A DNA stretch of 64,000 nt from Bacteroidota bacterium (GTDB lineage Bacteria; Bacteroidota; Bacteroidia; Chitinophagales; Chitinophagaceae): contig CANFXV010000009.1 in assembly GCA_947451115.1 (NCBI GenBank), positions 1-64,000 on the forward strand, in the 5' to 3' direction. Shown here piece after piece: positions 1-64,000 of the stretch (the stretch's first letter is position 1; every line of letters begins with the position of its first letter). Position numbers and translations under genes: made by a program. The notes under the pieces are model-generated. The model was not told the origin of the DNA, did not search any database, and was given only the letters and a program-made list of their open reading frames with translations.

Positions 1-570
1 ACTACCGACCATATTTCTATGGCAGGTCCTTGGTTAAAATTCCGTGGCCACTTAGATAATATTTCTAATAACTTATTAATAGGTGCTGTAAATTTCTTCA
101 ATGAAAAAACAGACAATGTTAAAAGTCAAATCAATGGCAATTACGATACTGTTCCAAATACACAAAGAGCTTACAAAGCAGCAGGTGTAGGAACCATTGT
201 AGTGGGTGATGAAAACTATGGAGAAGGAAGTTCTCGTGAACACGCAGCTATGGAGCCTAGACATTTAGGTGTTAGAGTGGTATTGACTAAATCCTTTGCC
301 CGTATTCATGAAACCAACTTGAAAAAGCAAGGTATGTTGGCCTTAACTTTCGCTAACAAAGCCGACTACGATAAAATTTTAGAAGACGATACCATTGATG
401 TAAATGGATTAACGCAGTTTACTGCAGGCAAGCCTTTAAGCTTGGTATTAACGCATAAAGACGGCACCGTGGATACTATTGAAGCCAACCATACTTATAA
501 CCAACAACAAATTGAGTGGTTTAAAGCTGGTGGTGCACTTAATATCATCAGAAAACAAGTTGCAGGGTAG
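1..570 (+). CDS. acn: Aconitate hydratase, C-terminal part (5' end outside window)
   Basis: The reading frame is open from base 1 and ends at TAG 568-570, so only the last 189 residues are present. They form the swivel domain (domain 4) of aconitase, which interconverts citrate and isocitrate in the TCA cycle. The first residues read [16 protein letters not shown], the usual entry to this domain, and the substrate-binding stretch [17 protein letters not shown] follows near residue 75, then [15 protein letters not shown]. The pattern is that of the mitochondrial-type aconitase rather than AcnB. The Met at base 19 is internal and not a start. The gene is followed at once by two hairpins. Confidence 0.96.
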
Positions 571-610
571 TAAATTATAGGCTTTAATGAAATTTAAAGC
601 CTATAATTTA
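571..610 (+). terminator. Perfect 17-bp inverted repeat directly after the aconitase stop codon
   Basis: Bases 571-587 and 594-610 are exact reverse complements around a 6-nt loop (TGAAAT). The arm begins on the base after the stop codon. The stem is AT-rich and has no long U-run after it, so it may protect the mRNA 3' end or act with the stronger hairpin at 631-654. Confidence 0.6.
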
Positions 611-626
611 TCCCTCTTATGATTTT

Positions 627-661
627 AAAAATCCCTCTAAGTACTTAGAGGGATTTTTTTT
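627..661 (+). terminator. Rho-independent terminator after aconitase
   Basis: Bases 631-654 form a perfect palindrome (ATCCCTCTAAGT and its complement), flanked by an A-run on the left and a run of eight or more T on the right. It lies between the aconitase end and the next gene on the same strand. The T-run runs into the next gene's -7-like box. Confidence 0.85.
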
Positions 662-668
662 ATCTTTA
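661..668 (+). promoter_or_regulatory. -7-like box (TATCTTTA) for the Gfo/Idh gene
   Basis: The octamer matches the Bacteroidota consensus TAnnTTTG at seven of eight positions and lies 4 nt before the ATG at 673. It begins at the end of the terminator T-run. No clear -33 TTTG was found. Confidence 0.4.
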
Positions 669-672
669 ATAC

Positions 673-1710
673 ATGATTAACACCGCATTGGTTTCTTTTG
701 GCATGAGTGGAAAATTATTCCATGCTCCTTTTATTGATACTAATCCTCATTTTAACTTAGTGGGTTGCTGGGAGAGGTCTCAAAAAAATATTCAAGCTAT
801 TTACCCACATGCAAAATCCTTTAGTAGCTATGAAGAAATTTTAAATGATCCCAGTATTCATTTAGTAGTAGTGAATACCCCCAACGATACCCATTATGAA
901 TATACCAAGCTAGCTTTACTAGCAGGCAAGCATGTAGTTACTGAAAAAGCGTTTACGGTAACAGTTAAAGAAGCAGAAGAATTAGATGCCCTAGCCCAAA
1001 AATTAAATTTAAAATTAGCGGTATACCATAATAGAAGATACGACGCCGATTTTTTAACGCTTCAAAAAATAATTGCCCAAGATAAAATTGGAGCATTTTT
1101 AGACCTACAAATATCTTTTGAAAGATATAGAACTACTTTAAGCCCTAAAGTACATAAGGAAACCAATACCCCAGGCTCGGGTGTATTATTTGATTTAGGC
1201 CCACACTTGGTTGACCAAGCCTTACTATTAAGCGGTATGCCAAGATCGGTTTTTGCAGATCTTAGAACCACAAGAAAAGTAGGTAAGGTGGATGATTATT
1301 TTACTTTACTACTTTACTACCCTACTCACAGAATTTTATTAACCAGTGGCATGGTGTATATGCAACAATTACCTGCTTATAAAATTTATGGTACCAAGGG
1401 TTGCTTTATTAAATACAGAGCCGATATACAAGAAGACGATTTACTCTCAGGTAAAAAACCCAATACCCCAAACTGGGGCGTGGAAGCCAAAGAAAAATGG
1501 GGCATATTAAGCACCGATACAGAAGGTAAAATAAGTACTGAACTAATTCCTAGCCTTGCAGGTAATTACGGAACCTTTTATGAAAAAATGGCAAATGCCA
1601 TTAACCATAACGAGCCCGTACCTACTTCAGCTAAACATGGTACAGACATTATTCGCATCTTAGCAGCTGCTAGAGCAAGCTTTGCCCAAGGAAAAATTAT
1701 TGAAATCTAA
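673..1710 (+). CDS. Gfo/Idh/MocA family oxidoreductase
   Basis: 345 residues. The N-terminal Rossmann domain opens with ALVSFGMSGKLFHAPFI, the FGMSG variant of the dinucleotide loop seen in YvaA/YdgJ-type members. Around residues 75-105 are VVVNTPNDTHYEYTKLALLAGKHVVTEKAF, where the usual EKP is EKA, and then YHNRRYDADF. The C-terminal half is the Gfo/Idh alpha/beta domain. Members are NAD(P)-dependent dehydrogenases of sugars, inositols or related compounds; the substrate cannot be told here. It is followed after 7 nt by an AlkD-like gene, but the two have no obvious functional link. Confidence 0.9.
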   Translation: MINTALVSFGMSGKLFHAPFIDTNPHFNLVGCWERSQKNIQAIYPHAKSFSSYEEILNDPSIHLVVVNTPNDTHYEYTKLALLAGKHVVTEKAFTVTVKEAEELDALAQKLNLKLAVYHNRRYDADFLTLQKIIAQDKIGAFLDLQISFERYRTTLSPKVHKETNTPGSGVLFDLGPHLVDQALLLSGMPRSVFADLRTTRKVGKVDDYFTLLLYYPTHRILLTSGMVYMQQLPAYKIYGTKGCFIKYRADIQEDDLLSGKKPNTPNWGVEAKEKWGILSTDTEGKISTELIPSLAGNYGTFYEKMANAINHNEPVPTSAKHGTDIIRILAAARASFAQGKIIEI

Positions 1711-1717
1711 ACCTTAT

Positions 1718-2389
1718 ATGGCGCACCCGCACTTAATAGCCATTCAAAAAGTTTTTGCAGCCCATAAAAACGCTACAGTAGCTAAAGGAGCCAAAGCTTA
1801 TTTGCTTAACCAATTTGAATTCTATGGAATTAAAACACCCATTAGAAGAAAATTATGCAAGGAATTTTATAAAGCAAATCCCATTAGCACGCATAAAGAA
1901 TTAACAGCACTCATTAAGGACTGCTTTGCCGCACCCCAAAGAGAAATGCATTATTTTGCGATTGAGCTTTTAGGGTATCATAAAAAATTATGGTCAAAGC
2001 AAACCATCTCCTTACTAGAATGGATGATTACACATCATAGTTGGTGGGACTCGGTGGACAGCACTAACTCACATGTCATAGGAAAATACTTTTTACAATT
2101 TCCAGAATATATAAAGCCCACTACATCTAAATGGAATAAGTCAAGCAACAAATGGCTGCAAAGAATGAGTATTTTATTTCAACTCATGTATAAGGACAAA
2201 ACCGACACGCAACTACTTACTAAGTATATTGAAAACTGCACTTTGGAAGAAGACTTTTTTATTCGCAAAGCCATTGGTTGGGCACTTCGCGCCTATGCCT
2301 ACACGAATAAAAAATGGGTAATCCAATTTGTAAAGGACCACCCATCTCTTTCTAATTTATCTAAGCGCGAAGCGCTTAAACATTGTTAA
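1718..2389 (+). CDS. AlkD-like DNA alkylation repair protein
   Basis: 223 residues from ATG 1718, chosen over an upstream TTG at 1682 that would overlap the preceding gene. The protein is all-alpha with HEAT-like repeats, as in the DNA_alkylation family. AlkD removes 3-methyladenine and 7-methylguanine bases by a glycosylase reaction. The stretch HHSWWDSVDS places W110 and D114 at the positions of the catalytic Trp/Asp pair (W109, D113) of Bacillus AlkD. The last eight codons and stop are the start of a 65-bp tandem repeat, so the C-terminus (KREALKHC) may have been created or changed by the repeat. Confidence 0.88.
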   Translation: MAHPHLIAIQKVFAAHKNATVAKGAKAYLLNQFEFYGIKTPIRRKLCKEFYKANPISTHKELTALIKDCFAAPQREMHYFAIELLGYHKKLWSKQTISLLEWMITHHSWWDSVDSTNSHVIGKYFLQFPEYIKPTTSKWNKSSNKWLQRMSILFQLMYKDKTDTQLLTKYIENCTLEEDFFIRKAIGWALRAYAYTNKKWVIQFVKDHPSLSNLSKREALKHC

Positions 2390-2568
2390 GGTTTTTCGAA
2401 TCTTAATTTTTTATGAGATTCTAAAAACTGCGCGAAGCGCTTAAACATTGTTAAGGTTTTTCGAATCTTAATTTTTTATGAGATTCTAAAAACTGCGCGA
2501 AGCGCTTAAACATTGTTAAGGTTTTTTGAATCTTAATTTTTTATAAGATTCGAAAAACTGCGCGAAGC
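2366..2568. repeat. 65-bp tandem repeat, three copies plus a partial fourth
   Basis: Units are 2366-2430, 2431-2495 and 2496-2560, followed by eight matching bases to 2568. Units 1 and 2 are identical; unit 3 differs at three positions. Each unit holds a small GCGC-GAA-GCGC hairpin and a larger imperfect hairpin (for example 2391-2429) whose arms are GTTTTTCGAATCTTA-like with an AT loop. Unit 1 starts inside the coding end of the AlkD-like gene and includes its stop codon. The third unit has the best-paired large stem. No spacers are present, so this is not CRISPR. Confidence 0.9.
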
Positions 2569-2599
2569 ATTGAAGCATCAATAAAACCAATGCCTTACA

Positions 2600-3460
2600 T
2601 TAAGGTAAGGCTAACTTCCAATTCACCGCGTTTTCAATCATTTTATTGAAAGGCTCATGCCCCCAAATAGTTTCATCATGACCCATAGAAGTATAAAAAG
2701 TACTCCCCTTTCCAATGTTTTTATACCAAGCCACTGGATGATCTTTGCCCATCCCAAAATTTTTGTCTTTTACAAAAAATATATTGCCACTTGGATTGAT
2801 AGCAGATCCATCTATATTAAACAACACATGAAACCCTTTAGCGCGAGGATTTTCAAAAAATACATACCACTCGTCTGTACTTTCCCAGGTTTTAGCTAAT
2901 CCAGAAGATATAGCACTATCTGGTACTTCATTCAATACCACGGCTGTTTTTTGCAAATGTGCCGCAATTGGATGATGCGAAAATTTAGATCCTAATAAAT
3001 TATGTTCGTACCAATCCCAATGATGAGAATCGTCCCCTGCGCCATGAATTCCTATCAATCTTCCACCTTGCTCCACATAATGTTCTAAGGCTTGTTCTTG
3101 CTCATCGTTCAAAACACGACCAGTAGAATTGTTAAAAACCACTACATTAAACTTTGCCAATTGTTCCTTATTAAACACACCACCTTCTTCCGTACTGTAC
3201 ACAAACCAATTGTTTTTCTTAGCCAAACTGTCAAAAACTCTTTTACCTGCATCAATGGAAGTGGCATGTCGATACCCTGTTGATTTTGAAAACAACAATA
3301 CAGAAGTTTGTCCAGCAGGAAAATTTATTGTAGGCGCCTGCGTTTCATAAGAAACAGGAAAACCATTTTTTATTTTATACACCAGCAAACTACCTGCAGC
3401 AAACAAAAGCACTACAAAGGTCAGCACCGTCCATAAAAATATTTTAATGAATTTTTTCAT
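2600..3460 (-). CDS. ThuA-like domain protein, membrane-anchored or secreted
   Basis: 286 residues. It starts with a short basic end and a hydrophobic segment (about residues 7-28), so the protein is anchored in or exported across the inner membrane. The rest matches the ThuA/trehalose-utilisation fold, a class I glutamine-amidotransferase-like domain: VLLFSKSTGYRHATSI, then GGRLIGIHGAGDDSHHWDWYEHNLLG, and PVAWYKNIGKGSTFYTSMGHD near the C-terminus. Members are common in Bacteroidota carbohydrate metabolism, usually with no known reaction. A -7 box lies 29 nt upstream and a terminator separates it from the transaldolase gene. Confidence 0.88.
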   Translation of the reverse strand: MKKFIKIFLWTVLTFVVLLFAAGSLLVYKIKNGFPVSYETQAPTINFPAGQTSVLLFSKSTGYRHATSIDAGKRVFDSLAKKNNWFVYSTEEGGVFNKEQLAKFNVVVFNNSTGRVLNDEQEQALEHYVEQGGRLIGIHGAGDDSHHWDWYEHNLLGSKFSHHPIAAHLQKTAVVLNEVPDSAISSGLAKTWESTDEWYVFFENPRAKGFHVLFNIDGSAINPSGNIFFVKDKNFGMGKDHPVAWYKNIGKGSTFYTSMGHDETIWGHEPFNKMIENAVNWKLALP

Positions 3461-3489
3461 AGCAATCTTTTTAGTTCAATAAATATAAG

Positions 3490-3497
3490 CAAAAATA
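3490..3497 (-). promoter_or_regulatory. -7 box (TATTTTTG) for the ThuA-like gene
   Basis: Read on the minus strand the octamer fits TAnnTTTG exactly and lies 29 nt before the ATG at 3460. It abuts the terminator of the upstream gene. No -33 box is visible. Confidence 0.45.
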
Positions 3498-3528
3498 AAA
3501 AGGCCCTCAGAAATTTGAGGGCCTTTTT
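3497..3528 (-). terminator. Rho-independent terminator after the transaldolase gene
   Basis: A 13-bp perfect stem (AAAAAGGCCCTCA and its complement) with a 6-nt loop. A and T runs on either side make it work in both directions; context assigns it to the minus-strand transaldolase gene that ends at 3560. Confidence 0.85.
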
Positions 3529-3559
3529 GAATATTTTAAAAAACAGGCTTATAAAAAAC

Positions 3560-4210
3560 CTACATTTTCTTAGCGTCTTCTAAAAACTTCGCTAATCCTA
3601 TATCGGTTAAAGGATGTTTTAACAATCCTAAAATTGAATCTAAAGGGCAAGTACAAACATCGGCACCTGCTTCAGCAGCTTTTACAATATGTAAAGCATT
3701 GCGAATAGAGGCAGCTAAGATTTGTGTATCAAACCCTTGCACATCATAGATATGTCTAATTTGCGCAATCAATTCCATTCCATCCCAAGAGCTATCATCA
3801 ATTCTTCCAATAAATGGAGAAACATAAGTAGCCCCTGCTTTGGCCGCTAAAATAGCTTGACCTGCAGAGAATATTAAAGTACAATTAGTACGAATACCAT
3901 TATCGGTAAACCACTTAATGGCTTTAATACCATCTTTAATCATGGGTACTTTCACCACAATATTTTTATGAATAGCAGCTAATTTTTTACCTTCTTCCAC
4001 CATGGTAGCAAAATCAGTTGATAATACTTCAGCACTAATGTCTCCATCAACCAATTCACAAATGGCTTTATAATGCGCTGCAATAGCGGCCTCTCCTTTC
4101 ACACCCACTTGTGCCATTAAACTAGGATTGGTGGTTACCCCATCCAAAATGCCTAAATCATTCGCTTCTTTAATCTGAGCTAAATTGCCCGTGTCTACAA
4201 AAAATTTCAT
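3560..4210 (-). CDS. Transaldolase, small TalC/FSA-type
   Basis: 216 residues, the usual length of the short transaldolase / fructose-6-phosphate aldolase subfamily. It starts MKFFVDTGN with the conserved Asp at residue 6, carries GVTTNPSL at 24-31 and the Schiff-base lysine K87 in IVVKVPM. The C-terminal half has FIGRIDD and ILAASIRN. Transaldolase moves a dihydroxyacetone unit between sugar phosphates in the non-oxidative pentose phosphate pathway; the aldolase activity of FSA cannot be excluded by reading alone. It starts 20 nt after the SRP RNA on the same strand and may share its promoter. Confidence 0.93.
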   Translation of the reverse strand: MKFFVDTGNLAQIKEANDLGILDGVTTNPSLMAQVGVKGEAAIAAHYKAICELVDGDISAEVLSTDFATMVEEGKKLAAIHKNIVVKVPMIKDGIKAIKWFTDNGIRTNCTLIFSAGQAILAAKAGATYVSPFIGRIDDSSWDGMELIAQIRHIYDVQGFDTQILAASIRNALHIVKAAEAGADVCTCPLDSILGLLKHPLTDIGLAKFLEDAKKM

Positions 4211-4230
4211 AAGTTATAGTTTTAAAAAGT

Positions 4231-4324
4231 GGCAGGCTACTTACATCGCACCGCTCAACCGTCTATCCTTGCTGCATTCCTGCCCTGGGGAGTTTCAACA
4301 GGAGCTGGTCGTGCAAGACCTGCC
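4231..4324 (-). ncRNA. ffs: Signal recognition particle RNA, small bacterial type (4.5S-like)
   Basis: Read on the minus strand, the RNA starts GGCAGGTC and ends in GCCTGCC, which pair to close the molecule. The apical domain is readable: CAGGGCAGGAATGCAGCAAGG, here split as CAGGGCA / GGAA / TGCAGCAAGG, with a GGAA tetraloop closed by A-U, C-G and G-C pairs where many bacteria have C-G pairs. GATGTAAGTAGCC near the 3' end matches the GATGTAGCTGGC region of the E. coli RNA. It binds Ffh and targets membrane proteins to SecYEG. A TACATTTG box lies 4 nt before the first base. Ends are good to a few bases. Confidence 0.93.
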
Positions 4325-4328
4325 GGTG

Positions 4329-4336
4329 CAAATGTA
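4329..4336 (-). promoter_or_regulatory. -7 box (TACATTTG) of the SRP RNA gene
   Basis: The octamer on the minus strand fits TAnnTTTG exactly and ends 4 nt before the predicted first base of the SRP RNA. This is where a Bacteroidota -7 element should sit and gives a local ruler for other promoters in the window. Confidence 0.7.
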
Positions 4337-4380
4337 GCACAAAAAAAGCTACTAAAAAAAGGCCGCTGAAAGCCCCTCTG

Positions 4381-5658
4381 CTACCAGCATTGCTTGGAAT
4401 TAATGGTAGAAAATCCCAATAGGGAATCGTATTGGGTACCCGGTGCTCGGTAATACACTAAAATGGAATAATTGTTTTCTGTTTCCCAGTGATTGCCCTC
4501 GGTTTCCGTAAAATCATCTAAGGAATTGGGATCTAGTCGGTCTCTTAAAATATAATTGTAACTATAATAGCCTTGTTTTAAAATCAACGTCTTTTGGTAT
4601 ACACCCAATTTTGGATCAAATACCATTTCGGCATTTTTATTTAAAGTATTGTTGGTAAAAGCCCCAGACAAATATAAGTTTTGTCCCACCAGTGGAAGAT
4701 GGTCTTTAGGAAGATAAGTAAATACGACATAGGCATAATCATTTTGATTTTCGCTTTGTAGTGCATCCGTATTACTAATAAGGTAGTTCCCATTTAAGTC
4801 GTTAAAACTATAATAAGCCAACTCATTTCTCGACATGTCTGGTTTTAAAAAAACATAATTTTTGTCTTGTATTTTTTGAAACCTGCTGATTCGATCAGAA
4901 ACCAGTTGCATGCTCTGCAAATCGAGCCACCTGGCTTCTTTCCCGGATGGAAATATCAATTGATCCTCTTTATTGTATTCTAAAATATTGCCTCTGATAA
5001 AATTAGGCTCGGAAATTTTAATGGCATCGCTGTACCTATAATTTTGAATTACTTCCAATTGCAATTGTTCTGGTTGTAAAGAGTAAATTTGTTTGAGGTC
5101 TAATTGCACCGAAATTTTTTGGTGTGTTTTTGAAATGTTTCCATCAAAGGGCTCCTGCACTTGAGCCGCAATCCCAACTTGATCTTCTACCACATAAAAA
5201 CGCTGGGTAAAAACAAGTTCATTGGCATTCCCATTTTTGAACACTTTTAAAATATAATTACCCGACTTAGTGGGCTTGCAATTGACATTGGGAAAACTAA
5301 ATTGATAATGATAATAATGTTGGCTGGCCATGGAGGAGACCGAAAAACTATTGATCTTAATTTGATTGAACCCTTTTACATAATCAAAACTACTTAAGCT
5401 GGAAGCTGTCCAATTGGCATTCATTAATTCAATAGCATAATTGTAATCTTGGTAATCCGCTTTGAAATCATCAAAACTTACCTGCAACGGGCTGCCCTCA
5501 TTTAAAACAACCACCGGCATGGCCAAAGGTTTATTGAGTGGGTGAATCAAAATGCTATGAATGCTAGAATCATATATTTTGTCAGGATTCATTTGCGCAT
5601 GGCTATTGGTAAAACATCCTGCCAATAAGCCAACTAAGAGAAAAAGCTTAGGAAACAT
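4381..5658 (-). CDS. Type IX secretion system plug protein (DUF5103 family)
   Basis: 425 residues. The exported N-terminus MFPKLFLLVGLLAGC has a lipobox-like LAGC at 12-15, although cleavage at SHAQ (19-22) is also possible. The body matches the family formerly called DUF5103, now assigned to the T9SS plug: IYDSSIHSILIHPLNKPLAMPVV, then DFKADYQDYNYAIELMNANW and YHYQFSFPN, and a C-terminal region with YVVFTYLP and LVYYRAPGTQYDSL. In Flavobacterium the plug closes the SprA translocon channel when it is not engaged. No other T9SS gene lies in the window, so its partners are elsewhere. Confidence 0.85.
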   Translation of the reverse strand: MFPKLFLLVGLLAGCFTNSHAQMNPDKIYDSSIHSILIHPLNKPLAMPVVVLNEGSPLQVSFDDFKADYQDYNYAIELMNANWTASSLSSFDYVKGFNQIKINSFSVSSMASQHYYHYQFSFPNVNCKPTKSGNYILKVFKNGNANELVFTQRFYVVEDQVGIAAQVQEPFDGNISKTHQKISVQLDLKQIYSLQPEQLQLEVIQNYRYSDAIKISEPNFIRGNILEYNKEDQLIFPSGKEARWLDLQSMQLVSDRISRFQKIQDKNYVFLKPDMSRNELAYYSFNDLNGNYLISNTDALQSENQNDYAYVVFTYLPKDHLPLVGQNLYLSGAFTNNTLNKNAEMVFDPKLGVYQKTLILKQGYYSYNYILRDRLDPNSLDDFTETEGNHWETENNYSILVYYRAPGTQYDSLLGFSTINSKQCW

Positions 5659-5747
5659 AGATCCATCATTGAGGTACTACGAAACTACCCATTTAATCCT
5701 AATTTTTAAAGAGAAAAAACTAGATTTGATAAAAATTAGCCTCTATT

Positions 5748-6932
5748 TTGAACGCCTTTGAAATAGCCAAACGAATAAGTTTTCAAAAACAAAAAAACTA
5801 TACCCGATTCATCGTTCGCTTGTCTATTGCTGCCACTGCCATAAGTGTAGCAGCCATCCTTATTACTTTATCTATTGTGAATGGATTTCAACAAACAGTA
5901 AGCAATAAAGTGTATGCGTTTTGGGGAGAAATTAGAATTGCCTCTGTAAATGGCGCACCTTTAGAAAAAAATGACGCCCTTGCTGCTCGCTTAGCTAAAA
6001 TACCCGGTGTAGAAAGCATCCATCCTTTTTTAAACCAATCTACTGTTTTAGCTTACCAGCAAGACATTGAAGGAGTCGTTGCCAAAGGCATTGTGGCCAA
6101 TTCCCCTATTGCTTTTATTGTTCAAGGAAGAAATATTCAAAGCAATAAGGATAGCATGGTAAGCGAAGTAGTCTTGTCTGACTACTTAACCAAAACATTG
6201 AATATTCCACTAGGTGCCACGGTGAAATTGTATTTTTTAAATATCGGAGAGGTGCAGCAAAGGAAATTGAAAGTGGTAGGTATTTACCATTCTGGTATTG
6301 AAGATTACGACAAACAATACATTTTGGTGGACCTTAAATTACTACAACAACTCAACCATCATCTTAATGAAATTGAGGGCTATGCGCTTAAGCTTCAAAA
6401 AAAAGCAACTATTGAACTTATCAATGACCAAGTTCAAAGACAAATGCCCCCCAATTGGGTGGCCACCACTATTAAGGATTATTATCCTCAAATATTTGAT
6501 TGGATTGGTGTCCAAACCGTCAATCGCAATGTAACCATTACCATCATGTTACTCATTGCCATTGTAAATTTACTTACCTGTCTATTTATCTTAATGTTAG
6601 AACGTATCCCCATGATTGGAACGCTTACATCGCTGGGTGCTACGCAAAGTTTTATTAGACAAATATTTTTATACCAAGCTAGTTTTATATGTTGGATGGG
6701 CATTGGCATAGGGAGTGTCATTGGAATTGGGCTTTGTTATTTACAAAAACAATTTGGATGGATTCAATTGGATGAATCGGCCTACTTTATAAAAACCTTA
6801 CCCATCGAATTTGATGCTTATCAAATTATTTTGGTTGTATTGGGCACCGCCATCATTAGCTATATATCTTTTTTAATTCCTACTTTATGGATAAAAAAAA
6901 TAGCACCCGCCAAAGCCATCAAGTTTGATTAA
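5748..6932 (+). CDS. FtsX/LolE-type ABC transporter permease
   Basis: 394 residues. The only early start is TTG 5748, giving MNAFEIAKRISF; the next Met is about 44 residues in, past the first membrane segment. Topology is that of FtsX-like permeases: a membrane helix at about 25-48, a large periplasmic MacB-type domain, then three helices at about 263-285, 305-335 and 360-385. LolC/LolE proteins extract lipoproteins from the inner membrane together with the ATPase LolD. No ATPase gene is adjacent. The stop codon shares three bases with the stop of the convergent SpoU methyltransferase gene. Confidence 0.87.
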   Translation: MNAFEIAKRISFQKQKNYTRFIVRLSIAATAISVAAILITLSIVNGFQQTVSNKVYAFWGEIRIASVNGAPLEKNDALAARLAKIPGVESIHPFLNQSTVLAYQQDIEGVVAKGIVANSPIAFIVQGRNIQSNKDSMVSEVVLSDYLTKTLNIPLGATVKLYFLNIGEVQQRKLKVVGIYHSGIEDYDKQYILVDLKLLQQLNHHLNEIEGYALKLQKKATIELINDQVQRQMPPNWVATTIKDYYPQIFDWIGVQTVNRNVTITIMLLIAIVNLLTCLFILMLERIPMIGTLTSLGATQSFIRQIFLYQASFICWMGIGIGSVIGIGLCYLQKQFGWIQLDESAYFIKTLPIEFDAYQIILVVLGTAIISYISFLIPTLWIKKIAPAKAIKFD

Positions 6933-7654
6933 GCTTTCCAATGTGAAAGAATAATACCAGCGGCCACTGCTGCATTTAAGGACTCTGCATTCCCAAATTT
7001 TGGAATTTTAATAGGATCTGTGATGTATTTACTTAAACTACTTCCGATTCCTTTTGACTCATTGCCAATGATTAAAAAACCACTGGACTGAATTTTAGTT
7101 TCGTACATCGATTGACCATTTAATACAGCTCCATACACTTTCAATGGATTCGATGCAAGCACCGCTTCTAAATTAGTCGATTCTACCCTAACTCTAAAAC
7201 AGCTGCCCATGGTGCTTTGTATTACTTTGGGATTGTAAAACCCTGCCGTATCTTCTGAGACTAAGATTTGTTGGATCCCAAACCAATCTGCAGTTCGAAT
7301 AATGGTTCCTAAATTGCCTGGGTCCTGAATGCCATCAAGTAAAACAGTCAATGTTTGCGTATAAGGCAGGGCCTTTAAGAATGACTGTTTTTCCGCTATC
7401 GCAATGACTTGATGAGGTGACTGCATTTGGCTCATCCTTTTGAGCATGATTTCATCAATCTCTACCACGGGCACGGGCAATACGCCTTGGCCACTAATCC
7501 AATCCGCTGTGGCATAAATCTTATTTATGGTCCAATCGCTCCTTAAAAGCTCTTGTACCATTTTAGGCCCTTCTACAATAAATGCAGATTCTTCTGCCCA
7601 ATGTTTTTTATGGGCAAAAGATTGGATATATTTGAGCTCACTATTATTTATCAT
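6929..7654 (-). CDS. SpoU/TrmH family RNA 2'-O-methyltransferase
   Basis: 241 residues. An N-terminal substrate-binding domain (FIVEGPKMVQELL) precedes a SPOUT domain with the three SpoU motifs: motif 1 LLDGIQDPGNLGTIIRTADWFG near 108-129, motif 2 LIIGNESKGI, and motif 3 SLNAAVAAGIILSHW. These form the knotted SAM-binding site. Such enzymes methylate a ribose in rRNA or tRNA; the exact site is unknown. Both gene ends overlap neighbours on the other strand: stop with stop at 6929-6932 and start with start at 7653-7654. Confidence 0.92.
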   Translation of the reverse strand: MINNSELKYIQSFAHKKHWAEESAFIVEGPKMVQELLRSDWTINKIYATADWISGQGVLPVPVVEIDEIMLKRMSQMQSPHQVIAIAEKQSFLKALPYTQTLTVLLDGIQDPGNLGTIIRTADWFGIQQILVSEDTAGFYNPKVIQSTMGSCFRVRVESTNLEAVLASNPLKVYGAVLNGQSMYETKIQSSGFLIIGNESKGIGSSLSKYITDPIKIPKFGNAESLNAAVAAGIILSHWKA

Positions 7655-10040
7655 GGATATGCATTTACGGAGACTTAAAAATATTAGTTTCTTCGCAAGA
7701 TTTTACCTACTGGGCCTTTTATTTTTATTAAATGCATGCGCAGACATCAAAAAAGCAACAGTTCACGATTATCCTAAGCAAATGGCCTTTGTTTATGACA
7801 ATAAAGTAGTCATCAAAGATGCTGAAAATAAAAAAGAGCTTCAGGATATCCTCTCTGACATAGATAATTATTGGGATGATAGCTTGAAAGTGAAACGCAT
7901 CAGACAATTTGGTGTTTTCAATACCCTTGTTCAACCTAGCCTCTACGATGCTAGTAAATTACAGCGCACGCTTCAGTTTATGGAGGCTTATTTATCCACC
8001 AAGGGCTACAGTCATCCCATTTTAACGCCCATCGTGAAAGTGGATACAGTAAATGAAGAATGGAGGACCTACTTGACCATGGAAATCAAGCTCAACAAAA
8101 AAACAACTATTGATACAGTCGTTTATCAATTGACAGATAAAACCCTTCAAGCCATTGCGCACCAGCATCAAACCGATGCCTATATAAAAAAAGGAATGGC
8201 CTTCTCCAACGAATCCATCAACAATGAATTAGATCGATTGGTTGAATTGTTTAGAGCAAATGGATTTTATTTTTTCACTAAAGAAAAAATATTTGCCGAA
8301 GTCGATACACTCAATCAGCAATTAATGCAATTGAACTTAGATCCCTTAGCACAAGTCAATCAAATAAGCACTGCGAAGCAAAAAGAAAATGAAAATCCAA
8401 GTTGGAAAATTAGTTTTCAATTACGAAATACAAGCTCAAGCACCAATCAACAATACCCTGTTGGACAACAACTATTTTATAGTGATTTAAAATTAGCGGA
8501 CAACCCAGATAGTATATTACTAAAAAAATTAGCGCATCAAGAAAGTATTGGAAACATTACGCATCTTTACAACCAGCCAAAATTTAAGACCGTCTTGTTT
8601 GACCAACAATCTTTCATTAAAAAAGGAGACCTTTTTAATGAAAAAATGTATTTCCAAACTTTAAATAATTTTAGTAGTCTGGGTGCTTGGCAACAAATTG
8701 ATGGAAGAACCAGTCTGCACAATGACAGTGTTTATTTACATTATTTTTTAGTACCTGCCTTAAGACGCAGTTTTAGTTTTGATTTAGAAGGAAGTAAAAA
8801 TAATTCCGAATTGGTCGCAGGCAACCTGCTAGGATTGTCTACTAGCCTTACCTACAGAGATAAGAATGTTCAGAAAAAATCCATTCCGTCCATCACTAAT
8901 TTAAGAACAGGCGTTGAATTGAACGTAAATAATGGCAATGAAAACTTAACACAAACCTTGCTTTTTAATGTGGGCCATACTTATAGTTTTCCCAACTTGC
9001 TAATCCCATTTAGGCCAAGACAAAGCAATTACCTTAGTAACACAAGAACTAATTTTTCTTTAAATGGGGCTTATATTGACAGATTAAATTATTATCAATT
9101 GGCTTCCTTCACCACCAATTGGGGTTATGAAACAAAGAAAAATAAAAATGGTGCTGAGAACACCTGGATTTACCGACCACTGAACATTGAGTTGTACCAT
9201 ATTAAAAAATTCGGCAAGCTCGATAGTTTGCTCTTGTTAAATCCTTTTTTAAGATCCTCCTTTAATGAAGGAAATGTCATCAGTCAATCACTAAGTTTTT
9301 TACATTCCGGCCCTTCCTTGAATCACCCTAATCAAAACAATTATTTTAGAATGGGCCTTGAAGAAGCGGGCGGATTGCTAGGACTATCTTCAGACATTCA
9401 AAAACATATTTACAGGTACATTAAAGCAGAAATTGAATTAAGGAAACTATACAAATTCACTTATACCGAATTGGCTTGGCGTTTGATGGGCGGCTGGGGA
9501 AACAATTACAGTAAGGACCCAGGATTAAGTGGTCAACTTCCATTTTTCAAACAATTCACCGCAGGGGGACCTTATAGCATGCGCGCATGGGGCTTGAGAC
9601 AATTAGGCTTAGGTAGCTCACAATTTTATGACACCAGTTCCAAAAGTCAAAACTTTGATCGTTTTGGCGATGTACAATTAGAAGCTAATGTAGAATATCG
9701 ATTCCCCATTTTGCAAATAGGTTCCTATAAAATTAGTTCTGCCCTATTTACGGACATTGGTAATATTTGGAATACCCACGAATCAAACGTTGACCCTAGC
9801 GCTGGATTCAAATTAGACAAGCTTTATAAAGACTTGGCCATTGGTGTAGGTTCTGGAATTAGATTTGATTTTAATTATTTTATTATTCGTGTTGATTACG
9901 CCTTAAAAATGAAAGACCCTACTCGATTATACAACAATGGATGGATGGACTTGTCTCATTTTAAATGGGCTGAAGCAAAACCCAATGGATTGATCGTTAA
10001 CAATTATGCTTGGCAATTTGGTATTGGGCTGCCATTCTAG
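7653..10040 (+). CDS. tamL: TamL-type BamA/TamA family outer-membrane lipoprotein
   Basis: 795 residues from ATG 7653; a second ATG at 7659 is equally possible. The N-terminus is a lipoprotein signal with the lipobox LLNAC (Cys about 29). POTRA-like repeats follow to about residue 400 and a 16-stranded BamA-type barrel closes the protein; FTAGGPYSMRAWGLRQLG near residue 640 resembles the conserved D15/Omp85 segment, and the last residue is Phe. TamA homologues with a lipid anchor are known as TamL in Bacteroidota, where they work with TamB in outer-membrane assembly. No tamB is adjacent. The start overlaps the divergent SpoU gene and the stop overlaps truB. Confidence 0.87.
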   Translation: MDMHLRRLKNISFFARFYLLGLLFLLNACADIKKATVHDYPKQMAFVYDNKVVIKDAENKKELQDILSDIDNYWDDSLKVKRIRQFGVFNTLVQPSLYDASKLQRTLQFMEAYLSTKGYSHPILTPIVKVDTVNEEWRTYLTMEIKLNKKTTIDTVVYQLTDKTLQAIAHQHQTDAYIKKGMAFSNESINNELDRLVELFRANGFYFFTKEKIFAEVDTLNQQLMQLNLDPLAQVNQISTAKQKENENPSWKISFQLRNTSSSTNQQYPVGQQLFYSDLKLADNPDSILLKKLAHQESIGNITHLYNQPKFKTVLFDQQSFIKKGDLFNEKMYFQTLNNFSSLGAWQQIDGRTSLHNDSVYLHYFLVPALRRSFSFDLEGSKNNSELVAGNLLGLSTSLTYRDKNVQKKSIPSITNLRTGVELNVNNGNENLTQTLLFNVGHTYSFPNLLIPFRPRQSNYLSNTRTNFSLNGAYIDRLNYYQLASFTTNWGYETKKNKNGAENTWIYRPLNIELYHIKKFGKLDSLLLLNPFLRSSFNEGNVISQSLSFLHSGPSLNHPNQNNYFRMGLEEAGGLLGLSSDIQKHIYRYIKAEIELRKLYKFTYTELAWRLMGGWGNNYSKDPGLSGQLPFFKQFTAGGPYSMRAWGLRQLGLGSSQFYDTSSKSQNFDRFGDVQLEANVEYRFPILQIGSYKISSALFTDIGNIWNTHESNVDPSAGFKLDKLYKDLAIGVGSGIRFDFNYFIIRVDYALKMKDPTRLYNNGWMDLSHFKWAEAKPNGLIVNNYAWQFGIGLPF

Positions 10041-10777
10041 ATGGCCCCTTCTTCTTGATTCATGCTGCCGTCTGATCCTGCAATTAAAGCCTCTATTGCT
10101 ACTTGTAAGTCCTGCCATTGAATTGCATTGACCACTTCGTATTCTCCAATTTTGGTGCGCCTTAAACTACTCATGTAAGCACCCACTTTTAGCAAGTCTC
10201 CAAAATCTTTCACCAAACTTCTTATATAAGTACCCGTAGAACAAACCACTTTAAACTCAATGGTGGGTAAATCAATTTTAGTAATTTCAAAACTGGCAAT
10301 TTTTACTTTTCGAGGATCTACTTTTACCTCAATTCCTTTTCTGGCAGATTCATACAATCTTTTTCCATCTTTTTTAATGGCAGAATGTTGTGGTGGCATT
10401 TGTAAAATATCTCCAATGAAAGGAAGCGTGGCATTGACAATAGTTTCCTCGGTAAGATGCGCAATCGAAGTAAAATTTTCTGGCTCAGATTCTAAATCGT
10501 AAGTGGGCGTAGTCGCTCCCAGTACCATACTACCAATATACTCTTTTGAAAGACCCATGTAACTGTCTATTTGCTTGGTATAGCTTCCTGTACATACAAT
10601 TAATAAGCCTGTTGCCAATGGATCTAAAGTGCCTGCATGCCCCACTTTTAAAATTCGGGTAAGCCCTCTAACTTTTTTTACAATGTCAAAGGAGGTCCAA
10701 CGCAAGGGTTTATCTATAAGCAACACTTTTCCTTCTAAATAAGGAACCAATACTTTTAGAATGGGTTTTTGTTTCAT
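10037..10777 (-). CDS. truB: tRNA pseudouridine(55) synthase TruB
   Basis: 246 residues. It makes pseudouridine 55 in the T-loop of elongator tRNAs. The catalytic Asp is D52 in KVGHAGTLDPLATGLLIV. Other family marks are LLIDKPLRWTSFDIVKKVR at the start, MPPQHSAIKKDGKRLYESARKG and CSTGTYIRSLVKDFGD. The C-terminal PUA domain is absent, as in short TruB forms. It starts 12 nt after proS on the same strand, so both are probably one transcript. Its stop shares bases with the tamL stop (CTAG at 10037-10040). Confidence 0.96.
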   Translation of the reverse strand: MKQKPILKVLVPYLEGKVLLIDKPLRWTSFDIVKKVRGLTRILKVGHAGTLDPLATGLLIVCTGSYTKQIDSYMGLSKEYIGSMVLGATTPTYDLESEPENFTSIAHLTEETIVNATLPFIGDILQMPPQHSAIKKDGKRLYESARKGIEVKVDPRKVKIASFEITKIDLPTIEFKVVCSTGTYIRSLVKDFGDLLKVGAYMSSLRRTKIGEYEVVNAIQWQDLQVAIEALIAGSDGSMNQEEGAI

Positions 10778-10789
10778 ACCAATGAAAAC

Positions 10790-12268
10790 TTAGTAAGCTC
10801 TTGCGAATAACACGCGTTGAGTGGAAGCATTTCCAGTTAAAATACACTTGCCATTTTCTAATGGATTGTCTAATGGTATGCAACGAATAGTGGCCTTAGC
10901 CAATTCTTTGATTTTATCTTCTGTTTCAGCAGTACCATCCCAATGCGCCAAAACAAAGCCAGTCTTGTTGTCTAAAATATTTAAAAATTCATCCCAAGTA
11001 TCTGCCTTGGTAATATGCTCGTCTCGGTAATTTTTAGCACGTTCAAATAAATTAGCCTGAATTTCTACTAATAAATTTTCAACGGTTTGCGTTAAGCCTT
11101 CCATGGCAACAGAAAATTTTTCTTTGGTATCACGACGTGCTAATTCCACTTGTTGGTTCTCTAAATCACGTGCGCCAATTGCAATTCTAATAGGCACCCC
11201 TTTTAATTCGTATTCTGCAAATTTCCATCCTGGTCTTGCATGGTCTGAATTATCGTACTTCACTCTAATACCCGCAGCCTTAAAGGATTTCACTAGTTCT
11301 CCTACTTTCTCATCTAATACTTGCTTTTGTTCTTCTCCTTTAAAAATAGGTACAATCACCACTTGAATAGGCGCAATGCGAGGAGGCAATACCAATCCTT
11401 CATCATCGCTATGTGTCATTACTAGGCCTCCAATTAATCTGGTACTCACGCCCCAGCTTGTAGCCCACACATATTCTTGTTTATTGTTCTGATCACTAAA
11501 TTTAACATCAAAGGCCTTGGCAAAATTTTGTCCTAAGAAATGGGAGGTACCAGCTTGCAATGCTTTACCATCCTGCATCAAGGCTTCAATGCAATAAGTA
11601 TCTTCAGCGCCAGCAAAACGCTCGTTGGCTGTTTTTACGCCTTTGATCACAGGTACCGCCATCCAATTTTCTACAAAATCGGCATACACCTGCAACATTT
11701 GTTTGGTTTCTGCAATAGCTTCTACGGAAGTCGCATGTGCCGTATGACCTTCCTGCCATAAAAATTCGGCAGTACGTAAAAATAAACGTGTACGCATTTC
11801 CCATCGCACCACATTGGCCCATTGGTTCACTAAGATGGGTAAATCACGATAAGACTGAATCCAAGTTTTATAGGTATTCCAAATAATGGCTTCACTAGTT
11901 GGACGAACAATTAATTCTTCTTCTAATTTTGCTTCCGGATCCACCATTAATTTTCCTTTGTTATTAGGATCGGCAATTAAACGGTAATGCGTAACCACCG
12001 CACATTCTTTCGCAAAACCTTCTGCATTTTTTTCTTCCGCCTCAAAAAGTGACTTAGGAACGAATAATGGGAAATAAGCATTTTGATGCCCAGTATCTTT
12101 GAACATTTTGTCTAAGACATCGCGCATATTTTCCCATAAAGCATAACCATATGGCTTAATCACCATACAACCTCTTACTGCGCTATAATCTGCCAGCTCA
12201 CCTTTGATGACAAGGTCGTTGTACCATTGTGAATAGTCCTGGGCTCTAGTTGTTAATTCCTTTGCCAT
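10790..12268 (-). CDS. proS: Prolyl-tRNA synthetase, eukaryote/archaeal-type
   Basis: 492 residues, the short class II ProRS without the bacterial editing insertion domain. Motif 2 reads [25 protein letters not shown] at about 153-177 and motif 3 is [21 protein letters not shown]. The anticodon-binding domain follows and the protein ends in Tyr (FARAY), as usual for this type. It charges tRNA-Pro with proline. It is first of a two-gene unit with truB. No exact -7 box was found in the 131-bp gap upstream. Confidence 0.97.
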
Positions 12269-12337
12269 TGTAAAAATCTTAACAATTTATATTGTAACAA
12301 ATCAAGTACTAAAAACGCTCTATATTTTAAAGTTTTG

Positions 12338-12345
12338 TACCTTTA
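12338..12345 (+). promoter_or_regulatory. -7-like box (TACCTTTA) before the Gly/Asn-rich lipoprotein gene
   Basis: Seven of eight bases match TAnnTTTG. It lies 54 nt before the ATG at 12400 in the divergent gap between proS and the lipoprotein gene. No -33 TTTG was seen. Confidence 0.3.
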
Positions 12346-12399
12346 TACTAGCAAATGTATGCTAAATAAGGGGCATATAAAAACCTAAACTTTACCAAA

Positions 12400-13539
12400 A
12401 TGAACAGCATAAAAACGAACACTAATTTAAGGCTCATCGCCATTTGCCTAGTGACGTTTAGTTTAGTAGGCAGCAGCTGTACAAGTTTGCAAGAAGCAAG
12501 CAGTATGGCATCAGACGATTTGTATACCACACCCGCAGTTAGAAATACTGTTTCCACCAATAAAAGAGTGGTCACTACAGAAGATTGGGGCACACCTAAT
12601 AGGGTTCAAAGCAATGGAACTACGCAACAAAACAATAGCAATAACCAAGCAATAGCTACTGCGGATAATGAAGAATACCAAGATTATCAAAACTATCAAG
12701 ATGATCGCTATTTAAGATTAAAAGTAGCCAATAGAAATAGATGGAGTTCGATTGACGATTGGGGGTATTGGAATGACCCACGATTTAACAATGCCTTCTA
12801 CCCTTCCTATATTGGATGGAACAGTTGGTATACTGGTTATTATGGTGCTTCTTGGTATTATCCTTTTGGTCCAAGTTATACCATGGGCTGGGGCGGTTAC
12901 AATCCCTATAGTTCATTTGGTGGATATGGTATGGGCTGGGGCTTCAATGATTTTGGTTTTGGTTATGATCCATTTGGCTATGGCGGATTCGGCTATGGAG
13001 GATTTGGTTATGGTGGATATGGCTTTGGATACGGTGGATGGAACCCCTACTTTGTTGGACTTAGAAACCCCTATCGTCCTCATCATCATGGAGGAAATTT
13101 CTACCCAGGTGGCAACCTACAACAGCCCATTGCAACTCGCTCTATGCAAAATAGCGCAGTGGGATTGGGTGCTTACAGAAACAATAGAGGCTTCAATAAT
13201 TCCAATAACATATCCAACAATAACAATAATATCAATTTAAGAAATACCGTTAATCCAACTGCGAATAACAATTTCGGAAGTTTGGTTAAACGTGTTGTGA
13301 CCAACAATGCCAATGTTAACAATAGTAATAATGGCAATGGTGGCAATGGTTATGATAGACCCGCCAGGTATTTCTCCAATAACAATAGTGGCAATACTCA
13401 AAGTAGATCAAATTATTCAGCCCCAGCACAAAGCACCAATAGTTTCAATAACAGTAACTCAGGTGGCAGAAGTGGTGGATTCAGTAGCAGCGGTACTAGC
13501 ACCAGCGCTCCACGTCCTTCAAGAGGCCAAAACCCTTAA
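12400..13539 (+). CDS. Gly/Tyr- and Asn/Ser-rich lipoprotein of unknown function
   Basis: 379 residues; no family recognised. The signal peptide ends in a lipobox VGSSC with Cys27, so the protein is a lipoprotein, probably of the outer membrane. Residues 30-100 are polar linker. Residues 115-205 are packed with Gly, Tyr, Trp and Phe, with short GYGGFGYGG-type repeats. Residues 220-379 are Asn-, Ser- and Gly-rich and presumably disordered. The make-up resembles surface or adhesive structural proteins, but nothing shows a function. The next gene, an outer-membrane barrel, starts 51 nt downstream on the same strand. Confidence 0.8.
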   Translation: MNSIKTNTNLRLIAICLVTFSLVGSSCTSLQEASSMASDDLYTTPAVRNTVSTNKRVVTTEDWGTPNRVQSNGTTQQNNSNNQAIATADNEEYQDYQNYQDDRYLRLKVANRNRWSSIDDWGYWNDPRFNNAFYPSYIGWNSWYTGYYGASWYYPFGPSYTMGWGGYNPYSSFGGYGMGWGFNDFGFGYDPFGYGGFGYGGFGYGGYGFGYGGWNPYFVGLRNPYRPHHHGGNFYPGGNLQQPIATRSMQNSAVGLGAYRNNRGFNNSNNISNNNNNINLRNTVNPTANNNFGSLVKRVVTNNANVNNSNNGNGGNGYDRPARYFSNNNSGNTQSRSNYSAPAQSTNSFNNSNSGGRSGGFSSSGTSTSAPRPSRGQNP

Positions 13540-13590
13540 TATTTTGTTTACTCATTTTCTGAAAGCCTGTATTTTAAAATAGCTACCATT

Positions 13591-15114
13591 ATGAAGAAAT
13601 TAGTTTTATTGATCATCCTTGGATCAAGTTTAAGCGCGTATGCACAAGATCCAGAAGACGCATTAAGGTTGTCTTGGTTTCATCCAAGTGGAACTGCAAG
13701 AAGCAATGCATTGGGTGGAGCGATGGGTTCATTAGGTGGCGATTTATCTGCCAATCATATCAATCCAGCTGGACTTGGTTTATATAAATCAAGTGAAATA
13801 TTATTGACCCCTAAGTTTTTAGTACAAACCAATGATTTTAAATACCGAGGCACCAATAGTTCAAGCAATGACAATAAATCCTCTTTTGGATCCATTGGCA
13901 TTGTACTTGCAGATGGTCTTAAAAAGAACAACTGGACCAGTACAGCTTTTTCAATTAGCTTCAATCAAATCGCCGATTTTTCAAATCATATTAGTTTTAG
14001 TGGTTTGAATAATGCCAGCAGCTACTCTGAAAAATATTTAGAAGAATTAATTCATGATGGTGCAGACACTACAAGCGCCTTGAACAATTATATTTTTGGT
14101 AGCTCACTAGCTTATAGAACTTATTTGATAGATACTACCGCCGATGCAAAAGGTGCTATCACAGGTTACCAAAGTTTGGTTCCACTTACTGGCGTAAATC
14201 AAAACTATGACGTTCTTACAACAGGCGGTTACAATGAATTGGCCTTTGGCTGGGGTGGAAATATGGCCGATAAATTATACCTAGGTGCCAGCTTTGTTAT
14301 GCCCATGATCAATTACAACAAATCCTTTTATTATTCAGAAACAGACGCGACCAATAATGCCAACAATGATTTTGCTAGATTTTCCCTTCATGAAAACTTT
14401 AGTTCAAAAGGTTGGGGTATTGGTGCAAAATTTGGCATCATCTATAAACCTGAATCTTTTTTAAGAGTTGGCTTTTCTTTGCATACCCCTCAATTGATCT
14501 CTTTCAAAGACCTTTTAAGTGTGGATATGACCACCAATACGGAGAAATATGCAGGTACACAAACTGCTAGTTCTAACGATTTAAACAATGGCTATCCAGG
14601 TGAAAGAGACTACACCGTGTCTACCCCTTTAAAAACAATTTTTAGTACCAGCTATTTTTTCGCGGCGCCAAATAAACCCACTCAACCACTTGGTTTTATT
14701 AGTGCAGATGTGGAATGGATCAACTATGCAGGTACGCGCTTTTATGGCAATACATATGACGATGCAACTACGGCATATTACAATGACCTAAACAATACCA
14801 TTAAGTCCATTTATAAAAATAATATTAACCTCAAGATTGGTTCTGAAATAAAATTAGATGGCAACTGGATGTTAAGAGCTGGTGCCGCCTATTACGGCAG
14901 CCCTTACAAGGATGAAGAATTAAAAGCCTCTAGACTAGTAATAAGTGGTGGTATTGGCTATAGAACCAACCGCCATTTTATTGATTTTACCATCATCAAT
15001 AGCAGCACCAAGGATATGGTCTTTCCTTATCGCTTGAATGATAAAGCAAATACTTTCGCCAATATGACTGGGAATCAAATGATTTTTAATATTGGTTACG
15101 GCATTCGATTCTAA
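13591..15114 (+). CDS. OmpP1/FadL family outer-membrane transporter
   Basis: 507 residues with a cleavable signal peptide ending AYAQ. The start of the mature protein, DALRLSWFHPSGTARSNALGGAMGSLGGDLSANHINPAGLGL, is the N-terminal hatch pattern of the FadL/TodX family (NPAG motif). The rest alternates in beta-strand fashion and ends NIGYGIRF with a C-terminal Phe, the usual outer-membrane barrel signal. Relatives let long-chain fatty acids or other hydrophobic compounds cross the outer membrane; the cargo here is unknown. A bidirectional terminator follows. Confidence 0.85.
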   Translation: MKKLVLLIILGSSLSAYAQDPEDALRLSWFHPSGTARSNALGGAMGSLGGDLSANHINPAGLGLYKSSEILLTPKFLVQTNDFKYRGTNSSSNDNKSSFGSIGIVLADGLKKNNWTSTAFSISFNQIADFSNHISFSGLNNASSYSEKYLEELIHDGADTTSALNNYIFGSSLAYRTYLIDTTADAKGAITGYQSLVPLTGVNQNYDVLTTGGYNELAFGWGGNMADKLYLGASFVMPMINYNKSFYYSETDATNNANNDFARFSLHENFSSKGWGIGAKFGIIYKPESFLRVGFSLHTPQLISFKDLLSVDMTTNTEKYAGTQTASSNDLNNGYPGERDYTVSTPLKTIFSTSYFFAAPNKPTQPLGFISADVEWINYAGTRFYGNTYDDATTAYYNDLNNTIKSIYKNNINLKIGSEIKLDGNWMLRAGAAYYGSPYKDEELKASRLVISGGIGYRTNRHFIDFTIINSSTKDMVFPYRLNDKANTFANMTGNQMIFNIGYGIRF

Positions 15115-15138
15115 TAAAACAACTAGTTGAATTCAATA

Positions 15139-15178
15139 AAAAAAATACCCCCCGATAAATCGAGGGGTATTTTTTTTA
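15139..15178. terminator. Bidirectional terminator between the FadL-like and M16 genes
   Basis: A 16-bp stem with one mismatch (AAAAATACCCC... with ...GGGGTATTTTT) and a 2-nt loop sits between two convergent genes that end at 15114 (plus) and 15195 (minus). A-run and T-run allow termination in both directions. Confidence 0.85.
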
Positions 15179-15194
15179 TGCACTTTATGACCTA

Positions 15195-17261
15195 CTATTT
15201 TAAGTCGGCGATCTTTAATCCTTGGTTCACTTTGATATCCGTGTACTTCACATTAATTTTCATTTGACCCATATCAATAATCATTTCTGAAGGTATTTGA
15301 ATACCATTCACTGTTTGATAGGCATTATAAAATTGTTGTTGTGTCATAGTACCTCTGCCAGGTACTTCTTCTGATTTAGAAGTTTTTATTAATAAAAATG
15401 TTTTAGCGTCATAAAAGCGGTGAGAAACTTTTTTTGATGGTGTTGTGACTTCAACATCTATCACCTCTTTACCCCCTACTTTATCCCCGCCTATAATTTT
15501 TAAGCCATACCCTTTTGCAAGGTACAATTGCTCTGGCGCAAGAGAAGCAGATTCATCTAATCCTTCTTTTAAATCATCGGTAATAGGCGCTTCCTGTCCT
15601 TGTTGTGTAACAGAATACTTGCCGTCTACTACCGCTTGACGCATAATGGCCATACCACCCATGGACATCGTAGTAACTGAATTACCTGGAATCAAAATGG
15701 ATTGTTTCATTTCTAAAGACTGGCCCATTACACTGGCAGTTCCTTTTAATTGCACATCCTTTAAATTATCTAAGGCTTCTTTAGAGCCAATAGCCGCAAT
15801 GGCTTTTTCCATTAATGCAACAGGGGTTAAACTTAAATCCACCTTTGCCTCAACGGGTGCAGCCATTTCATTACCCTCAATATCAAAATACTTTACAGGG
15901 CCATATTTCTCTAACCCTTTAGCAATTTGTTTGGCATTACCCACCACCACAATATGCATTTTACCTGGGTTCAACAAAGCAGTGGCCACTTCCTGCACTT
16001 TTGATGCATTCACGGCTGCCAAATTGGTTAAATATTTTTGATAATAATCCGCAGGCAAATGATTCACGGCAATAGACAATGCAAAATTAGCAATCGTCGC
16101 TGGATCTTCTAAAGAACGGGCAAAGCCTCCAGCCAAATAATTTTTCATTTGACTTAATTCTGTATCGCCCACTTTTGTGTTACGAATATTATTTAATTCA
16201 TTTAATATTTCTTGAATGGCGCTATCTGTCTTTTCATTTCTAACAGAGGATTCTGCTTTGAAAAAACCAATTTGATGATCGGGTCTAATAGAAGAATAAG
16301 CACCATAAGTAAACCCATGCTTTTCTCTCAGGTTCAAAAATAATCTGCCTGAAGATCCTCCACCTAAAATATTATTCATCACAATAGAAGGAATGTCATT
16401 AGGCGAACCTTTCGTTAAGTTAACTGTTGAGGCTACTGAAACCACACTTTGCACAGATGCAGGACGATCCACAATGGCAATATAGGTAGTAGCAGGAATA
16501 GCTGGCTTATCATAGTTTGGTCTGGTATAATTTCCTTTGGCCCAAGTACCAAAATTTTTCTCTGCTAACGCTTTAGCTACTGCAGGCTCAATATCACCTA
16601 CAAAAATCAAATAAGCATTGTTGGGTATCCAATAGGACTTAACATAGTTTTTTACATCTTCTACATTAATTGCATTTACAGTCTTTACCGTTGTAATTTC
16701 TCCATAGGCATGATTGGCTCCATAGACCAACTTATTAACCACATTATTAGCAATGGCATTGGGCTCATCCTTATTTGCTTCAATAGCAGAAATAGTTTGT
16801 GTTCTCAATTTCTCTAACTCCACCGTTGACAAAGCTGGATGCAGCATGACTTCCGACAATAACTCCATAATCTTTGGAAAATTATTTTTAAGGGAACTTA
16901 CAGAAGCGTATTGACTAGAAGTGGACAAACTGCCCCCTAAATATTCTACCGCTTCATCTAATTCAGCCTTTGATTTTTTTTCCGTACCTCTTTTTAGTAA
17001 TTGGCCTGCCAAATCTGAAAGTCCTGCTTTTTCCCCTTCTTTAATTCCATCTCTATCCAAAGCCAAAGTAGCAGAAACTCTTGGAAGCTTGGTGTTTTTT
17101 ACGACAAATACTTGTAAGCCATTGGCTAAAGTAAATTTAACAGGATCGGCCACTTGAATCAAAGGCGCCTTACCTGGAACGGGGGCCTTGGTACGATCAA
17201 TCTTTTGTGCCATCGCAAAGAATGGCAAAATGAATAAAGTGATGTATATAAATTTTTTCAT
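15195..17261 (-). CDS. M16 peptidase-like protein without catalytic motif, with C-terminal LolA-like domain
   Basis: 688 residues with a signal peptide (FFAMAQ). The first ~450 residues are the M16 pitrilysin fold: FTLANGLQVFVVKN, then GGGSSGRLFLNLREKHGFTYGAYS. Where active members carry HxxEH this one reads GLSDLAGQLLKRGTE, so zinc binding is lost. This is the pattern of the inactive partner subunit in two-chain M16 enzymes. Residues from about 475 to the end form an extra domain (LKGTASVMGQSLEMKQSI, KTFLLIKTSKSEE, VNGIQIPSEMIIDMG) that reads like a LolA/LppX-type half barrel. It follows the active M16 gene by 28 nt on the same strand. Confidence 0.85.
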   Translation of the reverse strand: MKKFIYITLFILPFFAMAQKIDRTKAPVPGKAPLIQVADPVKFTLANGLQVFVVKNTKLPRVSATLALDRDGIKEGEKAGLSDLAGQLLKRGTEKKSKAELDEAVEYLGGSLSTSSQYASVSSLKNNFPKIMELLSEVMLHPALSTVELEKLRTQTISAIEANKDEPNAIANNVVNKLVYGANHAYGEITTVKTVNAINVEDVKNYVKSYWIPNNAYLIFVGDIEPAVAKALAEKNFGTWAKGNYTRPNYDKPAIPATTYIAIVDRPASVQSVVSVASTVNLTKGSPNDIPSIVMNNILGGGSSGRLFLNLREKHGFTYGAYSSIRPDHQIGFFKAESSVRNEKTDSAIQEILNELNNIRNTKVGDTELSQMKNYLAGGFARSLEDPATIANFALSIAVNHLPADYYQKYLTNLAAVNASKVQEVATALLNPGKMHIVVVGNAKQIAKGLEKYGPVKYFDIEGNEMAAPVEAKVDLSLTPVALMEKAIAAIGSKEALDNLKDVQLKGTASVMGQSLEMKQSILIPGNSVTTMSMGGMAIMRQAVVDGKYSVTQQGQEAPITDDLKEGLDESASLAPEQLYLAKGYGLKIIGGDKVGGKEVIDVEVTTPSKKVSHRFYDAKTFLLIKTSKSEEVPGRGTMTQQQFYNAYQTVNGIQIPSEMIIDMGQMKINVKYTDIKVNQGLKIADLK

Positions 17262-17289
17262 AAAATTATTTTTAATAGTACTAGCTCAA

Positions 17290-18621
17290 TTATTTAGCGG
17301 TTGGTTTTTCTTTGGGTAAATAATGAAGTACCACACGATTGTCTTTGTTTAAATATTTTTTAGCTACATTCAATACATCCTGTCTGGTTACTTTATTGTA
17401 CTTCTCTAATTCTGTATTGATTAAATTGGCATCTCCAAAATAAACTTCATTGTTGGCCAAGCTTTCGGCAATACCTGCCATTGTTGCTTTTGAATTGACC
17501 ATCTCTGTAGTGATTTGATTTTTTACTTTTTGAAACTCGCGCTCCCCTACCAACCCATTTTTTAATTCATTGATCACACTGTCCATGTTTTTTTCTAGCG
17601 TATCAATATTAACCCCCACATTGGCAATGCCCAATGAGATAAATAAGCCATCATCTTCATTGAAAAAAGGAACAGATTGAACTGCTGCAGCCAATTGTTT
17701 GTTATCTACTAAAACTTTATTCATTCTTGATGATTCACCGCCTGATAAAATATTGGAAAGTACATTGAAGGCGTAATATTCATTACCCCCTTGCTTAGGT
17801 GCACGGTAGGCTTGGAATACACCAGCTAATTGAATGTTGTCATAAATCACATCCCTTACTTCTCCACCCAATGGTGGTTCTTTAATAGAAGGTCTATTCA
17901 TGACCAAAATTCCTTTTGCAATGGGACCAAAATAAGCTTCAATTTTTTTCTTTAATTCTGGTATATTGATGTCCCCGGCAATAGATAAAACACAATTATT
18001 AGGCACATAATAAGTTTTATAAAATTGTACAAATTCATCCAATTTGGCTGCATTCAAATGCTCCAAACTTCCAATAGTAAACCATCTGTATGGATGCACT
18101 TTATAGGCTCTTTTGAGTACTTCTGTGATAAAAGACCCATAGGGGCGATTGTCAATTCTTTGACGCTTTTCTTCTTTCACTACTTCACGCTGCGTATTCA
18201 CCCCTACTTGTTCCACCTTAGCATGCATCATGCGCTCACTCTCTAACCACAAACCTAAGTCTACTTGATTGGATGGGAAAAGTTCAAAATAGAAAGTACG
18301 ATCCTGCGTAGTATTGGCATTGGAATAGCCTCCAGCACCGCTCACATACTTATCAAATTCTCCTCTTTTGATATTGTCTGTTCCTTCGAAAAGCAAATGC
18401 TCAAAAAAATGAGCAAAGCCGGTACGAGCAGTATCCTCATTTTTAGAGCCCACATGGTACAAGGCCGATACTGCCACCACAGGCGCGGAATGATCTTCGT
18501 GTAAAATAATTTTTAATCCATTGGGCAGGGTGTACTTTTCAAATTGAATGGTTTGGCTTTTTGCCTGCACCAAGCAAAGTAAAAAAAGGCCTGTCAATAA
18601 GGAATTGCCTAATTTTTGCAT
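17290..18621 (-). CDS. M16 family zinc protease, catalytic subunit
   Basis: 443 residues with a signal peptide (residues 1-22, ending AKSQ), so it acts in the periplasm. The inverted zinc motif is intact: H71 and H75 with E74 in GFAHFFEHLLFEGT, and a downstream glutamate candidate at 149-151 in REVVKEEKR. The C-terminal half has NILSGGESSRMNKVLVDNKQLA, where the partner domain binds substrate. Two-chain M16 proteases pair one active and one inactive subunit; the next gene on the same strand supplies the inactive one. Confidence 0.92.
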   Translation of the reverse strand: MQKLGNSLLTGLFLLCLVQAKSQTIQFEKYTLPNGLKIILHEDHSAPVVAVSALYHVGSKNEDTARTGFAHFFEHLLFEGTDNIKRGEFDKYVSGAGGYSNANTTQDRTFYFELFPSNQVDLGLWLESERMMHAKVEQVGVNTQREVVKEEKRQRIDNRPYGSFITEVLKRAYKVHPYRWFTIGSLEHLNAAKLDEFVQFYKTYYVPNNCVLSIAGDINIPELKKKIEAYFGPIAKGILVMNRPSIKEPPLGGEVRDVIYDNIQLAGVFQAYRAPKQGGNEYYAFNVLSNILSGGESSRMNKVLVDNKQLAAAVQSVPFFNEDDGLFISLGIANVGVNIDTLEKNMDSVINELKNGLVGEREFQKVKNQITTEMVNSKATMAGIAESLANNEVYFGDANLINTELEKYNKVTRQDVLNVAKKYLNKDNRVVLHYLPKEKPTAK

Positions 18622-18742
18622 AAATGTAAATTTTAATTAAATAAAGTATAACGGTTTTATAAAGCGAAATGCTTGTTAAATGAAATTACTAATTTTTGAG
18701 CAGCCTCTAATATTCCTAAGATTAATTTTCTAAAATCTTATA

Positions 18743-19639
18743 CTATTTTAACAAAACTTGCTCAGGGCTCACTGCAGCTGCCTCAAACCATTGTATAGAA
18801 GGGTCTTTTTTAAACCAGGTCATTTGACGCTTAGCATAATGCCTCGTGTTTTGTTGAATTTTTTCTATGACTATCTCCTTTGTAATTTTATTTTCAAAAT
18901 ATTCTAACCATTCACTATAGCCTACTGTTTGCAATGCATTTAAATGCAAAAAAGCAGTTAAGCTTTTTACTTCTGCTTCTAATCCTTCTTCCACCATCAT
19001 CAACACTCTTTGATTGATTCTTTCGTACAATTGCTCCCTTGGCATTTCTAATCCAATTTTCACCAAATTAAAAGGCCTCTCCACTGCTTTTTTATGTTGA
19101 AAATTGGTAATAGAAGAACCAGTCCCAAGCATTACTTCTAAGGCGCGCATCAATCTTTGTGGATTTTTCTGCTCGCCCTTTGCCCAATAAATAGGATCTT
19201 TTACCGATACTTCCTTTTGCAACCACCTTAGGCCCAATTTTTCATATTGCTGGATGATGTTTTCTCTGATAGAGGCATCAATGGCTGGAATTAAATCGAG
19301 TCCTTCACAAAAAGCCTTAATGTACAAACCAGTTCCACCAACCATTACTATGGTATCCTTTTTTTTAAATAAATCGTTTACTTTTTCTAAGGCCCAATGT
19401 TCATAATAAGAGGCATTGAGCTCCTCATTGACTGAATGACTAGCGATGAAATGATGCGGTACCGCCTTCAATTCTTCTACACTTGGCCTGGCCACACCTA
19501 TATTCATTTCTTGATAACATTGGCGTGCGTCTGCAGAAATTATTTCTGTACTTAATTTTTTTGCAAGCGCAATGGCAAAGCTTGTTTTACCAACCGATGT
19601 TGGGCCCATGACAATGTATACTGTTTTAGTGGCGCTCAT
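18743..19639 (-). CDS. miaA: tRNA dimethylallyltransferase MiaA
   Basis: 298 residues. The P-loop is GPTSVGKTSFA near residue 12, followed by the conserved STEIISADARQCYQEMNIGVARPS. The protein transfers a dimethylallyl group to N6 of A37 in tRNAs that read codons starting with U. It also shows GGTGLYIKAFCEGLD and the C-terminal RHYAKRQMTWFKKD. It lies 44 nt after the acidic-tailed gene on the same strand; no strong terminator separates them. Confidence 0.96.
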   Translation of the reverse strand: MSATKTVYIVMGPTSVGKTSFAIALAKKLSTEIISADARQCYQEMNIGVARPSVEELKAVPHHFIASHSVNEELNASYYEHWALEKVNDLFKKKDTIVMVGGTGLYIKAFCEGLDLIPAIDASIRENIIQQYEKLGLRWLQKEVSVKDPIYWAKGEQKNPQRLMRALEVMLGTGSSITNFQHKKAVERPFNLVKIGLEMPREQLYERINQRVLMMVEEGLEAEVKSLTAFLHLNALQTVGYSEWLEYFENKITKEIVIEKIQQNTRHYAKRQMTWFKKDPSIQWFEAAAVSPEQVLLK

Positions 19640-19683
19640 TAAAAATTAATTTGGAATAAATAATAGAAGCTTGCCCTTCAATT

Positions 19684-20313
19684 CTAAAAAGCTTCTCCTT
19701 CAAAAAATTCAGCACCAGAGGATTCTTTATTGTTGTCTCCGTCATCAGACGCATCTGTGTCTTCTTCTTCGTTTTCATCAGCGTCTTCTCCTTCATCAGT
19801 GTCTTCTCCTTCTTGACCAAATCCTTCTTTGGCTTCAGATAAATCATATTTCTCTTCGATGTCCGCAAACTTTTCTCCCAACAATCCCTTGGTGCCATAT
19901 TGCATTGGCCCAACGCCTTCAATACGACTAATAATTGGATATTCTAAACTCATGTCCGCCTCTGAATTTTTAATCACTTGAATAAGTTCAATTAAAAAAG
20001 ACCAAGCCTTTACAAAATCATACAAATAAATAAAGTGCTGATTGGTATCGATGATTTCAGAACCAATGATGGTTTCTTCCATTAACAAAGGGGGTGCTTT
20101 GTATTCTTTGTCATACACTTCCTTACTAATTTCTCTTCCTCTTTGCCAAGTGTCATTACTTCTAAAAAAAGTGGCATCATGTTTTTGATCAAATTCAAAA
20201 GCCCTTAATATAATTTGATGCAAGTCGGCAAAATTTTGGGTATGCTTCACCAAAACATCTCTGTAAATCACATCATCCTCCTCCCAATAAACCCTAAATT
20301 TTAATACTGCCAT
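19684..20313 (-). CDS. Plasmid pRiA4b ORF-3-like protein with acidic tail
   Basis: 209 residues. The first ~150 residues resemble the pRiA4b ORF-3 family (PF07929): VLKFRVYWEEDDVIYRDVLVKHTQNFADLHQIILRAFEFDQKHDATFF, then YLYDFVKAWSFLIELIQV. The family often has a YDfGDxW motif near the C-terminus; here it is reduced to YDFVKAW. From about residue 157 the protein is an acidic, probably disordered tail (EDTDEGEDADENEEEDTDA). The function is unknown. It lies between cca and miaA on the same strand, which hints at an RNA-related role but proves nothing. Confidence 0.75.
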   Translation of the reverse strand: MAVLKFRVYWEEDDVIYRDVLVKHTQNFADLHQIILRAFEFDQKHDATFFRSNDTWQRGREISKEVYDKEYKAPPLLMEETIIGSEIIDTNQHFIYLYDFVKAWSFLIELIQVIKNSEADMSLEYPIISRIEGVGPMQYGTKGLLGEKFADIEEKYDLSEAKEGFGQEGEDTDEGEDADENEEEDTDASDDGDNNKESSGAEFFEGEAF

Positions 20314-20338
20314 TTTGGTATTTTGAAACGCTAAATTA

Positions 20339-21760
20339 CTATTTTATTACAGGATACAAGCCTAGTTTTTCAGCTTCTTTTAACATAAAAGCATAAGCCG
20401 CATCATATTCATTGGAAATGATTCCGTCCAATATGGCTTCTCTGATGGCATCTTTGATTATACCTACTTGTTTAGAAGGGGCAATGGCAAATAATTGCAT
20501 TATAATTTCACCTGTTATAGGCGGTTGCCAATTTCTAATATTGTCCTTTTCTTCTACTTCCTGCAATCTTAGTTTGACATAATCAAAACCTTGTAAATAA
20601 CGTTTTACTTTCACTTTATTTTTGCTGGTAATGTCTGCCGCACAAAGCAACATTAAAAATTCAATGTCCTCACCGGCATCAAACAAGAGTCTTCGAATGG
20701 CGCTATCGGTCACAGATTCCTTGGTCAAGGAAATAGGTCTTAAATGCAAGGCCACTAATTTCTGTACCATTTTCATTTTATCATTCAATGGTAATTTTAA
20801 TTGCGTGAAAATTTTAGGTACCATTCTTGCACCCACTACTTCATGTCCATGAAAAGTCCATCCAAAACCAGTTTCAAATTTTTTTGTTTTAGGTTTGGCA
20901 ATATCATGCAATAAGGCAGCCCATCTTAACCAAAGATCATTCGAAGTGGCTGCTACATTGTCTAAAACTTGAAGGGTATGTGAAAAATTATCCTTATGCC
21001 CAATGCCATCCAATGTCTCGGCCCCTTCCAATTGCAGCAATACCGGAAATATAAATTTTAATAAGCCCGCCTCTTTTAACAAATACCAACCCTTGGAAGG
21101 CCTGTCTGTCATCATAATTTTTTGCAACTCCTCCGTAATTCTTTCTTGAGAAACAATCTTAATTCGATCCGCCATTTTTTGGATGGCTGTAAAAGTTGCT
21201 GGCGTAATAGTGAAATCTAATTGTGTAGCAAAACGAATGGCACGCATCATACGCAAGGGATCATCGTCAAAAGTTTGCTCGGGTGCCAGTGGTGTTCTTA
21301 ATATTTTATTTTCTAAATCTTTGACGCCGCCAAAAGGATCTATCAAAATACCAAAATTATTTTCACTCAATTCTACCGCCAACGCATTGATGGTAAAATC
21401 TCTTCTGTTTTGATCGTCTTCGATGCTTCCAGGGCTTACTTCAGGCTTTCTACTGTCTTTGGAATAACTTTCTTTTCTAGCACCCACAAATTCAATTTCA
21501 ACACTATCTAATTTCACCTGTGCTGTGCCAAATGTTTTAAATAAAGAAACAGGAGGCCTAGGCTTGAATTGATTGGCAAAGGCAGTTGCCAATTCAAGAC
21601 CATCCCCTAAGCAAACAATATCGATGTCCTTTGTCGGTCGATCTAAAATTTTATCACGCACAAAGCCACCCACTGCAAAAGCAGGCACTCCCATTTTAGT
21701 TGCTTCTTGAGCGACTACTTCAAACAGGGCTTGTTCTGAGGCGGTGAATTTTATTTGCAT
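20339..21760 (-). CDS. cca: CCA tRNA nucleotidyltransferase with HD domain
   Basis: 473 residues from ATG 21760. A GTG two codons upstream lies inside the -7 box and is rejected. The N-terminal class II nucleotidyltransferase head has GGFVRDKILDRPTKDIDIV with the catalytic DxD. RRDFTINALAVE and DDPLRMMRAIRFATQLDF follow, then an HD domain with LLHDIAKP near residue 265. The enzyme adds or repairs the 3' CCA end of tRNAs. It is first in the minus-strand series cca - pRiA4b-like - miaA. Confidence 0.94.
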   Translation of the reverse strand: MQIKFTASEQALFEVVAQEATKMGVPAFAVGGFVRDKILDRPTKDIDIVCLGDGLELATAFANQFKPRPPVSLFKTFGTAQVKLDSVEIEFVGARKESYSKDSRKPEVSPGSIEDDQNRRDFTINALAVELSENNFGILIDPFGGVKDLENKILRTPLAPEQTFDDDPLRMMRAIRFATQLDFTITPATFTAIQKMADRIKIVSQERITEELQKIMMTDRPSKGWYLLKEAGLLKFIFPVLLQLEGAETLDGIGHKDNFSHTLQVLDNVAATSNDLWLRWAALLHDIAKPKTKKFETGFGWTFHGHEVVGARMVPKIFTQLKLPLNDKMKMVQKLVALHLRPISLTKESVTDSAIRRLLFDAGEDIEFLMLLCAADITSKNKVKVKRYLQGFDYVKLRLQEVEEKDNIRNWQPPITGEIIMQLFAIAPSKQVGIIKDAIREAILDGIISNEYDAAYAFMLKEAEKLGLYPVIK

Positions 21761-21765
21761 CTGCA

Positions 21766-21773
21766 CAAAAGTA
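21766..21773 (-). promoter_or_regulatory. -7 box (TACTTTTG) of cca, predicted leaderless
   Basis: Exact TAnnTTTG match on the minus strand, 5 nt before the ATG at 21760. The spacing equals that at the SRP RNA gene, so the transcript should begin at or next to the start codon. Confidence 0.55.
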
Positions 21774-22775
21774 CTAATGTTGTAGCACTTGTAATAAAGG
21801 ACTGATCAATTCTTGAATTTGGATGGAATGGGCACAATTAAAATGGGTCAAAGGACATTTCTTTTTTCCATGCAACCCACATGGTCGGCAAGCTAAATTT
21901 TCTTGGGTTTGCACGATAAAAGACTGCTCTGACAATGGTCCATAGCCAAAGGCTGGAATGGTGGAACAATAAATGGCGACCACTGGTGCATTCATGGCCG
22001 AAGCAAAATGCATAGGGGCAGAATCGTTCACATAATTTAATACTGCTTTTGCTTGCAAGGCAGCGGAAGCCAAAAAGCCAATTTCTCCTGCTAGATTGAT
22101 CAATTGTTTGTGGGCAGATTTCATCATTTTCTCTCCAATGATTCTATCCCCTGCACCACCTAATATATAAATGGGCCCATCAAAAGGAAGGGCTTGCAAA
22201 AATTTTACCCAAGCAGAAAGCGGATATTGTTTTGTATACCAGACCGAAGCGGGTGCAATACAAACATAAGGTTGGTCTTGATATTTTTGGATAGATTCCA
22301 AATCTTTTGCACTAGGATATAATTTGGGTGGTACTAAAACAATCGGACCCCATACTTGAATCAATTGATGGTTTCTATTGATCTCATGCATCCCAGCTTC
22401 AATTTCTAAATGCTTGATGGAATGGGTGAATAAAAATGAAAAAGGATTTTTATTAAAGCCGATTTTAAATTTTGCTTTGGAAAGCGCGGTCCACAATCCA
22501 GTGGCTGCAAAACGTTGCACATTCACTACTGCATCATACTGCGCTTTTCTAATTTGAATTAAAATTTTTAACCAGTGAATGTATTTCTGCTTTTTTTTAT
22601 TCCACACAATTACTTCATGAATAAAAGGATGCCCATGAAATAAAGATTCATTGCCTTGACGAACCAATACATCCATTGCTGCCAAAGGATATTGCGCATG
22701 TAGGGATTCCAGTAAGGCCGTGGCCAGCACTACATCTCCAATAAAAGCCGTTTGTATGACCAAAATTTTTTGCAT
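21774..22775 (-). CDS. Glycosyltransferase family 9 (heptosyltransferase-like)
   Basis: 333 residues from ATG 22775, which gives MQKILVIQTAFIGDVVLATALLESL and avoids overlap with the upstream gene ending at 22783. This N-terminal loop is typical of GT9. The C-terminal half has VCIAPASVWYTKQYP, ILGGAGDRIIGE and YVNDSAPMHFASAMNAPVVAIYCST, where the usual NDSGPMH has Ala for Gly. GT9 enzymes add heptose or similar sugars to the LPS core from nucleotide-activated donors at the inner membrane. Donor and acceptor are unknown. Confidence 0.9.
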   Translation of the reverse strand: MQKILVIQTAFIGDVVLATALLESLHAQYPLAAMDVLVRQGNESLFHGHPFIHEVIVWNKKKQKYIHWLKILIQIRKAQYDAVVNVQRFAATGLWTALSKAKFKIGFNKNPFSFLFTHSIKHLEIEAGMHEINRNHQLIQVWGPIVLVPPKLYPSAKDLESIQKYQDQPYVCIAPASVWYTKQYPLSAWVKFLQALPFDGPIYILGGAGDRIIGEKMMKSAHKQLINLAGEIGFLASAALQAKAVLNYVNDSAPMHFASAMNAPVVAIYCSTIPAFGYGPLSEQSFIVQTQENLACRPCGLHGKKKCPLTHFNCAHSIQIQELISPLLQVLQH

Positions 22776-22782
22776 TGGGGTA

Positions 22783-23355
22783 TTAAGGTCTAATGATGAT
22801 AAGATTCCCTTCTTGATCCCATTTGACAATGGAAGATGGTTGGGCTAATTCGGTTTCGTCTTGTCTGTGCTTGACCACATAATCTACCCCTTCAATAATG
22901 TCTAAAGAAATATCTCTAAAACACATAGGTGTTGGATAACCCGATAAATTGGCGGAAGTACTTACAATGGGTTTACCCAATTGTTTAATGATAGTTTTAC
23001 AAAAAACATCCTTGGTAATTCTAATGGCCACAGAGCCATCTGCTGCCATTAAATTGTTGGCCAAATTTTTTGCTTTTTGATAAATCACCGTAGTGGGTTT
23101 ATGAATGCCTTTGATGTAATCAAATACTTGTAGCTGTGCATCTTCCACATAATTTAAAATAGATTGCTCTTCTTCTACCAAAACAATCATAGCCTTGGTA
23201 TCTGTTCTTTTTTTTAAGGCAAATATTTTTGCTACAGCGACTTCATTGGTGGCATCACAGCCAATGCCCCAGACCGTATCGGTGGGATAAAGAATGATTG
23301 CTCCTTTTTGAAGGGCCGCCAAACATGCTTCAAGGTCTTCTTCGTAAACAAACAT
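22783..23355 (-). CDS. L-threonylcarbamoyladenylate synthase, Sua5/YrdC/YciO family
   Basis: 190 residues from ATG 23355 (MFVYEEDLEACLAAL); a longer frame begins at 23418 but its extra 21 residues do not look conserved. Core motifs: GAIILYPTDTVWGIGCDATN, KRTDTKAMIVLV, VAIRITKDVF and PIVSTSANLSGYPTP. TsaC/Sua5 makes threonylcarbamoyl-AMP from Thr, bicarbonate and ATP for the t6A37 modification of tRNA. YciO-type paralogues look alike; the KRxxxKp core and SANLSG favour the TsaC role, but this is not certain. Confidence 0.88.
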   Translation of the reverse strand: MFVYEEDLEACLAALQKGAIILYPTDTVWGIGCDATNEVAVAKIFALKKRTDTKAMIVLVEEEQSILNYVEDAQLQVFDYIKGIHKPTTVIYQKAKNLANNLMAADGSVAIRITKDVFCKTIIKQLGKPIVSTSANLSGYPTPMCFRDISLDIIEGVDYVVKHRQDETELAQPSSIVKWDQEGNLIIIRP

Positions 23356-23437
23356 GTTGCAAATTAAACAATACTTATAAATAAACGAGGGTTGATTATT
23401 GTGTATAAGAAACTGCAATTATTTATGCCCTAGTTTG

Positions 23438-23445
23438 TAATTTTG
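23438..23445 (+). promoter_or_regulatory. -7 box (TAATTTTG) of dapD
   Basis: Exact TAnnTTTG match 14 nt before the ATG at 23460. No convincing -33 TTTG at the expected distance. Confidence 0.5.
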
Positions 23446-23459
23446 TACAAATTATAATC

Positions 23460-24272
23460 ATGGAATTAAAAAATAAGATTGAAGCGGCCTGGGCCGATCG
23501 TAGTTTATTAAAAGACGAAGCCTATAGTAATGCAGTGCTCGCAGTAATTGAGGAAGTGGACAAAGGCCGATTAAGAGTTGCGGAACCAAAAGACAATGGA
23601 TGGGTGGTCAATGAATGGGTAAAACAAGCCATTTTATTGTATTTCGCTATTCAACCTATGCAAACCTGGGAATTAGCCCCTTTTGAATTTCATGATAAGA
23701 TGTTGCTTAAATCTAATTATGCCGCTTTAGGTGTAAGAGCAGTGCCCCATGCGGTAGCTAGATATGGCGCTTATTTAGCAAAGAATGTGGTGTTAATGCC
23801 AAGCTATGTAAATATTGGCGCCTTTGTAGATGAAGGCACGATGGTAGATACCTGGGCTACTGTGGGAAGTTGTGCTCAAATCGGGAAAGGGGTACATTTA
23901 AGTGGAGGTGTAGGTATTGGGGGCGTTTTGGAGCCCTTACAAGCAAGCCCTGTAGTGATAGAAGATGGCTGTTTTATTGGAAGCAGATGCATTGTAGTAG
24001 AAGGCGTTCATGTGGAAAAAGAAGCTGTATTAGGCGCCAATGTAGTCTTAACCCAAAGCACAAAAATTATAGATGTAAGTGGCCCAACGCCCATTGAATA
24101 CAAAGGCCGAGTTCCGGCAAGAAGCGTAGTCATTCCTGGCTCTTACAGAAAGTCATTTCCTGCAGGGGATTATCAAGTAAGCTGTGCTTTAATCATTGGT
24201 CAAAGAAAGCCAAGTACCGATTTAAAAACCAGCCTGAACGATGCTTTAAGAGATTTTAATGTAGCGGTGTAA
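23460..24272 (+). CDS. dapD: 2,3,4,5-tetrahydropyridine-2,6-dicarboxylate N-succinyltransferase
   Basis: 270 residues. An N-terminal helical domain is followed by a left-handed beta helix of hexapeptide repeats (about 100-240), then YRKSFPAGDYQVSCALIIGQR. It transfers succinyl from succinyl-CoA to tetrahydrodipicolinate in the succinylase branch of lysine and diaminopimelate synthesis. Residues VPHAVARYGAYLAKNVVLMPSYVNIGAFVDEGTMVDTWATVGSCAQIGK are almost a family consensus. It stands alone, with its own -7 box upstream and two hairpins downstream. Confidence 0.97.
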   Translation: MELKNKIEAAWADRSLLKDEAYSNAVLAVIEEVDKGRLRVAEPKDNGWVVNEWVKQAILLYFAIQPMQTWELAPFEFHDKMLLKSNYAALGVRAVPHAVARYGAYLAKNVVLMPSYVNIGAFVDEGTMVDTWATVGSCAQIGKGVHLSGGVGIGGVLEPLQASPVVIEDGCFIGSRCIVVEGVHVEKEAVLGANVVLTQSTKIIDVSGPTPIEYKGRVPARSVVIPGSYRKSFPAGDYQVSCALIIGQRKPSTDLKTSLNDALRDFNVAV

Positions 24273-24287
24273 ATCGCTAAAAAATTT

Positions 24288-24342
24288 GGGGTGACCAGAA
24301 CGAATTCCAATCACCCCGATTATCCTTCCCCCAAAGGATAAT
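24288..24342 (+). terminator. Two adjacent hairpins after dapD
   Basis: First hairpin: GGGGTGA (24288-24294) with TCACCCC (24311-24317). Second: ATTATCCTT (24319-24327) with AAGGATAAT (24334-24342) and a 6-nt loop. Neither has a strong T-run, so the termination role is inferred from position. The rest of the gap to 24591 is extremely AT-rich and shows no further gene. Confidence 0.5.
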
Positions 24343-24591
24343 TATGTTTAAGCATCTTAATATTTTTATTAAATATTCTATATATTTAATAAATTATTAA
24401 TATGTAAATCGTAATTTTTATTTACAATACAAATATTTATACTTGTTTCTACTTTTTCCAAATGAATAGCAATCTTTCTAGAGAATTTTGTTATAGCTAT
24501 TTAAATAATTATTAAATAATTAATTACATATTTATAATATATTAAATATTAAAAAAACACATAAGAAATAAATCTATTGTTTAAATTTTCA
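24343..24591. other. Very AT-rich intergenic stretch without genes
   Basis: About 250 bases built almost only of A and T, with many short runs such as ATTTAATAAATTATTAATA and ATTATTAAATAATTAATT. No reading frame, tRNA or repeat family is visible. It is the only gap above 300 bp (24273-24602) in the window. It could be a curved or nucleoid-protein-bound control region, or the scar of an insertion. Confidence 0.7.
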
Positions 24592-24599
24592 TACATTTG
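24592..24599 (+). promoter_or_regulatory. -7 box (TACATTTG) of the membrane sensor-like gene, predicted leaderless
   Basis: Exact TAnnTTTG match 3 nt before the ATG at 24603, and identical in sequence to the SRP RNA box. The alternative TTG start at 24597 lies inside the box and is rejected. Confidence 0.55.
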
Positions 24600-24602
24600 A
24601 CT

Positions 24603-26054
24603 ATGCGGTGGAAACAATTTTTAGTTTTTTTATTATTTATAATTAGTAGCATAAATGCCAATGCAGCGAGTAAATTAGATAATACTCCTTTTAAAAAACA
24701 GGACATTGCCCTTTTAGACCTGCTCTATAAAGACAGTGTCAATTCCCTAAACATTCAACTTAATTCGAGTATTTATCAATTTGGCTTAGACAATAAGGAA
24801 TATAGAAATATAGCCTTATTCAAACAAAAACAAGAAATTTGGCTACAGCCCTTGGGTACAGGTAAACTTTTTAAGGTCAATAAATCAAGTACTGGCTATT
24901 CCCTGCAAAGAATAGATTCCACCATTCATTCTGGGGTGAATTTTAATTCTGTAAGTTTTAGCTTACATGATACCCTTTTTCAATACGGAGGTTCTGGATT
25001 TTGGACCATTCGAGGCCTCATTACTTATTTTAGCAATAGTACCCATGAATGGGAATTGTACCCAAGCCACCAATCGGTGAATGGGTATGAAGGATTGTCT
25101 AATTATGCTTTCTACCATCTTGATACCCTTGCCAATAAATTGTATGCCACCAACGTAGTAGAATTAAAAGACCCCCCTTTTGATTTAGGTTTTAATGTGG
25201 TGGATAGTGTTTATACATTCAATTTTAAAACTAAAAATTGGACCAATTTAGGCCCCCTCAATCCCGAGTTTAAAAAAATGATTGACAAGGATAATTTTTA
25301 CACCTTACACCTTGGGAAATTATTTTTATTTAGAAGATTTTTTGACTGGCATTGGGTAGATTTCGAAAACAATTTATATGGCAATCTTAAAATAGAAAAG
25401 AATTCAGAAGCCAAACAAAAATGGCTGAATTTATACAATACAAAATCTACTTACCAAGATTTACAATTTAACTTAGGCAATACTTGCTACCTGATTAAAT
25501 TGGACCCAGATTTAAATACCACATATACTTCATTTACTATCCAAAAAGAAGATTTAGATTTAAGCGAAACAAAATACGTTTATAAAAAAAATAATTTTAT
25601 TCTTGCTTTCTATTTAAATACAGTGGTGCCATTTTTTACACCCAATGTATATATTTTAATCATTGTTTCGTTTTTTATCTTCTTTGTTTTATATCGTCAA
25701 AGAAAGAAAAGAGTACCCAAGGAAGTGAATGCTATTTTGAATTACAATTTCGTGAATTCACTCACTATTATTGAAAAAGAATTGGTACAAGTACTGTATC
25801 AGCAACAATTAAAAGGAGAGGAAATTTCTCCAAAATTGATCAATAAAATTATTGGTGTTCAACAAAAAGATACCCTAACACAGAACAAAAGTAGAAGCGA
25901 TCATTTCTTGAAAATAAATCAGAAATACAAATTAGCTACCCAACAAGAGTTACCCCTGATTGTTAAAAGTCGCGATAGTATCGACAAAAGACAATACAAT
26001 TATGGCTTAGAAACTAGGTACCTTCAAGAATTGAGTAAATATTTTAAAAGCTAA
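24603..26054 (+). CDS. Signal peptide + periplasmic domain + one TM helix + cytoplasmic tail; putative membrane sensor/regulator
   Basis: 483 residues; no family recognised with certainty. Residues 1-22 are a signal peptide (SINANAAS). Residues 23-335 are periplasmic, with Trp-rich blocks such as GSGFWTIRGLITYFSNSTHEWELYP and FKTKNWTNLGPLNPEF that recall Kelch beta-propeller blades. A single helix follows at about 343-363 (YILIIVSFFIFFVLY), then the basic RQRKKR. The ~119-residue tail starts with a helix pair (LTIIEKELVQVLYQQQLKGEEISPKLINKIIG) and contains NKSRSDHFLKINQKY and DSIDKRQYNYGL, which look like a small winged helix-turn-helix. The layout suggests direct signalling from periplasm to DNA. 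Its stop overlaps the stop of the convergent gene. Confidence 0.7.
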   Translation: MRWKQFLVFLLFIISSINANAASKLDNTPFKKQDIALLDLLYKDSVNSLNIQLNSSIYQFGLDNKEYRNIALFKQKQEIWLQPLGTGKLFKVNKSSTGYSLQRIDSTIHSGVNFNSVSFSLHDTLFQYGGSGFWTIRGLITYFSNSTHEWELYPSHQSVNGYEGLSNYAFYHLDTLANKLYATNVVELKDPPFDLGFNVVDSVYTFNFKTKNWTNLGPLNPEFKKMIDKDNFYTLHLGKLFLFRRFFDWHWVDFENNLYGNLKIEKNSEAKQKWLNLYNTKSTYQDLQFNLGNTCYLIKLDPDLNTTYTSFTIQKEDLDLSETKYVYKKNNFILAFYLNTVVPFFTPNVYILIIVSFFIFFVLYRQRKKRVPKEVNAILNYNFVNSLTIIEKELVQVLYQQQLKGEEISPKLINKIIGVQQKDTLTQNKSRSDHFLKINQKYKLATQQELPLIVKSRDSIDKRQYNYGLETRYLQELSKYFKS

Positions 26055-27025
26055 ACCAGAAGTAAGCTACAGCCTCTTCTTGCACTGGCATCTACCCTGC
26101 CAATGACCTTAAAACTGCCATCGGCAAAAACTTCTCCTAGGTCCTCTGTGGCTATAAAACTGCAGCTGTAAATATTAGCAAGATCGATGATATGCAATAC
26201 ACCCCTGCCTGTTTCTTTTAATGCCAATGGGTCTTCTTCATCTGCCACCAAAACCTTCATCCAGGGTGGGCATTTAAAAATACCTTCTTTTAATGAATAG
26301 GCCTGGCTAAGTAATTCCGTCATCCCGTATTCTGATTGAATATTATTCGTGCCTAAATTAGCAGATAAAACCTCATGCAATTCCTCTCTGGTCAATTCTG
26401 TTTTTCTTCCTTTCATTCCACCTGTTTCCACCACCTTGGTATGTAATAATTTTTGCGGAAAGGCTTCGGCAAAATCAGTCAAGGCAAAACTCACACCAAT
26501 TAACCAAACCGATTGCTTTGCCGCTTCTAATTTTTTTAGGGTGGCGTCTAATTTTTTAAAATCATCTAAATAAAACCCGCTGTCTGGATGATGGGAGGCT
26601 TGAATTAAATGATTGACCATGTATACTAAGGAAGAATGTTTGCGTTCTAAATAAGAAGGCAATAAGCCAAGTATGCAATAATCACTAGGGGATCCATAAA
26701 ATAAATTAAAACATTTCAAAAAGCTTTGCTCATACAAATGAATGTCTTGCACCCAATGCCTGCTCACCACATCTTGGGTGGTACCACTACTTTCAAATAA
26801 ATTGCTTGGTTTAGGTCCAATGCGTATTTCTTGCGTTTTATAAAAAGAGATGGGTAAAAATGGAATAGAACTTAAGTCCTGAGCATCACTTTTGTTTAGG
26901 TTAACCCATTGTTGATATACTTCATTCTGCTTCGCCTGCCACTGAAATATAATTTTAGCAACCCCAAAAAAATCTTCCTTGGGCAAAGTCCATAAATCCT
27001 GTGGGTTAATAGGGGGCTGAATCAC
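26051..27025 (-). CDS. LuxE/acyl-adenylate-type acyltransferase-like protein
   Basis: 324 residues, similar in plan to the LuxE acyl-protein synthetase family (PF04443), a branch of the acyl-adenylate enzymes. Visible marks are FLPISFYKTQEI, the phosphate-binding LFESSGTTQDVVSRHW near residue 78, GMKGRKTELTREEL, IQSEYGMTELLSQAY and GRGVLHIIDLANIYSCSFIATEDLG, ending GRVDASARRGCSLLLV. LuxE activates fatty acids with ATP and holds the acyl group on a Cys. There are no luxCDAB genes here, so light emission is not implied. In Bacteroidota such stand-alone proteins have no agreed role. Confidence 0.82.
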   Translation of the reverse strand: MIQPPINPQDLWTLPKEDFFGVAKIIFQWQAKQNEVYQQWVNLNKSDAQDLSSIPFLPISFYKTQEIRIGPKPSNLFESSGTTQDVVSRHWVQDIHLYEQSFLKCFNLFYGSPSDYCILGLLPSYLERKHSSLVYMVNHLIQASHHPDSGFYLDDFKKLDATLKKLEAAKQSVWLIGVSFALTDFAEAFPQKLLHTKVVETGGMKGRKTELTREELHEVLSANLGTNNIQSEYGMTELLSQAYSLKEGIFKCPPWMKVLVADEEDPLALKETGRGVLHIIDLANIYSCSFIATEDLGEVFADGSFKVIGRVDASARRGCSLLLV

Positions 27026-27045
27026 ATTTAATTATTTATACATTG

Positions 27046-27053
27046 CAAAAGTA
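27046..27053 (-). promoter_or_regulatory. -7 box (TACTTTTG) of the LuxE-like gene
   Basis: Exact TAnnTTTG match on the minus strand, 20 nt before the ATG at 27025. Confidence 0.45.
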
Positions 27054-27146
27054 TTCAATATCTAGTCATAAAAAGCAGTTCTATTGGATAGGGTCAAATA
27101 ATCCCATAAAGTAGTATCTTGCATTAGACAATTTTAAACAAAATTT

Positions 27147-28274
27147 ATGGCAAAATCTACCGTTAAAAAACCAGCCGCAAAAGCAAAAAAAGAATTGATT
27201 AACGCCGATGCTTATCAATTTTTATCTAACTATATTAACAATCCCTCCCCTGTGGGTTTTGAAACCAGTGGCCAAAAAATTTGGTTGGACTATCTTACTA
27301 AATATGTAGATACCACTTTCACTGATCCTTATGGAACAGCCGTTGGGGTAATTAACCCCACTGCGCCTTTTAAAGTAGTTATAGAAGCGCATGCAGATGA
27401 AATTAGCTGGTTTGTGAATTACATTAATGAACAAGGCTTAATTCATTTAAAAAGAAATGGTGGTGTTGACCATCAAATTGCCCCTTCGATGCGTGTTTGG
27501 ATTCATGGCAAAAAAGGTCCGGTGAAAGCAGTATTTGGATGGCCTGCCATTCATACCCGCTTAAGCAATCCAGAACAAAAAGAACCTCAACCAAAAGTGG
27601 ACAATCTAACCTTGGATTGTGGTGCAAGATCAAAAAAGGAAGTGGAAGCCTTAGGTATTCATGTTGGTGCAGTGGTAACTTATCAAGAAGGCATGGACGA
27701 ATTGGCCAACGACTTTATTATTGGTCGTGCTTTTGATAATAGAGTGGGTGGATTTATGATTGCTGAAGTTGCCCGTATGTTAAAAGAAAATAAAAAGAAA
27801 TTACCATATGGCTTGTACATTGTCAATGCAGTGCAGGAAGAAATTGGTTTAAGAGGTGCTGAGATGATCGCTAGAAGAATCAAACCCAATATCGCCATCA
27901 TCACCGATGTGACCCATGATACACATACCCCAATGATCAACAAAGCCATTGAAGGGGATATCCAATGTGGCAAAGGCCCTTCCTTAGCCTATGCGCCAGC
28001 GATACATAATAAATTATTGGCCATTGTGGAAGACATAGCTAAAGCAAAAAAGATTCCTGTACAATTTAGAACCCTAAGCAGAAGCACGGGAACCGATACT
28101 GATAGTTTTGCTTATGCCAATGATGGTTGTCCTTCTGTCTTAATATCCATTCCATTAAGATACATGCATACCACCGTTGAAATGATTCATAAAAAAGACA
28201 TTGTAGATACTATTCAATTGATGTATGAAACTTTGTTGGTACTTTCTCCAAAGACCAATTTAAGCTACCTATAA
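27147..28274 (+). CDS. M42 family metallopeptidase
   Basis: 375 residues. The metal-site residues of the M42 co-catalytic aminopeptidases are present in order: H82 and D84 in EAHADEISWFV, D197 in RAFDNRVGG, E231-E232 in VQEEIGLRGA, D254 in IITDVTHDTH and H341 in YMHTTVEMIH. M42 enzymes form large tetrahedral shells and trim peptides from the N-terminus. A Lys/Ala-rich N-terminal extension (residues 1-16) is unusual for the family. The stop shares one base with the start of the amidotransferase gene (TAATG), a sign of translational coupling. Confidence 0.92.
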   Translation: MAKSTVKKPAAKAKKELINADAYQFLSNYINNPSPVGFETSGQKIWLDYLTKYVDTTFTDPYGTAVGVINPTAPFKVVIEAHADEISWFVNYINEQGLIHLKRNGGVDHQIAPSMRVWIHGKKGPVKAVFGWPAIHTRLSNPEQKEPQPKVDNLTLDCGARSKKEVEALGIHVGAVVTYQEGMDELANDFIIGRAFDNRVGGFMIAEVARMLKENKKKLPYGLYIVNAVQEEIGLRGAEMIARRIKPNIAIITDVTHDTHTPMINKAIEGDIQCGKGPSLAYAPAIHNKLLAIVEDIAKAKKIPVQFRTLSRSTGTDTDSFAYANDGCPSVLISIPLRYMHTTVEMIHKKDIVDTIQLMYETLLVLSPKTNLSYL

Positions 28275-29068
28275 TGACTAAGCCCATCATTACAATTGCC
28301 ATCATTGATTTGTATGATGGAACTACGAATGTGGGTATGGAATGCATTATCAATATTATAAATAATTGGGGGGTTAAAAGAAATTTTACCATTGAGCCTA
28401 CTATTTTTAAATTAAGGGAGTCTAATGAAATTCCAGACCACCAATTTGATATTTATATTTCTTCTGGCGGACCAGGCTCTCCCTTAGATTCTATAAATTC
28501 AAGTTGGGACAATTTATACATTCAATGGTTGGAAAAAATGTTGGAATTGAACAAGCCTGTTTTTTTAATTTGTCATAGTTTTCAAATGGCTTGCAGGCAT
28601 TTTAATTTAGGTAGCATCGGATTAAGAAAGTCTCGACAAATTGGGGTCTTGCCTGTGCACCCTTTATGTGCCGATCCAATTTTTGAAGGATTGGACGACC
28701 CTTTCTATGCATTAGAAAGTAGGGCCTATCAAATTGTAGCCCCTAATGACGAAGCGATAACAAAAATGGGTGCTACCATTATTGCACTTGAAAAAATTAG
28801 ACCTCAGGTTCCTTTAGAAAGAGCCATTATGGCCATACGATTTAATGAAAATATGATTGGTGTGCAATTTCATCCAGAAGGGGAACCAAAGGCTTTGCAT
28901 GTTTTTTTAAATAACCCAGACTTAAAAAAAGTAATTATTGAAGAATTTGGAATTGAAAAATGGGAGAAAAATATGGCCTATTTAGACGACCCCTCTAAAA
29001 TTCAAAAAACATCCGAAAATCTTATCCCTAATTTTCTAGACGCTGCTATTCAATTTAAAAAGCATTAA
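28274..29068 (+). CDS. Stand-alone class I glutamine amidotransferase
   Basis: 264 residues with the full GATase1 triad: C100 in VFLICHSFQMAC, H200 and E202 in GVQFHPEGEP. The oxyanion loop is YISSGGPGSPLDS near 61-73. GATase1 domains release ammonia from glutamine and hand it to a synthase partner. The protein looks like the amidase half of GMP synthase, but the ATP-pyrophosphatase half is not present. The natural partner is the ATP-grasp-like gene 8 nt downstream. A ~50-residue C-terminal extension follows the triad. Confidence 0.85.
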   Translation: MTKPIITIAIIDLYDGTTNVGMECIINIINNWGVKRNFTIEPTIFKLRESNEIPDHQFDIYISSGGPGSPLDSINSSWDNLYIQWLEKMLELNKPVFLICHSFQMACRHFNLGSIGLRKSRQIGVLPVHPLCADPIFEGLDDPFYALESRAYQIVAPNDEAITKMGATIIALEKIRPQVPLERAIMAIRFNENMIGVQFHPEGEPKALHVFLNNPDLKKVIIEEFGIEKWEKNMAYLDDPSKIQKTSENLIPNFLDAAIQFKKH

Positions 29069-29076
29069 GCATTTAT

Positions 29077-30273
29077 ATGATTTTAAGTATAAGGCAACAA
29101 TTCAATACATCATTTACAGCAGAAAAATACCAAGACTATCTTTCTGCCATTATGAATAGCTATCCCAATGCCTTGGACTTTAGAATTGCAGAAACCCCTA
29201 TTTTTATCGATGCTGCATTTACAGCCGCCATGCTTGAACTAGGCCATTATGTTAGCGAAGAGATTTTGAGTGCCGATTTTAAAAAAAATACCCAAGCCTC
29301 TTTAGCCGGGCAGCCCATCACCCCCAATGAAACCGAACATCCAGATTGTATGGTAATGGATTTTGCCATTACTTTGGATGAGAAAAATAATTTAGTACCT
29401 AAACTAATTGAACTGCAGGGCTTCCCATCTTTGTTTGCTTTTGAATTACTACAAGATGAAGCTTTAAAAAACAATTTTAATCTTCCCCCTAATTACAGTC
29501 CATTTTTAAATGGGTACGATAAAGAAAAATACTTAGCCCATTTGAAACAGGTCATTTGCGGCACCAAGGGCGAACATGCCGTCTTACTTGAATTGTATCC
29601 CCATCAACAAAAAACAAGGATTGATTTTTATTGCACTCAAAAATACTCAGGCATACCTATTGTATGCATCACAGAATTAATTCAAAAAGGACGCGAACTA
29701 TTTTACATAAGCAATGGTACCCCGATCAAAATTGATCGCATCTACAATAGAATTGTGATGGATGAATTAAATAGACAACCCAAGGCCATACAAGCAATGG
29801 GGGAAATTTTACAAAGCGATCTAGACATTAGTTGGGTAACCCATCCTCATCATTTTTTTAGAATAAGTAAATTTTTACTACCTTTTTTACATCATCCTTT
29901 GATTCCCCAAACGCAGTTTGTTCACGCATTAAAATCAATACCTAAAAATTTAGAGGCCTATATATTAAAACCCCTTTTTTCATTTGCTGGACAAGGCGTC
30001 ATTATCGATATTCAAGCCGGCGACATTGAATCCTTAGCTCATCCCGAACAATGGATTTTACAAGAAAAAGTAAAATACGCCGAATGCATCGAAACCCCTT
30101 CTGGCCCAGCCAAAGCAGAAATTAGATTATTTTATTTCTGGGATGATGTCCGCCAAAAATACATAGCCACCATGAACCTAGCCCGATTAAGCAAAGGTCT
30201 GATGATTGGCGTTGATTACAATAAAAACAAACAATGGGTGGGCGGCAGTTTGGCTTATTTTGAAACCAAGTAA
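29077..30273 (+). CDS. ATP-grasp-like ligase of unknown substrate
   Basis: 398 residues; not matched to a named enzyme. The C-terminal third shows ATP-grasp features: K298 in AYILKPLFSFAGQGV with a Gly-rich loop (G305, G307), the hinge-like WILQEKVKYAEC (E330), an acidic and basic pair in KAEIRLFYFW (E348, R350), and N367 in MNLARLSKGLMIGV. The N-terminal part carries VMDFAITLDE and LIELQGFPSLFAFELLQ, which resemble blocks of permuted ATP-grasp proteins. ATP-grasp enzymes join a carboxylate to an amine through an acyl-phosphate. Coupled to an amidotransferase, it could amidate a carboxylate or ligate an amino compound. Confidence 0.7.
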   Translation: MILSIRQQFNTSFTAEKYQDYLSAIMNSYPNALDFRIAETPIFIDAAFTAAMLELGHYVSEEILSADFKKNTQASLAGQPITPNETEHPDCMVMDFAITLDEKNNLVPKLIELQGFPSLFAFELLQDEALKNNFNLPPNYSPFLNGYDKEKYLAHLKQVICGTKGEHAVLLELYPHQQKTRIDFYCTQKYSGIPIVCITELIQKGRELFYISNGTPIKIDRIYNRIVMDELNRQPKAIQAMGEILQSDLDISWVTHPHHFFRISKFLLPFLHHPLIPQTQFVHALKSIPKNLEAYILKPLFSFAGQGVIIDIQAGDIESLAHPEQWILQEKVKYAECIETPSGPAKAEIRLFYFWDDVRQKYIATMNLARLSKGLMIGVDYNKNKQWVGGSLAYFETK

Positions 30274-30311
30274 GCTATAATTGCAAATACTTTTAAAAGC
30301 AACTAAAACAT

Positions 30312-30319
30312 TATTTTTG
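30312..30319 (+). promoter_or_regulatory. -7 box (TATTTTTG) of the 30.3-kb barrel gene
   Basis: Exact TAnnTTTG match 17 nt before the ATG at 30337, so this gene may be transcribed apart from the upstream cassette. Confidence 0.45.
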
Positions 30320-30336
30320 TAGTCAATACCGCATTT

Positions 30337-31116
30337 ATGAAATTTATCAAGTACACTTTCAACTCTATATCTTTTTTATTCCTTTTTTTGGGACTTAACT
30401 TCATCGCACAAAATGCAAATGCACAAGATGCAGGCGAAATTCAAGTGTATGGATCTGCGACCACCCCAAAGTATACCACTATGATTGAATTGCATAATAA
30501 TTATACTTTTGAAGGTCCAAAATCCAATACCAACTATCACCCCTTTTTACAAACTTTAGAAGTAACCACAGGGCTATCAAAAGACGCAGAATTGGGATTC
30601 TATGTTTTTACCTATAACCTTGATGGAAAACTACAATATACAGGCTCTCATATCAGACCAAGAATCAAAGCACCTGATAACTGGAATTGGCCCTTGGGTG
30701 TAAGCTTATCCACGGAACTTGGATTTGATAAAGACCCATTCACCAATGATTTAGATTGGGGCGCAGAAATCAGACCCATCTTTGACAAAACTATAGGAGA
30801 TCATTATTGGGCATTTAATCCTAGTTTGGGTGTTTCCTTTACCAATAAAGAAACCTTATTTGAACCCAGTTTTAAATATGCTTATGCGAGTTCTCCTAAG
30901 GCCAATATTGGATTTGAATATTATGGCAATACAGGTAAATTATTTAGTCCTTATAAATTACCCAATCAAGAACATCAGCTATACTTGGTCATAGATTTAT
31001 TCTTACACCCACTCTATGAATTTAATTTTGGCATTGGCAAAGGCTTAACAGAAAGTTCCAACGGGCTCAATGTAAAATGCTATGTAGGCAGAAGAATCAA
31101 TTGGAAACAAAAATAG
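30337..31116 (+). CDS. Predicted outer-membrane beta-barrel protein
   Basis: 259 residues with a long signal peptide (ending ANAQ at about residue 31). The mature part has alternating strands with aromatic girdles: YTTMIELHNNYTFEG, ELGFYVFTYNLDG, WGAEIRPIFD, HYWAFNPSLGVSF, EPSFKYAYAS and NIGFEYYGNTG. It probably makes a small 10- to 12-stranded barrel. The ELGFYVF / GAEIRPI pattern recalls small transporter-like barrels of proteobacteria. The substrate is unknown. It is convergent with the next gene, 2 nt apart. Confidence 0.75.
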   Translation: MKFIKYTFNSISFLFLFLGLNFIAQNANAQDAGEIQVYGSATTPKYTTMIELHNNYTFEGPKSNTNYHPFLQTLEVTTGLSKDAELGFYVFTYNLDGKLQYTGSHIRPRIKAPDNWNWPLGVSLSTELGFDKDPFTNDLDWGAEIRPIFDKTIGDHYWAFNPSLGVSFTNKETLFEPSFKYAYASSPKANIGFEYYGNTGKLFSPYKLPNQEHQLYLVIDLFLHPLYEFNFGIGKGLTESSNGLNVKCYVGRRINWKQK

Positions 31117-31118
31117 TT

Positions 31119-31919
31119 TTAGATTTTTTTTCTGTGCTTAGGTAGTGCATTAAAAAATAGATAATCCCAACTAATTCCAACGCTGCGTGAGGTTAATCTA
31201 TTGCTTTCATTGACTAGAGGCCATCTATAAAATAAATTCAATTTGGATTGGCTATTAAAGATCAATTGAATGGCAGGTGCTAGGTCAACATAATGCGCTT
31301 TGTCTGAAAATAGGGTTTGCCCAATCAATTCTAGATAAAGATTGACATTGGTTTGACCATAAGAGGTATACTGTTTCGGATACACTAAAAGCCCATTAGA
31401 AAAACTATACTGAACACCTCCTTTACCACTGCTAGCCAAAGCCTCTTGTTTGATCAAAGTGCCTAGCGTCAAAGAGCTTGCCCATTTGTGTTTTAATTGT
31501 GTAATAATCAAGCCGCCATGAAGCACTGATTCTTGACCATCTAACAAAATAGAATTGGTTGGTATTGCATTGGAAGAACTATTGATGGATCTGAAAAATA
31601 CAGCCATTCTTAAATGTTCATAAACCGCATCTTTACTATAAAATCGATATTGGGTGTACCATTCCCATGATTTAAAATTGGTACCTAAATGAGACATCCA
31701 TTTTTTTGACAAACTAAATTCTAATTGTGTATTAAAATTATTGGCAGTTTCTTTTCCTGTCATGGCGCTATAGGACTGTTTGATTAAAACAGACCTGGCT
31801 GGCATAATACTAGCAGGCTCACTGTTTACATACAATTCCTGCGCTTTTGAATCTAATGACCCAAAAAAAGAAGCGCCAATGCATAAAATATAAACCGATA
31901 ATTTTTTAATAAAACGCAT
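31119..31919 (-). CDS. Predicted outer-membrane protein at the end of the metal-binding cluster
   Basis: 266 residues with a signal peptide (SKAQ). The early stretch SEPASIMPARSVLIKQSYSAMTG and a series of alternating strands (QLEFSLSKKWMSHLG, EWYTQYRFYS, LRMAVFFRSI, QYSFSNGLLVYP, VNLYLELIGQTL, SVGISWDYLFFNALP) point to a beta-barrel. It begins 17 nt after the end of an HMA-domain gene on the same strand. This suggests a metal-related outer-membrane role, but no metal motif is present in it. Confidence 0.72.
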   Translation of the reverse strand: MRFIKKLSVYILCIGASFFGSLDSKAQELYVNSEPASIMPARSVLIKQSYSAMTGKETANNFNTQLEFSLSKKWMSHLGTNFKSWEWYTQYRFYSKDAVYEHLRMAVFFRSINSSSNAIPTNSILLDGQESVLHGGLIITQLKHKWASSLTLGTLIKQEALASSGKGGVQYSFSNGLLVYPKQYTSYGQTNVNLYLELIGQTLFSDKAHYVDLAPAIQLIFNSQSKLNLFYRWPLVNESNRLTSRSVGISWDYLFFNALPKHRKKI

Positions 31920-31936
31920 AAGTTAGCATTGAAAAA

Positions 31937-32383
31937 TTAAAAGTTTAAATAATAAATACCCGCTGTTGGAAGTAACTCTTTATTTACAATGTTCACTTTC
32001 TGAGGATTTGTTATATTTTTTGCACCAGTTAATTTCCACTTAAATTGATAGCCATCTAGGGAGACCACTTCATTATCGATTGCTTTACTCATTGGAAAAT
32101 TAGCAGTCAATTGCATCGTTTCTATAGCAAAACCAGCGTCATATACCGCTTCTCTAATTTGCTCAATTTTTACTTTATCTGGAGACTTAAAAGCCAAACT
32201 ATAACTAGACTTATCAATATCCACTTTCACCTCAGCTACAAAATCTAATGCCGACAAAGCCTTAAAAATAGCCTTAGAGCACATAGAGCAAGTAAGTCCG
32301 CTTGCGACTAGTTCTACCGATTGTACTTGCGCTTTTGCATTTGTACTTAAAAAGAAAAATAAACCTATAATTAAATACCTCAT
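31937..32383 (-). CDS. Secreted HMA-domain protein
   Basis: 148 residues. A signal peptide (about 1-18, TNAKAQ) is followed by one heavy-metal-associated ferredoxin-like domain. The metal-binding loop is GLTCSMCSKA with C32 and C35, and REAVYDAGFAIE closes the fold. This is like MerP or the copper chaperones but periplasmic. About 60 further residues (VVSLDGYQFKWKLTGAKN... ) form a C-terminal part of unknown fold. It sits between two other small secreted genes on the same strand. Confidence 0.85.
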   Translation of the reverse strand: MRYLIIGLFFFLSTNAKAQVQSVELVASGLTCSMCSKAIFKALSALDFVAEVKVDIDKSSYSLAFKSPDKVKIEQIREAVYDAGFAIETMQLTANFPMSKAIDNEVVSLDGYQFKWKLTGAKNITNPQKVNIVNKELLPTAGIYYLNF

Positions 32384-32447
32384 TTAAATAATTTTTAGAA
32401 AAAAAATGAAACAATTGGAAATTAAAATTTCAGCACCCTGAAATAAT

Positions 32448-32509
32448 AAAAACATCACCAACTACCTATTATTTTAATTTAAATAAATAAAATAATTGAT
32501 GATGTTTTT
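32448..32509 (-). terminator. Terminator after the Cys-rich HMA gene
   Basis: AAAAACATCA (32448-32457) pairs with TGATGTTTTT (32500-32509), with a further inner TTATTTTA / TAAAATAA pairing. On the minus strand the T-run comes after the stem. It divides the Cys-rich HMA gene (ends 32521) from the next HMA gene. Confidence 0.65.
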
Positions 32510-32520
32510 AAGCTTACCAA

Positions 32521-33003
32521 TTATTTGCAGCAAGCGCCATCTTTGCAACATTTAGCGTCCTTCTTGCAACATCCCATTTCTTTGTTATCGCTAGACATTC
32601 CTTTTTTGCAGGTTACCCCATCTGCACAGCAGCTGGCACCTGGCTTGCAACAGTTGGCAGTTTCTGCCACTGCAGTTTTGCTCATTCTCTCATATTGGCA
32701 ACACTCGTCTAATTTACCATATGCCTCAGCAGTAGCAACTTTATGCTCTGTATCATAACCAGCAGCGGCCACTGCGTCTTCTATTTTATCGGTAGATGTT
32801 TTTGACGCATCAAAGGTTACTTTTAAAACTTTGGCCACTTTGTCCCAATCAGCTGATGTTGCACCAGCTTGTTTAGCCGCTTTTTCAATATGACCTTTGC
32901 ACATTCCGCAGTTTCCTGCTACTTTAATTTGATGCGCATTTTGTGCTTGTAAAGCAAAATTGGAGATTAAAATAAACCCCGCTAATACTATAAAATTTTT
33001 CAT
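32521..33003 (-). CDS. Secreted HMA-domain protein with metallothionein-like Cys-rich tail
   Basis: 160 residues. A signal peptide (ALQAQ) precedes one HMA domain with the loop AGNCGMCKGHIEKAAKQAG (C32, C35). After about residue 98 the protein becomes a Cys-rich tail with six CC pairs and one single Cys (DECCQ, NCCKPGASCCADGVTCKKG, GCCKKDAKCCKDGACCK), so 13 of 63 residues are Cys. The tail should hold several soft metal ions such as Cu(I), Zn or Cd, or act as a sink outside the cytoplasm. HMA and Cys-rich tail in one exported chain is unusual. Confidence 0.85.
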   Translation of the reverse strand: MKNFIVLAGFILISNFALQAQNAHQIKVAGNCGMCKGHIEKAAKQAGATSADWDKVAKVLKVTFDASKTSTDKIEDAVAAAGYDTEHKVATAEAYGKLDECCQYERMSKTAVAETANCCKPGASCCADGVTCKKGMSSDNKEMGCCKKDAKCCKDGACCK

Positions 33004-33040
33004 GACTTACTATTTAATAATTTTTGAATAATGAACAAGG

Positions 33041-33073
33041 ATGGCCGGGTCTAATTTTTAGACAGCTGGCCAT
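33041..33073. other. Nested inverted repeat in the gap before the Cys-rich HMA gene
   Basis: ATGGCC (33041-33046) pairs with GGCCAT, and inside it GTCTAA pairs with TTAGAC. There is no T-run after it on either strand. It is in the leader of the minus-strand HMA gene, so it could be a control element or a weak terminator of the gene upstream. Confidence 0.35.
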
Positions 33074-33110
33074 TGGCACTAATGCCATAACACAAGTGCA
33101 TGAAAAAAAA

Positions 33111-33467
33111 TCAAATTAAATAAACGCAGATAAACTCATAGATAGGAGGGCCTGTATCTATTAAAGACTTTTTAGAAATAAAAGTCTTGGCATTCAATGC
33201 TAAAACAGCAGTATAATTATTTGTATATGTAGGCTTGTGAATGCTAAGATTTAAATGCTTAACAAGTGAAGTAGCAGTTACTTGAAACTGATGCTGGTCT
33301 TGAGACTTTAAATACACTGTTTTTTCAGAACAGCATAAGTCTTTTTTAGCAGGCTTGCCACACTTGCATGTTTTTACCTTACCTGCACATAGATGGGTAG
33401 TAGCTGTTGCGCCGATACTAGCAACAGCATATAACAAAACTAAAAATATAGTAATTACCCTTTTCAT
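33111..33467 (-). CDS. HYC_CC_PP family-like small exported protein
   Basis: 118 residues. A signal peptide (about 1-20) is followed by HLC at 25-27, CKC at 34-36, CC at 45-46 and a PP pair at 107-108 (DTGPPIYEFICVYLI). This order fits the HYC_CC_PP proteins, named after their motifs and common in Bacteroidota near metal genes and TonB-dependent receptors. The role is not known; metal binding is likely from the Cys and His residues. A -7 box sits 5 nt before the ATG. The next genes on the strand are the two HMA proteins. Confidence 0.78.
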   Translation of the reverse strand: MKRVITIFLVLLYAVASIGATATTHLCAGKVKTCKCGKPAKKDLCCSEKTVYLKSQDQHQFQVTATSLVKHLNLSIHKPTYTNNYTAVLALNAKTFISKKSLIDTGPPIYEFICVYLI

Positions 33468-33472
33468 TACCC

Positions 33473-33480
33473 CAAAGGTA
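33473..33480 (-). promoter_or_regulatory. -7 box (TACCTTTG) of the HYC_CC_PP-like gene, predicted leaderless
   Basis: Exact TAnnTTTG match on the minus strand, 5 nt before the ATG at 33467. Confidence 0.55.
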
Positions 33481-33559
33481 AGACCTTATTGGAAGACCCT
33501 ATAAAATTGCTGTTAAAAATAAGACGATTTTGGTCAGCCTTAGCCCTGACCAAGCTTAG

Positions 33560-35563
33560 TTAATTGATAAAATTCCACCAAATGCCTACCCTAAACCAGG
33601 TACCGGTGCCTGGATAATTTCTAGTAGTAAAATTATAACTACTGCCTAAAGCAGTACTAGAACTAATTAAAGTGTTTAAGTTTTCTAAACGCACATAGGC
33701 CTTAAAGCGTTTAATCATGAGGTTTAAATAGGCATTAGCGGTAGGCCTATTGTGTAATGTATAGTCATTCTGCACATAAAACTGTCCGGTCAAAGGCATA
33801 TAGTCGTCTGCTTTATAATCGGTATGGTAAATAAACTCCAATCCAGAGGACAAAAATAGATTCTTATAAAAATTACCTTCAAAGGCTAATCTTTGCCTGG
33901 TTAATAACAAAGGAAGATGGATGGGTGCAGCAGGATCTACTGTTTGAAAATTCAATTCATTGTACCAGTTCCAATAAGTACTGATTTTAAACTTATTGCT
34001 GGCTTGTATACGTAAATAACTAAATGCAGGGGTGTACACCGCAGGCTGCAATGCCGCAGAAAAATAATTAAAATTATTAATGAGCTCATAATTGGCAGCT
34101 AGGTTCCAACCTGTTTTTCGATTGCCTGTTTCTGCACTCAATTTAATAATATTTTCCTTTTGACTATTTGTTAAAGAAGAAACAGGAAACTGAGTAAGCC
34201 CTAAATAATTAGCAGAAGGGGTTCTATTGCTATTTTGAAAGGAGAGTCTTACATAATTGCCCTTCGCAGAAAGTAACCTAGCCAAAGAAAACTGCGCATC
34301 ATAATCTCCAGCATGGTACCCATTTAAAAATAATTTTCCAGCAGCTAGTAAATCCCAAAATTGATTTCTGGTTTTATTTTTATATACGCCAAATGCATAA
34401 ATATCATAATTGTTCCAAGCTTTTTGATTGGCCAATGTGGTACTTAGATTTGAATAGCCCTGCCCCAATTGTAAAAATTGATTGGCATTGTTTTTTTGGG
34501 GGAAACTAAGGACACTAAATTCATTGGTCAGTACAGTCCAAGCATCTGCAAATTTAACCTTGGTATTGCTACCTATATCGTATTTAAAATATTCAAGATA
34601 GCTAGCCGCATTGGGTGCATTGTCTGCAAAAGTATATTCACTGGATTCATATTTTATTTCATTTTGAAACCTAAGTCTTGGATAAAACAAATGAATCACT
34701 ATGGTGTCTTTAACAATCGAATCCTTTTGACCAAGGTCATAAGACTGGCGCCACAATAAGGTATTGCTCTTATAAATATTGCCCGTTGCAATCGAGGTAT
34801 TGAATGGATTAGAAAAGGCAACTCCACTCACCCCCAACCTAGTCTCTAATTCATAAGGATTGTTTAAGGACAGGCTATCCAACTTGGAAGCTTTCACCAA
34901 TCCTCCATTTTCAGAAGAAGCGGCTTTATTGTTGAGCATTACCCAATAAGATTCATATTGCTTGCGCTTAGATTGATAGTGCGCAGTGATGCGCATATTA
35001 TTCAAATTTGCATTTTGATTTTTAACATTCCCAGGAGAATTGCTAAACCTATAATCAAAAGAAAAATTAAGTTGCTGCTTATTATTTTGTGTATGCTTAA
35101 TTTCTATCAATTGCTCGCCCTTGCCTCCTAATAAATAACCAAATTCAGTATAAGGTCGAGTAGTTTGATAAAAAGGGGTTCCTTCTAAGGTATAAAAATA
35201 ACGATCATAGGCATGAAAGCCTGCATCAAAGCCACCCTTTTGTAGGGGTTCGAACAAATAAGATTTAGTCGCAGTGCCTAAATTGCCTAAATTATAAGTA
35301 GTATAAGGCAATGGATAATGTACAAAAAAATCGTTGATGCTGGAATCTAGTTTTAATGCCTCATTGCTATTGTACAGTTTGTAAAATATTGTAATTGAAT
35401 CGGCATTTTGGTCTCTCTTCTGCAAAGAATCCGTTGCCTTGCCCGCCCCCATGCTTGTAAAACCACCTGGCCTTCCAAAATTTCCAGGTTTCTGCGCACT
35501 CAATTCCAACTGAATCAATGTTAAAAAAATACAACTAAGTAAAAGTGTTTTCAAAAAAGACAT
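33560..35563 (-). CDS. Putative porin (PF14121-type) outer-membrane barrel
   Basis: 667 residues from ATG 35563 (MSFLKTLLLSCIFL); a TTG at 35581 would overlap the upstream gene. The signal peptide ends ELSAQ. The mature N-terminus is Gly/Pro-rich, then DSITIFYKLYNSNEALKLDSSINDFFVHYPLPYTTYNLGNLG and FYQTTRPYTEFGYLLGGKGEQLIEIKHTQN, the pattern of the Bacteroidota putative porin family. The body is a large barrel ending in strands WFRVGIWWNFIN. The function is not established. It follows the purine nucleoside phosphorylase gene by 10 nt, which may be only an operon of convenience. Confidence 0.87.
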   Translation of the reverse strand: MSFLKTLLLSCIFLTLIQLELSAQKPGNFGRPGGFTSMGAGKATDSLQKRDQNADSITIFYKLYNSNEALKLDSSINDFFVHYPLPYTTYNLGNLGTATKSYLFEPLQKGGFDAGFHAYDRYFYTLEGTPFYQTTRPYTEFGYLLGGKGEQLIEIKHTQNNKQQLNFSFDYRFSNSPGNVKNQNANLNNMRITAHYQSKRKQYESYWVMLNNKAASSENGGLVKASKLDSLSLNNPYELETRLGVSGVAFSNPFNTSIATGNIYKSNTLLWRQSYDLGQKDSIVKDTIVIHLFYPRLRFQNEIKYESSEYTFADNAPNAASYLEYFKYDIGSNTKVKFADAWTVLTNEFSVLSFPQKNNANQFLQLGQGYSNLSTTLANQKAWNNYDIYAFGVYKNKTRNQFWDLLAAGKLFLNGYHAGDYDAQFSLARLLSAKGNYVRLSFQNSNRTPSANYLGLTQFPVSSLTNSQKENIIKLSAETGNRKTGWNLAANYELINNFNYFSAALQPAVYTPAFSYLRIQASNKFKISTYWNWYNELNFQTVDPAAPIHLPLLLTRQRLAFEGNFYKNLFLSSGLEFIYHTDYKADDYMPLTGQFYVQNDYTLHNRPTANAYLNLMIKRFKAYVRLENLNTLISSSTALGSSYNFTTRNYPGTGTWFRVGIWWNFIN

Positions 35564-35573
35564 GCCTTGTTGT

Positions 35574-36401
35574 TTATGCAATTTCTTTTAACAATGCGCT
35601 AAAAATAATGGTCAAGATGGGTTCAGCCGCATGTGCTGCTGCCAAAACTTCTTCATGGGTGATTACATTGTTGTCTTCTCTAATGCCTAAATCGGTCACT
35701 ACACTCATGGCAAATACTTTCATACCACAATGTACTGCGGCTATGTTTTCTTGAACGGTACTCATCCCCACTACGTCTCCACCCACATTTTTAATTAATT
35801 TGTATTCTGCCTTGGTTTCAAAAGTTGGTCCAGTCACGCCCACATAAACACCTTCATGCAATTTTATGCTATGGGCTGCAGCAATTTTTTTTGCTTTTTC
35901 AATAAAATCGAATGCATAAGGTTCACTCATATCAGGAAAACGCGTACCTAAAGCATCTTCATTTTTTCCAATCAATGGATTGATGGTAAACAAACTAATA
36001 TGATCTTTAATGATCATTAAATCTCCTACTTTAAAATTAGGATTCACTCCACCCGCTGCATTGGACAACAATAAATTTTGAACCCCCAATAAACGCAAGA
36101 CGCGAATTGGATAAACCACTTGAGTGGCAGTGTATCCTTCATAAAAATGAAAGCGCCCTTCCATTACCCAAACCTTCTTCCCATTCAAAGTTCCTAAAAT
36201 TAATCTGCCTTTATGACCCTCTACTGTACTCACCGGGAAATGAGGTATTTCATTGTAATTAATTGAAAAATCTATTTGAATTTCTTTGGACAAATTGCCC
36301 AAACCACTACCCAAGATAATGGCGGTATTCGCTGATGAATCAATCTTAGATTTTATGAAATTTACAGTTTGCTCCAATGCTGTCATTAAGGGCGTGGCCA
36401 T
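35574..36401 (-). CDS. punA: Purine-nucleoside phosphorylase, trimeric type
   Basis: 275 residues. Type I (trimeric) PNP marks: IILGSGLGNLSKEI near 29-42, HFPVSTVEGHKGRLILG with the phosphate-binding His, NAAGGVNPNFKVGDLMIIKDHI, TGPTFETKAEYKLIKNVGGDVVGMSTVQENIAA. It splits inosine and guanosine with phosphate to give ribose-1-phosphate and the base. A -7 box lies 19 nt upstream. The putative porin gene follows on the same strand. Confidence 0.96.
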   Translation of the reverse strand: MATPLMTALEQTVNFIKSKIDSSANTAIILGSGLGNLSKEIQIDFSINYNEIPHFPVSTVEGHKGRLILGTLNGKKVWVMEGRFHFYEGYTATQVVYPIRVLRLLGVQNLLLSNAAGGVNPNFKVGDLMIIKDHISLFTINPLIGKNEDALGTRFPDMSEPYAFDFIEKAKKIAAAHSIKLHEGVYVGVTGPTFETKAEYKLIKNVGGDVVGMSTVQENIAAVHCGMKVFAMSVVTDLGIREDNNVITHEEVLAAAHAAEPILTIIFSALLKEIA

Positions 36402-36420
36402 AGCTACTTTAATTTAGCCA

Positions 36421-36428
36421 CAAATATA
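36421..36428 (-). promoter_or_regulatory. -7 box (TATATTTG) of punA
   Basis: Exact TAnnTTTG match on the minus strand, 19 nt before the ATG at 36401. Confidence 0.5.
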
Positions 36429-36457
36429 ACAAGAGCAAGGGATTATAAGGCAAGATT

Positions 36458-37702
36458 CTAGGCCTTGGCAGCCCCAGTATCATGTTTTAACACCCAATAG
36501 GCAATAAATGCACTTAAAAGCATAAAAAAGGCCCCCAATAAAAATGCAGCGCCAGGAAAATAAATATGGTGTGGGTCATTTTTTACAGAAAAATAAGAAG
36601 TCAGCCCAATCATCATTGGTGGGCCAACAATGGAAGTTAAACTTTGCAATCCAGTCAATGAGCCTTGTAATTCGCCTTGCTCATTTCTGGGCACATGCAC
36701 CGAAATTAAAGCTTGCAATGCAGGGCCAGAAATTCCGCCTAAACAATAAGGCACTAAAAATAAAAACATCATCCAACTTTGAGTTGCAAAAGCAAATAAT
36801 ATTAAACCAATGGCATATAAAGTTATCCCATAATACACACTTTTTTCATTGCCTAATTTTGGATTGACCACCCTAATTAATAAGCCTTGCACCAACCCAA
36901 CTAATAAGCCAATGATACCTAAGGAAATGCCAATGGTTTTAGGTGTCCAGCCAAACTTACTAATATTGGCAAAACTCCAATTGCTTTGAACAGAATGAGA
37001 AGCCAAATAAATAAACAATAAGGCAATAATCAATCCAAAAACGGCAGGATATCTATTTAAATTTTTTAAAGAACCAATAGGGTTGGCTCTTTTGATGTCA
37101 AAGGGTCTTCTATGTTCCTTGTCTAAAGATTCTGGTAAAATAAAATAACCATACAAGGCATTGATCAAGGCCAAGCCTGCGGCTACCAAGAAAGGTATTC
37201 TTGGACCTAGTTCCCCAAGCAAACCTCCTAACAAAGGCCCAATGATAAATCCAATACCAAAAGCGGCTCCAATCATTCCAAAATTTTTCGCTCTAGTTTT
37301 TTCATCACTAATATCGGCCATATAAGCAGCCGCAGTGGTGATACTTGAACCAGTGATTCCTGAAAAAACACGAGCAACAAATAACCATCCAATGCTAGGT
37401 GCAAAGGCTAGAAAAATATAATCTATGCCAAAACCCAATAAAGAGAAAAGTAAAATGGGGCGTCTTCCGTAATGATCACTCAAACTTCCTAGTATGGGTG
37501 CAAATATGAATTGCATTGCGGCATATATAAAAGTCATGTACATGGCTGGTTTTGCAATAGCACTAATGTCTGACCTGTCTGTAATATGCATTAAATGTTG
37601 TAACAACTGTGGCACTACAGGGATAATAATCCCAAGTCCAATTACATCCAATAAAATAGTTGCAAAAATAAAACCCACTGCCGCTTGTTTGTTACTAGCC
37701 AT
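36458..37702 (-). CDS. MFS transporter, TCR/Tet family
   Basis: 414 residues, 12 predicted helices. The N-terminus FIFATILLDVIGLGIIIPVVPQLL and motif A GSLSDHYGRRPILLFSLLGFG are those of the TetA-like drug:proton antiporters; motif C-like FGIGFIIGPLLGGLLGELG follows in helix 5. The typical TetA Asp residues are partly kept (LLDVIG). Chromosomal copies are frequent in Bacteroidota, so the name does not mean tetracycline resistance. It has the only full -33/-7 promoter found in the window. Confidence 0.88.
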   Translation of the reverse strand: MASNKQAAVGFIFATILLDVIGLGIIIPVVPQLLQHLMHITDRSDISAIAKPAMYMTFIYAAMQFIFAPILGSLSDHYGRRPILLFSLLGFGIDYIFLAFAPSIGWLFVARVFSGITGSSITTAAAYMADISDEKTRAKNFGMIGAAFGIGFIIGPLLGGLLGELGPRIPFLVAAGLALINALYGYFILPESLDKEHRRPFDIKRANPIGSLKNLNRYPAVFGLIIALLFIYLASHSVQSNWSFANISKFGWTPKTIGISLGIIGLLVGLVQGLLIRVVNPKLGNEKSVYYGITLYAIGLILFAFATQSWMMFLFLVPYCLGGISGPALQALISVHVPRNEQGELQGSLTGLQSLTSIVGPPMMIGLTSYFSVKNDPHHIYFPGAAFLLGAFFMLLSAFIAYWVLKHDTGAAKA

Positions 37703-37734
37703 TGTATAATAAAGATTTTAATGAATCTATCTTT

Positions 37735-37765
37735 CAAATATACAAGTCCTAGCCTGTATTTCAAA
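37735..37765 (-). promoter_or_regulatory. Full -33/-7 promoter of the Tet-type MFS gene
   Basis: On the minus strand TTTG at 37765-37762 and TATATTTG at 37742-37735 are 19 nt apart, the standard Bacteroidota spacing. The -7 box ends 32 nt before the ATG at 37702. Confidence 0.65.
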
Positions 37766-37776
37766 AAGCAGCTTGA

Positions 37777-40380
37777 TTAGGCTTCATTTCTGAAAACTAC
37801 CACCCCATCAAAAATATCTATCAATACTTTTTTAGTTTTATCAATTTCCCCACTTAAAATCTTCTTACTGAATTCATTCACCACCATTTTTTGGATGAGT
37901 CTTTTTAATGGCCTTGCACCAAACTGCATGTCAAAACCCTGGTCAGCTAGATATTCTATCAAATAGGGGGTAAATTCCACTTGAAGTCCATTTTCTGCTA
38001 CCAACGCTTTTAAATTATTCAATTGAATTTTTACGATGGCCGCCATTTGTTTTTGCAACAATGGAGAGAACATGATAATTTCATCTACCCTATTTAAAAA
38101 TTCCGGACGAATGGTTTGTTTCAACAAATTCATCACTTCTATTTTGGATTGCGCAGTTTTTTCTTCTACATTTTTATCCGTGACCCCTTCAAAAGCTTCC
38201 TGTATTAAATGACTGCCAATATTACTTGTCATAATAATAATGGTGTTTTTAAAATTCACGGTCCTGCCTTTGTTGTCGGTCAAATGTCCATCATCTAATA
38301 CTTGCAATAAAATATTCCAAACATCGGGATGTGCTTTTTCTATCTCATCCAACAATACCACACTGTATGGTTTTCTTCTAACCGATTCGGTCAATTGGCC
38401 ACCTTCATCATAACCTACATAGCCCGGAGGCGCGCCTACCAAGCGAGAAACAGAATGCTTTTCTTGGTATTCACTCATATCAATACGCGTCATCATGGAA
38501 TCATCATCAAATAAATAATTGGCTAAGGCCTTCGCCAATTCTGTTTTACCCACCCCTGTAGTGCCTAAAAAAATAAAGGAGCCAATGGGCTTTTTAGGAT
38601 CCTGCAAACCCGCTCTGCTTCTACGTATGGCATCAGAGACGGCACTAATGGCTTCCTCTTGGCCCACCACTCTATGGTGTAATTCAGTTTCTAAATTTAA
38701 AAGTTTGTCTCTGTCCGATTGCAACATTTTACTTACAGGAATACCCGTAGCCTTTGCCACATTTTCAGCGATGTCTTCTGCATCTACTTCTTCCTTCATC
38801 AATCTTTTTCCATGCTCACCCATTTGTTGCAATTGCTTGCTCCAGTCCACTAATTTGGTCTCTTGCTCTTTTACTTTGCCGTACCTTATTTCTGCTACTT
38901 TGCCATAATCTCCGTTTCTTTCCGCAACCTCTGCTTCTTGTTTTAATTTTTCAATCTCTGCCTTTGTATTTTGTACTTTATCTACCACTTCTTTTTCTTC
39001 GGCCCATTTTGCTTTTAAAGTATCTTGCTGAACCGTCAAATTACTTATTTCAATATTCAGGGCCTTTAATTGATCGGGGTTGTTTTCTCTTTTAATGGCT
39101 TCCCTTTCAATTTCTAATTGACGTATTTGTCTAATCAGGGTATCTAATTCCTCTGGCATGGAGTTCATTTCCAATCTTAACTTGGCCGCACTCTCATCAA
39201 TTAAATCAATGGCCTTGTCTGGCAAGAAACGATCGGTAATGTACCTGCTCGATAATTCCACTGCTGCAATAATGGCCTCGTCTTTAATACGCACATGGTG
39301 ATGGGTTTCATATCTTTCTTTTAATCCCCTTAAAATAGAAATCGCATCTTCTTTATTTGGTTCATCTATGATTACTTTTTGGAAACGACGCTCCAAGGCT
39401 TTGTCTTTTTCGAAAAACTTCTGATACTCATTCAAAGTGGTGGCCCCAATGGCTCTTAATTCTCCTCTGGCCAGTGCCGGCTTTAAAATATTGGCCGCGT
39501 CCATGGCACCTTCTCCTCCACCTGCACCCACCAAGGTATGTATCTCATCAATAAATAAAATTATTTCTCCATCACTATCTGCTACTTCTTTCACTACGCC
39601 TTTTAATCTTTCTTCAAACTCTCCTTTGTATTTGGCACCAGCGATTAATTGGCCCATGTCTAATGCAAAAATTATTTTACTTTTTAAATTATCGGGCACA
39701 TCTCCATTCACAATTCTCATGGCCAAGCCTTCCGCAATAGCTGTCTTACCAACACCAGGCTCTCCCACTAAAATGGGATTGTTCTTGCTTCTTCTTGAAA
39801 GGATGTGTAAGGTTCTTCTAATTTCTTCATCGCGTCCAATCACAGGATCTAACTTGCCTTTATTGGCTAATTCGTTTAAGTTTTTTGCATATTTAGACAA
39901 AGCTTGAAATTGCGTTTCTTGGGTAGCCGATTGCACGGTCTCTCCTTTTCTTAATTCTTTAATGGCAGTCACCAATCCTTTTTCGGTAAGCCCTGCATCT
40001 TTTAAAATTTTTGAAGCAGCATCATTAACTTGCAAAATGGCAATTAATAAATGTTCTACCGTCACAAATTCATCACCAAAAGTTTTAAGCGCCCCATTGG
40101 CTTTTAATAAAACGCTGTTTAAATCTCTGCTCAAATTAGAAGCAGGCTCTCCACTCAATTGCTTGGGCATGCTAGGAAGCACTGCATCTACTTTCTGCTG
40201 AATCAACAATGGATTTAAATTGTTCTTTTTCAATAAAAATTCGGTTGAACTATCCTTATCAGCTAAAATTGCTTTTAACAAATGGATGGTTTCTATAGCA
40301 GCATCCTTATTGTTGTAAGCCAGTTGTTGTGCTGCCTGAATGGTTTCCTGCGCCTTAATGGTATATTGACTTAAATTCAT
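37777..40380 (-). CDS. clpB: ATP-dependent disaggregase ClpB
   Basis: 867 residues. Order of parts: Clp N-domain (1-145), first AAA+ module with Walker [14 protein letters not shown] near 205, coiled-coil M domain (about 410-520, rich in EREAIKREN and [19 protein letters not shown]), second AAA+ module with [15 protein letters not shown] near 605, and the D2-small domain. ClpB works with DnaK to pull proteins out of aggregates in the cytoplasm. The M domain separates it from ClpA and ClpC. It stands alone; no heat-shock CIRCE-like repeat is seen upstream. Confidence 0.97.
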
Positions 40381-40543
40381 AGTAGTGTTTATTTACAACA
40401 AGGTAGGTTCAAAACCAAGGCCAATCTATGATATCCGTTATATTGTCATAAAATACCAAGCAAATACGCATTAAAGTCAGCTAGAAGAAGGTTTTTCTGC
40501 TATTTTTACATGTCTAATTATTAGCATTAAAACATTGAAAAAA

Positions 40544-40551
40544 TAACTTTG
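40544..40551 (+). promoter_or_regulatory. TAACTTTG box overlapping the queG TTG start
   Basis: Exact TAnnTTTG match whose last three bases are the TTG start codon used for queG. If it were a real -7 box the mRNA would begin after the start codon, so either the box or the start is wrong. Confidence 0.25.
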
Positions 40552-41484
40552 AACGAGTTTACAAATACCGAATTCATTAAAGCCGCAGCACTTGCGTTGG
40601 GTTTTGATTTCTGTGGCATTGCGCCAGCTAAAGAGCTTACAGAAGATGCCCTACGTTTAGAAAAATGGTTGGCCAAAGGATTTCATGGAGACATGGATTA
40701 CATGGAAAGAAATTTTGACTTAAGAATTGATCCACGCAAACTGGTTCCTGGCGCAAAATCGGTGATTACCTTTTTAAAAAATTATTACCCAAAACAAGAA
40801 GATTTAGAAATAGGCAATAAGCAAGATTCGAAAATTGCAAAATATGCTTGGGGTGAAGATTATCATGAAGTCATCAGAAATCAATTGCATGCATTACTAG
40901 ATCAATGTAGAAAAAAAATTGGCCCAATAGAAGGAAGAGGCTTTGTAGATTCTGCACCTGTATTGGAAAGATCCTGGGCGCAATTGGTAGGCGCAGGTTG
41001 GATAGGTAAAAATGGAAATTTAATTCGTCCGCAAGCAGGCTCTTTCTTTTTTATTGCCACTTTAATTGTTGACCTACCCTTGCACTATGACCAGCCTATG
41101 GCAAAAGATTTATGCGGCACTTGTACCAAATGTATAGAAGCCTGCCCAACGCAGGCCATCTTACCCAATAAAACCATTGAAGCCAATCATTGCATTAGTT
41201 ATTTCACGATTGAATTAAAAAAATCGGAAATAGCAACGGATAGAAATTATAAAGATTGGGCCTTTGGTTGTGATGTCTGTCAAGATGTATGCCCTTGGAA
41301 TAGATTTAGTAAGCCTCATGAAGAAGCTCAATTCAAACCACTAAATGGTTTATTGCAAATGAATAAAACACAATGGCTAGAAATAGAAGAAACTACCTTT
41401 AAAGCACGATTTAAAAACTCTCCATTGCTAAGAGCTAAATTAAAAGGAATCAAAAGAAATATGGCGTATTTGACGCGTGATTAA
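40549..41484 (+). CDS. queG: Epoxyqueuosine reductase QueG
   Basis: 311 residues from TTG 40549; no ATG or GTG is available between the upstream stop (40528) and the conserved start of the domain (ALGFDFCGIAPA). Two [4Fe-4S] motifs are intact: CGTCTKCIEACPTQAI near 185 and CDVCQDVCPWNRF near 243. RGFVDSAPVLERSWAQLVGAGWIGKN is the cobalamin-site stretch. The enzyme reduces epoxyqueuosine to queuosine at position 34 of tRNA. It lacks the C-terminal HEAT repeats of longer forms. The stop shares bases with the convergent SRPBCC gene (TTAA). Confidence 0.93.
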   Translation: MNEFTNTEFIKAAALALGFDFCGIAPAKELTEDALRLEKWLAKGFHGDMDYMERNFDLRIDPRKLVPGAKSVITFLKNYYPKQEDLEIGNKQDSKIAKYAWGEDYHEVIRNQLHALLDQCRKKIGPIEGRGFVDSAPVLERSWAQLVGAGWIGKNGNLIRPQAGSFFFIATLIVDLPLHYDQPMAKDLCGTCTKCIEACPTQAILPNKTIEANHCISYFTIELKKSEIATDRNYKDWAFGCDVCQDVCPWNRFSKPHEEAQFKPLNGLLQMNKTQWLEIEETTFKARFKNSPLLRAKLKGIKRNMAYLTRD

Positions 41485-41975
41485 GGCATTGATTTTTGAT
41501 TGAGCGCTGCTTGTAAATTTTGCAATTCTAATTCCATTTTAGCACCCAATATTTTATCATTCAATAAGGTCTGAAATTTTTCCCAAGGATACCATTTTAC
41601 TTTTTGTTCAAAAGACCAATGAATTACATAACTACTGTCTTTTAATAAAGTCCATTCAAATTGCACCAAATAAGGACTTTGCCCAGTTGCTACCCATCTG
41701 TAATTCACTGCATGATCTGTTTTACTCAAAAGCTGCACGGTTTGTGTTCCAATATAGGCAGTATTGTTTTCCAGCCTTACTTTATTTTCCTTCCAATCAC
41801 TCATCCATTCCTTCCAATGATTTAAGTCGGAGACAAAATAAGCAATTTTTTGGGGTGCTGTTTTTATTTCAATGGCCCTAGAAGCAATCACCGTGGAAGG
41901 AAACAAAAGAGAGATGCCTGTAACGAGCAAACTCAAAATTAAAATACTAATGATGATAAATTTAATGAAGCGCAT
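41481..41975 (-). CDS. Membrane-anchored SRPBCC (START-like) protein
   Basis: 164 residues from ATG 41975, which overlaps the stop of the upstream permease by one base (TAATG); ATG 41984 is an alternative with three more residues. An N-terminal hydrophobic helix (about 4-25) anchors it. The rest is a SRPBCC fold as in polyketide cyclase-like proteins: RAIEIKTAPQKIAYFVSDLNHWKEWMSDWKE, then YRWVATGQSPYLVQFEWTL. The ligand is unknown. Tight coupling to the ABC-2 permease suggests co-regulation. Confidence 0.8.
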   Translation of the reverse strand: MRFIKFIIISILILSLLVTGISLLFPSTVIASRAIEIKTAPQKIAYFVSDLNHWKEWMSDWKENKVRLENNTAYIGTQTVQLLSKTDHAVNYRWVATGQSPYLVQFEWTLLKDSSYVIHWSFEQKVKWYPWEKFQTLLNDKILGAKMELELQNLQAALNQKSMP

Positions 41976-43078
41976 TATTCCCATTTAAAAATTTTGAATG
42001 CAACAGCGTATACCACTACAATCCAGATTAATAAAATAGAAATATCGGGCCAAGCGGCTAAAAATCCTGTGCCTTCGAAAGATATATTACGCATGGCATT
42101 GTTAAAATGAGTCAATGGCAGTATTCTACATAAAGGCTGCATCCAAGTAGGGAAATTGTCAATAGAAAAAAAAGTGCCGGCTAATAAAAATTGAGGTAGG
42201 GTAATAAGATTGGCCAATGGTGGAATGCTGCTTTCGTTTTTAGCCACTCCGCTTACAATAAAACCAAAACCCATAAACAAGATTAAGGCAATAAAACTCA
42301 AGGCCATGATGCTTGCAAAAGTAATCCAGCCATTTACCAATGTAAACTTAAAGGCAAAATGACCAATACCAATAATCACCACAGCCGTAAGCAATTGAAA
42401 CAATACCCTACTTAAAGCTTCTCCTAAAATAATATACAGTCTACGAATGGGTGTGGCATAAAATCTTTTTAAGACCAATTGTTGTCTTAAATTAAAAAAC
42501 AAAAAGGCTACCCCAAATACACCCGCACTCAATAAAGAAAATCCCATCTGACCAGGTAAAATAAAATCAATGGTGCGGTAAATACGACCAGGTACTTTTT
42601 GCACTGTATTATTCACCACCGCAATGGTTGGTGTATTAGGAAAACTAGTTTGATTTATTTTGCCAATCACTGAATTTAAAATAGACTTCACCAATTGAAT
42701 GTTCTGTGGATTGGCAGCTTCGGAACTGGTTAGATGAATAGTATAAGGTGCAGTTGGATTACTGGCCTTTTGAATAGAGATCATGGTGGTTATTCGTCCC
42801 TTAGCTAGTTCTGTTTTTATTTTCTCAGCATCTGCCTGAATAAAATTAAGTCCCGGAATATTTTTAATGGCGGCATATACTGCATTGGTGGTATCAGACC
42901 CCTTGTCCATCACTACATTTACATTGATATTACTGCCACTGCTTAAAAAGCCAAAAACTAATATGAAAATTAAAGGGAAGGCTAAACTAAATACAACAGC
43001 CGACGGACTCCTAAAGGTAGCTCGAAGGCTAGCTTTAGTAATCGACAACATGGCCGAAATTTGACTATAAGGTCGCAT
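41975..43078 (-). CDS. ABC-2 type transporter permease
   Basis: 367 residues; ATG 43051 (MLSITKASLRATF) is a likely alternative start. One helix at about 27-48 (VVFSLAFPLIFILVFGFL) is followed by a large extracytoplasmic loop and then five helices from about 180 to the end, with FFNLRQQLVLKRFYATPIRR between the first two. This is the ABC-2 permease plan (YhgE/NodJ/CcmB-like), usually paired with an ATPase. No ATPase gene is adjacent. The gene lies 4 nt downstream of sppA and is coupled to the SRPBCC gene. Confidence 0.85.
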   Translation of the reverse strand: MRPYSQISAMLSITKASLRATFRSPSAVVFSLAFPLIFILVFGFLSSGSNINVNVVMDKGSDTTNAVYAAIKNIPGLNFIQADAEKIKTELAKGRITTMISIQKASNPTAPYTIHLTSSEAANPQNIQLVKSILNSVIGKINQTSFPNTPTIAVVNNTVQKVPGRIYRTIDFILPGQMGFSLLSAGVFGVAFLFFNLRQQLVLKRFYATPIRRLYIILGEALSRVLFQLLTAVVIIGIGHFAFKFTLVNGWITFASIMALSFIALILFMGFGFIVSGVAKNESSIPPLANLITLPQFLLAGTFFSIDNFPTWMQPLCRILPLTHFNNAMRNISFEGTGFLAAWPDISILLIWIVVVYAVAFKIFKWE

Positions 43079-43082
43079 AGTT

Positions 43083-44840
43083 TTATGGATGATTCACTAC
43101 AAAGATAGGCAATCGAGCCTGAGGTTGACCCATCATTTGTTGAATGCTTTTAACTTGTTGAAAAGCTTGCCATTGATTGGCCCCGATTTCTTCTTTGATG
43201 GCTTTCACCTTTACATTATTCTCATAGCCATTGATCAACTCTTCAATAAAGGACTTGTTTTCTGGATAAGCTTTAATGCTGTATCCTTTCATATGCGCCA
43301 GTTTTGAGGCAGCGGCAATGGCCTCATTTAAAGTAGCTATTCTATCCACCAACCCAACTTTTACTGCATCTGCACCAATCCATACACGGCCTTGTGCAAT
43401 TGAATCTATGTAGGTAACAGATTTTCTTCGGCCAATGGCTACTCTTGATTTGAAGGAAGCATAGACACTGTCCACACTGGCTTGCATAAAACCTTTTTCG
43501 GTTGCATTTAAAGTACGGGTTGCTGAAGGCATGTCTGCATACTGGGCAGTATTGACACGATCAAAGGTAATGCCCAATTTATTTTTCATAAACATTTCAA
43601 CATTGGGTATCACCGAAAACACGCCTATAGATCCTGTTATCGTATTGGCATCTGCATAAATAGAATCGGCACCACAGGCAATATAATAGCCGCCTGATGC
43701 TGCATAATTACCCATACTCACTACCACTGGTTTCTCTTTTTTTAATAAATCAATTTCTCTCCAAATGATGTCACTTGCCAAAGAACTACCTCCAGGTGAA
43801 TTGACCCTCAATACCACGGCCTTGATCGACTCATCGTTTCTTAGTTTTTGCAACATCACTCTGTAATCATCACTGGCGATAGCCCCGTTTTGATTTTTAC
43901 CCATTTCAATGTCACCATCTGCAAATACCACGGCTATTTTGCCGCTACCGGAACCTCTGATGGCCACTGAACTTGCATAATCTCCCACACTTACAAAAGA
44001 AATATTTTGTTCTTTTTGAACATGTAATTTTTTTGCGATCACTTTTTTAACTTGATCGTCATACAATAAGCCATCAACCAAATTATATTTTAAAGCGTCA
44101 TTGGCGTTTTGAATTTTACCTTCATTGGCCAATGATTTTAAAGTAGCCAATTCTATATTTCTTTTTTCTGAGACCCCAGTTAAAAAACTACTATACAAAG
44201 CATTGAGCCAAATTCCAGTTTGCAATTTATTGGCATCTGACATTTGCGCATACCTAAAAGGTTCGGTAGCACTTTTAAATTTTCCAGCATAAAAAACTTC
44301 GGGCTTTATTTCCAATTTATCTAATAGGCCTTTTAAAAACATGGTCTCATAAGAAAATCCATTGAATTCTACCCCTCCCGATGGATGCGTGTAAATTTGA
44401 TCGGCCACATTACCAATCCAATATCCTTTTTGTGTAATGGTTTCGCCAAAAGCCACCATAAATTTTTTGGAAGTTTTAAAATCAAGCAACGCTTTTCTAA
44501 TTTCTTCAGTACTGGCGTATCCATTTGGATTTTCTTGACATTTAATATAAATACCCTTAATGGTCGAATCCGTTTTGGCATATTTTATTAAGCCTATTAA
44601 TTCCGATAAGCTTGGAATTTTGCCTTTCTTTTTATTGATGATTTCAGAAAAAGGATCTGACTTGGTTTGCTCTACATAATTTTCTGCCATATCCACTACT
44701 AAAACAGAATTAGGGTCGATTGTTTTTTGTTCTTCACTAGAAAAACTTCCAGCAATGCCAAAAAGTATTAAGATTCCCAAGAAACTAAAGATGATCAAGG
44801 CCAATAAAGAGGCAAAAAAGGTTTTAAAAAAAGTTTTCAT
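43083..44840 (-). CDS. sppA: Signal peptide peptidase SppA, 67K type
   Basis: 585 residues from ATG 44840 (MKTFFKTFFASLLALIIFSFLG); the frame is open further upstream, but those 32 residues would precede the membrane anchor and look unconserved. The length matches the double-domain SppA. The catalytic pair is K189 in YAGKFKSATEPFR and S382 in GNYAASGGYYIACGAD, as in the E. coli Lys/Ser dyad. It degrades left-over signal peptides at the inner membrane. The ABC-2 permease and SRPBCC genes follow on the same strand. Confidence 0.94.
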   Translation of the reverse strand: MKTFFKTFFASLLALIIFSFLGILILFGIAGSFSSEEQKTIDPNSVLVVDMAENYVEQTKSDPFSEIINKKKGKIPSLSELIGLIKYAKTDSTIKGIYIKCQENPNGYASTEEIRKALLDFKTSKKFMVAFGETITQKGYWIGNVADQIYTHPSGGVEFNGFSYETMFLKGLLDKLEIKPEVFYAGKFKSATEPFRYAQMSDANKLQTGIWLNALYSSFLTGVSEKRNIELATLKSLANEGKIQNANDALKYNLVDGLLYDDQVKKVIAKKLHVQKEQNISFVSVGDYASSVAIRGSGSGKIAVVFADGDIEMGKNQNGAIASDDYRVMLQKLRNDESIKAVVLRVNSPGGSSLASDIIWREIDLLKKEKPVVVSMGNYAASGGYYIACGADSIYADANTITGSIGVFSVIPNVEMFMKNKLGITFDRVNTAQYADMPSATRTLNATEKGFMQASVDSVYASFKSRVAIGRRKSVTYIDSIAQGRVWIGADAVKVGLVDRIATLNEAIAAASKLAHMKGYSIKAYPENKSFIEELINGYENNVKVKAIKEEIGANQWQAFQQVKSIQQMMGQPQARLPIFVVNHP

Positions 44841-44942
44841 GGATCTTGCTAATTGATTTATTCTAATTCCTAAAATAGAGGCTTCTAAAATAGGGTAAGG
44901 CTGTAAAATTATGGATATTTGAGTTACTTTCAGCATCCTTCT

Positions 44943-45431
44943 ATGAACAAAGCATACCTCTTGATAGGCGGCAATATAGGCGACCGATTGGCAAATTTAA
45001 AAGAAGCCATTTCACTTCTCAATGAGGATGCAGGAAGCATTGAGCAAGTTTCCTCCATATACGAAACTGCCCCTTGGGGCAACACCCAACAGGACGCTTT
45101 TTTAAATCAAGCCTTAGTTTTATCCACCAGCCATGACGCAGCAACATTGTTGCGTATACTTTTGTCCATTGAAACTAAAATGGGAAGAATAAGAAATATT
45201 CCTTTGGGCCCTAGAACGATGGACATTGACATTATTTATTTCAACAATGAAATAATTGAAACCAATCAATTAACTATTCCACATCCACAACTACATAAAA
45301 GAAATTTTGTACTCATTCCCCTTGTTGAAATTGCCCCCAATTATTTACACCCTATTTTAAACAAAAGCAATTCAACTTTACTTACACAGTGCAAGGATGA
45401 AAGCCTTGTGCATAAAAAAATTAATTTTTAA
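44943..45431 (+). CDS. folK: 2-amino-4-hydroxy-6-hydroxymethyldihydropteridine pyrophosphokinase
   Basis: 162 residues from ATG 44943 (MNKAYLLIGGNIGDR). A TTG at 44919 in frame is rejected since the family starts at MNKxYL. Key motifs: SSIYETAPWGNTQQDAFLNQAL and GPRTMDIDIIYF with the Mg-binding DID. It transfers pyrophosphate from ATP to the pterin in folate synthesis. A deoxynucleoside kinase gene follows 42 nt later. Confidence 0.95.
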   Translation: MNKAYLLIGGNIGDRLANLKEAISLLNEDAGSIEQVSSIYETAPWGNTQQDAFLNQALVLSTSHDAATLLRILLSIETKMGRIRNIPLGPRTMDIDIIYFNNEIIETNQLTIPHPQLHKRNFVLIPLVEIAPNYLHPILNKSNSTLLTQCKDESLVHKKINF

Positions 45432-45444
45432 GCAAGGGCCTGCC

Positions 45445-45452
45445 TATATTTG
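45445..45452 (+). promoter_or_regulatory. -7 box (TATATTTG) of the deoxynucleoside kinase gene
   Basis: Exact TAnnTTTG match, 21 nt before the ATG at 45474. It rules out the TTG at 45450, which lies inside the box. Confidence 0.5.
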
Positions 45453-45473
45453 AAACGAAGTACGAACAAGCAT

Positions 45474-46106
45474 ATGAAGCATCATTATATAGCCATAGAG
45501 GGAAATATTGGCGCAGGTAAAACCACCCTATCTCAGCTATTGGCTAAACATTACAATGCCAAATTAGTTTTGGAAGAATTTGCAGAAAATCCTTTTTTAA
45601 CCAAGTTCTATGAAAATCCAAAACAATATGCTTTTCCATTAGAGTTGTTTTTTTTAGCAGAGCGTTTTAAGCAGCAACAGGAATTAATCAAACCCAAAGA
45701 TTTATTTCAAGAAGTAGTAGTGTCAGATTATTTATTTACCAAGTGTTTGTTGTTTGCCAAAGTAAATTTGCCCGAAGAAGAATTTAGATTGTACCAAAAG
45801 ATGTTTGATGTTTTCATTCAGCAGCTTACCCCGCCTGATATTTTAATTTATTTACATGCCCCTGTAAACAAATTGCAGTCAAATATCAAAAAAAGAAATA
45901 GAAAATTTGAACAGTCCATCTCGGATGAATATCTCTTTAAAATTCAAGAAACCTATACCAGCTATATTAAACAACACCATATCAAAACCATCTTTATCGA
46001 TGCAGTGAATGCAGACTTCTTGTACAATGAAGCACATTTCAAAGTCATTATTGATGCTTTAGAAAAAGAACTTGAAGATGGCCAACATTATTATAGTTTG
46101 CCTTAA
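45474..46106 (+). CDS. Deoxynucleoside kinase (dGK/dAK/dCK type)
   Basis: 210 residues from ATG 45474 (MKHHYIAIEGNIGAGKTTL). The P-loop GNIGAGKTT is followed by LVLEEFAENPFLTKFYENPKQYAFPLELFFLAERF, the base-binding region of this kinase family, and VVSDYLFTKCLLFAKVNL. It phosphorylates deoxyadenosine, deoxyguanosine or deoxycytidine for nucleotide salvage; the base cannot be decided by eye. The next gene, an MFS transporter, follows after 9 nt. Confidence 0.92.
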   Translation: MKHHYIAIEGNIGAGKTTLSQLLAKHYNAKLVLEEFAENPFLTKFYENPKQYAFPLELFFLAERFKQQQELIKPKDLFQEVVVSDYLFTKCLLFAKVNLPEEEFRLYQKMFDVFIQQLTPPDILIYLHAPVNKLQSNIKKRNRKFEQSISDEYLFKIQETYTSYIKQHHIKTIFIDAVNADFLYNEAHFKVIIDALEKELEDGQHYYSLP

Positions 46107-46115
46107 CTTTAAGCA

Positions 46116-47393
46116 ATGGATAGTACGACCGTTCCAATCAAACAAGACCCCTTTGCCGCTTTAAAGATTAAAGAATTTAGAAATTTAATGCTAGGCCGTT
46201 TCCTATTTATCATGGGACTTAGAATGATGGGCACGCTAGTAGGCTGGTGGATTTACGAATTGACCAGCGCTCCCTTTGCCATTGGGCTCATTGGACTCGC
46301 AGAAGTGATTCCTGCCGTTTCCTTAGCACTGTATGCCGGTCACGTGATTGATATAAGTGAAAAAAGAAAATTACTATTAAGAGGTGTTAGTTTGTATTGG
46401 ATTTGCGCTTTATTGTTATTGGCCTTATCCATCTTTAATGACAAAACAGACAGCAGCTTAAGTTTTACTAACCACAAATCCTTATTGATTGCCGTTTTCA
46501 TTTATTTTCTAGTTTTTTGTACAGGTATCATCAGGTCTTTTACCGGACCAAGCTTTGGGACCATTGTGGGCAATATCATGCCAAAAGAGGTATTGCAAAA
46601 TGCCACTACTTGGAGCCAGGGCATTTGGTTGACTGCTTCTATTTTAGGCCATGCCATTGTAGGGTTTATCATTGCAGGTTATGGACATACAGGCGCTTTA
46701 ATTACTGTGGTGTCGCTTGTTACGATCGGCTACTTATTTATTTCAAAAATAAACCCATTACCTCCTCATATTGATTTAGTAGCGAACCAAAAAACCATGG
46801 AAAGCGTCAAAGAAGGATTGCGTTTTGTTTTTAATACCAAAGAAGTATTGGGCGCACTTTCTTTAGATTTATTTGCGGTGTTATTTGGAGGCGCAGTAGC
46901 CATGATTCCCGTGTATGCAGTGGATATTTTAAAAGTAGGCCCCATTGGTTTTGGTTGGCTGAATGCAGCTTCAGACATTGGCGCTATTTTAATCATTTTC
47001 ATCATCACTTTATTTCCGGTACATAAAACTCAAGGCAAAAAATTATTATTGGCAGTGGGCGGATTTGGTTTGTGCATTATTGTATTTGCCTTGTCCAAAT
47101 TATTTTGGTTGTCTTTCGCTGCCCTGCTACTGAGTGGAATTTTAGATGGCTTTAGCATGATTGTAAGAGGTACCATTGTACAACTTAAAACACCCGATCA
47201 TATGCGTGGTAGAGTCATGAGTGTGAATTCTATGTTCATCAATAGCAGCAATGAATTTGGACAATTTGAAAGTGGTGTAGCAGCCAAATTATTGGGGGTC
47301 ATTCCTTCTGTTGTATTTGGAGGGGTAATGACTATTATTGTGGTTGGAACCACTTGGTTCAAAGCCCCTACCTTAAGAAAAATGGAGTATTAA
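46116..47393 (+). CDS. MFS transporter, EntS-like
   Basis: 425 residues with about 12 helices. The opening DPFAALKIKEFRNLMLGRFLFIMGLRMMGTLVGWWIYELT and LYAGHVIDISEKRKLLLRG (motif A) are those of the EntS/MFS_3 exporter family, and RGTIVQLKTPDHMRGRVMSVNSMFINSSNEFGQFESG near the C-terminus is a further family mark. EntS exports enterobactin in E. coli; no siderophore gene is near, so the substrate is open. The dNK gene is 9 nt upstream on the same strand. Confidence 0.87.
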   Translation: MDSTTVPIKQDPFAALKIKEFRNLMLGRFLFIMGLRMMGTLVGWWIYELTSAPFAIGLIGLAEVIPAVSLALYAGHVIDISEKRKLLLRGVSLYWICALLLLALSIFNDKTDSSLSFTNHKSLLIAVFIYFLVFCTGIIRSFTGPSFGTIVGNIMPKEVLQNATTWSQGIWLTASILGHAIVGFIIAGYGHTGALITVVSLVTIGYLFISKINPLPPHIDLVANQKTMESVKEGLRFVFNTKEVLGALSLDLFAVLFGGAVAMIPVYAVDILKVGPIGFGWLNAASDIGAILIIFIITLFPVHKTQGKKLLLAVGGFGLCIIVFALSKLFWLSFAALLLSGILDGFSMIVRGTIVQLKTPDHMRGRVMSVNSMFINSSNEFGQFESGVAAKLLGVIPSVVFGGVMTIIVVGTTWFKAPTLRKMEY

Positions 47394-47403
47394 ATATGCA
47401 TGG

Positions 47404-47886
47404 CTAAGGTGCCGTCAATAATCCAATCATTACATCGTGCACGATGGGACAGAACTCTGCATTCTTCATGGTTATGGGAATGCGCTTAAAAAAAACATCT
47501 TCGTCGGTATAAGGAAATCTTTGGCAATCGGTAGGTCGGTGCTCATAAATACTGCAAGCATTGTCTCCGCCTAAAAAAGGACAAGGCTTGGTATTGGCTA
47601 CATAATCTCCATCCTGGTCCATGGACAAGTAAGTGTCTATAAAAGCAGTTTCTTTTATTCTTAAGTACTTGCTAATTCTTTTAATGTCGGGCATTTTAAA
47701 CCTTGGCGAATAATTTTTGCAGCAACGGGCACAATCCAGACAGTTGATTTTCTCAAAAGCAGCTTCATGCAAATCTGGCAACTGCTTTAATATCTTACGC
47801 TTGTCTACCCTTTTTAAAAAATTTTGAAACTTTTTAAGCGTCTCAGGCGCTGGTAATTCGTATAATTGTTCAATAGATATGGCCAT
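47404..47886 (-). CDS. YkgJ family cysteine cluster protein
   Basis: 160 residues. It has the Cys set CLDCARCCKNYSPRFKMP (residues about 50-67) and CPFLGGDNACSIYEHRPTDCQRFPYTD (about 102-128). The family probably binds a zinc ion or an iron-sulfur cluster; no activity is agreed. A -7 box lies 10 nt before the ATG. Confidence 0.88.
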   Translation of the reverse strand: MAISIEQLYELPAPETLKKFQNFLKRVDKRKILKQLPDLHEAAFEKINCLDCARCCKNYSPRFKMPDIKRISKYLRIKETAFIDTYLSMDQDGDYVANTKPCPFLGGDNACSIYEHRPTDCQRFPYTDEDVFFKRIPITMKNAEFCPIVHDVMIGLLTAP

Positions 47887-47896
47887 AATTGTAGGC

Positions 47897-47904
47897 CAAA
47901 TATA
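47897..47904 (-). promoter_or_regulatory. -7 box (TATATTTG) of the YkgJ-type gene
   Basis: Exact TAnnTTTG match on the minus strand, 10 nt before the ATG at 47886. A CTTG 19 nt upstream matches the -33 TTTG at three of four bases. Confidence 0.55.
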
Positions 47905-47974
47905 AACTATTTAGTACTCATCCACAAGCTTTCCCCACAGGGTACTAAGTGCACCAATAAGGGTTAGTTTTTTG

Positions 47975-47982
47975 TATCTTTG
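47975..47982 (+). promoter_or_regulatory. -7 box (TATCTTTG) of gcvP
   Basis: Exact TAnnTTTG match, 26 nt before the ATG at 48009. Confidence 0.5.
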
Positions 47983-48008
47983 AATCCATTTTTTAAACCA
48001 CCCTATTT

Positions 48009-50864
48009 ATGTTGCAATTGAACACGAACGGAGCAGAATTTATCAAAAGACATATTGGCCCCAACACCGAAGACACGAAAAAAATGTTAGACACCGTTGG
48101 TGTAAAATCGATAGATGAACTGATTGAAAAAACAGTCCCCAATATTATTCGCTCTAAGAAAGCCATGCAAATTCCAGAAGGCTTATCGGAATTTGAAATG
48201 TTGCAATCTTTAAAATCAATTGCAGATAAAAATATTGTAGCGACCAATTTTATTGGTCAAGGTTATTATGGAACTAAAACACCTAGTGTAATTCTTAGAA
48301 ATATTTTTGAAAATCCAGGATGGTATACACAGTACACGCCTTACCAAGCTGAAATCGCACAAGGCAGATTAGAAAGTTTATTAAACTTTCAAACCATGGT
48401 TTGTGATTTAACCGGTATGCCTATTGCCAATGCTTCTTTGCTAGACGAAGCCACTGCAGCAGCAGAAGCCATGGCCATGATTTTTAATCATGTCAACAAA
48501 GGCGATAATGTTGCCCAACCAAAATTATTTGTAGATAGCGCCATCTTCCCTCAAACCAAGGATGTATTGGCTACTCGCGCGAACCCAATCCATATTCAAA
48601 TCGTAGAAGGTGATTACAAAAACACCAAAATAGATGCAGGATTTTTTGGAGCCATTGTACAATACCCAAATAATACTGGAAGTATCGAAGATTATACCCA
48701 ATTTATTGATCAAGTGCATGCGGTGGGTGGATTAGTTATTTTAGTGGCTGATATTTTAGCCCTTAGTTTATTAAAAAGCCCAGGAGAATTGAATGCTGAT
48801 GTGGCAGTGGGCAATACGCAACGCTTTGGTGTACCCATGGGCTTTGGTGGCCCTCATGCTGCTTATTTTGCGACCAAAGATGAATTTAAAAGAGGCATGC
48901 CAGGTAGATTGATTGGTGTGAGCGTGGATGCACAAGGTAATCGTGCATTGAGAATGGCTTTACAAACAAGAGAGCAACACATTAAAAGAGAAAAAGCTAC
49001 TTCTAATATTTGTACCGCACAAGCCTTATTGGCCAATATGGCGGTGATGTATGCAGTATATCATGGACCTGCTGGTATTAAAAAAATTGCCACTACCATT
49101 CACGGTTTAGCCCAAAACTTAAATGCACAATTAAAAAGTTTAGGCATTCCCCAAACGAATGAATATTATTTTGATACCCTACACTTAACTGGTGTAGATG
49201 CAGCAGCAGTGAACAAAATAGCCTTAGCTGAAAATATTAATTTCAGGTACTTTACTGATGGCAGTATTGGTATTACTATAGATGAAATAACCTCTTCGAA
49301 AGAAATTGCAGCCATCGTGGAAATTTTTGAAAAAGTGACTGGCAAAAAAGCCAATGGCAAAGCAAATGAGCAAGCAGCTATTCCAAAAGAATTAGTGAGA
49401 ACATCCACTTATTTACAACACCCTGTATTTAATATTCATCATAGCGAAACGCAAATGATGCGTTACATCAAGCAATTAGAGAATAAAGATTTGTCTTTAA
49501 ATACAAGCATGATTAGTTTGGGAAGTTGTACCATGAAATTAAATGCAGCCACAGAAATGATTCCTGTAAGCTGGCCTGCCTTTGGTGGCTTACATCCATT
49601 TGCACCAAGCAGCCAAACCATGGGGTATCAAGCAATAGCCAAAGAATTAAGTGCCTACTTATGTGAAACTACCGGCTTTACTGCTTGTAGCTTACAACCC
49701 AACAGTGGTGCACAAGGTGAATATGCAGGCTTATTAACCATTCGTGCTTATCATGAACATCATCAGCAAGCCCATAGAAATATTGTACTTATTCCTATCA
49801 GTGCCCATGGAACCAATCCAGCGAGTGCAGTGATGGCTGGATTTAAAGTAATTGTAGTGGCTTGTGATGCAGCAGGAAATATTGACATGAACGATTTGAA
49901 AGAAAAAGCAAATCTGCATAAAGATAATTTAGGTGGATTAATGGTGACCTATCCATCTACCCATGGTGTATTTGAAGAAACCATTATTGATATCTGTGCC
50001 ACTATCCATGAATATGGTGGATTAGTTTACATGGATGGCGCAAACATGAATGCACAAGTGGGCTTGACTAGTCCTGGAGCCATTGGCGCAGATGTTTGTC
50101 ATTTGAATTTACATAAAACATTCGCAATCCCACATGGTGGAGGCGGCCCCGGCATGGGACCAATTTGTGTGAATGATAAACTGGCTCCTTTCTTACCAGG
50201 CCATGTTCAAGAAAATAGTAAAATTGGTGCAGTGAGTGCAGCACCTATTGGATCCGCTAGCATTTTACTTATTAGTTATGCCTACATTAAAATGTTAGGC
50301 GCAACAGGATTGCAATTAGCCACTGCTTATGCTATTTTGAATGCCAATTACATGAAGGCGAGATTGGAAAAAAATTATACTGTATTGTATGCAGGTAAAA
50401 ATGGTACTTGCGCCCATGAATTTATCATTGACCTAAGACCGTTTAAAGCCAGTGCTGGCATTGAAGCAGAAGATGTTGCCAAAAGATTGATTGATTATGG
50501 CTTTCACGCTCCTACAGTAAGTTTCCCTGTGGCAGGAACCATTATGATTGAACCTACAGAAAGCGAGGACAAAGCAGAATTAGATCGTTTTTGCGATGCT
50601 TTACTATCCATTCATGATGAAATAACAGCCATTGAAAAAGGCTTGTCAGATAAATTGGATAACCCCTTAAAAAATGCACCGCATACACAGAAAGTAATTT
50701 GCGCCAATGACTGGACACATGCTTATTCTAGACAAGAAGCTGCTTTCCCATTGTATTATGTGCAACAAAATAAATTCTGGCCAACTGTAGCTAGAGTAAA
50801 TAATACACATGGCGACAGAAACCTAGTTTGCACTTGTGAACCAGTTGCTTCTTATGCAGAATAA
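48009..50864 (+). CDS. gcvP: Glycine dehydrogenase (decarboxylating), fused P1/P2
   Basis: 951 residues, the one-chain P-protein of the glycine cleavage system. The N-terminal half starts [17 protein letters not shown] and has [42 protein letters not shown]. The C-terminal half has the PLP-binding lysine in [22 protein letters not shown] and [11 protein letters not shown]. It decarboxylates glycine and passes the aminomethyl group to the lipoyl arm of GcvH. gcvT and gcvH are not in the window. A strong terminator follows. Confidence 0.98.
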
Positions 50865-50885
50865 ATTTTAAATTGAACTCATCCT

Positions 50886-50920
50886 AAAAAGGAGCTACCC
50901 ATTTAGTAGCTCCTTTTTTT
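50886..50920 (+). terminator. Rho-independent terminator after gcvP
   Basis: AAAAAGGAGCTAC (50886-50898) pairs perfectly with GTAGCTCCTTTTT (50906-50918) around a 7-nt loop, followed by a T-run. It can also end the convergent gene at 50935. Confidence 0.88.
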
Positions 50921-50934
50921 TAGGCAGATATTTA

Positions 50935-51375
50935 TTATCCAAAGGAGCCAGTTGAATCTTCAATTTTTCCTGGATTGATCACAGGTTTATTATTGGCGAT
51001 TACTTCATACAAAGAAATTATTTTGTCTTTGTCTTTTAAAACCACATTTAATTTTTCCAAATCTGATTCTAAGACTTTCATTTTTTTATTCTCTACTTCA
51101 TACTTGTTTAAATACTCATCCACTTGCATCAATGGAATAGTATTATTAGTATCCAAACTAGGCGAGAGCATCTCCCCTTGACCAGTCAATACCCATAGAA
51201 TGTTTAATTCCGCATACTGATGGTCAATTTTGATTAAAATGTCAGAGCCAATAGAGCCCAGGTTTCTTAATTGCTTGGAAAAATAACCATTGGATAAGCC
51301 AATTTTTTTCTCAAAGGAATGGGGTGAAATGGTTCTGAATTGTAAATAGACATGAAGTCTTTCAATTGGTTTCAT
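50935..51375 (-). CDS. CI/XRE-like helix-turn-helix protein with coiled-coil tail
   Basis: 146 residues. The first ~75 residues resemble the Bacteroidota group of phage-repressor-like HTH domains: ERLHVYLQFRTISPHSFEKKIGLSNGYFSKQLRNLGSIGSDILIKIDHQYAELNILWVLTGQGEML, where the SNGYFSKQ helix would read DNA and LNILWVLTGQGEML is a hallmark. There is no S24/LexA peptidase. Residues 85-125 form a probable coiled coil (KYEVENKKMKVLESDLEKLNVVLKDKDKIISLYE), likely for dimer formation. No phage genes are near. Confidence 0.8.
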   Translation of the reverse strand: MKPIERLHVYLQFRTISPHSFEKKIGLSNGYFSKQLRNLGSIGSDILIKIDHQYAELNILWVLTGQGEMLSPSLDTNNTIPLMQVDEYLNKYEVENKKMKVLESDLEKLNVVLKDKDKIISLYEVIANNKPVINPGKIEDSTGSFG

Positions 51376-51435
51376 AAATAGGTAGTTTAATTCATCTACA
51401 ATTTATTGCCAATAAAAATATTTGTAAAAATACAT

Positions 51436-51470
51436 AGGCCTCATTTTTGATAGACCCAGGCCTCATTTTT
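51436..51470. repeat. 13-bp direct repeat around the ABC-F 3' end
   Basis: AGGCCTCATTTTT occurs at 51436-51448 and 51458-51470, a 22-bp period. The second copy runs into the stop codon of the ABC-F gene. The repeat is short and may be a local duplication. Confidence 0.55.
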
Positions 51471-53389
51471 TAGCCCATCGACTTCTCGCTTAATTCCAAC
51501 CATCTAATTTCTGCAGTTTCTAAAGCCAGATTCACTTTCGATAAATCCTCACTGATAGAGGTAATTAAATTATAATCCAAATTGGGTTCATTCAGTTGCA
51601 CCAACAAAACTTCTTTTTTCTTTTCTAAATCCGGAATAGTCTTGGTTAAGGTATCTAGTTCTAATTTTTCCTTGTAAGTCATTTTCTCGGAAACGATCTT
51701 CTCTGTTTGTTTTTTCTCTGCAGGCGCAATGGCTGCTGGTGCTTTAACTGGTAAAGCATGGGTAGTGATATCAGAACTTACAGAAGCATAACTTTGTTTG
51801 CTTTTTTCTAAGATTCTAAATTGAGTATAATTTCCAGGATAATCTCTAATTACGCCATCTCCTTCAAATATAAATAAGTGATCCACCAATTTATCCATAA
51901 AATAACGATCATGCGATACCAATAAAACACAACCTGCAAAATCTATCAAAAATTGCTCTAAGACCGCCAAGGTTGGCAAATCTAAATCGTTGGTAGGCTC
52001 ATCCAATATTAAAAAATTGGGATTCTTAAACAGGATGGTTAATAATTGCAATCTTTTTTTCTCGCCACCACTCAAGGCACTTAAATAAGTGTATTGTTTA
52101 TCTGGTGTAAATAAAAATAATTCTAAAAATTGCGCAGCACTTAAGGATCCACCACTAGCCAGTGGAAAATTCTCTGCATAAGTTTTCAAATATTCAATCA
52201 CCCGCATGTCTTTCTTATACACCAAGCCTTCTTGGGAAAAATGCCCAAACACAATCGTATCTCCTACATTAATTTTTCCACTGTCTGGCTGCGTAATGCC
52301 TTGCAATATTTGTAAAAAAGTACTTTTTCCAACTCCATTTTTTCCCACAATACCAATACGTTCTCCTTTGCTGAAGGTGTAATCAAATCCTTTGAGTACC
52401 ACCGTTTCTCCATAGGACTTGTATACTTTCTTGGCTTCAATAATCTTACCTCCTAGCCTAGTCATTTTCATGTCCAACTGTAAATTGGTCTCTTCTATTT
52501 TCTGCTTGGCCTTGGCTTCTACCTCATAAAAATTATCCTGTCTGCTTTTACTCTTGGTCGTTCTTGCCTTGGGCTGTTTGCGCATCCATTCCAATTCTTT
52601 TCTAAACGTATTTTTTGCCTTGTCAATACTGGCTAATTCAGATTCTATTCGCGCGGCTTTTTTTTCTAAATAATTTTCATAGTCACCTTTATACGAATAC
52701 AAATTTTCTCTTTCCAATTCCCAAATCTCATCGGTCACCGATTCTAAAAAATACCGATCATGCGAAACCAATAATAAAGTTACTTTTTCTTGTGCTAAAT
52801 AATTTTCCAACCACTCAATCATATTTAAATCCAAATGATTCGTTGGCTCATCCATCAACAATAAAACATGCTTTGGTTCAAACCCAATTTGAATTAATGT
52901 TTTGGCTAAAGAAACACGTTTACGCTGACCTCCACTTAATTTAGCAACGGGTTGTTCTAAATGATGAATGTTTAACTGCGTCAAAATAGTTTTTACCTTG
53001 GACTCAAAATCCCAAGCGCTTCGCTCTTCCATTTCCATAATGGCATCGGTGATCAAATTTTCATCCTCTGATTCCATGGCCATCTCATATTCGCTAATGG
53101 CCTTCATCACAGGATGATCCTGATTGAATAAATTTTGAGTAATGCTTGCTGTCTCAATGAATTGAGGGTCTTGTTCAAACAAAACCAAATGAACATCTTT
53201 GTGAATTTTTGCTGTACCTGCATCTGGCTGCTCTTTCCCTGCCAAGATGCGTAAAAGAGTGGTTTTACCCACCCCGTTTCTGGCAATTAAGGCAATTCGA
53301 TCCCCTTCATTGATGTTAAAACTAATGCCTTTAAACAAGGGGTAAATGCCATAACTCTTGGTCAAACCTTCAACAGAAACGTAATTCAT
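51470..53389 (-). CDS. ABC-F family ATPase (Uup-like)
   Basis: 639 residues from ATG 53389 (MNYVSVEGLTKSYG); longer frames to 53518 add a hydrophobic stretch that does not belong. Two ABC domains in one chain: Walker A GKNGVGKS-type loops (GARNGVGKTTLL as ARNGVGKTTLL near 40, GIVGKNGVGKSTFL near 350), signatures LSGGQRKRVSLAKTL and LSGGEKKRLQLLTILF, and Walker B boxes LLLMDEPTNHLD and FLILDEPTNDLD. No membrane domain. A coiled-coil C-terminal region matches the Uup branch. ABC-F proteins act on the ribosome or DNA. A -7 box is 4 nt before the ATG. Confidence 0.93.
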   Translation of the reverse strand: MNYVSVEGLTKSYGIYPLFKGISFNINEGDRIALIARNGVGKTTLLRILAGKEQPDAGTAKIHKDVHLVLFEQDPQFIETASITQNLFNQDHPVMKAISEYEMAMESEDENLITDAIMEMEERSAWDFESKVKTILTQLNIHHLEQPVAKLSGGQRKRVSLAKTLIQIGFEPKHVLLLMDEPTNHLDLNMIEWLENYLAQEKVTLLLVSHDRYFLESVTDEIWELERENLYSYKGDYENYLEKKAARIESELASIDKAKNTFRKELEWMRKQPKARTTKSKSRQDNFYEVEAKAKQKIEETNLQLDMKMTRLGGKIIEAKKVYKSYGETVVLKGFDYTFSKGERIGIVGKNGVGKSTFLQILQGITQPDSGKINVGDTIVFGHFSQEGLVYKKDMRVIEYLKTYAENFPLASGGSLSAAQFLELFLFTPDKQYTYLSALSGGEKKRLQLLTILFKNPNFLILDEPTNDLDLPTLAVLEQFLIDFAGCVLLVSHDRYFMDKLVDHLFIFEGDGVIRDYPGNYTQFRILEKSKQSYASVSSDITTHALPVKAPAAIAPAEKKQTEKIVSEKMTYKEKLELDTLTKTIPDLEKKKEVLLVQLNEPNLDYNLITSISEDLSKVNLALETAEIRWLELSEKSMG

Positions 53390-53393
53390 GGCG

Positions 53394-53401
53394 CAAAGAT
53401 A
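53394..53401 (-). promoter_or_regulatory. -7 box (TATCTTTG) of the ABC-F gene, predicted leaderless
   Basis: Exact TAnnTTTG match on the minus strand, 4 nt before the ATG at 53389. This also argues for that ATG as the start. Confidence 0.6.
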
Positions 53402-53474
53402 AGTTGTCGTAGGGAGTATCTGTAGAATTATACTAAGAATGCCCAAAAAATAGGGTAAAAACAAGGGAAGCATG

Positions 53475-53482
53475 TATTTTTG
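53475..53482 (+). promoter_or_regulatory. -7 box (TATTTTTG) of ispH
   Basis: Exact TAnnTTTG match, 27 nt before the ATG at 53510, divergent from the ABC-F promoter. Confidence 0.5.
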
Positions 53483-53509
53483 TAGCAGTAATACGCAAAA
53501 AGTAAAAAG

Positions 53510-54733
53510 ATGAAGCATTTTGAGGTTCCTTCTGGCTATCGCAGCAATTTAATTACTGCGATAAAGCATAAAAGGAAAGAAGAAGATAAATTAAAAAAAG
53601 ACTTTAGTCCCTCCCTGATTGATTTAGGGAAAGTGAAATTTTATTTGGCGCGTCATTTTGGTTTTTGTTATGGAGTAGAAAATGCCATTGACATTGCCTA
53701 CAAAACCATTGAAGAAAATGTAGGTAAAAGAATTTTCCTACTCAGTGAAATGATTCACAACCCTCAGGTAAATGAAGATTTATTAAAAAAGGGCGTACAG
53801 TTTTTGCAAGACACCAATGGCAATGAAATAATTCCCTTGTCTACTTTACATAAAGAAGACGTGGTCATCATCCCTGCCTTCGGGACCACTTTAGAATTGG
53901 AAGCGAAGATTAATAAAATTGGAATAGAAATTCAAAAGTACAATACCACCTGTCCCTTTGTAGAAAAAGTATGGAACAGAGGCGATCAAATTGCGAAGAA
54001 AGGATTTACCATTATCATTCACGGCAAACCCAAACATGAAGAGACCAGGGCAACTTTTTCTCATGCAGCAGACAAGACCCCTACGCTTGTTGTCAACGAC
54101 ATGGAAGAAGCGATTGTTTTAGGTAAGTTTATTTTAGGCGAATTGCCTTTAACCGAATTTGGGGTTTATTTCAACAATAGATTCAATAGTATTTTTGATC
54201 CAAGCATTCATTTTGAAAAAATTGGCGTCATCAATCAAACGACACAATTGGCTTCGGACACACAGGCCATTTCCGATTATTTAAAAAACATCATTCAAAA
54301 TAAATTTGGGAAAGAAAAGCTAAGTCAACATTTTGCAGATACCAGAGATACCTTATGTTATGCCACCAATGACAATCAATCTGCAGTCATTGGTCTTTTA
54401 GAACAAGTCGCCGACTTAGCCATTGTAATGGGTGGAAAAAATAGCAGCAACAGTTCCCATTTAGTGGAACTATGTGAGCATAAATTACCCACTTATTTTA
54501 TTGACGATGCCAATAAAATTATTGATGCACATCAAATTATTCGCAACAATTGGAAAACTAAGCAGTCTGAATTAGTGACTAATTTTTTACCTGATAAAAC
54601 CCCGTTGTCTATTTTAATGACTAGTGGAGCAAGCTGCCCAGATACCGTAGTGGAAGCAACAATAAAAAAAATTGTAACTATTTATGGTTTAGAAGCCGAG
54701 TTTGAAGCTGCAAGTGCGCAGTGGCTTTCCTAA
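53510..54733 (+). CDS. ispH: 4-hydroxy-3-methylbut-2-enyl diphosphate reductase
   Basis: 407 residues, about 90 more than E. coli IspH because of an N-terminal extension and internal insertions, as in Bacteroidota. The three cluster-ligand cysteines are in RHFGFCYGVENAID, YNTTCPFVEKVW and TSGASCPDTVVEATI. It makes IPP and DMAPP in the last step of the MEP pathway, so this organism uses MEP, not mevalonate. It is convergent with cmk. Confidence 0.95.
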   Translation: MKHFEVPSGYRSNLITAIKHKRKEEDKLKKDFSPSLIDLGKVKFYLARHFGFCYGVENAIDIAYKTIEENVGKRIFLLSEMIHNPQVNEDLLKKGVQFLQDTNGNEIIPLSTLHKEDVVIIPAFGTTLELEAKINKIGIEIQKYNTTCPFVEKVWNRGDQIAKKGFTIIIHGKPKHEETRATFSHAADKTPTLVVNDMEEAIVLGKFILGELPLTEFGVYFNNRFNSIFDPSIHFEKIGVINQTTQLASDTQAISDYLKNIIQNKFGKEKLSQHFADTRDTLCYATNDNQSAVIGLLEQVADLAIVMGGKNSSNSSHLVELCEHKLPTYFIDDANKIIDAHQIIRNNWKTKQSELVTNFLPDKTPLSILMTSGASCPDTVVEATIKKIVTIYGLEAEFEAASAQWLS

Positions 54734-54740
54734 ATTAAAA

Positions 54741-55433
54741 TTAATGCTTTGTTTGATTTATTTTTTCTAAAGCCCAAGCTAAGGCCAAGTTAAATTGTTC
54801 TTCTCTATTCATCTTTGAATTGTCCAATACGCTTGCATCTGCTGCTTGTTTCAATGGACTTCTTTCTCTAGTGGTATCTAATAAATCTCGGTGTTGTAAA
54901 TTTTCAGCAATTTCTTCTTTGCTAATGGAGGGATTGGTTTTTTGTAATTCTAAAAAACGTCTTTCTACTCTAATGGCCGGATCGGCGGTGACAAATATTT
55001 TAAGTTCTGCATTGGGGAAAACGACAGTCCCAATGTCTCTGCCATCCATGACAATTCCTTTTTTTTGACCCATGGCTTGTTGTTGTGCCACGGCAAAGTC
55101 TCTCACGGCACCAATGGCGGCTACTTCACTTACTTTTTGACTTACGGCCATTTCTCTAATCTCGGCTTCTACATTTTCATTGTTCAATAGCATGTCAGAT
55201 TTTAAACTGGTCGCGTTATAGCTAAAATTTAAAGTGATTTTTTTCAAAGCGTCCGCAATGGCCAGTTCATCATCAAAAGCAATTTTGTTTCTTAAAAAAT
55301 AAAGTGCGACTGCACGGTACATAGCACCCGTGTCAATAAATACATATTCCAATTGTGCTGCCAATGCTTTTGCTAAAGTACTTTTACCACAAGAAGAATA
55401 GCCGTCAATGGCAATGATAATTTTATTAGACAT
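54741..55433 (-). CDS. cmk: Cytidylate kinase
   Basis: 230 residues from ATG 55433 (MSNKIIIAIDGYSSCGKSTLAK); starting at 55475 would overlap the mrp end by 41 bases. The P-loop is GYSSCGKST, followed by FIDTGAMYRAVALYF and VMDGRDIGTVVFPNAELKIFVTA, then RDLLDTTRERSPLKQAADA. It phosphorylates CMP and dCMP. It begins one base after the mrp gene on the same strand. Confidence 0.95.
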   Translation of the reverse strand: MSNKIIIAIDGYSSCGKSTLAKALAAQLEYVFIDTGAMYRAVALYFLRNKIAFDDELAIADALKKITLNFSYNATSLKSDMLLNNENVEAEIREMAVSQKVSEVAAIGAVRDFAVAQQQAMGQKKGIVMDGRDIGTVVFPNAELKIFVTADPAIRVERRFLELQKTNPSISKEEIAENLQHRDLLDTTRERSPLKQAADASVLDNSKMNREEQFNLALAWALEKINQTKH

Positions 55434-55434
55434 A

Positions 55435-56526
55435 TTAAGCAACTGAAATAGTTTCTGTTTTAGGTAAGTTGGCATTTCTAATGGCTATTTGCCTTACAGC
55501 ATTGGAAACGACAGCCCTTAATGCATTTTTAGAGGTTTCTTCTGTTCCCACCATGGCCGGAACGCCTTCATCTCCTCCTTCTCTAATGGATTGTACCAAG
55601 GGCACTTCCCCCAAAAATGGTAAATCATATTCTGAGGCTAAATTCCTTCCGCCTTCTTTACCAAATAAATAATATTTATTGTTAGGCAATTCTGCTGGGG
55701 TGAAATAGGCCATGTTTTCAATCAATCCAATCACAGGTACTTGGATATTGGCTTGTCCGAACATCGCAATGGCTTTTTTAGCATCCGCCAAGGCCACTGT
55801 TTGTGGTGTTGTAACAATGACGACGCCTGTTACAGGAACAGTTTGCATGATGGTCAAATGTATATCGCCTGTGCCTGGTGGCATATCAATCACTAAATAG
55901 TCTAATTCTCCCCAATCTACATCAGTAATGAATTGTCTGATGGCACTAGAAGCCATTGGACCTCTCCAAACCACGGCATCTTTTTCATCTACCAACAAGC
56001 CTATACTCATCAATTTAATGCCGAATTTTTCAAGTGGTAAAATAATTCCTTTCCCCTCTTCATCTTTCATCATTGGTCTTTGTCCTCTTACCCCAAACAT
56101 GATGGGAACACTTGGTCCATAAATGTCTGCGTCCATCAAGCCTACTTTAGCACCGCCTTCCGCTAAGGCCAAGGCCAAATTTGCTGAAATTGTACTTTTG
56201 CCCACGCCCCCTTTTCCACTTACTACCGCTATAATATTTTTAACTTTTGATAATACTGTTTTTTCATCCTTCCTTAAACTACTGGTATTCGAAGTAAAAT
56301 CTACTTTAACAATCGCTGCTTTGTTCACCAACAATTTGATGGCATTTTCACAAGCATTTTTCATCAAATCTTTCATGGGACAAGCAGGCGTGGTAAGCAC
56401 AATGGTAAAACTCACTTCATTGCCCTCTACTTTTAAGTCCTTGATCATATTGAGTGTCACCAAATCTTTTCCTAAATCTGGCTCTTGTACATTGCTCAAT
56501 GCTTTTAATATTTCCGCCTCGGTCAT
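55435..56526 (-). CDS. Mrp/NBP35 family iron-sulfur cluster carrier ATPase
   Basis: 363 residues from ATG 56526. The N-terminal MIP18/DUF59 domain (EAEILKALSNVQEPDLGKDLV) is joined to a P-loop ATPase with the deviant Walker A VVSGKGGVGKSTISANLALALAEGG near 95-120. MDADIYGPSVPIMFG and DYLVIDMPPGTGDIHLT follow. The C-terminal CxxC that binds the cluster in many Mrp proteins is missing; the region reads MAYFTPAELPNNKYYLFGKEGG, as in other Bacteroidota as far as I recall. cmk follows after one base. Confidence 0.92.
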   Translation of the reverse strand: MTEAEILKALSNVQEPDLGKDLVTLNMIKDLKVEGNEVSFTIVLTTPACPMKDLMKNACENAIKLLVNKAAIVKVDFTSNTSSLRKDEKTVLSKVKNIIAVVSGKGGVGKSTISANLALALAEGGAKVGLMDADIYGPSVPIMFGVRGQRPMMKDEEGKGIILPLEKFGIKLMSIGLLVDEKDAVVWRGPMASSAIRQFITDVDWGELDYLVIDMPPGTGDIHLTIMQTVPVTGVVIVTTPQTVALADAKKAIAMFGQANIQVPVIGLIENMAYFTPAELPNNKYYLFGKEGGRNLASEYDLPFLGEVPLVQSIREGGDEGVPAMVGTEETSKNALRAVVSNAVRQIAIRNANLPKTETISVA

Positions 56527-56560
56527 TTTGAAAGTTTTTGTTAAATAAAATAGATCCACG

Positions 56561-56568
56561 CAAAGTTA
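56561..56568 (-). promoter_or_regulatory. -7 box (TAACTTTG) of the mrp-cmk unit
   Basis: Exact TAnnTTTG match on the minus strand, 34 nt before the ATG at 56526. Confidence 0.5.
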
Positions 56569-56678
56569 ACGTTCATTGCACTTATTTTGCTGTTTTAACA
56601 GGCAGAATATAGGTTTTTACCCTAAAAACCACCTATTTTGACAAAAAAAATGTGTTCGTATATTTAAACAAGGAGACT

Positions 56679-56686
56679 TAATTTTG
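56679..56686 (+). promoter_or_regulatory. -7 box (TAATTTTG) of the carboxypeptidase-like-domain gene
   Basis: Exact TAnnTTTG match, 7 nt before the ATG at 56694; a very short leader is expected. Confidence 0.5.
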
Positions 56687-56693
56687 TAGCATC

Positions 56694-57341
56694 ATGAGAA
56701 AGATTATTTTACTTACTGCCATTGCTTTGATAGGTCTAAATACCCAGGCAGTCCATGCTCAAGATTTAGATATTTACAGGGACTCTGTGGTACAATTGTA
56801 TGGGGTCATCATGACTGCCGATAGTTTAAAAGCCGTCCCCTTTGCTAGTGTGATCGTGGAGAAAAAAGGAAGAGGCACCATCACCAATAATGATGGCGTG
56901 TTTTCTATTGCGGTGAACAAAGGAGAGCGCATTACTTTTTCATGTGTTGGATTTAAAGATAGAACCATTCTTATTCCTGCTAAATTAGAAGGCAACCAAT
57001 ACAGTGTCATACAATTGCTGGTGAATGATACCAATTTCTTACCTGCCACCATTTTAAAACCCAGGCCTACCCGTGCGCAGTTTGACAGAGATTTTGTGAA
57101 CACCAAAATAGATGACGACTTGTATGAGACAGCAAGAAAAAATACAAGTATGAGTCAGAAAAGAATCATCTTATCAAGCTTGCCCTATGATGGTAAAGAA
57201 GCAGTGGGTGCTTCTTTAACGCAACAAGCAGCTAAATATTATTACTCCGGTCAGTTACCTCCCATGAATATTTTGAATCCAAGTGCTTGGAGGTCCTTTA
57301 TCAATTCATGGAAAAGAGGAGATTACAAAACAAGAAAATAA
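56694..57341 (+). CDS. Exported protein with carboxypeptidase-regulatory-like domain
   Basis: 215 residues with a signal peptide (TQAVHAQ, about residue 24). Residues 35-115 are a CarboxypepD_reg-like beta-sandwich: DSLKAVPFASVIVEKKGRGTITNNDGVFSIAVNKGERITFSCVGFKDRTILIP, a domain found at the N-terminus of many SusC-like receptors but here on its own. The rest is basic and of unknown fold, ending RSFINSWKRGDYKTRK. It precedes the 3-hydroxyacyl-CoA dehydrogenase gene by 7 nt on the same strand, likely co-transcribed. Confidence 0.82.
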   Translation: MRKIILLTAIALIGLNTQAVHAQDLDIYRDSVVQLYGVIMTADSLKAVPFASVIVEKKGRGTITNNDGVFSIAVNKGERITFSCVGFKDRTILIPAKLEGNQYSVIQLLVNDTNFLPATILKPRPTRAQFDRDFVNTKIDDDLYETARKNTSMSQKRIILSSLPYDGKEAVGASLTQQAAKYYYSGQLPPMNILNPSAWRSFINSWKRGDYKTRK

Positions 57342-57348
57342 TGGCTCC

Positions 57349-58194
57349 ATGAAAAACATCTCAGTGATAGGAGCAGGCACCATGGGCAATGGCATTGCGC
57401 ATGTAATGGCACAAAAAGGATTTAAAGTAAACTTAATAGATGCACAATCGGCCGCTATAGACAAAGCATTAGTGACCATTGCTAAAAATCTAGATCGACA
57501 AATTGCAAAAGGCATTATTACAGAAGTAGAAAAAATAAGCACCCTTCAAAACATCCAATGTTTCACTGAAATTGAATTGGGCGTAAAAGAAGCAGACTTG
57601 GTCATTGAAGCTGCCACAGAAAATAGCGCTATCAAAAAATTAATTTTTTCAGCTGCCGACCAAAATGCACCAGCAGCTTGCATCTTGGCCAGCAATACCT
57701 CCTCCATTTCAATCGCAGCATTGGCTTCAGCTACCCAAAGACCAAGCAAGGTGATTGGCATGCATTTTATGAACCCAGTGCCAGTGATGAAACTTGTAGA
57801 AATTATCAATGGCGCGGCCACCGATCCTGAAGTCACGGAAACCATTGTAGCCTTGACCAAGGTCTTGGATAAAATTCCATGTGTAGTAAAAGATTTTCCA
57901 GGATTTATTGCCAACAGAATTTTAATGCCCATGATCAACGAAGCCATACATGCTTTGTCAGAAGGCGTTAGTGATGCAACCACGATTGATCAAATCATGA
58001 AATTAGGTATGGCTCATCCGATGGGACCATTGCAATTGGCCGATTATATAGGCTTAGATGTTTGTAAAAATATTTTAAGCATTATGCAGGAAGGTTTTAA
58101 AGATACCAAATATGCTCCCTGCCCTTTGCTCGTACAAATGGTAGATAAAGGAAAATTAGGTGTTAAAACTGGAGAAGGCTTTTACAAATACTAG
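57349..58194 (+). CDS. 3-hydroxyacyl-CoA (3-hydroxybutyryl-CoA) dehydrogenase
   Basis: 281 residues from ATG 57349 (MKNISVIGAGTMGNGIAHVMA); an upstream in-frame Met at 57283 lies within the preceding gene. NAD-binding GAGTMGNGI near 9-17, then ASNTSSISIAALASATQRPSKVIGMHFMNPVPVMKLVEII with the catalytic His in GMHFMNP, and GMAHPMGPLQLADYIGLD. The length fits the Hbd/PaaH type. It interconverts 3-hydroxyacyl-CoA and acetoacyl-CoA in fatty-acid or butyrate metabolism. Confidence 0.94.
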   Translation: MKNISVIGAGTMGNGIAHVMAQKGFKVNLIDAQSAAIDKALVTIAKNLDRQIAKGIITEVEKISTLQNIQCFTEIELGVKEADLVIEAATENSAIKKLIFSAADQNAPAACILASNTSSISIAALASATQRPSKVIGMHFMNPVPVMKLVEIINGAATDPEVTETIVALTKVLDKIPCVVKDFPGFIANRILMPMINEAIHALSEGVSDATTIDQIMKLGMAHPMGPLQLADYIGLDVCKNILSIMQEGFKDTKYAPCPLLVQMVDKGKLGVKTGEGFYKY

Positions 58195-58219
58195 TGCCCC
58201 CAACTTTTAATTTAGCTTT

Positions 58220-58828
58220 TTATTTTTCCACTCGCTTTAAAGTTACCTCTCGCAACTCGCCAAATTTATTCAAGGCTTCTTCCAAACGATGCTTAGGTAT
58301 GCCTATTTTTAATTGAACAAACAATTGGGCGACTTGTTCGGTGACCTGACAGTTGTATTGTTTCACTATCATCATTACTTCATTCATTTGATGATAATCA
58401 AAATTCAATTCATAATTAACTTCTACTGCCTTTTGCACTATTGGGATTAATTGAAGGGCCAATGCCGTCGAAGTTTTATACGCATTGATTAAACCAGGCA
58501 CGCCTAATAAAGTTCCTCCAAAATACCTTACCACCACTACTAAAACATTGGTTAATTGTTTACTGTCTATCTGACCGAGTATGGGCCGACCGGCCGATCC
58601 TGAGGGTTCTCCGTCATCACTCACCCTGAATGTATGCCCATCAATGCCCATACGATAGGCTAAACAATAATGGACTGCCTTGGGATGTTCTTTTTTTAAT
58701 GCCGCTATATAGGTTTTAGCCGTTTCAATGGACGCTACAGGGTAACAATAGGCCAAAAAACGACTCCCTCTTTCTTTAAACTCAGCCACAGCAGCCTGTT
58801 CAATGGTGTAATAAAAATCAGGATCCAT
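58220..58828 (-). CDS. YigZ/IMPACT family protein
   Basis: 202 residues. The UPF0029 N-terminal domain is clear: FKERGSRFLAYCYPVASIETAKTYIAALKKEHPKAVHYCLAYRMG, then SDDGEPSGSAGRPILGQI and VVVVRYFGGTLLGVPGLI. A smaller C-terminal domain follows. YigZ proteins are related to eukaryotic IMPACT and are thought to act on translation; a reaction is not known. Confidence 0.92.
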   Translation of the reverse strand: MDPDFYYTIEQAAVAEFKERGSRFLAYCYPVASIETAKTYIAALKKEHPKAVHYCLAYRMGIDGHTFRVSDDGEPSGSAGRPILGQIDSKQLTNVLVVVVRYFGGTLLGVPGLINAYKTSTALALQLIPIVQKAVEVNYELNFDYHQMNEVMMIVKQYNCQVTEQVAQLFVQLKIGIPKHRLEEALNKFGELREVTLKRVEK

Positions 58829-58899
58829 TTAAATGCAAGTTCTTGTAATAATAAGTCCAAAGCTAGTTCATAATGCGTAATCATTTGTAACATTGCAGT

Positions 58900-59748
58900 A
58901 TGACTTTAGCAGAAATTAAAATAGCGATCAAACAATCGCTCAGTAAAAAAATAGAGTACATTGAATTAAACAGTTTGATGGGTATGCTGATAGAGGAAGT
59001 CACTGGATGGAACAGAGTGCAGCAAATAGTGGAGATGAATACACCATTAACAGCGCCTCAAATAAATAAATTTAACGAGTACACTGCAGCATTATTGAAT
59101 GACAAGCCCATACAATATATTTTAGGCAAGGCCTGGTTTATGGGCAATGATTTTATAGTGAATGAAGCGGTGTTAATACCAAGGCCTGAAACTGAAGAAT
59201 TGGTAGAATGGGTCGTGGACTATGCCCAAATCATTGACAAACCTTTGCAAATTTTAGACATTGGAACGGGCTCAGGATGTATTGCTATTTCCATAAAAAA
59301 AGCATTGCCCAACTGCAGTGTAAGCGGTATGGATATTAGTGTGGATGCTTTAACCGTTGCAAAAGAAAATGCGACCCACTTGGGCACCAGTATAGAATGG
59401 ATCGAGCAAGACATTGTTCATGAATCCACACTCCCACATAGTTTTGATGTGCTAGTGAGCAACCCTCCCTATATTCCAGTGAGCGAAAAAATAAATATGG
59501 AAGCAAAGGTGAAAAACTATGAACCTTTGATGGCATTGTTTGTACCTAATGAGGACCCACTAGTTTTTTATAAAGCCATTGCGCAAATAGCTAAAAAATA
59601 TTTAGCCCCCAAGGGTCAATTGTTTTTTGAAATTCATTACGATCAAGGAAAAGCCATTCTGCAATTGTTAGATGAAATGAATTTTCATGCAGAAATCAGA
59701 AGAGACAGTTTTGGAAAAAACAGAATGATAAGAGCTAGCTTAAAATAA
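58900..59748 (+). CDS. prmC: Peptide chain release factor N5-glutamine methyltransferase
   Basis: 282 residues. The N-terminal helical domain binds the release factor, with PIQYILGKAWFMGNDFIVNEAVLIPRPETEELVEW as a family mark. The SAM site is ILDIGTGSGCIAISIKKA near 120-137 and the catalytic NPPY is in DVLVSNPPYIPVSEK. It methylates the Gln of the GGQ motif in RF1 and RF2. It stands alone between convergent neighbours. Confidence 0.95.
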   Translation: MTLAEIKIAIKQSLSKKIEYIELNSLMGMLIEEVTGWNRVQQIVEMNTPLTAPQINKFNEYTAALLNDKPIQYILGKAWFMGNDFIVNEAVLIPRPETEELVEWVVDYAQIIDKPLQILDIGTGSGCIAISIKKALPNCSVSGMDISVDALTVAKENATHLGTSIEWIEQDIVHESTLPHSFDVLVSNPPYIPVSEKINMEAKVKNYEPLMALFVPNEDPLVFYKAIAQIAKKYLAPKGQLFFEIHYDQGKAILQLLDEMNFHAEIRRDSFGKNRMIRASLK

Positions 59749-59767
59749 ATTGTAAATAGTCTTATGC

Positions 59768-60166
59768 TTAATGCGCAGGATTTACTGCAACCACTGGAGT
59801 AGCCCCCAACGATTTTATAATTTGCATTACTTGAATGGTTACGCCTAATTTGGCTACACTGTCTCCATTAATGACCACAGATGGCTTGTCGGTTTCTTTG
59901 GCTAAAAAAATTTTTAACTCAACGGGTAAAGCCTCTATAGAAACTGGCGTGGAGCCGATAAACAAATGCTGCTCTTTATCAATAGTCACCACCACCGTTT
60001 GTTTGGCCTTGGTATCGCTGGCCGATTTTGGATTAGATACCTTTATCACATTGGGATTGGCCAAGGTCGAAACAATTAAAAAGAATAACAATAAGATAAA
60101 TAAAATATCATTCAATGCACCAGTGTGCACTTCGGGAGAATTTCTTAATCGTTTTCTTAAATTCAT
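59768..60166 (-). CDS. ExbD/TolR family biopolymer transport protein
   Basis: 132 residues with one helix near the N-terminus (ALNDILFILLLFFLIVSTLANP), including the conserved Asp inside it, and a periplasmic domain ending in TIQVMQIIKSLGATPVVAVNPA. It follows the ExbB/TolQ-type gene by 9 nt. Together they use the proton gradient to drive TonB-dependent import or outer-membrane pulling. No tonB is next to them. Confidence 0.9.
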   Translation of the reverse strand: MNLRKRLRNSPEVHTGALNDILFILLLFFLIVSTLANPNVIKVSNPKSASDTKAKQTVVVTIDKEQHLFIGSTPVSIEALPVELKIFLAKETDKPSVVINGDSVAKLGVTIQVMQIIKSLGATPVVAVNPAH

Positions 60167-60175
60167 GTAGTAAAA

Positions 60176-60826
60176 TTAAGAATGAGTGGATTCTTGTAAA
60201 ATATCTAAAAAATCAGCACTAGCGGTCTCCATTTTATTGGCCACTTTATCAATTTGTGTTGAAATATAATTGTGTCCTACATAAGCAATCAATCCAATAA
60301 TTAAACCAGTGGCAGAAGTAATCATTTTAGTATAGATACCACCTGCAATGGTATTTAAAGTGTATTCACCTGTAGAAGCAATGCCATAAAACAATTGCAC
60401 CATTCCAATAATAGTTCCTAAGAAACCAAACATGGGTGCTATACCTGCCACTAAGGAAAGGATGTTTAAGTTGCGCTCCATGGAATACATTTCTAATTTA
60501 CCTACATTTTCCATGCTTTTTTCAATGGCGTCAATTGGTTTTCCAATTCTAATGATTCCTTTTTCAATCATTTTAGCCACCGGATTATCTACACTTTTGG
60601 CTAAGCTTTTTGCTGCTTCTATATTGCTAGATAAAATATTGTCCTTGATGATCAACATAAACTTAGGGTCAATATTGCCTATTTTTTTAATCGCCAATAC
60701 ACGTTCAATAAAAACAAAAATTGCGATCACCAAAAGTAGGTACAAAGGATACATGATCCAGCCCCCTTTTTGCAATAAACTCAATAATGATATTTTATCT
60801 TCTGCAACCTGTAGTAAAAACAACAT
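60176..60826 (-). CDS. MotA/TolQ/ExbB proton channel family protein
   Basis: 216 residues with three helices: about 20-42 (GGWIMYPLYLLLVIAIFVFIERV), 105-130 and 150-175. The conserved block NILSLVAGIAPMFGFLGTIIGMVQLFYGIA and TSATGLIIGLIAYVGHNYI are ExbB/TolQ hallmarks. It forms the pentamer around ExbD. The ExbD-type gene follows. Both are short two-gene forms without tonB. Confidence 0.93.
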   Translation of the reverse strand: MLFLLQVAEDKISLLSLLQKGGWIMYPLYLLLVIAIFVFIERVLAIKKIGNIDPKFMLIIKDNILSSNIEAAKSLAKSVDNPVAKMIEKGIIRIGKPIDAIEKSMENVGKLEMYSMERNLNILSLVAGIAPMFGFLGTIIGMVQLFYGIASTGEYTLNTIAGGIYTKMITSATGLIIGLIAYVGHNYISTQIDKVANKMETASADFLDILQESTHS

Positions 60827-60898
60827 AGTGTTAAATTTATTTTTTAAAGTTAATCGGTTTTAGCTAAATATAAAAGGATGTGAATAACTATCAATGGG

Positions 60899-62140
60899 CT
60901 AGATTATTTCCACCAATTTAACCAATACTTCCACTGCTTTTTCCATGTCCGACACCCCTATCCATTCGTGTTTGCTGTGAATGGCCTGCATGCCGGTAAA
61001 TATATTGGGGGTGGGCAGGCCCATAAAACTCATGCGACTACCATCTGTACCACCTCTTATAGGATGGACAATGGGTGTTAAGTCAAGTAAACGATATGCT
61101 GCTAAAGCTTTTTCAACAATGAGGGGATGTTGATCAATCACTTCACGCATATTTCGGTACTGTTCTTTTATCTCCATCTTTACCGTAGCTTTTGAAAAAT
61201 CTGGATTGGAGGCTATTGTCTCTTGCGCAATGGCATACAATCTTTTTGCATGTTCGGCTAATTGGGGGGTATCAAAATCACGCACTAAAAATTCAATACG
61301 TGCTGCTTCTGCCCCTCCAGTAATTTGATTGGGATGTATAAAACCAGTGCGCCCTTCGGTATGTTCTGGGCTCCATTCATTTTGGGGTAAAGCAGCAACA
61401 ATAGCGGCTGCAACTTTAATGGCATTTTGCATTATGCCTTTGGCGGCACCTGGATGGGCAATCACGCCTTGGATATGTAAAATCAACCCATCAGCGCTAA
61501 AAGTTTCCATTTCAAAACTAGCAAGGTCTCCGCCGTCCAATGTATAACCAAAATCGGCGCCTAATTTTTTCAAATCTAAATGTTCGGTACCGCGGCCCAC
61601 TTCTTCATCAGGGGTAAATAATATTTTAATGGTGCCGTGTTCAATTTCAGGATGACTCATTAAATAACTAGCCATTTCCATGATGATGGCTACTCCTGCT
61701 TTATCATCTGCACCCAATAAGGTTTTACCAGAGGCAGTGATGACGGCCTTGCCAATAAAATTTTTTAAATAAGGGTAGTCATTGGTCGTTATTATTTGTG
61801 TAGGGTCATCTGGAAGTACAATGGGTGCACCGTTATAATTTTTATGTAAAATTGGTTTAACATTCGTGCCACTGCAATCCGGAGCGGTATCCACATGGGC
61901 ACAAAAACAAACCACAGGTACTTTTTTTTGATGCGTAGCTGGAATAGTGGCCATCACATACCCAAAATCATCTAGGATAGCATCTTTCACACCCATGGCC
62001 AATAATTCTTCCACTAAAATTTTAGAAAGATTTTTTTGTTTTTCTGTAGAGGGGAAGCGGTCGGCATAAGGATCGCTTTGGGTATCAATTTGCACATAGC
62101 GCATTAAACGATCAGCAACTTGTTGGGATGTAAATGACAT
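60899..62140 (-). CDS. pepT: Peptidase T (tripeptide aminopeptidase)
   Basis: 413 residues. M20 family with the metal ligands in VCFCAHVDTAPD and LLGADDKAGVAIIMEM, FTPDEEVGRGTEHL for the catalytic Glu pair, and GLPTPNIFTGMQAIHSKHEW at the C-terminal ligand. YTLDGGDLASFEMETFSADG is typical of PepT. It removes the N-terminal residue of tripeptides in the cytoplasm. Confidence 0.96.
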   Translation of the reverse strand: MSFTSQQVADRLMRYVQIDTQSDPYADRFPSTEKQKNLSKILVEELLAMGVKDAILDDFGYVMATIPATHQKKVPVVCFCAHVDTAPDCSGTNVKPILHKNYNGAPIVLPDDPTQIITTNDYPYLKNFIGKAVITASGKTLLGADDKAGVAIIMEMASYLMSHPEIEHGTIKILFTPDEEVGRGTEHLDLKKLGADFGYTLDGGDLASFEMETFSADGLILHIQGVIAHPGAAKGIMQNAIKVAAAIVAALPQNEWSPEHTEGRTGFIHPNQITGGAEAARIEFLVRDFDTPQLAEHAKRLYAIAQETIASNPDFSKATVKMEIKEQYRNMREVIDQHPLIVEKALAAYRLLDLTPIVHPIRGGTDGSRMSFMGLPTPNIFTGMQAIHSKHEWIGVSDMEKAVEVLVKLVEII

Positions 62141-62156
62141 GATTAAAGATAATAAA

Positions 62157-62190
62157 AATGTCCCGACAGCTTAACAGCATGCGGGACATT
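62157..62190 (-). terminator. Terminator after the FKBP-type gene
   Basis: AATGTCCCG (62157-62165) pairs with CGGGACATT (62182-62190). On the minus strand it is followed by TTTTTA, downstream of the FKBP gene that ends at 62212. Confidence 0.65.
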
Positions 62191-62211
62191 GTATAAAAAC
62201 TGTAGCGCTTA

Positions 62212-62664
62212 TTAAGGCATTATAATTTTTGAAGGAGTATCAATATTGACCAATTCTAAATCAAAAGTTAAATCTTGACCTGCAAGAGAATGATTGGCAT
62301 CCAATACCACCACTTCTTCTTTTACTTCTACCACAATTACTTGAAATTGTTGACCTTGACCATTGTTCATGGTTAATGCCATTCCAACTGCTGGATTTAA
62401 ATCGGCAGGAAACTGTGCTTTGGGAAATTCTACAATCATTTCTGGTTGTTTTGGACCATAGGCTTCCATAAATGGAATATGGATGGTTTTTTTCTCTCCC
62501 ACGGTCATGCCTAAAACCCCGGCATCAAAACCAGGAATCACCATGCCTGTTCCTACTTCAAATTCAAGAGGAGCTCTGCCTGTTGAAGAATCAAATGTTT
62601 CACCACTAGTTAAAGTACCGTGATAATGCACTTGAATGGTGTCGCCATTTTTTACTTGTTGCAT
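62212..62664 (-). CDS. FKBP-type peptidyl-prolyl isomerase, SlyD-like
   Basis: 150 residues without a signal peptide, so cytoplasmic. KNGDTIQVHYHGTLTSGETFDSSTGRAPLEFEVGTGMVIPGFDAGVLGMTVGEKKTIHIP is the FKBP fold of the SlyD group, followed by the inserted flap and ANHSLAGQDLTFDLELV, a SlyD hallmark. The His-rich metal-binding tail of E. coli SlyD is missing. It speeds up prolyl isomerisation. Confidence 0.94.
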   Translation of the reverse strand: MQQVKNGDTIQVHYHGTLTSGETFDSSTGRAPLEFEVGTGMVIPGFDAGVLGMTVGEKKTIHIPFMEAYGPKQPEMIVEFPKAQFPADLNPAVGMALTMNNGQGQQFQVIVVEVKEEVVVLDANHSLAGQDLTFDLELVNIDTPSKIIMP

Positions 62665-62702
62665 ATTGTTTATTTTAATGAAGGCACCTAGGGTGCAAAG
62701 GG

Positions 62703-62710
62703 CAAAAGTA
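62703..62710 (-). promoter_or_regulatory. -7 box (TACTTTTG) of the FKBP gene
   Basis: Exact TAnnTTTG match on the minus strand, 38 nt before the ATG at 62664; it is back-to-back with the fmt box. Confidence 0.45.
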
Positions 62711-62730
62711 CATAATTATGGCAGATAAAC

Positions 62731-62738
62731 TAACTTTG
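62731..62738 (+). promoter_or_regulatory. -7 box (TAACTTTG) of fmt, predicted leaderless
   Basis: Exact TAnnTTTG match, 4 nt before the ATG at 62743, the same spacing as at the SRP RNA. Confidence 0.6.
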
Positions 62739-62742
62739 CATT

Positions 62743-63675
62743 ATGGACAAAAAACCAAGGATCATTTTTATGGGCACACCAGCTTTTGCAGTGGCTTCTT
62801 TAAGCGCCTTATTGGAAGCTAAAATGAATGTGGTGGCGGTGGTCACTGCCCCGGACAAGCCGGCTGGAAGAGGATTGCAGTTGCAAGAAAGCGCTGTAAA
62901 ACAATTTGCCCTTCAGCACCAAATAAAAGTATTACAGCCTGAAAAATTAAAATCCCCTGAATTTTTAAAATCCATACAAGACTTAGCACCCGATTTACAA
63001 ATCGTGGTGGCATTTAGAATGTTACCAGAAATAATTTGGTCTTTACCCCCCATGGGTACTTTAAATGTGCATGGATCATTGCTACCTCAATACCGAGGTG
63101 CTGCCCCCATTAACTGGGCCATTATTAATGGTGAAAAAGAAACTGGGGTAACCACTTTTCAATTGCAACATGCCATTGATACTGGGGCCATTTTATTACA
63201 AGACAAAATTGCGATTACAGAAAATATGACTGCAGGCGAATTGCATGATACCATGATGGTAGTTGGTGCCAACCTGCTCATCAAAACTGTCAATGCCCTG
63301 ATGAATAAATCAATTCAAGCTATTCCACAGGACACAGCGGTTGATGAAAATTTATTAAAGCACGCACCAAAAATATTTTCAAAAGACAGTGAAATTAATT
63401 GGCAGCAAAGAGTTCAAGCTATCCATAATTTAGTACGAGGCCTAGCACCCTTTCCAGGGGCTACTTCAAAAATTGATGGTAAAATGGTGAAGTTGTTTTC
63501 TACTTATATCCAACTTGAAAAACCTACTGAACCTATAGGAAGTTTTTTAACAGATGGAAAAACCTATGCAAAAATTGCTTGCAGCAATGGTTACCTTGGC
63601 TTAAATGATATTCAATGGGAAGGAAAGAAAAGAATGCCCATTGTAGATTTTTTAAGAGGCTACCGAAAAGTATAA
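62743..63675 (+). CDS. fmt: Methionyl-tRNA formyltransferase
   Basis: 310 residues. The formyl-transfer domain starts RIIFMGTPAFAVASLSAL and has VTAPDKPAGRGLQLQ, then the catalytic block NVHGSLLPQYRGAAPINWAIINGEKETGVTTFQL near 108-141. A C-terminal OB-like domain follows from about 205. It formylates Met-tRNA for initiation. The convergent thioredoxin gene ends one base away. Confidence 0.96.
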   Translation: MDKKPRIIFMGTPAFAVASLSALLEAKMNVVAVVTAPDKPAGRGLQLQESAVKQFALQHQIKVLQPEKLKSPEFLKSIQDLAPDLQIVVAFRMLPEIIWSLPPMGTLNVHGSLLPQYRGAAPINWAIINGEKETGVTTFQLQHAIDTGAILLQDKIAITENMTAGELHDTMMVVGANLLIKTVNALMNKSIQAIPQDTAVDENLLKHAPKIFSKDSEINWQQRVQAIHNLVRGLAPFPGATSKIDGKMVKLFSTYIQLEKPTEPIGSFLTDGKTYAKIACSNGYLGLNDIQWEGKKRMPIVDFLRGYRKV

Positions 63676-63676
63676 A

Positions 63677-64000
63677 CTACTTCAGCGCTGTATTGAATGT
63701 TTCAAGACTAGTGATGCCTTGATTTCTCCATACTTCTTTACCATGCTTATACAATATGAAAGTAGGCAAACCCTCACTATGAATGGCTTTCATTACCTCT
63801 ATATCAATACCGCCATCCACCGCTAAAAAATAAAAAGGATGTGCAGGTTTTTGTTTTAATTCAGCCAATACAGGCAACATTTTTCTACAAGGTGGACACC
63901 ATTCAGCACCAACATCTACCAATACATAATCATTGGCTGCAATTGTTTTTTTGAAATCAATCACACGCATTTGAGCCTTGTCTCCATTTCCTTCTACTGG
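63677..64000 (-). CDS. Thioredoxin-domain protein (5' end outside window)
   Basis: At least 107 residues; the frame stays open to the window edge (PVEGNGDKAQ precedes the Met at 63970), so the gene may start outside. The thioredoxin fold is clear: DYVLVDVGAEWCPPCRKMLPVLAEL with the CPPC redox pair in place of CGPC, then VDGGIDIEVMKAIHSEGLPTFILYKHGKEVWRNQGI with the cis-Pro (LPTF). The role is probably thiol reduction; larger Bacteroidota proteins with this as a C-terminal domain are common. Confidence 0.85.
   Translation of the reverse strand, partial: PVEGNGDKAQMRVIDFKKTIAANDYVLVDVGAEWCPPCRKMLPVLAELKQKPAHPFYFLAVDGGIDIEVMKAIHSEGLPTFILYKHGKEVWRNQGITSLETFNTALK

Follow-up and report, generated by a model that had tools for sequence, protein, structure and literature searches.

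The ligase AG and the class I glutamine amidotransferase-like protein encoded next to it belong to a recurring but unnamed set of enzymes, which probably builds a small molecule akin to glutathione by linking amino acids or amines. Their genes lie, together with that of an M42 peptidase, in the window, as we call the whole stretch of 64,000 nucleotides of Bacteroidota DNA that was analysed (Table 1). The three open reading frames follow each other on one strand as the initial annotation had described, with a 1-base overlap (TAATG) and then an 8-base gap, which leaves no room inside the trio for the precursor gene of a graspetide RiPP. The two most constant partners of AG, an amidoligase GCS2 of the YbdK type and a second ATP-grasp ligase, are both absent from the window.

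Table 1. Coordinates in the window of the three genes under study.
Feature	Coordinates	Strand	Family assignment
M42-family metallo-aminopeptidase, 375 aa	27147..28274	+	PF05343
Class I glutamine amidotransferase-like protein, 264 aa	28274..29068	+	PF00117
AG, ATP-grasp ligase by predicted fold, 398 aa	29077..30273	+	Fold; no Pfam or NCBIfam cut-off reached

Judged by the fold of its model, AG is an ATP-grasp-type ligase of the superfamily of YgiC, glutathione synthetase and glutathionylspermidine synthetase. Along its entire length, the AlphaFold2 model (pLDDT 93, pTM 0.91) resembles YgiC, YjfC, glutathione synthetases and glutathionylspermidine synthetase, with Z scores of 23-26; the alignment with YgiC extends over 343 residues (VIA, Z 25.9). 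In the VIA ranking, the first 22 rows have Z scores of 20-26, the next one has 12.7, and the rest lie below 8; Foldseek gives 21 matches at E<=0.001, all of them in the same superfamily, the best at E 5e-14. The initial annotation had called the third protein ATP-grasp-like, naming as the alternative a different fold with no ATP site: the fold bears out its choice, since the model keeps that of an ATP-grasp ligase.

Curated families were also searched. The AG of the window has a single match, to PF14403, at 12.2 bits against a cut-off of 32, and no match in NCBIfam. Scans of 40 members of the AG family, for which cut-offs are given for the first member only, yield a best E value of 3.7e-4 in Pfam and of 0.002 in NCBIfam; the commonest weak Pfam match is GSP_synth (PF03738), found in 15 of the 40 members, with a best E of 3.7e-4. 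The AG profile finds only one sequence of the PDB, 7uk8, at E 0.017.

The residues that had been proposed as ATP-grasp features stand in part. All 40 relatives share K298, E348 and R350, but position 330 is a Glu in 14 of them, and position 367 an Asn in 30. K298 belongs to a KPLxSxxG-type strand and loop in which G305 and G307 are equally invariant (40/40), and the profile match aligns it with the Lys of the segment VVKPIFSREG of YgiC, a residue that we take to be the ATP-binding lysine. A further motif that had escaped attention, E112-x-Q114, is also invariant in 40 of 40 relatives; the metal-binding motif of the YgiC and glutathione synthetase superfamily is Glu-x-Asn.

The nearest full-length folds are those of YgiC and YjfC of E. 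coli (7uk8, 7uka and 7uk6, with Z scores of 25.9, 25.2 and 25.1, at 14-16% identity), which an excerpt of PMC12568646 presents as peptide-spermidine ligases. Like them, AG is a single ligase domain; unlike them, it keeps company with GCS2, the second ATP-grasp and the amidotransferase-like protein, and its sequence similarity to them is marginal. Eukaryotic-type glutathione synthetases are matched at a Z of about 24. AG also aligns with the synthetase part of glutathionylspermidine synthetase and trypanothione synthetase (Z 23.9 and 22.4), but its 398 amino acids include no separate amidase domain.

AG is present in 91 of the 296 sampled genomes of the phylum, and is patchy in 15 of the 21 tabulated families. 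GCS2 accompanies it in 86 of these 91 genomes and the second ATP-grasp in 87; AG is found wherever GCS2 has a strong orthologue (86 of 86 genomes). The members of family f2 that have AG, four in number, and genome G212 carry it without GCS2. A GCS2 orthologue is called strong at 52% identity or more, a threshold that excludes 16 weaker matches (31-48%), none of them in an AG genome; the second ATP-grasp is counted at 49% identity or more, which retains 102 genomes and excludes 4 weaker (34-44%) and 5 marginal ones. The Fisher counts took 106 second-ATP-grasp genomes, and their tables sum to 297, one double-negative above 296. The co-occurrence inside families was reached by none of 20,000 within-family shuffles, computed without families f33 and f46-f49 (1-2 genomes each). 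The usual gene order is ATP-grasp, GCS2, amidotransferase, AG. In Niastella yeongjuensis DSM 17621 (L147), a stretch of 9 kb holds GCS2, the amidotransferase and AG, whereas in Sediminibacterium goheungense DSM 28323 (L101) M42, the amidotransferase and AG are grouped and the second ATP-grasp is encoded at another place.

The GCS2 partner matches PF04107 at 2e-57, and its profile matches YbdK at 1.8e-69 and, weakly, the plant glutamate-cysteine ligase (E 2.3e-5). The module thus has a pair of folds in common with glutathione biosynthesis, to which it adds a further ATP-grasp, the amidotransferase-like protein and hydrolases. The module does not take the place of bacillithiol, an idea that was considered and rejected: BshC (PF10079) exceeds its cut-off in 290 of the 296 genomes, and 89 of the 91 that have AG are among them. 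These counts neither support nor exclude another thiol.

In the lineage of the window, one of the ligases is missing. The second ATP-grasp is absent from 11 of 11 small genomes, that of the window and those of 10 relatives (the genomes behind L071-L078, L085 and L145), and is present in 6 of 6 larger relatives. Its absence is thus unlikely to come from an assembly gap. The GCS2 gene is kept elsewhere in the window's own genome.

From the observed folds, conserved residues, linkage and co-occurrence, we infer substrates, an order of steps, a hydrolytic role and a product. GCS2 would form a gamma-glutamyl bond, or a similar carboxylate-amine bond, and the second ATP-grasp ligase would usually take part, except in the lineage of the window. 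AG would use ATP to activate the carboxylate of a peptide as an acyl phosphate, then join it to an amine, a reaction modelled on those of YgiC, glutathione synthetase and glutathionylspermidine synthetase. The product would most likely be a small gamma-glutamyl peptide, or a peptide-amine, that resembles glutathione, and the amidotransferase-like protein would most likely cleave a gamma-glutamyl or related amide, either to release the product or to recycle it; the M42 peptidase may assist in the clade of the window. We put forward this reading, a small gamma-glutamyl product with an amidotransferase-like protein that hydrolyses an amide bond, as a tentative one, somewhat short of an even chance. 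It has to contend with the AG genomes that have no GCS2 (f2 and G212), with the 36 of the 91 AG genomes that have no strong homologue of the amidotransferase, and with the loss of the second ATP-grasp in the clade of the window.

This reading gives the amidotransferase-like protein a hydrolytic role. The protein scores 43.5 bits with PF00117, against a cut-off of 22.8, and a Pfam scan finds no synthase domain in it, as had been stated. The proposed triad, C100, H200 and E202, is indeed invariant in 24 of 24 homologues, and the GGPGxP loop and the QFHPE motif are kept. The usual nucleophile elbow of class I GATases is G-x-C-x-G. This pattern occurs in none of the 24 homologues, whose elbow is mostly (L/F)-I-C-H-S, with L, F or S at position -2 and Ser at position +2 in all 24. 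The model (pLDDT 92) finds its best matches, with Z scores of 21-24, among GATases, gamma-glutamyl peptidase 1 and homoserine acyltransferases, three groups that are close in Z. Arabidopsis gamma-glutamyl peptidase 1, TM1158 and DnfC share its fold (Z 22.7, 24.2 and 22.8) and the Cys-His-Glu triad, but at 12-14% identity and without its atypical elbow; the top match is a GATase, with a Z of 24.2.

The coupling of this protein to the ligase, which the initial annotation had read from the window, holds well beyond it. The two genes lie within 3.5 kb of each other in 65 of the 80 nearest named loci, on the same strand in 64 of these 65, with a median gap of 54 bases, and in 19 of 40 phylum-wide loci the amidotransferase is the nearest upstream gene of AG on the same strand: the pairing is far beyond chance. 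Counted at E<1e-30, which excludes 12 weaker matches, the amidotransferase is found in 70 genomes, 68 of which have the second ATP-grasp. Other enzymes may occupy the position upstream of AG: an M29 peptidase in 5 of the 40 loci, over the Pfam cut-off in all five, and a PF07969 amidohydrolase in 3, overlapping AG by 4-29 bases. None of the 8 genomes concerned has a strong homologue of the amidotransferase.

These data can be read in two ways, the second nearly as likely as the first. Since M29 peptidases and amidohydrolases take the slot of the amidotransferase-like protein in 8 of 40 loci, its role could be hydrolytic, and the five confirmed M29 peptidases, with the three amidohydrolases coupled to AG, lead us to prefer hydrolysis slightly; gamma-glutamyl peptidase 1 among the best structural matches counts on the same side. 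In the other reading the module is the same, but the protein is a true glutaminase that gives ammonia to the adjacent ATP-grasp, and the product would be a peptide amide, resembling for example glutathione amide. The PF00117 score, the GATase at the top of the structural matches, the invariant triad with its two conserved motifs, and the second ATP-grasp in 68 of 70 amidotransferase genomes all suit an ammonia donor. Against it stand an elbow with no Gly at -2 and with a Ser at +2, and an amidotransferase that is dispensed with in 36 of 91 AG genomes, or replaced by an M29 peptidase or an amidohydrolase.

The supply of ammonia also draws support from a second version of the module. A distant permuted ATP-grasp, x4, is found in 15 genomes, none of which has AG, and every one of the 102 genomes with the second ATP-grasp carries either AG (87) or x4 (15). 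The amidotransferase directly follows x4 in 14 of the 15, so it adjoins a permuted ATP-grasp in both versions. Eight of these 15 genomes have no GCS2-like match at all, and a gamma-glutamyl group would there need another ligase. The profile-profile comparison of AG with x4 (E 0.0026, probability 11, 194 columns) is only suggestive of a relation between them; on separate evidence, both are ATP-grasps of the glutathionylspermidine-synthase kind.

The M42 protein, in turn, is a clear member of its family (PF05343, 253 bits against a cut-off of 23.2), and the metal ligands attributed to it are found in the sequence, in the motifs HADE, FDNR, QEE, TDV and HTTVE. The initial annotation saw in the trio of M42, amidotransferase and AG a pathway of its own, which makes and trims an amidated peptide, and the neighbourhood of the window does lend this some colour: M42 adjoins the pair in 26 of the 80 nearest loci, and its 1-base overlap with the amidotransferase recurs in 9 close relatives. 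Presence in 97 genomes of the window's family points the same way, with both M42 and AG in 70, neither in 16, M42 only in 10 and AG only in 1. But the adjacency is mainly that of a Sediminibacterium-like clade; M42 adjoins the pair in 1 of 40 phylum-wide loci and lies within 6 kb of it in 8 of 67 family genomes, and the trio omits the near-constant GCS2 and second ATP-grasp. Of the proposed neighbourhood, the pair of amidotransferase and AG is thus found in other genomes, while M42 largely is not. The trio as a functional unit is improbable, and for most of the phylum M42 is rejected as a core part: it is mostly a lineage-bound neighbour. Within the family of the window, its presence loosely tracks that of AG; genome G126, with M42 about 1.4 kb from the amidotransferase and AG some 200 kb away, is a case that speaks for the trio.

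Neighbouring genes for an M42 peptidase, an amidotransferase and an ATP-grasp also recall the trio of the NAGGN osmoprotectant, which consists of an amidotransferase, an acetyltransferase/ATP-grasp and an M42 peptidase. An osmolyte trio of this kind was rejected: the M42 protein scores 43.3 bits against the TIGR03106 cut-off of 397.75, and the NAGGN models appear neither for the window ligase, which has no NCBIfam match, nor among the 20 matches of the amidotransferase-like protein. Iyer et al. in 2009 reportedly described neighbourhoods of amidoligases in which ATP-grasp, GCS2-like and permuted ATP-grasp ligases cluster with peptidases; the module resembles them in general idea.

Peptidases of families M42, M29 and M17, amidohydrolases and esterases occur nearby, as do oxidoreductases of two families, in 4 and 5 of the 40 loci, at positions that differ among loci. 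At locus L045, a sodium:solute symporter is fused to AG in a protein of 867 aa, and at L056 a symporter lies 18 bases upstream of AG. The module could then serve scavenging, GCS2 and AG activating amines or peptides from the environment that the hydrolases would degrade for nitrogen, and the hydrolases and oxidoreductases can be counted for this idea. We consider it unlikely: of the 40 loci, L045 and L056 are the 2 with a symporter, and they belong to one family, f28; the oxidoreductases keep no fixed place, and the constant part of the module is its ligases.

Literature searches for carboxylate-amine ligases together with an amidotransferase found 0 papers, and no paper on this enzyme set is among the matches listed; most subscription journals were outside the search, and the set may be described there. 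With the present analysis, an unnamed family of ligases found in nearly a third of the sampled phylum genomes is tied to defined partner enzymes. This yields a concrete prediction, of the genes that would act together and of the kind of molecule to expect, about a metabolite possibly common across a major bacterial phylum. Among solved structures, the nearest to the GCS2 partner is YbdK, whose PDB entry bears the title "hypothetical protein", so a near-constant partner for the GCS2 group is useful in itself, and the 15 genomes in which x4 replaces AG offer a natural comparison of substrates.

Going further, one may conjecture, with more doubt than confidence, that about a third of the sampled Bacteroidota make an undescribed small gamma-glutamyl peptide, possibly a peptide-amine or a relative of glutathione amide, by a non-ribosomal pathway assembled from modules. 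These would be GCS2 of the YbdK type, the second ATP-grasp, a permuted ATP-grasp from either of two families that can replace each other, and the class I amidotransferase-like protein or some other enzyme that hydrolyses amides. The lineage of the window, having dropped one ligase, would make a shortened version of it.

The window does contain the three plus-strand genes on which the initial annotation based its trio, with the 1-base overlap between M42 peptidase and amidotransferase and the 8-base gap between amidotransferase and ligase that it described, and the second protein does keep a full catalytic triad.

Genes of the trio and their surroundings in the window
Feature	Position	Strand	Remarks
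485-aa protein	24597-26054		no Pfam match above cut-off; diverges fast (39-54% identity); position kept in eight of the nearest relatives
LuxE-like acyl-protein synthetase	26051-27025	-	immediately upstream of M42; PF04443, 25.8 bits vs 24.9; adjoins M42 in most relatives with the order M42-amidotransferase-AG
M42 peptidase	27147-28274	+	clear family match
Class I amidotransferase-like protein	28274-29068	+	triad C100/H200/E202 intact
AG (ligase)	29077-30273	+	all Pfam and NCBIfam matches below cut-off
Cluster of small CxxC-motif proteins	31937-33467		resemble heavy-metal-binding domains on sequence inspection

The best Pfam or NCBIfam score of AG itself is to PF14403, at E 0.089. A profile built on an alignment of 40 homologues matches a single PDB sequence, YgiC (E 0.017); 15 of these 40 members weakly match the glutathionylspermidine-synthase Pfam family, the best at 3.7e-4, and their lowest NCBIfam E-value is 0.002. 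The AlphaFold2 model, computed from 68 sequences, has a mean pLDDT of 93 and a pTM of 0.91. All 21 Foldseek matches at E<=0.001 belong to the group of YgiC, glutathione synthetase, putative glutathionylspermidine synthase and Cp1B, and VIA-align yields Z scores of 25.9 for YgiC (3.4 A over 343 residues), 25.1 for YjfC, about 24 for glutathione synthetases, 23.9 for glutathionylspermidine synthetase, 23.0 for Cp1B and 22.4 for trypanothione synthetase, at identities of 8-17%. On these matches and scores, AG has a full-length ATP-grasp ligase fold of the YgiC/glutathione synthetase superfamily, as its earlier description as ATP-grasp-like had suggested. The residues then singled out fare unequally: all 40 relatives keep K298, E348 and R350, but position 330 is Glu in 14 and position 367 Asn in 30. 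A 2023 paper, to which PMC12568646 refers, calls YgiC and YjfC peptide-spermidine ligases in its title.

The trio is not supported as a functional unit. Of 578 loci found in named genomes (mostly Chitinophagaceae-type MAGs), the best 80 were compared, some of them cut by contig ends. In these the amidotransferase lies within 3.5 kb of AG in at least 65, on the same strand in 64 of 65 pairs and with a median gap of 54 bases; M42 is also near in at least 26, but it adjoins AG in 1 of 40 loci phylum-wide. Its 1-base overlap with the amidotransferase recurs in nine of these loci (L071-L078, L085). In the window's family (97 genomes), 70 genomes have both M42 and AG, 10 have M42 alone, one AG alone and 16 neither. 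Although presence thus matches loosely, the two lie within 6 kb in only 8 of 67 genomes compared for position: M42 is a lineage-bound neighbour, and not a core part. One of the relatives, L076, is titled Comamonas sp.; its stretch is closely related to the window (M42 protein 92% identical), so its bin or label is probably wrong.

Of 296 genomes sampled across the phylum, 91 have AG, and we inspected the neighbourhoods of 40 of these, over 20 kb where the contig was long enough. The fullest repeated order is c4-c2-c1-amidotransferase-AG, and c1 and c2 are both found in 20 of the 40 loci. Here c1 is a GCS2 protein (PF04107, 2e-57; its profile matches YbdK at 1.8e-69), c2 a second ATP-grasp, recognised by a profile match to D-Ala-D-Ala ligase (E 1.2e-4), and c4 an alpha/beta-hydrolase-like, esterase-like protein, which exceeds the threshold of PF00756 in L163 and L167 and falls slightly below Pfam cut-offs in L054. 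The nearest same-strand gene of at least 150 aa within 1.5 kb upstream of AG is the amidotransferase in 19 loci, an M29 peptidase in five, GCS2 in three, a PF07969 amidohydrolase in three and a symporter in one, plus one fused to AG; the other eight have something else or nothing. All five M29 proteins and all three amidohydrolases pass their Pfam cut-offs.

Some loci deserve individual mention. In G125 (L045:8136-10739), a single 867-aa reading frame joins AG to a sodium:solute symporter (PF00474); in G133 (L056:9289-11868) they are separate genes, 18 bases apart; and in G268 (L021), of the same genus as G125, the AG frame is also long, 535 aa, close to a contig end. In L065, L068 and L070, whose genomes have no amidotransferase, the PF07969 gene runs 4 to 29 bases into the start of AG. 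Close to the module in L057, L060 and L064 are an M17 leucyl aminopeptidase and another ATP-grasp ligase, of about 400 aa.

In the same 296 genomes, strong c1 orthologues (at least 52% identity) occur in 86, every one with AG, and five AG genomes are without one; the 16 weaker matches (31-48%) are each in a genome without AG. Counted at 49% or more, c2 accompanies AG in 87 genomes and occurs without it in another 15, giving 102. These 15 are exactly the AG-less genomes in which the amidotransferase has a strong homologue, and each of them carries x4, a permuted ATP-grasp of 450 aa found in 15 of the 296 genomes. Two of three x4 members tested score above the PF14403 cut-off, the x4 profile matches PDB chain 3n6x at 1.7e-8, and in 14 of the 15 genomes x4 directly precedes the amidotransferase. 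The AG-less module reads ATP-grasp-x4-amidotransferase, frequently bordered by PF00756 esterases on either side (L162, L163, L165, L167-L169, L171). One genome, G137, combines AG with a remoter relative of x4 (E 1.9e-111). Related genomes do not count as independent samples, but AG is patchy in 15 of the 21 families tabulated, and of 20,000 shuffles made inside families none reaches the observed overlap of AG with c1 (80, mean 59.2), c2 (81, mean 60.3) or the amidotransferase (55, mean 36.8).

The window's genome (2.12 Mb, 59 contigs, 89% complete) retains GCS2 on a different contig (G000:C44:3604-4683), beside PhoH and ribulose-phosphate epimerase; a search of its contigs did not find c2. Since c2 was not found either in any of ten small-genome relatives tested (1.5-2.5 Mb; behind L071-L078, L085, L145), and is present in 6/6 larger ones (3.2-4.1 Mb) at 86-97% identity, its absence is most likely a loss in the lineage rather than an assembly gap.

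The model of the amidotransferase-like protein (pLDDT 92) resembles three kinds of enzyme to much the same degree: GATases (1o1y, Z 24.2; DnfC, 22.8), gamma-glutamyl peptidase 1 of Arabidopsis (22.7) and homoserine acyltransferases (22.6); consequently, fold and triad are no proof of glutaminase activity. Class I amidotransferases usually have the nucleophile motif G-x-C-x-G. The protein retains their GGPGxP loop and Q-F-H-P-E motif, but in 24 of 24 homologues the elbow is replaced by (L/F/S)-(I/V)-C-(H/Y)-S-x-Q. Of the possible roles, cleavage of a gamma-glutamyl bond or a related amide is slightly favoured, because in 8 of 40 loci M29 peptidases or amidohydrolases stand where it would be, in genomes without a strong homologue. 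Supply of ammonia is nearly as likely, because the protein adjoins a permuted ATP-grasp whether the module has AG or x4.

Gene clusters that combine ligases with peptidases are already known, and were reportedly described by Iyer et al. in 2009; AG falls below every Pfam and NCBIfam cut-off, and the literature matches listed hold no description of this gene set. Replacement of bacillithiol is spoken against by BshC, present in 89 of the 91 AG genomes. On folds and linkage, the module reads as a non-ribosomal pathway, in which GCS2, a glutathione-synthetase-like ligase, usually a second ATP-grasp, and amide-cleaving enzymes would yield a small glutathione-like product, either a gamma-glutamyl peptide or a peptide-amine.
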